From the IMG/VR virus record IMGVR_UViG_3300045918_000275, positions 1-26,676 of that record: a stretch of 26,676 nucleotides of DNA. The stretch is one strand, 5' to 3'. This DNA is from a virus. The notes under the pieces are model-generated. The model was given only the letters and a program-made list of their open reading frames with translations, did no database searches and was not told the origin of the DNA. The position numbers and the translations under genes were made by a program. How positions within the stretch are numbered: position 1 is the first letter of the stretch; the number at the start of each line of letters is the position of its first letter. This document shows, piece after piece, positions 1-26,676 of this stretch.

Positions 1-1
1 T

Positions 2-139
2 AAGTTAACTAAAAAGAATCAATTTCAAGCGTATCATAAAGGACACTATATTGGTAATTCAATTAATATGGATACTCTTGAAACAAAGATTCATGAGTAT
101 ATTTTAAAAAACAACTTAAAGGAAACACATGGGATTTAG
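2..139 (+). CDS. C-terminal end of an unknown upstream gene (partial)
   Basis: A reading frame is open from the window edge and stops at TAG 137-139, giving about 45 residues ending in KETHGI. It overlaps the start of the deaminase gene by 11 bases, as is usual in packed phage operons. The visible tail is polar and rich in Lys, Asn and His, with a short amphipathic stretch near the end (DTLETKIHEYILKNNLK). I do not recognise a family from this fragment. It could equally be noise extended from the edge, but the tight overlap with a well-supported gene that has its own ribosome binding site makes a real gene end more likely. Confidence 0.5.
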   Translation, partial: KLTKKNQFQAYHKGHYIGNSINMDTLETKIHEYILKNNLKETHGI

Positions 140-614
140 ACTAGAAGACTGGACAGATAAAAAATTCTACAATCGCATAGAATGGCTGATGGCCTTCGCA
201 GAAAATGCGGCTAAGAAGTCTCATGATGAAGAGACTAAAGTTGGAGCTTGCTTAGTTCATTTAGATGGATCAACTCCTATTGCTATAGGCTATAACGGTT
301 TTGTAAGAGGCGCTAAAGATAAAGATTTGCCTAGAACAAGACCAGAAAAATATAAATTTGTTGTTCATGCAGAAGCCAACTTAATTGCTAATTGTGCTAG
401 ACTTGGAATATCCATGAAAGGATGTGAGTTATATTGTACGTTGAGTCCATGCATTCATTGTATGAGACTATTATTTCAATGTGGAATAACTAAAGTGTAT
501 GCGAAAGAATTATATAAAGACTTTGATGAAATAAAAGAGATGGCAGATATTCAAATTGAAGTAAAACAATTAGATAACGGTTACTTTCTTCTAACATATA
601 AGGAGGCAAAATGA
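129..614 (+). CDS. dCMP deaminase-family zinc enzyme
   Basis: A 161-residue member of the cytidine/deoxycytidylate deaminase superfamily. The zinc-site signature is clear: HAEAN at residues 80-84 (H80 ligand, E82 proton shuttle) and PCIHC at 107-111 (C108 and C111 ligands). The length fits phage dCMP deaminases, which convert dCMP to dUMP to feed dTTP synthesis in the cytoplasm. Positions 40-60 (GACLVHLDG...AIGYNGF) match the substrate-side strand and loop typical of the family. AAAGGA at about 118-123 supports the ATG at 129, and the gene ends in an ATGA overlap with the next. The neighbouring Nmad1-like gene also fits nucleotide metabolism. Substrate (dCMP versus a modified or free base) is inferred from family resemblance, not proven. 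Confidence 0.88.
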   Translation: MGFRLEDWTDKKFYNRIEWLMAFAENAAKKSHDEETKVGACLVHLDGSTPIAIGYNGFVRGAKDKDLPRTRPEKYKFVVHAEANLIANCARLGISMKGCELYCTLSPCIHCMRLLFQCGITKVYAKELYKDFDEIKEMADIQIEVKQLDNGYFLLTYKEAK

Positions 615-838
615 GAAGCAACAGAACTGGCGAAGTAATGAATTCATTGCGCATTGCAATCTTAAGATTAGATGGTATAGCTCAAATATCAATGTTGAAT
701 TTACCATCTTCTGCGCCAACATATCCAATGAGCATTTCATATTATAATTTAAGTACTGGTCAACCTTTATTTGCAGAGTTTTATCAAAAAGGACACACTA
801 CAGGTAAGTTAATCTATAAAGAAGTTACACCAACATAG
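611..838 (+). CDS. Small hypothetical protein
   Basis: A 75-residue protein that starts in a 4-base ATGA overlap with the deaminase gene and has a very strong ribosome binding site (AAGGAGG at about 600-606), so translation is well supported. The first 30 residues (NSLRIAILRLDGIAQISML) are mildly hydrophobic, without a clear membrane segment. The rest is rich in Ser, Tyr and Thr and ends in a basic stretch (GKLIYKEVTPT). No motif or family is recognised. Its place between a deaminase and an Nmad1-like gene suggests, but does not show, a role in nucleotide metabolism or takeover. Confidence 0.7.
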   Translation: MRSNRTGEVMNSLRIAILRLDGIAQISMLNLPSSAPTYPMSISYYNLSTGQPLFAEFYQKGHTTGKLIYKEVTPT

Positions 839-846
839 GAATAAAA

Positions 847-1206
847 ATGAAAAACGGACAATGGGAAAAAGAAGATCTATTTAAATTTATGGAACAGAAG
901 ACTGCAAAGATGATTCAAGTTTGTAAAGAAAAAAATTCTGATTATACTGGAGTTAATGCTAGCCCATTTGCAAATTTTGAATTAGTATCTCACTACGGTG
1001 GATCAGTTGAATGGGGTTTCTTTACTAGATTATCAGATAAGTTTTCAAGAATAGCAAGTTTTATTTCTAATGTTCAATTACAAGTTAAAGATGAATCTGT
1101 TGAGGATACGATAATTGATATGGCGAACTATCTGCTATTATTTGCAGCATATTTAAGATCAAAAAGAGATCTGAAAAGCTTTCAAGAAACAGTAGTAGAA
1201 ATATAA
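847..1206 (+). CDS. Nmad1/DUF1599-like nucleotide-modification-associated protein
   Basis: A 119-residue all-helical-looking protein. It resembles the DUF1599 family (nucleotide modification associated domain 1), small proteins common in phages. Visible family-like blocks are KNSDYTG (29-35) followed by PFANF (40-44), R61LSDKFSRI and the acidic block DESVEDTIIDMANY (82-95). The last block recalls the metal-binding helices of all-alpha NTP pyrophosphatases (MazG/dUTPase type). A role in handling nucleotides or modified bases is therefore plausible but inferred. An AGGA just before the ATG at 847 acts as ribosome binding site. The gene ends in a one-base TAATG overlap with the next. Adjacency to a dCMP deaminase supports a nucleotide-pool function. 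Confidence 0.72.
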   Translation: MKNGQWEKEDLFKFMEQKTAKMIQVCKEKNSDYTGVNASPFANFELVSHYGGSVEWGFFTRLSDKFSRIASFISNVQLQVKDESVEDTIIDMANYLLLFAAYLRSKRDLKSFQETVVEI

Positions 1207-1439
1207 TGGCTAAATTATTTTTAACCGAATCGCAACTCATCACCAATCTAGAAGGCAAATGCATAGAGCTTACTGGAACAGAGTACAATCTAACAGATGA
1301 GAAACTCGCAATTAAAAATGAATTTTTTAAGTGTCATAAGTGCAAAAATTACTTTGATACCATACATTCACTATCCCAATATCACGAAAGATATGACGAA
1401 AAGGAATATTGCAAATCGTGTCTTCAAAAAGTATTGTAA
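1206..1439 (+). CDS. Small CxxC/CxxC putative zinc-binding protein
   Basis: A 77-residue protein starting in a TAATG overlap. Two cysteine pairs, C43HKC46 and C69KSC72, are separated by 22 residues, as in zinc ribbons or treble-clef fingers. Residues 1-40 have no recognisable motif. Such small phage zinc proteins can bind nucleic acid or host proteins, but nothing here shows which. No separate Shine-Dalgarno sequence precedes the start, so translation is probably coupled to the upstream gene. It is the last gene before a terminator and so closes the upstream transcription unit. Confidence 0.7.
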   Translation: MAKLFLTESQLITNLEGKCIELTGTEYNLTDEKLAIKNEFFKCHKCKNYFDTIHSLSQYHERYDEKEYCKSCLQKVL

Positions 1440-1482
1440 GAAATCTAAACTAGAACCTCCTGGTTAAAGTGCCAATTGTTGT

Positions 1483-1513
1483 AAAGCCTCTCATTTAAAA
1501 GATGGGAGGTTTT
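1483..1513 (+). terminator. Rho-independent terminator after the nucleotide-metabolism block
   Basis: CCTCTCAT (1487-1494) pairs with ATGGGAGG (1502-1509) with one G-T wobble, around a 7-base loop. A run of T at 1510-1514 pairs with upstream AAAG and forms the U-tract. It separates the block ending at 1439 from the head genes beginning at 1571. Confidence 0.8.
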
Positions 1514-1526
1514 TATATTATCTTAT

Positions 1527-1535
1527 TGTAAATAA
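1527..1535 (+). promoter_or_regulatory. TGTAAATAA element, candidate late promoter upstream of portal
   Basis: TGTAAATAA lies just after a terminator and 36 bases before the portal start, where a promoter for the head genes would be needed. The same 9-mer recurs at 4116, 14084 and 16566. It differs from the T4 late promoter TATAAATA by one base over the first eight. No matching -35 hexamer is seen 16-18 bases upstream. Promoter function is inferred. Confidence 0.4.
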
Positions 1536-1570
1536 TCCCAAGAATAGTAGTTTCAAATAAGGACAACAAC

Positions 1571-4102
1571 ATGTCAAAATTATGGCCATTTGCCTCAAAA
1601 GAAAAGGCTCAACTAAACGAACTTGACCTTCATATCAAAAGCTTAGAAGAAAAATTAGAATTCAATGATGACCTTAATGCAGAAATAGAAAGTTACCACA
1701 AATCTTATGACCTTAATGAGAGCACAAATGTTCTTGGTACATTTGGAGTTGTTGATGAGTTTCTAGATAAGGGAATGCTTCAAAGACTTTACTGCACAGA
1801 GACTTGGTTTTTTATCGCAGTTCACACTATTGCTAAGACTATTGCATCTCTTCCAATTAAATTAGAAAAGAAGAAGGTAATTAAGCAGAGAGTTTCTCAA
1901 CAAGATGGATCTACAGATGATGTCTCTAAAACTACCTGGATAGACGCTTCTGGAGAGCCTGAACATCAAATATTATCACATCCAAATAGTTTATCTACGC
2001 CAGTAGAGTTCTGGATGCTTGTAGTAATTGACCTACTAGCAACTGGAGATGCTTTTATTTATGTAGACAAAGGTGAAATTGAACAAGATGAGCTTATAGA
2101 TAATGGATCAACTGCAAATAGATTAAGACAAGCAATCAATCGCACAGCAAAGACTAATGTTCGTGGTCTATATAGACTATCATCTGCTTTAGTTCAACCA
2201 ATTGCCTCAACAAACTCTCAAGGAGTTCTTGCTGGATATTCTATTCAAACTCAAGATGGTTTCTTCACATTTGATAAGAACGAATTAATTCACATTAGAC
2301 TTCCAAATCCAATTGACCCATTCTATGGTCTTGCTCCAATCATGTCAGTAATGAAAAATCTTTTATTAGATCGTTATACTGCTGAACACATGTTGAGATT
2401 TTATAAGCAAGGTGCTAGATTAGGTGGAGTAATTAAGACCAACAAGAAATTAACTAAAGACCAATTAATTAGATTGGAAAGAATATTTGAGTCTAACTTT
2501 ACTGGAAAGAGAAATCACCACAAGACCTTAGTGCTTCCAGAAGGAATGGACTACTCAACGATTGAACAAAATCCAGGAGAAACTTCTCTTATTGAGTTCA
2601 TGAAAGGAAACAAAGAACCAATTCTTGCAGCATACAACGTTCCGCCAATTAAAGTAGGTTTATTGGATGGAGCTACATTTGCAAACGCCAATATCCAAGA
2701 TAAGACTTATTATAATGATACGATTAAACCTCTATTAGCTTTTATTGAACAAGCAATCAATACTCATGGATCTATATTGAGTCCAGCAAGAGAGTTGAAG
2801 TTCTCATTTGATTTATCTGATACAGATGCTCTTCAAGATGATGTAATGGAAATGGCTAAGAACGCTTCTTATCTAGAAAAATCTGGAATGAGCGTTAATG
2901 AGATTAGAGAACGAGTTTGGAAACTACCTCCAATTGATGGAGGAGAAATTTGTCCTCTAATCGTTTCTTCTCAGGCTCCTGCTGCTCCATTTATTCCGTA
3001 TGGTAAAGGAGTTGAGAATAAAACTGAAGTTGCTAATGTTCAAAATGATACTGCTACATTATCAGATATCAAACCAACTAAAGCTACATATGCTGAAAGA
3101 GTTGGTGAACTAGTATCTGCATCTATTGCTGCTGGAATTGATCCAACTCTTGCTGTTCAACAAGCAATTGAACAAGCTAAAACTGAAGGACTAAGTCCAG
3201 ATGGAGAGGTGACCGAAGAAGGAAAAAAGTTCGAGACAGAAATAAAAGTTGGCGCAATTACTAAAGAGATGAAGACTGAGCACCTGAAGAATATGACAGG
3301 TGAAGGTGTTGCTCCATTAATTGAAGACAATAAGAAAAGTTTTGACTCTATGTTTTCTCGTATGGAAAAAATGTTTGTAAAGAAACTAAAATCTAAAATG
3401 AAGTCTTATAAAGTTAAGACTGATCAAGTTCCAGAAGACTTCTTTGAGATAAGCGATATTCAAGGTTTCGAAGAAGATGAGATGAAATGGTATATTGAGT
3501 CCATGTTGAAAGCTATGAGAAACGGCTACAAGAACACTCTCTCTAATCGTCCAATGACATTCCCAAATGAAAGAGCAGCAAAAGTTTTAGAAGAAATTGG
3601 TGCTCAAAGAATAAAAGGCATCACTGAAACTACCATGAACCAAATGAATAGAGTAATTGCTGACTCATTTAAAGACCAAGTATCAGTTACTGAAGTTGCT
3701 TCAAGAATAAGAGACGTGTTTGATAATATTTCAAAAGGTAGAGCCAATACTATTGCACGAACAGAGACTCTTACTGCTGTGTCTATAGGTCAAAGACAAA
3801 AAGTTTATGAGTTTAAAGATGCTTATCCAGAAGAAGCTAAGACTATGAGAAAAGTTTGGCTCACTGCTGAAGATGATCTAGTAAGAGACTCACATGCTGA
3901 ACTTGATGGAGTTGAGTTAGATATTGATGAGCCATTTGACAATGGACTTATGTTTCCAAGAGATCCAGATGGAGACGCTGGAGAAATTATCAACTGTAGA
4001 TGCTCAACAATTGAATTTTTACCAGACTCTGCTGACGATGTGAGAGCAACTTTAGCAGATACTTCTCCAATAGCTTCAGCAGTAGACAAAGTTGAAGAAT
4101 AA
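1571..4102 (+). CDS. Portal protein fused to Mu gpF-like head morphogenesis domain
   Basis: An 843-residue protein with two parts. Residues about 55-460 look like an HK97-type portal, the dodecameric DNA channel at one capsid vertex: the helix-strand segment WFFIAVHTIAKTIASLPIKL, the HPN of ILSHPNSLSTP, then LIHIRLPNP..FYGLAPI and the NVPPIKVGLLDGATFANAN region. After a Lys/Glu-rich linker (about 500-620), residues about 650-820 match the phage Mu gpF/SPP1 gp7 domain: RANTIARTET (about 724-733), VRDSHAELDG and a C-terminal INCRCS. MuF domains are usually separate minor head proteins, so this is a natural fusion about twice the usual portal length. AAGGA at about 1559-1563 supports the ATG. 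The first gene after the terminator, it probably lies downstream of a terminase outside the window. Confidence 0.9.
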   Translation: MSKLWPFASKEKAQLNELDLHIKSLEEKLEFNDDLNAEIESYHKSYDLNESTNVLGTFGVVDEFLDKGMLQRLYCTETWFFIAVHTIAKTIASLPIKLEKKKVIKQRVSQQDGSTDDVSKTTWIDASGEPEHQILSHPNSLSTPVEFWMLVVIDLLATGDAFIYVDKGEIEQDELIDNGSTANRLRQAINRTAKTNVRGLYRLSSALVQPIASTNSQGVLAGYSIQTQDGFFTFDKNELIHIRLPNPIDPFYGLAPIMSVMKNLLLDRYTAEHMLRFYKQGARLGGVIKTNKKLTKDQLIRLERIFESNFTGKRNHHKTLVLPEGMDYSTIEQNPGETSLIEFMKGNKEPILAAYNVPPIKVGLLDGATFANANIQDKTYYNDTIKPLLAFIEQAINTHGSILSPARELKFSFDLSDTDALQDDVMEMAKNASYLEKSGMSVNEIRERVWKLPPIDGGEICPLIVSSQAPAAPFIPYGKGVENKTEVANVQNDTATLSDIKPTKATYAERVGELVSASIAAGIDPTLAVQQAIEQAKTEGLSPDGEVTEEGKKFETEIKVGAITKEMKTEHLKNMTGEGVAPLIEDNKKSFDSMFSRMEKMFVKKLKSKMKSYKVKTDQVPEDFFEISDIQGFEEDEMKWYIESMLKAMRNGYKNTLSNRPMTFPNERAAKVLEEIGAQRIKGITETTMNQMNRVIADSFKDQVSVTEVASRIRDVFDNISKGRANTIARTETLTAVSIGQRQKVYEFKDAYPEEAKTMRKVWLTAEDDLVRDSHAELDGVELDIDEPFDNGLMFPRDPDGDAGEIINCRCSTIEFLPDSADDVRATLADTSPIASAVDKVEE

Positions 4103-4115
4103 AATAAGAATTTGA

Positions 4116-4124
4116 TGTAAATAA
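4116..4124 (+). promoter_or_regulatory. TGTAAATAA element upstream of prohead protease
   Basis: This is the second copy of the 9-mer found before the portal. It lies in the 43-base gap between portal and protease, 22 bases before the protease start. No -35 partner is obvious. The protease has only a modest GGAG site. Confidence 0.38.
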
Positions 4125-4145
4125 TGATATGATTGGAGTTCAACT

Positions 4146-4802
4146 ATGAAATTAAAAAATAAAAAGCCACAAAGAATATTGAATTGCCTCGTAGATTGGG
4201 ACGTTAAACACGTTACTAAATCTGGTGACGGTAAAATGATCATCAAAGGTTTCGCTAATACTGCTGACAAAGATAGAATTGGCGATGTTGTTCTACCATC
4301 TGCGTTTAAAAAATCTCTTGGCGAATATATGGACAACCCAGTAATTTTATTCCAACATAATTGGGACAAAGTTATTGGTAAATGTATCAAAGCAGACGTG
4401 ATTACTGAAGGTGAACAACAAGGTCTTTATATTGAATGTGAAATATCAGGCGCTGGAGATGTAGCTGATGTAAAAACTAAAATCTTAGAAGGAAGTCTTA
4501 AAACTTTCTCAATTGGATATAATGAATTGGTTGCTGACTTTGATGAGAGAATTGGAGCTAACGTAGTTAAAGAACTAGAGCTTCTTGAAATCTCAGTAGT
4601 TACTATTCCATGCAATCCAAAAGCTAAATTTACTGTTGAGTCAGATGTAACTAAGACAGATAAGAGTTTGGATGATAACTTAATGCCATTCTTTTCTTTT
4701 ATGGCTGACGCCTTGAAAGAATTGAGTTCAACTAAGGACATTGATGCTGAATTCTTAAGTGAACTATCAAATATATTTTTAAAAAGTTCTGAGACAAAAT
4801 AA
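4146..4802 (+). CDS. Prohead protease, HK97 type (peptidase family S78)
   Basis: A 218-residue serine protease that cleaves scaffold and capsid N-termini during head maturation. Family features in order: the GFANTADKDRIGDVVLPSAF block (35-54), which is the typical start of S78 enzymes; the catalytic histidine in LFQHNWDKVIGK (H71); the catalytic serine in LKTFSIGY (S122); and the LLEISVVTIPCNP block (147-158), whose E148 may be the third active-site residue. Residues after about 170 are a variable acidic tail, often self-removed in this family. It sits between portal and capsid as expected. GGAG lies about 8 bases before the ATG. Length is normal for a protease without fused scaffold, consistent with the separate scaffold-like gene downstream. 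Confidence 0.9.
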   Translation: MKLKNKKPQRILNCLVDWDVKHVTKSGDGKMIIKGFANTADKDRIGDVVLPSAFKKSLGEYMDNPVILFQHNWDKVIGKCIKADVITEGEQQGLYIECEISGAGDVADVKTKILEGSLKTFSIGYNELVADFDERIGANVVKELELLEISVVTIPCNPKAKFTVESDVTKTDKSLDDNLMPFFSFMADALKELSSTKDIDAEFLSELSNIFLKSSETK

Positions 4803-4834
4803 AAACAATGCAAATAACCAAATAGGAGAATTGA

Positions 4835-5386
4835 ATGAAAACTAAAAGACATTTGCTATTATTATTAAAAAAGAAATCTACTCAAATTACTGAAGCTGAA
4901 GTTAAAGAACTTTCAGAAATTGAGAAAGCTTGTGCTGAAGATGACAAGAAAAAAGAAGATGAAGCAAAAGCTAAGGCCGCTGCTGATGACGCTGCAAAAG
5001 CTGAAGCTGATAAAAAAGCTAAAGAAGAAGCAGATAAAGCCGCTGCAGAAGAAGCAGCTAAAAAGAAACCTGCTGAAGAACAAAAAGCTGATCCAGCTGC
5101 AAGTGGAGCTGTTACTATCGAAGAATTGTCTTCTAAAATTGACGCGATCTCTCAAAACCTTCAAATGGTTATGGAAGCTCTTGCTAATATGTTAGGCGAA
5201 GAAGAAACTGAAGAAAGTGGCGAAGCAGAACCTAAAGAAGGCGAAGCTGCTACTGATGAACAAAAAGCTGAAGTAGTTCAAGACCCAAACAAAAAACCTA
5301 AAGAAGAAGAAGACATGTCTGAAGAAGAAATGCAAAAAGCTTTAGAAGATGTTATTGCTGAAATGGAACAACTAGAAGCCAACTAA
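4835..5386 (+). CDS. Candidate scaffolding protein, Lys/Glu/Ala-rich and aromatic-free
   Basis: A 183-residue protein made almost wholly of Ala, Glu, Lys, Asp and Gln. I find no Phe, Tyr or Trp in it and only one Cys (C33). Residues about 20-90 are highly charged KAKAAADDAAKAEADKK-like repeats, likely a long helix or coiled coil. Residues about 93-120 (TIEELSSKIDAISQNLQMVMEALANMLG) form an amphipathic helix, and the C-terminal 60 residues are strongly acidic. This composition, and the position between protease and major capsid protein, fit an internal scaffold that is removed on maturation. No sequence family is recognised, so the role is inferred from position and composition. A strong AGGAG site precedes the ATG. 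Lys/Ala-rich repeats can create spurious similarity to TolA-like proteins, which I do not support here. Confidence 0.75.
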   Translation: MKTKRHLLLLLKKKSTQITEAEVKELSEIEKACAEDDKKKEDEAKAKAAADDAAKAEADKKAKEEADKAAAEEAAKKKPAEEQKADPAASGAVTIEELSSKIDAISQNLQMVMEALANMLGEEETEESGEAEPKEGEAATDEQKAEVVQDPNKKPKEEEDMSEEEMQKALEDVIAEMEQLEAN

Positions 5387-5462
5387 GGTCGATGTATAAA
5401 GAATTATGTGAGTTAAATTTGGTAATGAAAACGACAACGAAAATATTTTAAGGAGAACTACA

Positions 5463-6824
5463 ATGGAATTGAAAACCGCACTAGCCAATGCTAAAAAGGC
5501 TCTTGAAATGAAAAAAGCAGAAAGACTTGCTGCCGCTACAAAAGGTGGAAAGAATTTCTCAACAAATAAAGCAATGCCAGAAGCTATGAAAAAAGCTTTC
5601 TCAAATTTTGGCGTTAAATCAATGAACGAATTGATTTCAGTAAACACTGCTGAGAAAAAATTCTCATACCTTCCAAAAGCTGAACTAGAAAAAGTTAAAG
5701 CTCTTAAAGAAGACGTTGATACAGCAGTATTGATCTCAAAAATATTTAAGCTTCCTGTTGAAGAAACTAAGTTCTACAAAGAACAACTTTCTTTTTCTCT
5801 AAAAGCTTTTGGTATTGCTTCTGGAAACGATGGTTTTGCTTGGATCCCAACTATGGTGGCTGATTCTTATATCGATGAATTTAATCTTGAAAGAAAAGTT
5901 TCTGGATTATTCATGGAAGTAAAAATGCCATCAAACCCATACAAATGGCCAGTATTAACTGATGGAGCTATTGCTCGTAGAACTGGAGTAGCTACTGCTA
6001 TCAACAAGCAAGTATTCCACACTGACAAAACTATTCAATTTGACGCTGAAAAATTAGCTTCTCGTTATGAGCTTCCAGAAGAACTTACTGAAGACAGTGC
6101 ACCAGACGTTATTAAAGTTATTCGTCAAGAATTAATGGAAGGTCAAGAAAAAGCTCTTGAAATCGCAATTCTTGAAGGTAACAAAGCTGGAACTCTTCAC
6201 CACTTTTCTCAACTTCCAGATGTTGTTTCAACAACTACTATAGCTTCTATCGCTGCTGAAACTCCAGAAACTGCTTTTGATGGTATCCGTACTCGTGCGG
6301 TTGCTGCTCTTTCTCTTTCTTCTGTAGACGCTGCTGCTTCAACAATCTCTGAGCCAGAAATTTCTGCAGCTCGTGGCAAAATGGGAAAATTTGGTGTTGA
6401 TCCTTCTCAATTAGCTCTTATCTCTGGACCAAAAGTTTATAACCAACTTATTCAATTAGACGACGTTCGTACAATTGAACAATACGGTGGACAAGCAACT
6501 GTTCTTTCTGGAGAGCTTGCTAAATATGAAGGTATGCCAGTTATCGTATCTGAATATTTAAGAGAAGATCTTGGTGCTGCTGCTGTTAACACTGCAACTG
6601 CTGGTAGCAACGTTAAAGGATCTTTATTGATCGTAAACAGAAAACGTTGGTTCTTAGGACTTCGTAGAGCTGTTCAAGTAAAAGTTGAAAACAACAAAAC
6701 TGAACTTGACGTTCTTGACTTGGTTGCATTCTCACGAAGAGCTTTCCAAGCTGTTCTTAAAGTTGATGGTTCAAACTACGCTACTGAATCTTCAGTATCA
6801 ATGGTTTACAACATCGGTCTTTAA
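5463..6824 (+). CDS. Major capsid protein, HK97 fold
   Basis: A 453-residue protein at the canonical place after protease and scaffold candidate, with the strongest ribosome binding site in the region (AAGGAG) and a strong terminator behind it. Residues 1 to about 110 are charged and helical (KTALANAKKALEMKKAERLAAA...), resembling the delta domain that HK97-type capsids lose by proteolysis. From about 118 (SGNDGFAWIPTMVADSYIDEF) it continues as an HK97-fold capsid: E-loop-like region PVLTDGAIARRTG, spine helix VIRQELMEGQEKALEIAILEGN, then P/A-domain strands LALISGPKVYNQL and MPVIVSEYLREDL, and a C-terminal strand KGSLLIVNRKRWFLGLRRAVQVKVE. Arg is often CGT and Leu CTT here, unlike the AGA/TTA-rich neighbours, as expected for a very highly expressed gene. 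Confidence 0.92.
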   Translation: MELKTALANAKKALEMKKAERLAAATKGGKNFSTNKAMPEAMKKAFSNFGVKSMNELISVNTAEKKFSYLPKAELEKVKALKEDVDTAVLISKIFKLPVEETKFYKEQLSFSLKAFGIASGNDGFAWIPTMVADSYIDEFNLERKVSGLFMEVKMPSNPYKWPVLTDGAIARRTGVATAINKQVFHTDKTIQFDAEKLASRYELPEELTEDSAPDVIKVIRQELMEGQEKALEIAILEGNKAGTLHHFSQLPDVVSTTTIASIAAETPETAFDGIRTRAVAALSLSSVDAAASTISEPEISAARGKMGKFGVDPSQLALISGPKVYNQLIQLDDVRTIEQYGGQATVLSGELAKYEGMPVIVSEYLREDLGAAAVNTATAGSNVKGSLLIVNRKRWFLGLRRAVQVKVENNKTELDVLDLVAFSRRAFQAVLKVDGSNYATESSVSMVYNIGL

Positions 6825-6849
6825 TCTCAACTAAAAATTGAATTAAAAT

Positions 6850-6877
6850 AAGAGGGAGACGAAAGTCTCCCTTTTTT
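6850..6877 (+). terminator. Strong Rho-independent terminator after major capsid gene
   Basis: A perfect 7-bp stem GGGAGAC (6854-6860) / GTCTCCC (6865-6871) is closed by a GAAA tetraloop. Flanking AAGA on the left can pair with the first Ts of the TTTTTT tract (6872-6877). It lies 25 bases after the capsid stop codon and probably keeps the accessory genes downstream at lower expression than capsid. Confidence 0.9.
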
Positions 6878-6914
6878 ATTTTCAGTGTACTTATCTAGTT
6901 GTGAGGAAATACAA

Positions 6915-7442
6915 ATGGAAAAGATAACATTAAAAAATAAACAAACAACTGCAATTTTTCCTTTAATTAATAGATCAGGCTTAGAGGAAATACTTTGTCA
7001 CGTGCTTTCAGGAAATAAAGTAAAGCTAACTTTATATTCTGAAGGTGCTGGCACTGTTGAATTGAAAGTTTCAGACTCGTTTTCATATGATATTCCATAT
7101 AGAGAAGTAATAACTATTTCTCTAACAGGTCCAGGCTTTAAAGATTTTATTCTGGATAACTTCCATAACTTTTTAAAAATAGAATTAAATTCAGACTCAA
7201 ATAATATTTGTAGCGTAGGAGTATCTGTTAGAGATGACTCTGATGTGGCATTTAATTCTAGTTCAGAAATATTAAATGAGCTTAATAGATTAGTTCCAGA
7301 GTTTTATGATGATGTAGAAGTATTAACAGAAACTCCTGGAAAACAACCTTCTACTATAGCATTTAGATTAAATGGCATCACAATAAGAACTCTAGCAATT
7401 AGTTATGTGAATGAAGTTTTTAAGAGGGTCCAAAAATTGTAA
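6915..7442 (+). CDS. Hypothetical virion accessory protein
   Basis: A 175-residue protein. The frame also allows a GTG at 6885, but GAGGA at 6903-6907 is correctly spaced for the ATG at 6915, and the 10 extra residues would begin right at the end of the terminator. So 6915 is chosen. The N-terminal 115 residues look like a beta sandwich (KVKLTLYSEGAGTVELKVSDSF..., FLKIELNSD...VGVSVRDD), similar in style to decoration modules in the 758-residue protein at 9120. A short Glu/Leu helix follows, then a beta hairpin (PSTIAFRLNGITIRTLAISY). No family is named with confidence. It opens the accessory cluster between capsid and connectors, so a head-decoration or head-fibre role is the best guess. Confidence 0.65.
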   Translation: MEKITLKNKQTTAIFPLINRSGLEEILCHVLSGNKVKLTLYSEGAGTVELKVSDSFSYDIPYREVITISLTGPGFKDFILDNFHNFLKIELNSDSNNICSVGVSVRDDSDVAFNSSSEILNELNRLVPEFYDDVEVLTETPGKQPSTIAFRLNGITIRTLAISYVNEVFKRVQKL

Positions 7443-7451
7443 AAAAGAAGT

Positions 7452-7718
7452 ATGAATAAGTTGATATTTAATCCACTTAGTGGAAAGTTTGATTTTGTGG
7501 GTGCTGCAACTATATTTGAGGTTGCAGCGGTTGAAGTAACTACACCAAATGCATGGACTAACGTACCATTAAATCAAATCACTACTGTAGGATCAGTAGA
7601 AATTTATGATCAGACTAATAAAGAATCCGTAATAGTAGATAGCAGAGTTAATGGTAGCACAGTGGAAATACGCTCACGACAAACAAAAATATATAGTATA
7701 CGCGTTGAAGGTTATTAA
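7452..7718 (+). CDS. Small fibre-like or head-decoration protein
   Basis: An 88-residue protein. Its start, NKLIFNPLSGKFDFVG, is of the type found at the N-termini of phage fibre and appendage proteins, where the segment names the virion attachment end. The rest is predicted beta: TPNAWTNVPLNQI, SVEIYDQTNKESVIV, STVEIRSRQTKIYSIRVEG. That pattern resembles the last 70 residues of the next protein (SVQVYNSTGYEIIL), suggesting a shared beta-sandwich module. The ribosome binding site is weak (AAAGAAG), and it starts 9 bases after the previous stop, so coupling is likely. Function is inferred from context only. Confidence 0.65.
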   Translation: MNKLIFNPLSGKFDFVGAATIFEVAAVEVTTPNAWTNVPLNQITTVGSVEIYDQTNKESVIVDSRVNGSTVEIRSRQTKIYSIRVEGY

Positions 7719-7730
7719 TAGGAGAATACA

Positions 7731-8405
7731 ATGGGAAAATCAGTAGAGACAGACTTAATCTTAAATGGTAATGAGATCCAAAGTGCTAGTTGGGAAAAGT
7801 TAGCAACTGATCCAACAACGCCTTTTGCTGGTCAACATTGGTTAAATACTACTTCAAATAAAAAGAAGTTCTATGATGGATCAATAGTTCACGTAATTGC
7901 GGATGAAGCGTTTGTAGAAGCTGCAGTTCAAGCAATTGGTCAATCACAAGGAGCATTTGATGCTTCTACTGGTTTATTACCAGTTGTTGCAGATCTAATT
8001 GATGGCGATACAGTTATCCGTCGTGGTGACTACTGGGATATATCAGTTGCTGGTACTATTGCTTCTTTAGGTGGTGGTTCAAATGTTTTAGCTATTGGTG
8101 ACGTTTTAAAATTTGTTGGAACAGCTCCAGCAAACCCAGCTCACTGGATTGCTATTCAAAGAAATTTAAACGATACTCTTTTGGGTAATGCTAAAACAGA
8201 AAGACAAACTGTAAACTTAGTAGCAAATACTCCATTAACCGTTTCTGCTTCTACACTTTCAGATGTTCATTCCGTTCAAGTTTATAACTCAACTGGATAT
8301 GAAATAATCCTTGATATTAAAAAAGGAACTAACGCTAATCAAAGAATTCTTACTTCTAAGCGTTCATTAACTGGTGTTGAAGTTGACTTAATTGGTGCGA
8401 GCTAA
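7731..8405 (+). CDS. Head-fibre or tail-fibre-like protein
   Basis: A 224-residue protein with a strong AGGAG site. The N-terminus KSVETDLILNGNEI is closely related to that of the next gene (SKDIETDLDLHGVGRI). Next comes a fibre module common in phages (PFAGQHWLNTTSNKKKFYDG, residues 30-50). A longer module follows: FDASTGLLPVV...GDTVIRRGDYWDISVAGTI...IGDVLKFVGTAPANPAHWIAIQRN (about 80-145), of the kind seen in phage appendage proteins. The last 70 residues form a small beta module (TVNLVANTPLTVS...SVQVYNSTGYEI). Its position just behind the capsid gene favours a head fibre; placement on the tail cannot be excluded. It ends in a one-base TAATG overlap with the following gene. Confidence 0.75.
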   Translation: MGKSVETDLILNGNEIQSASWEKLATDPTTPFAGQHWLNTTSNKKKFYDGSIVHVIADEAFVEAAVQAIGQSQGAFDASTGLLPVVADLIDGDTVIRRGDYWDISVAGTIASLGGGSNVLAIGDVLKFVGTAPANPAHWIAIQRNLNDTLLGNAKTERQTVNLVANTPLTVSASTLSDVHSVQVYNSTGYEIILDIKKGTNANQRILTSKRSLTGVEVDLIGAS

Positions 8406-8653
8406 TGTCAAAAGACATTGAAACAGATTTAGATTTACATGGTGTTGGGAGAATCTTGAATTCTCCTGATCCAGTTTTGCCTAAAGAAGTGGCCAATAAA
8501 GATTACGTAGATGCTGCGTCTTCTGGTTTTTCTTACAAAAGAATTGTTAACGGAAAGAGAGTTAGAATACCAGAAGATCAAGCAATGTTAGTAAGTATGA
8601 ATATGGCTATCGATGGTGAACTCACTATTGATGGAGAGTTGGTGATTATATGA
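8405..8653 (+). CDS. Short fibre-like protein with ETDL N-terminal motif
   Basis: An 82-residue protein that begins inside the previous stop codon (TAATG). Residues 1-17 repeat the SxxxETDLxLxG motif of the previous protein. Residues 22-42 (PDPVLPKEVANKDYVDAASSG) match the widespread tail-fibre segment in which a Pro-rich turn is followed by ANKDYVDA and a helix. The C-terminal 35 residues (MLVSMNMAIDGELTIDGELVII) form short beta repeats, GELTIDGEL. It is very short for a fibre and ends in an ATGA overlap with the next frame. It may be the attachment half of a two-chain appendage whose distal part is the next gene. Confidence 0.68.
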   Translation: MSKDIETDLDLHGVGRILNSPDPVLPKEVANKDYVDAASSGFSYKRIVNGKRVRIPEDQAMLVSMNMAIDGELTIDGELVII

Positions 8654-9117
8654 CAGACACAAACGCATCTGTAGTAATCCCTTTAAGGGACCACACTACA
8701 GTAGAAAACGCTCCAACAGGAAAGTTAAGATATTTTTTCGACTTAAGTAAAAATTTCAGATCAGTTGACGATGCAGGTAATCAAATCATTTATCCATCAG
8801 ATATGAGTACAGTATTATCTCAATTAGCATTAATTTTAGCAAAGCTACCAACAGTTAGAAAAACTATTTTAGCAACAGACTCTGTTTCTAATGGTGAAAC
8901 TTTGTTTTGTGCTGGTACGACTGCTCAAGTAATACATCCTCCATTAATGACTGGAGATAATATTAGATTTAAAATTAAATCGAAAACGACATATAATGTA
9001 ACTATAACTCCACTAGATGCAGCATTAGTAGAAGACGATACGACAGCAATTATAAACGCAGCCGGTACAGCTTTAGAATTTTGTTCTGAAGGTGGAAATT
9101 GGCATATAGTAGGTTAA
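8650..9117 (+). CDS. Fibre-like protein with beta-sandwich C-terminus
   Basis: A 155-residue protein translated from a 4-base ATGA overlap. Residues 18-45 (NAPTGKLRYFFDLSKNFRSVDDAGNQIIYP) look like the N-terminal beta repeat of fibre proteins. A short helix follows (STVLSQLALILAKLP). The C-terminal half, from ILATDSVSNGETLFCAGTT to LEFCSEGGNWHIVG, has the jelly-roll-like pattern of many phage appendage C-termini, which end in a G-x-W-x-I strand. Two Cys residues (in LFCAGT and EFCSEG) could lie near each other in the fold. Function is inferred. Tight coupling to the previous gene suggests that the two are made in equal amounts and may form one structure. Confidence 0.68.
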   Translation: MTDTNASVVIPLRDHTTVENAPTGKLRYFFDLSKNFRSVDDAGNQIIYPSDMSTVLSQLALILAKLPTVRKTILATDSVSNGETLFCAGTTAQVIHPPLMTGDNIRFKIKSKTTYNVTITPLDAALVEDDTTAIINAAGTALEFCSEGGNWHIVG

Positions 9118-9119
9118 AT

Positions 9120-11396
9120 ATGAAAAAATTAATACTTCCGTTATTTTTAATTAGTTTTATTACGATGGCAGCTTATTTTCCATCGACTAATTTAACTCAA
9201 GGTGGAAACAATTTATCAACTACCAATCCATTACCAAATCAATTAAGTGATGGAACATCATTTTATAAAGCATTAACTGATACAGAGTTAAGAGCAACTC
9301 CACTTCCAGTAAGCGGTACATTTTGGCAAGCAACTCAACCAGCATCTCAATCAGGAACTTGGACTACTGGAAGAACATGGTCATTATTAAACACGACAGA
9401 CTCAGTGAACGTAGGAAACTTCCCTACTAGTTTTAACATAGGAAATTTTCCAACATCTCAAGAAGTCACTGGTACTTTCTGGCAGGCAACTCAGCCAATA
9501 TCAGTGGCAACAATACCAACTCACGCAGTAACTCAATCTGGAACATGGGATGTGAGAAATATAACTGGAACAGTTTCATTACCAACTGACGCTGCAACAA
9601 GTGCGCTACAAAATACACAAGAAACTACATTAAACGCAATTCAAACTGCTTTATCTGGACTAGCAACAAGCACTGGACAAGTCACCGAGTTAAGTTCACT
9701 TGAATCTCTTGTGACCAACACAACAGGTATTGCCACAACTGCTAATCAAGCCATCACGAACGCTTCACTAAGTTCAATAGATGCTAAATTAACTTCTCCA
9801 CTAGCAGTATCGTTTTCAGGTGGTGGATTAGCTACAAGCTCTCAAATTGCAACAACTAATGCAACACTGTCTGCTATTGCAACAAATACTCAGGGATTTG
9901 CTCCTGCTACTACCATGACAGGCGCTTTAGGCGAGTTAATATTTGGATCAGTAACTACAACTGCTCCAACTTATACAACTGCAACTCAAAACTCTTTGTC
10001 TTTAACAACAGCAGGGGCTTTAAGGGTAGACGCATCGGCAACAACTCAACCTATCTCAAACGCTTCATTGACTACAATAGCTACTAACAGCGGAACTCAG
10101 GCAACAGCGGCTAACCAAACATCCATCATAGGTGCAAAAACGGCCGGTACAGCAGCAGCTTCTTCAATGCTAGGTGGTGGTGTTTATTTAACTACTCCTC
10201 CAACAATGACAAACAATCAGCAAGCCGCTTTACAGATGAACGTAAACGGTGCTTTAAAAGTGGATGCCAGCGCCGCAGGTATTACAATTGCAGGTGTGGC
10301 CACTACTGCAAACCAAGCAACGGAAATAGCTTCTCTTTCTTCTTTGGTAACAAACTCAGGAGTTGGAAATGGATCACTATCAACTATTTACTCAAACCAA
10401 ACAAACGGTTTACAGAAAACTCAATTCGTAGATAGTACAGGCGCAATAGTAGGTTCAACAAATGCTAATGGTGTTATTGGCATGAACGTAGCATTATCAG
10501 GGACTAATTTTATTGCTTCAACTTTAAATAGTACAGCAGCTCAATTAGCAGCAGCAGCTACTTTTACAGGGACTATTGAAACTATTTTAAGTCAGCAAAG
10601 TATCTCACTAAACGTAACCTCAGACCAACCTGGAACATTGACGTTACATCAATACTCCGATGCAGCGGGAACTTTTGAATTACCTCCAATTGTAATTACT
10701 CATTTAGCAGGAGTTGGAATCAATAAGGCAGTTACTATTAATGGAAGTTATATAAAGCTCACATATCAAAATACAGGTGCTTCAACTACAACTACTTTTA
10801 ACATGGCTACATATTACGGAATTTTGCCAGCGACAACTGAACTGGGTAACGGCCCTGTAGCTGTTAATGAGATTGCAGGAGTAGCGACTTCACCGTTAGT
10901 AAAAGGTACTCAAGGAACTAACGGATTCACAGTACAGGCCTTACATGATGCTGGAAGAAATAAAGTTCATTACTTTATGGCAGTTCCAATTATTACAACT
11001 GCAACAGACACTTTAGTTTCATTAACAGGCTATACAGATGCTGCAGGTGCAGTAGCAGCCACAACAACTCCAGCCGTTATCACGACAGGAAAGAAGTTTA
11101 GATTAACAGGAATAACTATTGCATATATAAATGTTACTGCTGAAGTAAGTGGAGAGGTTAACTTAAGAGTTAATAATGGTGGTGTTGTCGCTATTACAAG
11201 TCCAGTAGTTGAATCATGGGAAACAGGAAACAATGGTAGAGGTACTGCAGGTGAAGCATTCGCTTATAATATTCCATTAGATATGGAATTTAATGCTGGT
11301 TCTGGGTTAGGTATTTCAATAATAGGTAGAAGCACCACTATGGCAGCGGCAGCTGGTGGTTATGTCAAAGTTTCATTAACAGGATATGAATATTAA
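9120..11396 (+). CDS. Large repeat-containing virion-type protein with Sec signal peptide
   Basis: A 758-residue protein. The frame allows a TTG at 9099, but that lies inside the previous gene. The ATG at 9120 begins a textbook signal peptide: KK, then a hydrophobic core LILPLFLISFITMAAYF, then polar residues; cleavage is likely near residues 17-19. Residues about 60-160 carry GTFWQATQP (66 and 118) and NFPTS repeats. Residues 160-450 repeat TTANQ..SLSS and paired APTYTT/PPTMTN...GALxVDAS blocks, all common in phage minor structural proteins. Residues about 470-570 form a decoration-like beta domain (FTGTIETILSQQSISLNVTSD..GTLTLHQYSD...YIKLTYQNTG). Residues 605-758 are another beta domain beginning LHDAGRNKVHYF. 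An export signal on such a protein is unusual (see findings). Confidence 0.8.
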   Translation: MKKLILPLFLISFITMAAYFPSTNLTQGGNNLSTTNPLPNQLSDGTSFYKALTDTELRATPLPVSGTFWQATQPASQSGTWTTGRTWSLLNTTDSVNVGNFPTSFNIGNFPTSQEVTGTFWQATQPISVATIPTHAVTQSGTWDVRNITGTVSLPTDAATSALQNTQETTLNAIQTALSGLATSTGQVTELSSLESLVTNTTGIATTANQAITNASLSSIDAKLTSPLAVSFSGGGLATSSQIATTNATLSAIATNTQGFAPATTMTGALGELIFGSVTTTAPTYTTATQNSLSLTTAGALRVDASATTQPISNASLTTIATNSGTQATAANQTSIIGAKTAGTAAASSMLGGGVYLTTPPTMTNNQQAALQMNVNGALKVDASAAGITIAGVATTANQATEIASLSSLVTNSGVGNGSLSTIYSNQTNGLQKTQFVDSTGAIVGSTNANGVIGMNVALSGTNFIASTLNSTAAQLAAAATFTGTIETILSQQSISLNVTSDQPGTLTLHQYSDAAGTFELPPIVITHLAGVGINKAVTINGSYIKLTYQNTGASTTTTFNMATYYGILPATTELGNGPVAVNEIAGVATSPLVKGTQGTNGFTVQALHDAGRNKVHYFMAVPIITTATDTLVSLTGYTDAAGAVAATTTPAVITTGKKFRLTGITIAYINVTAEVSGEVNLRVNNGGVVAITSPVVESWETGNNGRGTAGEAFAYNIPLDMEFNAGSGLGISIIGRSTTMAAAAGGYVKVSLTGYEY
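9315..10300 (+). repeat. Degenerate protein-level repeats within the 9120 gene
   Basis: GTFWQATQP is encoded at 9315 and 9471 (52 codons apart), each followed by a SGTW block. GNFPTS occurs twice between them. TAANQ/TTANQ blocks recur near 9730, 10105 and 10303, and GALxVDAS occurs near 10015 and 10248. The copies differ in codon use, so they are old protein repeats rather than recent DNA duplications. Confidence 0.7.
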
Positions 11397-11411
11397 TTTA
11401 AAGGAGAATTT

Positions 11412-11789
11412 ATGAAAGCAATAATTTTATCAATCGTTTTATTATTTAACCTAGTTGCCTTTGCAGGAACTACTAATTATGACTCTACACTAGTAGGTAA
11501 AAACTATGTTAGAGGTAACAATATCAACATTCAGTACCCACCAAATGGACTTCCAATAATTACAGTGTCACAAGCTAATGCTGTAAAAATGTTAGATGGA
11601 TCAGTAGTAGAAATTAGTCAAGCTCAATCTCTAACTTTCTCTTTAGATTTGGTAAATAATGCTTTAACATCAATACCAGAAGTAGATCCAACTAGTGGTG
11701 CTTCTCTTGGTATTAATACTAATCTACAAGCTGTAATGTTAGGTGTATTAGCAGTAGTGAGACAACAACAGATCCTTAAAAATCCGTAG
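11412..11789 (+). CDS. Small protein with Sec signal peptide
   Basis: A 125-residue protein with a strong AAGGAG site 6 bases before the ATG. Residues 1-18 (MKAIILSIVLLFNLVAFA) form a clear signal peptide with an AFA cleavage site before GTT, and no lipobox Cys. The mature part starts with TTNYDSTLVGKNYV and YPPNGLPIITV. Its C-terminal part, PTSGASLGINTNLQAVMLGVLAVVRQQQ, resembles segments often found in small proteins encoded beside the GTFWQATQP type of protein. It therefore looks like a partner of the upstream gene. Whether it reaches the periplasm or joins the particle is unknown. Confidence 0.72.
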   Translation: MKAIILSIVLLFNLVAFAGTTNYDSTLVGKNYVRGNNINIQYPPNGLPIITVSQANAVKMLDGSVVEISQAQSLTFSLDLVNNALTSIPEVDPTSGASLGINTNLQAVMLGVLAVVRQQQILKNP

Positions 11790-11795
11790 GATTTT
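11779..11795 (+). other. Stem-loop at the end of the 11412 gene
   Basis: AAAATCC (11779-11785) pairs perfectly with GGATTTT (11789-11795) around a 3-base loop that overlaps the stop codon. The T run is inside the stem rather than after it, so this is at best a weak terminator; it could be an RNA processing or stability element. The downstream TTATATTATATAAGG (about 11802-11816) is AT-rich and might hold a promoter for the hydrolase gene, but I cannot support it. Confidence 0.3.
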
Positions 11796-11823
11796 AGAGT
11801 GTTATATTATATAAGGTGTTATT

Positions 11824-12336
11824 ATGAAAAAAATTATATTCGGCTTTTCTACAACTCATTTGCCTCTAAGCTGGTTAATTAGAAAAATACAAGGACTAGA
11901 TTGTTCTCATGTTTACATTCAATATACTTCTTCTTGTGGAGAAGAATTAGTTTATGAGGCAGAAGGAATGCAAACGCATTTAGTAAATAAGAAAAACTTT
12001 GTAAACTCTTCAATAGTAGTTGAAGAATATGAAGTGGAAGTAGACCAAAAAACTTTTGATGATATTAAAGTGTTTATTGAAAGAGACATTGGTGTTCCAT
12101 ATGGGTGGGGGGAATTAGTTGGTCTATTGATAAAGTTTTTTATCCATTTTATTTCATTTGGAAAAATAAATATTAAAAATCCATTCCCATCAAAAGATAC
12201 AATTTGTTCTGAAGCCGCTGGTCATATCTATATTAAGTTTTTAGGTGGATATCAAGACGTTGCTGATGATGATATTGATATTGTATGGATTTGGAGCAGA
12301 ATAAATTCAGACGGCAGATTCAAAAGGATAAAATAA
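11824..12336 (+). CDS. YiiX-like permuted NlpC/P60 (papain-fold) hydrolase
   Basis: A 170-residue protein with the layout of circularly permuted NlpC/P60 enzymes (YiiX/LRAT-like). In these the catalytic histidine comes early and the nucleophilic cysteine late. Here CSHVYIQY (H29) is the N-terminal His strand and ICSEAAGHIY (C128, E130) the Cys helix. YEAEGMQTHLV (44-54) and the GVPYGWGEL turn (90-98) are typical intervening family features. Such enzymes cleave amide or ester bonds in peptidoglycan, lipids or lipoproteins. A hydrophobic segment (LVGLLIKFFIHFISFG, 98-113) precedes the Cys, perhaps a membrane-facing surface. There is no signal peptide. AAGG precedes the ATG, and the gene ends in a TAATG overlap with the connector gene, so it is co-translated with head-tail genes. 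Lysin, virion-borne entry enzyme or host-modifying enzyme are all possible. Confidence 0.78.
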   Translation: MKKIIFGFSTTHLPLSWLIRKIQGLDCSHVYIQYTSSCGEELVYEAEGMQTHLVNKKNFVNSSIVVEEYEVEVDQKTFDDIKVFIERDIGVPYGWGELVGLLIKFFIHFISFGKINIKNPFPSKDTICSEAAGHIYIKFLGGYQDVADDDIDIVWIWSRINSDGRFKRIK

Positions 12337-13094
12337 TGGCACAATATAATTCTATTTTAAAGCCAAGTGCATACTTAACTCTTCAAGAAGTTGCAGAGTG
12401 GTTAAATATTAAGCCTATTCAATATGCAGTTCCAGCCGATCCGGCAGCGTTTGCAGCAGGACAAGAAGAATTAAGAAGGCTTCTTGAAAGAATGATAAAT
12501 ATTGCATGCGATAAGGTAACAAACATTCTTCAAACTCCAGTAATAGCAAAACAATTTGAAGAAACTATTGATGGAAATAATTCAAATGTCATATTGCCTT
12601 CTAAATGGCCTATAGTATCGGTTCAAGAAGTCAAGATAGACTATAATAGAGGATTTGGACCAGAAACTATTATCACTGAAGTCAATCGTATTCTTAGAGG
12701 ATATGCTGACATCAGACAAGAAACGACTGATACAGAGTTGAGAGTAGTTGGTAATGATGTTGTCTTGAGAGATGATGGTAAAGACTCAATCATTGGAAAG
12801 ATTTTTGCTGGTTCAGTTATTCAGTGTACTAAAATAAAATATACTGCTGGTTGGGCTAAAGACGCTGCAGATATACCATTTGACTTAAGACATGCCACAA
12901 CTTTATTAGTTGAATATTATTATTTCCAAAGAAGCAATAGAGACCTAAACATCACTTCAAAAGGAGTTCGTGGAGAGTCATTTTCTAAAATTAAAGATGG
13001 AATACCAGATACAATTTTAGAATTGCTTGAGCCATATAAAGACGTTTCAATGCCTCTATTTGAGAAGTCACAGACAAATACTTTTGGGGTTTAA
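12336..13094 (+). CDS. Head-tail connector (adaptor) protein, gp6/gp15-like
   Basis: A 252-residue protein. An upstream TTG at 12285 in the same frame lies inside the hydrolase gene; the ATG at 12336 in the TAATG overlap, with AAAGGATAA before it, is the better start. Features of phage adaptor proteins that dock under the portal: an early helical part (YLTLQEVAEWLNI, then a helix EELRRLLERMINIACDKVTNIL), a beta part PSKWPIVSVQEVKIDY, and a conserved-type TAGWAKDAADIPFDLRHATTLLVEYYYFQR helix. The C-terminal GVRGESFSKIKDGIPDTILELLEPY is typical of the family's last strand and tail. The family is usually about 100-200 residues; the extra length is an insertion around residues 100-160. It opens a run of connector genes. 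Confidence 0.82.
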   Translation: MAQYNSILKPSAYLTLQEVAEWLNIKPIQYAVPADPAAFAAGQEELRRLLERMINIACDKVTNILQTPVIAKQFEETIDGNNSNVILPSKWPIVSVQEVKIDYNRGFGPETIITEVNRILRGYADIRQETTDTELRVVGNDVVLRDDGKDSIIGKIFAGSVIQCTKIKYTAGWAKDAADIPFDLRHATTLLVEYYYFQRSNRDLNITSKGVRGESFSKIKDGIPDTILELLEPYKDVSMPLFEKSQTNTFGV

Positions 13095-13580
13095 TTGAAA
13101 TTAATCATTGCAACAAATATTAAAGATATCGTTACAAAGATGAATGACCAAGCAGATAAGGTTGCAACAGGTACTGCAATTCAAATGTACCAAGCTTTAA
13201 CAATCCTTGAAGCAGCAATGAAACAAAATATTAGAGTCAGATCTGGACTACATGTTAGATCTGGCTCTCTTTTAAACTCAGTGCAAAAAGATATACAAGT
13301 GAGTGGTAATACTGTTACAGGTAGAATAGGACCTGAGAACATTCCTTATGCTGCAATTCATGAGTATGGTGGAACAATTCCTGCAAGAAGAATTGAACCG
13401 CGAAATGCAAAAGCTTTAAGGTGGGCAGGTTCAAACGGACAATTCTGGTTTTCTAAAGGTCACGATATGCCATCTGTTCAGATACCTGCTAGACCATATA
13501 TGCAACCAGCATTAGAAGAAAAGGCTGAAATAATTAGAGAAAAGTTTAAAATGTTTATTGTTCAAACAATGAGTAAATAA
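13095..13580 (+). CDS. HK97 gp10-like tail-completion/neck protein
   Basis: A 161-residue protein starting at TTG directly after the previous stop (TAATTG), with GGGG a few bases upstream. The next in-frame ATG (13140) would remove 15 residues, lacks a ribosome binding site and leaves a gap, so TTG is preferred, though it is uncertain. The family signature is strong: RSGSLLNSVQ (55-64), IPYAAIHEYGGTIPARRIEPR (83-103) and IPARPYMQPALEEK (130-143), as in the HK97-gp10_like family. Members sit at the head-tail interface and help complete or stop the tail. The gene ends in a TAATG overlap with the next. Confidence 0.85.
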   Translation: MKLIIATNIKDIVTKMNDQADKVATGTAIQMYQALTILEAAMKQNIRVRSGLHVRSGSLLNSVQKDIQVSGNTVTGRIGPENIPYAAIHEYGGTIPARRIEPRNAKALRWAGSNGQFWFSKGHDMPSVQIPARPYMQPALEEKAEIIREKFKMFIVQTMSK

Positions 13581-14074
13581 TGGAATTACCAATTCAAGAT
13601 CTTACAGATATTCAAAACATGGCTAACGCTTTTAAGTCTCGTCGACTTAGAATTTTGAAAGCCTTACAAGCTATATTAAAAACTATTACTGTAGCTAATG
13701 GCTATACTAAAGATATTCAAGATGTGAGAATGGATACTAAGTCATGGAGAGATGTATCTGCTCCAGAAACTCCAATTATATTTTTAGTTGATGATCAAGT
13801 TCAAATTACTAGATTTGCTGGGAGAACAAGAGAATACGTGTGGACAATTCGTCTATTTGGTGTAGTAAAAGAAACAACTCTTGATGAATTTGAAGAATTT
13901 ATTGCTGATGTGGAAAGTTGTGTAGAAGATAACAACCATTTGGCTGGAATTGTTAACAAATGTGAGATCAATCAAGTCATAACTGATAATGGTTTATTTG
14001 ACAACACTAATACTAGATTATTTGAATTAGAGTTGAAGTGTGAGTTTGTAAGACAACTACAATCTCCGCGATAA
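13580..14074 (+). CDS. Tail terminator/completion-like protein
   Basis: A 164-residue protein in the slot after the gp10-like gene and before the tube gene. In siphoviruses that slot holds the tail terminator or minor tail completion protein (lambda gpU, HK97 gp10/gp11 region). Visible: an N-terminal helix (RRLRILKALQAILKTIT), a strand TPIIFLVDDQVQITRF, RTREYVWTIRLFGVV, and a helix-strand FEEFIADVESCVEDN with a final strand TRLFELELKCEFVRQL. That alpha-beta layout matches tail terminators. The family call rests on position and layout, not on a signature motif. It starts in a TAATG overlap. Confidence 0.68.
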   Translation: MELPIQDLTDIQNMANAFKSRRLRILKALQAILKTITVANGYTKDIQDVRMDTKSWRDVSAPETPIIFLVDDQVQITRFAGRTREYVWTIRLFGVVKETTLDEFEEFIADVESCVEDNNHLAGIVNKCEINQVITDNGLFDNTNTRLFELELKCEFVRQLQSPR

Positions 14075-14083
14075 TTTTGACGG

Positions 14084-14092
14084 TGTAAATAA
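14084..14092 (+). promoter_or_regulatory. TGTAAATAA element upstream of the tail tube operon
   Basis: Third copy of the 9-mer, in a 67-base gap, 50 bases before the 14142 start. A related TTATTGTAAA follows at 14095-14104. It has no clear -35 partner. The placement at the head-to-tail gene boundary fits a late promoter for tail genes. Confidence 0.4.
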
Positions 14093-14141
14093 CTTATTGT
14101 AAACCCGAGTTGAAAAACTTACCAACATAGGAAGAAACAAA

Positions 14142-14441
14142 ATGAGCCAACCAAATGCATTTATTCGTTCAAAACTACAAGATCCAGCTTATTTAGCTAA
14201 AATCCTCACAAAAATTGAAGGTCTTTATGCTAGCAAATCAAACTCATTCAATGTTTATTATGGTTTTCAAAAATTCCATGGCGAACATATGACTTTAGTT
14301 GATTTTTCTGTTCCAGGACAAATTTCCTTTACTTATGATGCAGTAGCTTACACATTTTTAGTAACAGATATTAAGATTGTGAAAAAAATACGTGCTCGCA
14401 AGTATGTTTTTAAAGTTAATGTCTTAACAGTAACACCGTAA
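14142..14441 (+). CDS. Small hypothetical tail-region protein
   Basis: A 99-residue protein with an AGGAAG site. A short N-terminal helix (LQDPAYLAKILTKIEGLYA) is followed by beta strands (NSFNVYYGFQKFHG, QISFTYDAVAYTFLVTDIKIV, RKYVFKVNVLTVTP). No known motif. It lies between the tail terminator-like gene and the tube gene, where many siphoviruses have one or two small genes of unknown role. A structural or assembly role is only a contextual guess. Confidence 0.65.
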   Translation: MSQPNAFIRSKLQDPAYLAKILTKIEGLYASKSNSFNVYYGFQKFHGEHMTLVDFSVPGQISFTYDAVAYTFLVTDIKIVKKIRARKYVFKVNVLTVTP

Positions 14442-14477
14442 TAGTAACAAAAATTAAATTTAAAAGAGGGTAACAAT

Positions 14478-15725
14478 ATGTCTGGAAGAAAATTAAAACA
14501 ACGAAGCTTTGAATTTTTAGGGGTTGATCAAAAAATTTGGTTAGGCCTCGAAGGTGGCGGATTTGGTGATGCAGCTGTAACTGGATTAATTCCACAAGCC
14601 GCTGATGCAATCGACTTTGTAACGTGTGATATTAAATTTGATATCCCAAGAGAAGACTCTCCATCTCGTTCAGGACGTTCAGTAGTTGCAAGACTATCTG
14701 GAAAGAAAACAGTAGATGTGAAAGTTGAATCTCATATTATTCCTGGAACACCATCTGGAGCCAATCCAACTTTACCACCACTTCATCCAATTTTATTAAC
14801 TGCTTTTGGTGATGTCGATCTTTCTAACCCTGCTGAAATTAAATATGTTCTTTCACGCTTTAATGGAAATTCAGCAAGAATTTTAGAAGAAGCTACTCAC
14901 TATGCAAGAGTTGCTGTTGGAGTTATCTTTGATAAGTTAACTTTCAAATTACCTGGTGATGGCAAAGCGATGATTTCAGGAGAAGGTTTTGCTCAAGACG
15001 CATATATTGCTGGAGAGTCTAATCTTACTGCTGTAGTAACTGCTGGAAATTCATTTCATGTTACTAATGGTCATGGTTTCAGATTTGAAATTGGATCATT
15101 AGTCGATATTATTGAAGGAATTGATGGTAATACAGTAATCGCTACTGAAAGAAAAGTTTTAACAGTAGTTGGAGATGTTGTAACTGTCGATGGAGCTCCA
15201 TTTACTGCTGCCATTGGTGACTTTGCAATTGGACATGCGCCTGATACATATTCTCCTATTACAGCTGAATACGCTTTATTAGGTTTAAAAGGATCTTTCA
15301 CAGTTGCTGGTTTTGCTATGGGAGCAAATTTAATCTCTGCTGAAATTGGATTATCAAACAACTATACAAAGAAAGATTTTATTTATGGAACTGACAAACT
15401 TATGGGTTTTCTTCCTGATAAAAGAAGAGATGTTTCTGTAAAATTAGAAGTTCTTTTAGATAAAGATACTTTAAGCTTCTATATGAGAAACAAACAATTT
15501 GTTGCTGAAGATCTTACGATTACTCTTGAGCCACAAAGAATTCCAGGACCAGCATTCTCAACTTCTGCGGGACGCACATTTGAGTTTAAACTTCCTAAAG
15601 TGGAATTCAACATCCCACCTATTGCAAATGGTGCTGATGCATATGTCAGCTTGAGCTTAGAAGGAAAGGCATTAGCACCTTCTTCTAACGATTTGGATGC
15701 TGAATTTGTATTAACAATCAAGTAA
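14478..15725 (+). CDS. Major tail tube protein (large, with inserted domain)
   Basis: A 415-residue protein that I assign to tail tube proteins of the Phage_tube_2 type, from its place before the chaperone pair and its layout. Residues 1-170 (IWLGLEGGGFGDAAVTG...FVTCDIKFDIPREDSPSRSGRSVVARLSGKKTVDVKVESHIIPG) and residues 265-415 (KGSFTVAGFAMGANLISAEIGLSNNYTKKDFIYG...RRDVSVKLEVLLDKD...VEFNIPPIANGADAYVSLSLEG) look like two beta-barrel halves. Between them, residues about 185-262 (FHVTNGHGFRFEIGSLVDIIEG...RKVLTVVGDVVTVDG) form an extra beta unit. Siphovirus tubes are often 150-250 residues, so this is a long form that may expose a domain on the tail surface. It has its own terminator, as expected for an abundant product. 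Confidence 0.78.
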   Translation: MSGRKLKQRSFEFLGVDQKIWLGLEGGGFGDAAVTGLIPQAADAIDFVTCDIKFDIPREDSPSRSGRSVVARLSGKKTVDVKVESHIIPGTPSGANPTLPPLHPILLTAFGDVDLSNPAEIKYVLSRFNGNSARILEEATHYARVAVGVIFDKLTFKLPGDGKAMISGEGFAQDAYIAGESNLTAVVTAGNSFHVTNGHGFRFEIGSLVDIIEGIDGNTVIATERKVLTVVGDVVTVDGAPFTAAIGDFAIGHAPDTYSPITAEYALLGLKGSFTVAGFAMGANLISAEIGLSNNYTKKDFIYGTDKLMGFLPDKRRDVSVKLEVLLDKDTLSFYMRNKQFVAEDLTITLEPQRIPGPAFSTSAGRTFEFKLPKVEFNIPPIANGADAYVSLSLEGKALAPSSNDLDAEFVLTIK

Positions 15726-15755
15726 GATTATTTTCTCTAAACATTAAGTAATATT

Positions 15756-15785
15756 AAATAGGACCTGAAAATGGTCCTATTTTTT
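15756..15785 (+). terminator. Rho-independent terminator after tail tube gene
   Basis: A perfect 10-bp stem AAATAGGACC (15756-15765) / GGTCCTATTT (15773-15782) with a 7-base loop runs into TTT. It lies between the tube gene and the chaperone genes, so chaperones and tape measure would be made at a lower level or from another promoter. Confidence 0.85.
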
Positions 15786-15799
15786 AACAGGAGATATTT

Positions 15800-16264
15800 G
15801 TGGCAATTAATTACATTAAACTAAATGAAATCAAAAAAGTAGTTTCGACTCAAGATGAAGCTATTGATAAAGAAAAAAGTAGCATGGTAGATTATCAAAA
15901 AGAATATGATATTTCTCATCTAGTTTTTGTTGAAGGCCAAATTCCAGATTATTTTATAGTTAATAACATTGGATCATCAGATTTAGTTACTATTCAACAA
16001 GAACACTACGTTACTGAGATGGCTCCAATTAAACAAGGTGCTTCACTTGAAGAAATGAAGAAAAATCAAGTTACTATTAAGCCGGTAAGAACAGGCGAAA
16101 TGCTTGTGAAGTACTTTAAAGCTGGATGCAAGAAGATTATTTCTGGCGATAAGACTATTGAAATTGACGACGCTTTTATCGATACTATCCCATCATCAAT
16201 TCTTCAAGAAATTGGTTCTTATATTATGATGCGATCTACTATTTCTGAGTCTAAAAAAAAATAA
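15800..16264 (+). CDS. Tail assembly chaperone, upstream frame (G-like)
   Basis: A 154-residue protein with a GTG start and AGGAG 7-8 bases before it. Its position, directly before the tape measure and ahead of a second overlapping frame, is that of the siphovirus tail assembly chaperone (lambda G). Residues 33-110 hold most of the hydrophobic and beta character (SHLVFVEGQIPDYFIVNN, MLVKYFKAGC). The C-terminal part (DAFIDTIPSSILQEIGSYIMMRS) is a likely helix. The last codons are three AAA lysines before TAA, inside an A9 run that allows a -1 shift (see the frameshift site). The chaperone acts in the cytoplasm to load tape measure and tube and is not in the virion. Confidence 0.8.
   Translation: MAINYIKLNEIKKVVSTQDEAIDKEKSSMVDYQKEYDISHLVFVEGQIPDYFIVNNIGSSDLVTIQQEHYVTEMAPIKQGASLEEMKKNQVTIKPVRTGEMLVKYFKAGCKKIISGDKTIEIDDAFIDTIPSSILQEIGSYIMMRSTISESKKK
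16253..16261 (+). other. -1 programmed frameshift site (A9 slippery run)
   Basis: Nine A residues precede the in-frame stop TAA (16262-16264). A -1 slip while decoding the AAA codons gives a reading frame starting at 16261 (ATA ATA ACT ACC...) that is open without a stop straight into the 16282-16626 frame. The fusion would be about 275 residues: 154 from the first frame plus 121 from the second. Position and layout match the conserved G/GT frameshift of tail assembly chaperones. That the shift occurs, and its rate, are inferred. Confidence 0.75.
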
Positions 16265-16281
16265 TAACTACCTTAGTTGAT

Positions 16282-16626
16282 ATGGTCCTGGATAATGAAA
16301 AAGCCAGGACCTTTGATTGTCAAAACTGCGACTATAATCTCCAATTCAATAGAAACTGCTGCAACTACTACGAACCTGCCAAAATAATCTTAAATGATAA
16401 GTTATATCCACAATGTCCACGATCAATTACATTCAATTACAGAGAAGATCGATTCTTAGTTGATCTATATTTTGAATGTAAAGAAAATAAATGTTATCCA
16501 TCTCCTGGAACCATTATTGACCAAACCGCTTATGTGAGAGATTATTTTGACTTTATAGATGGGATTGTAAATAAGTATAGAGCAAAGAAACTTCAAGAGC
16601 AAGAATCTAAAAACAAATCCAAGTAA
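16282..16626 (+). CDS. Tail assembly chaperone, downstream frame (T-like part of GT fusion)
   Basis: From ATG 16282 this frame codes 114 residues, but it has no Shine-Dalgarno sequence, and the frame is open back to the A9 run at 16253-16261. So it is probably made only as the C-terminal part of a frameshift fusion starting at 15800. It has seven cysteines: C13QNC16, C26C27, C45, C66 and C71, numbered from the ATG. They could form one or two metal sites. The tail end is charged (KYRAKKLQEQESKNKSK). In lambda the T domain of gpGT contacts the tube protein while G contacts the tape measure; the same division is likely here. No T-family motif is recognised directly. Confidence 0.7.
   Translation: MVLDNEKARTFDCQNCDYNLQFNRNCCNYYEPAKIILNDKLYPQCPRSITFNYREDRFLVDLYFECKENKCYPSPGTIIDQTAYVRDYFDFIDGIVNKYRAKKLQEQESKNKSK
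16284..16311 (+). other. Stem-loop downstream of the slippery run
   Basis: GGTCCTGG (16284-16291) pairs perfectly with CCAGGACC (16304-16311) around a 12-base loop. It begins 22 bases after the A9 run, more than the 5-9 bases usual for frameshift-stimulating structures, so its role as a stimulator is unsure. It also covers the third base of the only nearby ATG (16282), which could block independent initiation there. An 8-bp stem can arise by chance. Confidence 0.4.
16566..16574 (+). promoter_or_regulatory. TGTAAATAA element 73 bases before the tape measure gene
   Basis: Fourth exact copy of the 9-mer, this time inside the end of the T-like frame (GIVNKYRA region). It lies 73 bases before the tape measure start. 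Being within coding sequence it is more likely a chance hit than the three intergenic copies, but the placement ahead of a long late gene is consistent with them. Confidence 0.25.
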
Positions 16627-16646
16627 ATAAATAAGGCAAGATAGTT

Positions 16647-19600
16647 ATGGCAGATAACGAAGTCAAATTAGTTTTAACAGCCGAAGACAATATCTCTTCG
16701 GCCATCAAAAAGGTAACTGAGGCTTTGGGTGAAACCGGACTCGGTCAAGCCGTCACAGCTGTGTCAACTTCATTTACAGCGCTGAAAGGTGTTGCTGAAT
16801 TAGTTGGTGAAGCAATTCATAAAGTAAATGAATTTGTAATGGAAGGCGTTAATGATGCCTCTAATGCAGAAAACGTAAATAAACGATTAGCTATGTCTAT
16901 GTCCTTAGTTGGACAATATTCTGATAAGGCTATGGTCTCAGTTAATGAATGGGCAGGAGCACTTGAAACCGCAACTGGTACTTCAGATGAGTCTTTAAGA
17001 AGCTTAGTGGCTCTTGGTCTACAAAGAGGATTGTCTATTGAGCAATCTAAAAAAGCTACTCAGGCTGCAATGGATCTAGCTGCAGCTACAGGCCAAGATT
17101 TAGATACAGCCTTTCAACAAATGACTATGACAATGTCTGGTTCTGCTGGACGATTGGCTAAAATGGTTCCTGAGTTAAGAAACTTAACCAAGGAAGAACT
17201 AGAAAATGGTGGTGCAATAGATCTTATTTCCAAGAAATATGCTGGCTTTGCTGATAATGCTGCCAACTCATATTCTGGATCAATTGCTAAATTTCATTCT
17301 CAAATAGGAAACGTTAAAGAGGAATTGGGAAGATTGATAGCTCAAAATCCAGTCGTTATAGCCTCATTTAATGCTATGGCAGAAACTCTTGGAAAAGTAA
17401 CTGAAGCAGCAGCAGAAATGTCAACATGGTTATTAACTAATTCTGATGATATTGCAGATTTTGCCAAAGCTATGGGAATAGCTTCATTAGTTGTTGGAGC
17501 TTATGTAGTTTATTTAAATGCGGCCACAATAGCTGCGACATTAGCAACAGCGGCCTCAATTGGATTTGCTGGAGTAATGGCAATAATAACTTCTCCAATT
17601 ACATTAACAATAGCCGCAATTGCAGCTTTAGGAACTGGACTTTATTTTTTAATGAAAAATATAGATCTAGTAGTTGGCGCATTAAAATTTGGATTAGGAA
17701 AAGCTTTAGAGTGGATATTAATTCCATTACAAATGTATGTCTCTGCATTAGGAACAGTAGTTGGAATATTCAATGCAGATTGGGGAAAAGCTTTAGACGC
17801 AGCTTCTGAAAAAATAAAAGCTTTCTCTAAAGATCTTCAAAAATCTGGCCAAGCCCAAATGGATGCGGCTATTGCTGCAAAAGAACATGGAAAGGCTGTA
17901 GATACTAATGCATTAATGGTTGCAAGATCTACCGCAGGATTAACAAATCAAATTACAGCTCAAGCTCAAGCACTTACTGCTTTAAGAGCAGGATTTGCAA
18001 AAGCTTTAGATGCAGGTAAAACTGCTTTCGATGCCTTAAAAGATTTATCTCCAAGAATGTCTTTAGAAATGTTTCAACAAGACGCTAAAACTTGGACCAA
18101 ATCTATTGCAGAATTAAAAAAGCAATCTGAAGGCTTAAAAGTAAGGCTACAAACTGAAGTTCAAACTGACGACGTTAAAAAAGAACTTGAAAAAGTAACT
18201 CAACAAATTAGATTTTCAGCTGAAGCAGAAAAAGCTTTAAAAATAAAATACGCTATTGAGTCTAGAACTGCTGTCACAAAAGAAGAGCAAATTAGATTAG
18301 ATCAAGTTAAGAACTCAGAAATTTCTGTAGCAAATGAAGTAATGCAAATGCGTTTATCTAATGCTAAAGGAATAAGAGATCAACTTATTGCTATTGATGA
18401 ACAAAGAATTTTAAAATTAAGAGGATTAGAATCTCTTGATGCACAAGCTGGAGTTACTGCTAAGACTCAGGCAATTTTAAATGTTAACAAAATAGAGTTA
18501 GATGCGTATAAAGCTAGTTTAGATGCTCAAAAGCAAATGGCTATCTCTGTTGAGTCACAAAAACAATTAGAACTTGCTAGTTTAAAAGCTAGTTTAATGA
18601 GTGGATCTACTGCTGGCGGCGGAGCTGCAAAACAAGATGTTGAAGTAATTCAAGCTCAACAAAAACAAGCTCAACTTCAAGTTTTAAGAGATCAAAATAA
18701 AATTACTGAATCTGCTTATCAAGGAGAATTAACTCAAATTCAAATTGACGCTATTAATTCTCGTACAGCGATGGAAGTTCAATTAAATGAGCAACGCGCT
18801 GCAGTGTTGGGAACTTCTCCAGAAGCTTTAGCTTTACGTTTACAAAATGCTCAACTTCAAAATGACGCTGAACTTGCAGTTATCCAAGAAAAATGGATGA
18901 ATGAAGAGATGACTGATGCAGAATTTTATGCTGCTCAAGAATCTGCAGAACAACAGCATCAGATTGCAATGAATGGTATTAAAGAAGCTCAATTACAAAA
19001 AGAAGTTGAAAACCAAACTAAATTAAAAAATACTTGGCAAGCAACTTTGGCTAATTTGCGCTTAATGCAAGAGCAACATGGTAAAGTAATGGGAACTGTT
19101 AAAGCAATTCAACAGTCTCAAGAATTTCAAGGTTTAAATACTGCATTAAGCAATACTGCAACTTTAATGCAAAGTAAAAACGCAAGCCAATTTAGAATTG
19201 GTCAAGCTGCAGCTATTGCTCAAGCAGCAATTAATATTCCTTTGTCTGCGATTAATGCATATACCTCTATGTCGGCTATTCCAATTATCGGTCCTGCGTT
19301 AGGGGTTGCAGCAGCTGCTGCTGCTATCGCTGCTGGAGCAATGCAAATTTCTCAAATCAGAGCGCAAAAACCGCCAGGACAAGCGCATGCTGGTTTGGAA
19401 AGCGTTCCTGGATCTATGGATAATTCAACTTTTCTTCTAAGAGCTGGAGAAAGAGTTGTTGCTCCTGAACAAAATAAAGACTTAGGATTAGCAATTGATA
19501 AAATTAATTCAGGCGGAAGTGGTGGACACACTGTTAACATTGTAATTAATGGAAATGCAGATGAATCTACAGTAGAAAAAATAAAAACTGCAGTAATGGA

Positions 19601-19667
19601 TGCGCTTAGAGAAAAATCTGAAAGAGGCGTTCCAGTTATTAATGCTCGTGGGATCGTTACAGGATAA
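16647..19667 (+). CDS. Tape measure protein
   Basis: A 1006-residue protein just after the chaperone frames. Its length sets tail length; at about 1.5 angstrom per residue it predicts a tail near 150 nm. Residues 1-250 are helical with a conserved-type N-terminus (LVLTAEDNISSAIKKVTEALGE, typical of tape measures). Two or three hydrophobic segments lie at about 275-335 (IASLVVGAYVVYLNAATIAATL, FAGVMAIITSP...TLTIAAIAALGTGLYFLM), likely used during DNA entry. Residues about 430-860 are a long Gln/Ala/Lys-rich coiled coil. A second hydrophobic stretch (IPIIGPALGVAAAAAAIAAGAMQ, about 875-897) is followed by HAGLESVPGSMDNSTFLLRAGERVVAPEQNKDL (about 912-945), the standard tape measure end motif. No lysozyme or peptidase domain is visible. 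The ribosome binding site is weak (AAGG, 10 bases). Confidence 0.9.
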   Translation: MADNEVKLVLTAEDNISSAIKKVTEALGETGLGQAVTAVSTSFTALKGVAELVGEAIHKVNEFVMEGVNDASNAENVNKRLAMSMSLVGQYSDKAMVSVNEWAGALETATGTSDESLRSLVALGLQRGLSIEQSKKATQAAMDLAAATGQDLDTAFQQMTMTMSGSAGRLAKMVPELRNLTKEELENGGAIDLISKKYAGFADNAANSYSGSIAKFHSQIGNVKEELGRLIAQNPVVIASFNAMAETLGKVTEAAAEMSTWLLTNSDDIADFAKAMGIASLVVGAYVVYLNAATIAATLATAASIGFAGVMAIITSPITLTIAAIAALGTGLYFLMKNIDLVVGALKFGLGKALEWILIPLQMYVSALGTVVGIFNADWGKALDAASEKIKAFSKDLQKSGQAQMDAAIAAKEHGKAVDTNALMVARSTAGLTNQITAQAQALTALRAGFAKALDAGKTAFDALKDLSPRMSLEMFQQDAKTWTKSIAELKKQSEGLKVRLQTEVQTDDVKKELEKVTQQIRFSAEAEKALKIKYAIESRTAVTKEEQIRLDQVKNSEISVANEVMQMRLSNAKGIRDQLIAIDEQRILKLRGLESLDAQAGVTAKTQAILNVNKIELDAYKASLDAQKQMAISVESQKQLELASLKASLMSGSTAGGGAAKQDVEVIQAQQKQAQLQVLRDQNKITESAYQGELTQIQIDAINSRTAMEVQLNEQRAAVLGTSPEALALRLQNAQLQNDAELAVIQEKWMNEEMTDAEFYAAQESAEQQHQIAMNGIKEAQLQKEVENQTKLKNTWQATLANLRLMQEQHGKVMGTVKAIQQSQEFQGLNTALSNTATLMQSKNASQFRIGQAAAIAQAAINIPLSAINAYTSMSAIPIIGPALGVAAAAAAIAAGAMQISQIRAQKPPGQAHAGLESVPGSMDNSTFLLRAGERVVAPEQNKDLGLAIDKINSGGSGGHTVNIVINGNADESTVEKIKTAVMDALREKSERGVPVINARGIVTG

Positions 19668-19670
19668 TAT

Positions 19671-20477
19671 ATGGCAAAAACTTCAATATCTTTTTTGTAT
19701 AATTTTGACCTTGGAAACAGAAATGTTGATAATCCAGGTTCAAACATTTTATATGTTACTTCAACTAAACCTGGTGATTTTGATGTCTCAAATATTTTGA
19801 CAGAATCTACTCGCCATTGTTGGAGAAGCAATGATATTTTAGTTGCTCAAGAGATTATTATTAAAGCAGAGTTGAATACTAATATTGATTGTTTTGCTAT
19901 TTTAGGTCATAATTTTACAGACACAGCGGTAGTAAAAATTCAAGCAAATGTTTCAAATAACTTTATTGCTCCTCCAGTGACAAGATATTTGGCTTATAAT
20001 GATTACATTATGATGACCGCATTGGCATTTGGAGCAAATTACCAATATTATAAAATATCGATTTTAGATCCAGCTAATCCAGATGGATATATTCAAATCG
20101 GTAAAGTTATTGGTGGAAGAATGCTTCAATTTGATAAAAATGAAGATATAACAGACTCATATTCAGTAGCATTCAAAGATATGTCAGACACCATGAAGAC
20201 TGAGGGTTTCTTTAGACAATCAACTGAAAATGTTACAGTTAGAACTTTGAGTTGCAGTTTCTCTAAATTAAGAACAGATTTGGGTAGCAACGCTAATTAT
20301 TCTAATTTAAGATCAATGTTTAACTATGTGAAGACAACTCGTCCATTCTTAACTATTTTAGATCCACAAAATCCATATCAATTAAGTTTATGGGGACAAT
20401 TGCAAGACATTCCAGATGAGTCATATGGAACAATGAATTATGTTTCCATTCCGATGAAAGTTGATGAAGTTTTTTAA
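19671..20477 (+). CDS. Distal tail/tail-tip protein (Dit-like position)
   Basis: A 268-residue protein beginning 3 bases after the tape measure stop, with AGGA before the ATG. In siphoviruses this slot holds the distal tail protein that attaches the tail tip to the tube. The sequence is predicted mostly beta: EIIIKAELNTNIDCFAILGHNF, VVKIQANVSNNF, YQYYKISILDPANPDGYIQIGKVIGGRML. The DPxNxDGYIxIGxxxxG segment (about 134-150) is common in minor tail proteins of this position. The C-terminal part (FLTILDPQNPYQLSLWGQLQDIPDESY) resembles the closing segment of such proteins. No Dit signature is certain, so the specific role is inferred from order. Confidence 0.68.
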   Translation: MAKTSISFLYNFDLGNRNVDNPGSNILYVTSTKPGDFDVSNILTESTRHCWRSNDILVAQEIIIKAELNTNIDCFAILGHNFTDTAVVKIQANVSNNFIAPPVTRYLAYNDYIMMTALAFGANYQYYKISILDPANPDGYIQIGKVIGGRMLQFDKNEDITDSYSVAFKDMSDTMKTEGFFRQSTENVTVRTLSCSFSKLRTDLGSNANYSNLRSMFNYVKTTRPFLTILDPQNPYQLSLWGQLQDIPDESYGTMNYVSIPMKVDEVF

Positions 20478-20555
20478 TGTATAAAACTATAGAACGCCAA
20501 TCTTAATTAAAATCAATTAAATTGAAAGAATTTTATATCTTATGGAGAAACATAA

Positions 20556-22976
20556 GTGAGTCAGAATATATTTAAAAATGCGTCAGTCAATGCCACGCCC
20601 ACATTAAATGTAGGAGCTGTTGGTAATGGTACATTAACAATAGATAGATTGTCTCACTTTACAATCACACAAAGTTACTCAGCAATTTGTACTGCAATTT
20701 CTCCTTTTGCTGTATTTAATATCATTGGTAGTCTAGACGGAGCTGTTGGAGTTGCTGTTGTTGGTACTCAATTCACAGATCCAGATAATAAAATCTTTAT
20801 TACTATTCAACAAGGTCCTAGTTTATTTCAAATTGGCGACACATTTGCATTCTCAGTTATTCAAGGAACAGACTTAAATCAAGCAAATCTTGATGCTTAT
20901 GATGAATTACCACAGAAAAACTTCGGTTCTGGTCAAGTAGGTTACAATAAAGGTGACCACAATGTTAGATTTAATACAAATCCTGTGTCTGCTTCAAAGA
21001 TTATTGGTGATTTAGAGTTCGCCGCAGTCACTCCAGGACCACTTGGAAATGAAATTTCATTACAATTAATTGCAGGATCTGTGTTAAATACAGCATTCAC
21101 AACAATCCAAGCATTAAAATATGAAGCAAATGCGCCAGGATCTGCTGGAAATAACATACAAGTTCAATATGAAGACTATACACCATCAGTTCAAGCATTT
21201 AAGCAAATTCAAGCAATATATTATAATGCATATACTCATGGAACTAGCGGAAACAATATCTCAATTGCATATTCAAACTCAACTACTGCTGGAAATGAGA
21301 TTGCAACTTTAGTTGGTAATGCAATTACGGTTACAATTCAATCTGGAGTATCTACTGCAAATCAAATTATGACTGCGTTAGGAAACAACCTATCAATAGT
21401 TGCTCTTATTCAATTTTTTGGAACTGGAACTGGTTTAGAAACACAACTAACTCAAGCGTTAATTCACTTAAGCGGTGGAACAAGTTCTATCGGTGATGCT
21501 GGAAATGAAGTTGTGACAGTTGTCTCTAATTTGATTAAAGTTAAAATGCAAAGCGGAGTTTCTACTGCACAAAACATTTATGACAAATTAATTTTAAGCG
21601 GCGCTGTTCTTGGATTAGTAACTCCAACAATTACTGGTGTTGCTGCGTCAACTCAAACTGCTCCAGTAGCAGCAACTAATTTAACTAATGGCACCAACAA
21701 TGTTGGCGATCCAGGAAACGAAATAGTAGTGGTAACTTCAAGATTAATTAAAGTCACTTTTGCAAATGGACTATCTACTGCAAGCCAAATTAGAAGCAAA
21801 ATTCTTGCAAACGTAGCAGCTGCAGCATTAATCACTGTAACTCTTACAGGAACGGGATCTGAACTACAAAGTTCTCCAGTTACTAGAACATTTTTAGCTG
21901 GTGGACAAAGCTCTGGATCATTTGCTTTCAACACTTCAGAAATAACTGCTCCAGGAGCATTTTTTGAAGGAAATGCGCCAATTTTACTCAATGGATTAAC
22001 TAATCAAGGTGATGAAATAACTTTTGGTGAGACACTTAAAAAAGGTAAAGTCACTTTAGATGATGACATCACTGGAAACTTGCCGGGACCAATAGTAAAC
22101 AGCGCTCAACAAACAATAAATAATTTAATCCAAAATGGAAAATGCTTCTTAGTTTCTAAATCTGATTTGAAAACAGAATGGAGCAAACCTGCTGGAACAT
22201 TACAGTTAAAGGGTGATTTGGTTTTAGTGTTTCCAGAGACAAATGTTACAAACACTTTAGCATATACTGCTGGACCATTTACTATTGCAGATGGCGAACA
22301 TATTTACTTTGTAGTTGATAGATTTAACAATATCGCAGTAACTCCAATTAAATCAACTACAGTTCCCAATTCTCCAAATGGAGAAAATATTTTCAGATTA
22401 GTTTCTCGAGTAGGAACTACATTGTTTTGGTATGATAACACTTCTCAAAGAGAAGGAAAGAAAATTAGAATTGGTGAAGGTGGTTCATCTGGAGCCTGGC
22501 AAGAAAAGTTAGGCGTAGGTAATGGATCAAATAAGAATTTTCCAATATTAAGTGGGTATTTTCCAATTGCTCAAGAAGCAATCTTAGTTTTTTCTAACAC
22601 TGCTCACTATGTTAATACAGAGTGGACCTATAATGTTAATCAAAATCAAGTAGAGTTTGTTGTTGCACCAAAAGCTGGTGTAGAAGTTTACATTTATTTT
22701 TTAACAGATGGCGAAACTATCACTGTTCCATCTCCATCTGGGATTCAACAAGTAATTTACCACACTGTAACTGCTACAGAAATAACTAACAAACATTTAA
22801 CATTACTAGTTGCTCCTGCAGTACCAGCAAAAGTTTTAGTTGATCATATTGGTGGTACTTCACAAGTATTTGGTGACGACTATAGTGTTACTGGAACAAC
22901 TTTTAATTGGTCTGGATTAGGTATGGAATTATTTCTAGTTGAAAACGATATTATTAGAATTGTATATTACTCATAA
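20556..22976 (+). CDS. Large tail-tip or appendage protein with beta repeats
   Basis: An 806-residue protein with a GTG start and TGGAGA 7-12 bases upstream. Residues 1-115 are an unknown beta domain. Residues about 150-240 carry three GxxGNxI(S/Q)(L/V)(Q/A) blocks (PGPLGNEISLQLI, PGSAGNNIQVQYE, HGTSGNNISIAYS). Residues 246-450 hold three units of about 70 residues with a GNE...I/VKV...SGVSTAxxI pattern. A central part (about 475-640) follows (ILLNGLTNQGDEITFG, GKCFLVSKSDLKTEWSKPAGTLQLKGDLVLVFPET). The last 150 residues have two modules: NGSNKNFPILSGYFPIAQEAILVF...VEVYIYFL, and PAKVLVDHIGGTSQVFGDDYSV...DIIRIVYYS. It could be a tail appendage or spike scaffold. No enzymatic motif is visible. 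Confidence 0.7.
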   Translation: MSQNIFKNASVNATPTLNVGAVGNGTLTIDRLSHFTITQSYSAICTAISPFAVFNIIGSLDGAVGVAVVGTQFTDPDNKIFITIQQGPSLFQIGDTFAFSVIQGTDLNQANLDAYDELPQKNFGSGQVGYNKGDHNVRFNTNPVSASKIIGDLEFAAVTPGPLGNEISLQLIAGSVLNTAFTTIQALKYEANAPGSAGNNIQVQYEDYTPSVQAFKQIQAIYYNAYTHGTSGNNISIAYSNSTTAGNEIATLVGNAITVTIQSGVSTANQIMTALGNNLSIVALIQFFGTGTGLETQLTQALIHLSGGTSSIGDAGNEVVTVVSNLIKVKMQSGVSTAQNIYDKLILSGAVLGLVTPTITGVAASTQTAPVAATNLTNGTNNVGDPGNEIVVVTSRLIKVTFANGLSTASQIRSKILANVAAAALITVTLTGTGSELQSSPVTRTFLAGGQSSGSFAFNTSEITAPGAFFEGNAPILLNGLTNQGDEITFGETLKKGKVTLDDDITGNLPGPIVNSAQQTINNLIQNGKCFLVSKSDLKTEWSKPAGTLQLKGDLVLVFPETNVTNTLAYTAGPFTIADGEHIYFVVDRFNNIAVTPIKSTTVPNSPNGENIFRLVSRVGTTLFWYDNTSQREGKKIRIGEGGSSGAWQEKLGVGNGSNKNFPILSGYFPIAQEAILVFSNTAHYVNTEWTYNVNQNQVEFVVAPKAGVEVYIYFLTDGETITVPSPSGIQQVIYHTVTATEITNKHLTLLVAPAVPAKVLVDHIGGTSQVFGDDYSVTGTTFNWSGLGMELFLVENDIIRIVYYS
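21291..21910 (+). repeat. Three tandem ~70-residue protein repeats
   Basis: Units begin at GGAAATGAG (21291), GGAAATGAAG (21501) and GGAAACGAAA (21714), spaced 70 and 71 codons. Each encodes GNE(I/V), a short loop, then a strand and GVSTAxQI or GLSTAxQI. DNA identity between units is modest, so they are diverged protein repeats likely to form a beta-rich rod. Confidence 0.75.
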
Positions 22977-22997
22977 CTTCACTTAAGGAGATTTTTT

Positions 22998-24041
22998 ATG
23001 GCTTTATTGAAAACAAGTGGTCTAGCGACTGATGCTGTCGATGGATCGAAATTTAAACTTTTAAATGCTCAAACACTACGTGCTCGTAATTTTGCTGATA
23101 ATGCTGATGTTGCGCTATTTAGCTTAACTGCTGCTGATCTTTTAGTATTTAATGTTCAACCTACTTTTTCTGCTGATCCAGTTAATGCAAATGATTTAAC
23201 TCGTAAATCATGGATCGATACTCAATTAGGAAATAAGCAATCAACATCTGCTAAAGGTGTAGCTAATGGTTATGCTGGACTAGATGCTAGTGGATTTGTT
23301 CCAATGGTAAATATTCCTCCAGCTGCAATTGAAAGATTAGTTATTGTTGCTGATCAAGCTGCAAGATTTGCTTTAACTATCACTACAATTCAAAATGGTG
23401 ATACAGTTAAGCAAACAGATACAGGCTTAATGTATTTTGTTAAAGATGATACTCAATTAACTTCTGCTGCTGGTTATGAAGCATATACTGCTGGTGGAGC
23501 TTCAACTGTAGCTTGGTCTGGAGTAACTGGAACACCAACTACTTTAGCTGGTTATGGAATTACAGATTATGCTGCTGCTGCAAAAGCCGCTGCTGTAGCA
23601 AACTCAATTACAACTGGTGTTACGGATGTTGCTCCTTCTCAAGGCGCAGTATTTACAGCATTATCACTGAAAGCAAGCTTAGCAGATTTAATTGCTGTAA
23701 CTAATGGCAAAGGCGCTAGCTTAATTGGAATTGAAGATGCTGCTGGAAAATTCACAGCGACAAATTTAGAAGCAGCTTTACTTGAACTTTATAACAAAGC
23801 TCCAAGTATGGGAAGAGAAGTAATCACTTTGGTTGCTTTAGATATCACTCATGGATATGTTGATTTAGCTCAATTAGCGATTGCAAACTCACTTCAAGTT
23901 ACTCCAGTTGGTGGAATTCTTCAAACTCCAGGAGTTGATTTTACTGAGTCAAATGTTTCTTCTAAAACTAGAATTACATTTGCTGGAGATTTAACTTCTC
24001 TGGTTGCTGGTGATAAATTAGTTTGTTACTATGTTTATTAA
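22998..24041 (+). CDS. Tail fibre protein
   Basis: A 347-residue protein with strong AAGGAG. Fibre hallmarks: NANDLTRKSWIDTQLGNK (about 64-81), the usual attachment-side repeat; GYAGLDASGFVPMVNIPPAAIERLVIV (about 93-119), a standard 'G.aglDa.G.vP...iP' module; a repeat module TVKQTDTGLMYFVKDDTQLTSAAGYEAY (about 137-164); GTPTTLAGYGITDYAAA (about 177-195), a classic fibre stretch; and a C-terminal beta module ending LVCYYVY. The last module resembles those ending the upstream and downstream genes. It may bind a tail tip or act as a receptor-binding shaft. Tip specificity cannot be read from sequence. Confidence 0.8.
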   Translation: MALLKTSGLATDAVDGSKFKLLNAQTLRARNFADNADVALFSLTAADLLVFNVQPTFSADPVNANDLTRKSWIDTQLGNKQSTSAKGVANGYAGLDASGFVPMVNIPPAAIERLVIVADQAARFALTITTIQNGDTVKQTDTGLMYFVKDDTQLTSAAGYEAYTAGGASTVAWSGVTGTPTTLAGYGITDYAAAAKAAAVANSITTGVTDVAPSQGAVFTALSLKASLADLIAVTNGKGASLIGIEDAAGKFTATNLEAALLELYNKAPSMGREVITLVALDITHGYVDLAQLAIANSLQVTPVGGILQTPGVDFTESNVSSKTRITFAGDLTSLVAGDKLVCYYVY

Positions 24042-24053
24042 GGAATAAGTGAA

Positions 24054-24302
24054 ATGGCTTTATTACAAGCAAAATGGTCTAATGCCGGTTCTGGAACTCC
24101 TATAAAGGAAGTTCCAACCGGTACTATAAATGGATCAAACATTAATTTTGTTACTTCACAAGTCCCTAAAACAGGGACTTTATTGGTTTTTATAGACAAA
24201 GTACTAGAAGTCAATTACACATACACTAATGGAACTAAAACAATTGCGTTCACAACTGCGCCACAAGCTGGCCAAGATGTTTACGTAGCATATAGTTATT
24301 AA
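24054..24302 (+). CDS. Small fibre-module protein
   Basis: An 82-residue protein with AAGGA, starting 12 bases after the fibre gene stop. Almost the whole length is one module: PTGTINGSNINFVTSQVPKTGTLLVFIDKVLEVNYTYTNGTKTIAFTTAPQAGQDVYVAYSY. It follows the pattern of phage fibre end modules ('P.G.iNG.N..F......P..g.l.vf.dG.....dyt..g..I.ft.aP..g..v...Y'). The N-terminus MALLQAKW resembles MALLKTSG of the preceding gene, suggesting a common docking sequence. It may be a small tip or capping subunit, possibly a duplicate of the end domain of neighbouring fibres. Confidence 0.72.
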   Translation: MALLQAKWSNAGSGTPIKEVPTGTINGSNINFVTSQVPKTGTLLVFIDKVLEVNYTYTNGTKTIAFTTAPQAGQDVYVAYSY

Positions 24303-24311
24303 GAGGAATAT

Positions 24312-26676
24312 ATGGCCGGTAAAATCCAAAATGCTGACATCAAATCACTTACAGAATTAACTGGTTTAGGAGCTACTAAAACAGAACTCTTAAATACAGA
24401 TAAAATGTATTCACCAAAGACTACCAATGTCCTTGAGACAGACTTGAGAAAAAATAATGATGTAGCTACTACAGACCCTGCAGTAGGGAACGATAGCTCT
24501 CAGAGTTACGAGCCTGGAAGTAGATGGTTAAACATTACTAGTGGAAAAATGTTTATTTGTAAATCAAATGGAGTTGGCGTAGCAGTTTGGATGGAAGAAG
24601 TTGGTACCACTGCAACTCAAACACTAACCAACAAAACACTTACAGCTCCAGTAATCAATAGTCCAACAGGTATTGCTAAGGCAGATGTGGGTCTAGGAAA
24701 CGTAGATAATACTTCAGATAGTACAAAAAATAGTGCAGCAGTTACTTTAACAAACAAAATCATCACTGGTGCAGATATTAGAACACCAAGTCGATTAGAT
24801 GTTAAACAAGATACGTTCGCTAATTTAACAACATATGCTACTACAGCATCAAATGGTCAATTATGTTTTGCTACAGATACTAAAACAATGCACCAAGTAA
24901 TAGATGCACTCTTAGTGAGTGTAGGAAGCAGTGTTGCAACAGGAACAGGAGTTAGTAATACAGATATTTTATCATCTGACACTGCAGATACCGCTGTATT
25001 AGGTGATTACACTCAAACAAATCTAGAAATTATCTCAACTCCAATAGTTTTACATGGTACTAAATCTTTTAGACTTCAACATAATACTTCAATTAAATCT
25101 TTTAAAAAGGTTATAACTGTTGATAGAAAATTCAGAGGAAAGAATTTAACAGTGCTTTTAGATGTGTTATCTTCAGCAACTTCTGGAAACTTAAACATAT
25201 TATTCTATGATGAAACCAATGCGGCAAATTTAGTAGCTTCTCAAAGCATAGCTACAAACTCTCTTCCTCTAACTGCTACTACAGCTAATGCTAGTAACCA
25301 ATTAACAGGATTAACTCAAGCATTTTACAACACTTTAAAAGTAGGAATGGTTATTACTGGTTCAACTATTCCAGTTGGAACTACTATAACTGCTTTAGCA
25401 CCATCTACCTTAACTGCTACTATTTCGCAAAATGCTACGGGAGTTTCTACAGGAATTAGAATTTCAGACTTAGTACAAAAGAAGACTTTTAGTTTCGATG
25501 TGCCAAATAACTGCTTAAGTTTATCTTGGGTCATTTCAAGTATAGTTGAAGCTGCTGCAGAATCTTATATTGATGATGTAGTTGTTCAATTAACTAGTAC
25601 AGCTTTAAGTTCTGCCAGTATTACTTTACCAGTAAATAACGATACAGATTGGGCAGATCCAATATCTCCATTTACAGTAAATTGGACAAATACATCTATT
25701 TCTGGAAAATACAGAAGGATTGGAGATTCTGCATTAGTGATGATTAAAATTAACACAACTGGAGCGCCAACAAGCGGTTCTTTACAAATAAACCTTCCAT
25801 CTCCTCTAGTCATAGATTCTACAAAAATATTAGATTTTAGATCTACTACTGATAATATAGGAACTGCAATTTTTAATGTAGCGGGAGTGAGATATACTGG
25901 AAATGTGGGTACAAATTCTTCTACACAAGTAATGCTTAATTCAAATGGTGGTGGTGGACAAGTAAGTCCAACTGTTCCAGGAACATGGGTAAATGGGTCA
26001 ACAGTTGAAATAACAATGCTTATTCCAATACAAGGCTGGCTTTCTAATCAATCAACCTCAACAACAATTCCACTTACTACAGCGCAATTAGTTCAGCAGA
26101 GCGATAGTATGTTGAGATTAAGTGGAGGGTCTGTTTCTGGAACTACCGCAGTTATGACATTTACTACTATCGATGAAAATGTGGGAAGCGATTTTAATGT
26201 AAATATATCTACTGGTGCAATCACTGTATTGACAGCAGGAATTTGTAACTTATCTGTAGCTGGTCCTGGAACAGGAACTGCAGGTGCATTTTTATGGGTT
26301 AATGGAGTAAGTACAGGCATTTATGTTAATAATGCAACTACTGGAACTGCATTAGCTTTATCGACTTCGTATAATTTTAAAGCAAATGATGTAATTACAA
26401 TTAAAAATTCAAGCTCTGGAAGTTTGGCAAGTGCTTATTTATGGATTTCAAAACAAGGTTCACTAAAACAACTTAACCCTTCTTCAGATTCTAAAATAAC
26501 AATACCAACTCACCAATTACGTTTTGAAGGTGCGTCTTCACGAGGTTCCACAGATACAGCAATTGTAAAATTCGACACTCAAGCAATTACTCAAGGTGAT
26601 GCTTGGGATGTAATTAATACTGCGGCAAATGGAACTGTAGTTACAATGAAGAAAGCTGGTAGATTAAACATAGACT
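24312..26676 (+). CDS. Modular tail fibre protein with C1q-like domains (partial, runs off the end)
   Basis: An open frame from ATG 24312 (AGAGGA 4-9 bases before) to the window end, at least 788 residues, with no stop seen. Order of modules: YEPGSRWLNITSGKMFICKSNG (about 58-80); two TLTNK repeats around SPTGIAKADVGLGNVDNTSDS (102-149), a standard fibre motif; a beta domain about 255-435 that contains an inserted VGMVITGSTIPVGTTITALAPSTLTATISQNATG unit (about 340-380); a module from YRRIGDSALVMIKINTTG to LIPIQGW (about 455-575); a C1q-like jelly roll (about 590-715; STGAITVLTAGICNLSVAG, STSYNFKANDVITIKN); and the start of a second C1q-like domain (about 737-788). Receptor or polysaccharide binding is the likely job. 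The end of the protein lies outside. Confidence 0.82.
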   Translation, partial: MAGKIQNADIKSLTELTGLGATKTELLNTDKMYSPKTTNVLETDLRKNNDVATTDPAVGNDSSQSYEPGSRWLNITSGKMFICKSNGVGVAVWMEEVGTTATQTLTNKTLTAPVINSPTGIAKADVGLGNVDNTSDSTKNSAAVTLTNKIITGADIRTPSRLDVKQDTFANLTTYATTASNGQLCFATDTKTMHQVIDALLVSVGSSVATGTGVSNTDILSSDTADTAVLGDYTQTNLEIISTPIVLHGTKSFRLQHNTSIKSFKKVITVDRKFRGKNLTVLLDVLSSATSGNLNILFYDETNAANLVASQSIATNSLPLTATTANASNQLTGLTQAFYNTLKVGMVITGSTIPVGTTITALAPSTLTATISQNATGVSTGIRISDLVQKKTFSFDVPNNCLSLSWVISSIVEAAAESYIDDVVVQLTSTALSSASITLPVNNDTDWADPISPFTVNWTNTSISGKYRRIGDSALVMIKINTTGAPTSGSLQINLPSPLVIDSTKILDFRSTTDNIGTAIFNVAGVRYTGNVGTNSSTQVMLNSNGGGGQVSPTVPGTWVNGSTVEITMLIPIQGWLSNQSTSTTIPLTTAQLVQQSDSMLRLSGGSVSGTTAVMTFTTIDENVGSDFNVNISTGAITVLTAGICNLSVAGPGTGTAGAFLWVNGVSTGIYVNNATTGTALALSTSYNFKANDVITIKNSSSGSLASAYLWISKQGSLKQLNPSSDSKITIPTHQLRFEGASSRGSTDTAIVKFDTQAITQGDAWDVINTAANGTVVTMKKAGRLNID

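Follow-up and report, generated by a model that had tools for sequence, protein, structure and literature searches.

Fibre-type proteins with predicted Sec signal peptides in a structural operon of a tailed phage and in related phages

Phage fibres are generally considered to fold and assemble in the cytoplasm. Exported proteins resembling them are known from Bdellovibrio, whose mosaic adhesive trimer (MAT) fibres have swapped C-terminal tips, some of them TNF-like, disulfides in some tips and a conserved beta domain of ~130 aa right after the signal peptide (PMC10769870). Among phage products that leave the cytoplasm, the Llp protein of T5 is a superinfection-exclusion lipoprotein that is expressed early and acts on FhuA (PMC9586334), while gp40 of Xanthomonas phage PBR31 is an esterase similar to tail-associated hydrolases with an N-terminal signal peptide (PMC10975493). 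SAR endolysins, such as gp47 of JG068 (PMC3765740), are late phage proteins exported through Sec. The virion of cyanophage CL131 has also been analysed, and the main text of that study does not name gp025, which counts here as a non-exported relative (PMC6293099).

Here we describe two adjacent genes encoding proteins of 758 and 125 aa (SP758 and SP125) in the window, which is the whole stretch of DNA analysed, a tailed-phage fragment of 26.7 kb from IMG/VR. SP758 shares with the MAT fibres a predicted signal peptide on a phage-fibre-like protein. MAT tips are TNF-like or otherwise trimeric; the tip of SP758, modelled as a monomer, gives a TNF/C1q-like jelly roll with TM-scores of 0.4-0.5 to its solved matches. 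MAT fibres, however, are products of chromosomal genes of a predatory bacterium and serve in prey handling, whereas SP758 belongs to a phage structural operon; since, in addition, a phmmer search of the PDB matched no MAT chain, SP758 is not filed as a MAT fibre. Its operon position, repeats and jelly-roll tip fit a tailed-phage fibre or receptor-binding protein, but such proteins are synthesized without an export signal. Llp is similar in being a phage protein that reaches the periplasm and keeps phage off infected cells and debris; it is, however, a small lipoprotein, while SP758 and SP125 have no lipobox (no cysteine) and no similarity to Llp. SAR endolysins are enzymes with a releasable anchor, and neither protein of the pair shows a muralytic domain or a Pfam match. 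Gp40 of PBR31, unlike SP758, is no fibre but a single enzyme encoded beside the lysis genes, and its authors regard it as a possible lysis aid. In the open-access papers searched, tailed phages with blocks of exported fibre genes are not described. The original prediction that no described system has this form is therefore sound for phages within that literature and too broad in general, as exported phage-fibre-like proteins are known in Bdellovibrio (PMC10769870).

The gene pair and its homologues

The features of the locus are collected in Table 1. The interval between the capsid gene and the head-tail genes is filled by a run of small fibre-like genes, the last two of which are SP758 and SP125, so that the pair lies within the structural operon, between capsid and tail genes. 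The ATG of SP758 is two bases past the stop codon of the gene before it. Pfam, PHROG and NCBIfam gave no match for either protein; among isolated phages, SP758 has only a partial match and the SP125 family has none. The fibre repeats and the jelly-roll tip of SP758 are common to other phage proteins, and genomic context and homology together support the virion-type character attributed to the pair. The modules of the larger protein had been described as those of decoration or minor structural proteins; they are indeed phage modules, for which fibre or receptor-binding protein is the apter term.

Table 1. Coordinates of the main features of the window
Feature	Position	Strand	Basis or remark
Portal protein fused to Mu F-like domain, one 843-aa protein	1571..4102	+	Pfam Phage_portal and Phage_Mu_F
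Major capsid protein	5463..6824	+	PHROG 10 major head protein, E 1e-11
Upstream boundary of the slot: 82-aa and 155-aa fibre-like genes, no signal peptide	8405..9117	+	82-aa gene kept in sister phage L006
SP758, 758-aa fibre-type protein, predicted exported	9120..11396	+	ORF; signal-peptide rule; relative L002
Predicted Sec signal peptide of SP758, MKKLILPLFLISFITMAAYF, weak cleavage site	9120..9179	+	Absent from L002 and L157 homologues
Two copies of the GTFWQATQP fibre repeat, defining repeat of the wider family	9312..9500	+	Sequence; repeat family survey
'GYEY' tip domain of SP758, ~167 aa, TNF/C1q-like jelly roll	10893..11393	+	28-member family; AlphaFold2; Foldseek
Shine-Dalgarno sequence AAAGGAG of SP125	11400..11406	+	Sequence
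SP125, 125-aa partner protein, predicted exported	11412..11789	+	ORF; homologues in L002, L157
Predicted Sec signal peptide of SP125, MKAIILSIVLLFNLVAFA, followed by GTT	11412..11465	+	Homologues start at mature N-terminus
Downstream boundary of the slot: 170-aa gene	11824..12336	+	Kept in sister phage L006; PHROG 1128 match, E 5e-7
Tape measure	16647-19667		Position, size and sequence character; no family match behind the call

Signal peptides were called by a heuristic strict rule on the n-, h- and c-regions of Sec-type signal peptides (not SignalP), calibrated on 91 E. coli K-12 genes with classes assigned from annotation. Half of the exported proteins (7/14) were called, but none of the 26 membrane and 51 cytoplasmic ones (false positives 0/77). 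In the window only SP758, read from the ATG at 9120, and SP125 pass. The signal peptide of SP125 is classical, with cleavage predicted between AFA and GTT, and a strong ribosome-binding site stands directly ahead of its start. That of SP758 has a strong h-region and a weak cleavage site, at best guess between TMA and AYF, so the peptide could stay as a membrane anchor. An alternative start further on that leaves out the hydrophobic segment is not plausible for either gene: SP758 has its following start codons at codon 16 (within that segment) and codon 96, and SP125 at codon 52. Composition-matched shuffles pass the rule in 12/5000 and 61/5000 cases. By these sequence criteria, namely the heuristic rule, the start codons and the shuffles, the N-terminal signal peptides originally noticed on both genes are real, and the two proteins are predicted to be exported via Sec.

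Homologues of the pair occur without signal peptides in other phages. In L002, a phage with an unrelated capsid, the two genes are adjacent, and their products have 573 aa (64% identity to SP758 in the best segment) and 108 aa (L002:9592-9918, 45% identity to SP125); in L157, a 176-aa version of the C-terminal domain is followed by a 106-aa homologue of SP125 (L157:5995-6315, 58% identity). Neither phage has a signal peptide on either protein, and in the alignment both small homologues begin exactly at the predicted mature N-terminus of SP125. The small protein thus adjoins the same C-terminal domain in three phages, its signal-peptide state matching each time, which agrees with its proposed role as a partner; its structure model (pLDDT 58) is too poor to interpret. 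Homologues starting downstream of the hydrophobic segment, as they do in L002 and L157, had been named beforehand as an argument against export. These starts do not refute predicted export: homologues without the hydrophobic segment suggest an originally cytoplasmic module that later acquired export signals, and the signal peptides of SP758 and SP125 are most simply read as gained. In L006, the closest relative by capsid (80%) that reaches past the slot, the flanking genes are kept and the slot holds three other, non-exported genes. This difference in content, together with the occurrence of the pair in L002 and L157, marks SP758/SP125 as a swappable cassette.

Other genes of the window vary among relatives as well. 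The 170-aa gene after the slot has, by eye, the look of a permuted NlpC/P60-type hydrolase. Where the window and L006 have this gene, L010 encodes a patatin-like phospholipase (L010:16202-17014; Pfam PF01734) with weak NCBIfam similarity to a CBASS phospholipase, and the corresponding position of L012 (L012:14977-15807) encodes another, judged by its N-terminus; two different enzymes, possibly lipid-acting, share one slot. The fusion of portal and Mu F-like domain is larger in relatives, with 1657 aa (L007:1973-6946) and 997 aa (L008:5413-8406). A domain of the 806-aa protein (20556-22976), at aa ~209-312 and 379-468, recurs in L007, L008, L010, L011 and L012, where it is embedded in homologues of structural genes that are unrelated to one another (269-aa, 99-aa and 415-aa), as if it were a mobile decoration domain inserting into many virion proteins.

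The tip domain and export in the wider fibre family

The C-terminal tip domain of SP758 has 28 family members in the fetched loci. Its AlphaFold2 monomer is all-beta (pLDDT 79), and among solved structures Foldseek places it closest to a portal-tail chain and a short tail fibre domain, both from cyanophages, and to TNF/C1q ligands. Against the C-terminal binding domains of the short tail fibres of cyanophages A-1(L) (8ke9) and A4 (9k09), both solved as parts of tails, TM-scores are 0.41-0.43; at 0.4-0.5 overall, the likeness is one of fold and does not establish membership. The tip would most likely bind a structure of the host surface. Signal peptides are found in four tip-domain lineages, the window, L176, L078/L168 (with an internal GTG start) and L109 (called by eye). 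The tree of the domain, in which the window, L176 and L109 are labelled, requires at least three signal-peptide changes and places the non-exported L002 as sister of the window; L109 stands on a long branch, and L078, recognised as exported later, groups with L176. A member without a signal peptide lies after the capsid gene in L088, and the tip module has passed between phages whose capsids are unrelated.

A DNA pattern for the GTFWQATQP repeat retrieved 119 viral contigs. With the strict rule and a start scan of 40 codons, 12 of 101 repeat genes with intact start have a signal peptide, and in the whole fibre family the proportion is about one in seven (20/148). Taken together, repeat genes exceed other genes by a modest margin (OR 2.6, p=0.011), which makes the block structure the stronger result: of the genes adjoining an exported member 9/15 are exported, and of those adjoining a non-exported one 3/144 (p=7e-9, 40-codon start scan), a contrast whose size varies with the start scan and becomes 3/9 versus 5/150 (p=0.006) with first starts only. 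Exported members come from phages of three tail-apparatus types and usually form blocks of 2-5 exported genes; the blocks adjoin tail genes in genomes of siphovirus-like and myovirus-like phages and of other tailed phages. Blocks of three to five genes stand beside a baseplate region (L003), a tail sheath gene (L207) and a lysis-type peptidase (L197), and the genes of a J-like tail protein (L056) and a tape measure (L096) have single or paired exported genes as neighbours. One exported gene of L003 matches Phage_depo_C, the phage depolymerase C-terminal domain, above the curated cut-off, and the exported block of L104 includes a GDSL-like tailspike-type domain. Phage fibre blocks with predicted export signals are real, recurrent and undescribed in the open-access literature searched.

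Among individual loci, L197 (L197:7725-12388, a contig binned to Acetobacteraceae) has four consecutive signal-peptide genes of 939, 134, 325 and 177 aa, flanked by a fibre-like gene and by a short membrane-protein gene with an M15 peptidase. In L207 (L207:3-6086), signal peptides occur in 5 of the first 6 phage-strand genes of the fragment, upstream of the tail sheath gene. The repeat-family proteins at L154:1-1837 (-) and L125:3-1496 (+) have a long N-terminal region and then a transmembrane segment, with no signal peptide, a type that is possibly a third, membrane-anchored form. Hosts known from genome contigs for some relatives are Acidobacteriota, Acetobacteraceae, Betaproteobacteria and Opitutales; the same genome scan with the repeat pattern gave none for the window phage. 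An enrichment in Acidobacteriota is suggestive among 23 genome loci, but the pattern was present in 1 of 396 Acidobacteriota genomes, too few to test.

Exported members would fold in an oxidising compartment, so a cysteine signature is expected. Close cysteine pairs are in fact present in 12 of 19 exported and 8 of 121 non-exported members (p=6e-8), and of these eight, L120, L136 and L139 have evident signal peptides that the rule missed, while L154 has the long N-terminus with transmembrane segment noted above. In an independent test, contigs were fetched by the CDSGC motif alone and export was predicted before looking; after exclusion of three nearly identical copies, of two contigs that had come up before and of two with truncated starts, 13 of 15 genes have a signal peptide (12 strict, 1 relaxed), compared with 20/148 in the family (p=8e-9). 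This result shows predicted export for members of the family and does not extend to the window protein. Since independent exported relatives carry cysteine pairs, export in the family is probably functional. SP758 and SP125 contain no cysteine at all; the disulfide rationale was therefore dropped for the pair itself, and evidence for an oxidising compartment comes from relatives only.

Possible roles of the exported pair

In the reading that we favour, with a probability of about 0.45, SP758 would be a fibre protein and SP125 its small partner, both derived from an ordinary virion module of the cytoplasm that gained Sec signal peptides, and the two would act off the virion. Exported fibre blocks recur as a class in tailed phages, and the pair would be one instance. 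From gene order and general phage biology, the pair would be made late, together with the capsid genes, and set free at cell lysis, after a predicted passage of the inner membrane through Sec and probable folding in the periplasm. The free tip could then cover receptors, both on the dying cell and on its debris, which would keep progeny from being trapped or would block superinfection; this effect would resemble that of T5 Llp, to which the pair is unrelated. Against such a role, exclusion proteins of the T5 type are made early, and SP758 and SP125 lie in a late operon.

The same location, in a structural operon with head genes on one side and tail genes on the other, would also suit proteins that are exported, fold in the periplasm (many relatives with disulfides) and dock on completed particles once the cell opens. 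P22 tailspikes and T4 fibres are able to join particles in lysates. Relatives without a signal peptide, presumably virion parts, occupy the same post-capsid position (L088), and the exported blocks both hold tailspike-type domains (L003, L104) and adjoin tail genes. Some tailed phages would then build part of the virion outside the cytoplasm, with the window pair as a cysteine-free example. We rate this attachment at lysis as somewhat unlikely, behind the off-virion role. Against it stand the movement of the tip module among phages of unrelated capsids and an N-terminal domain that some non-exported members have (23/128) and exported ones do not (0/20; about p=0.03 by hand). Its absence weakly fits a loss of virion docking, the contrast itself being weak because most non-exported members also lack the domain.

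The anatomy of SP758, with predicted signal peptide, fibre and a tip modelled as TNF-like, resembles that of the MAT proteins (PMC10769870), and like these the pair might act on the surface of the infected cell, as an adhesin or lysogenic-conversion gene. This we consider improbable, given its place in a late structural operon and the failure to find a membrane anchor or sorting signal by eye. Tyrosine integrases occur in 0 of 6 relatives of the window phage (records of 46-79 kb) and in only 3 of 13 other exported-type phage records, which may be fragments, and lysogenic conversion is on these counts disfavoured as a general explanation. It is less probable still that the hydrophobic N-termini are no functional export signals, arising by chance or serving as an uncleaved anchor on the virion: the cleavage site of SP758 is weak and close homologues work without such a segment, but two adjacent genes have it, shuffled versions rarely pass the rule, and among relatives signal peptides recur in blocks and correlate with cysteine pairs. 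An artefact of assembly or gene calling, conceivable for a single metagenomic contig with no second copy of the junction found, is very improbable in view of the good ribosome-binding site of SP125, the tight gene spacing and the same slot with other genes in sister phage L006.

If Sec export of these often cysteine-paired fibre blocks across tail types is borne out, either some of the virion is completed outside the cell or phages routinely release free receptor-binding proteins at lysis. Either outcome would bear on host range, on superinfection and on the annotation of phage 'hypothetical proteins', and exported phage fibres would be the phage counterpart to the exported MAT fibres of Bdellovibrio.
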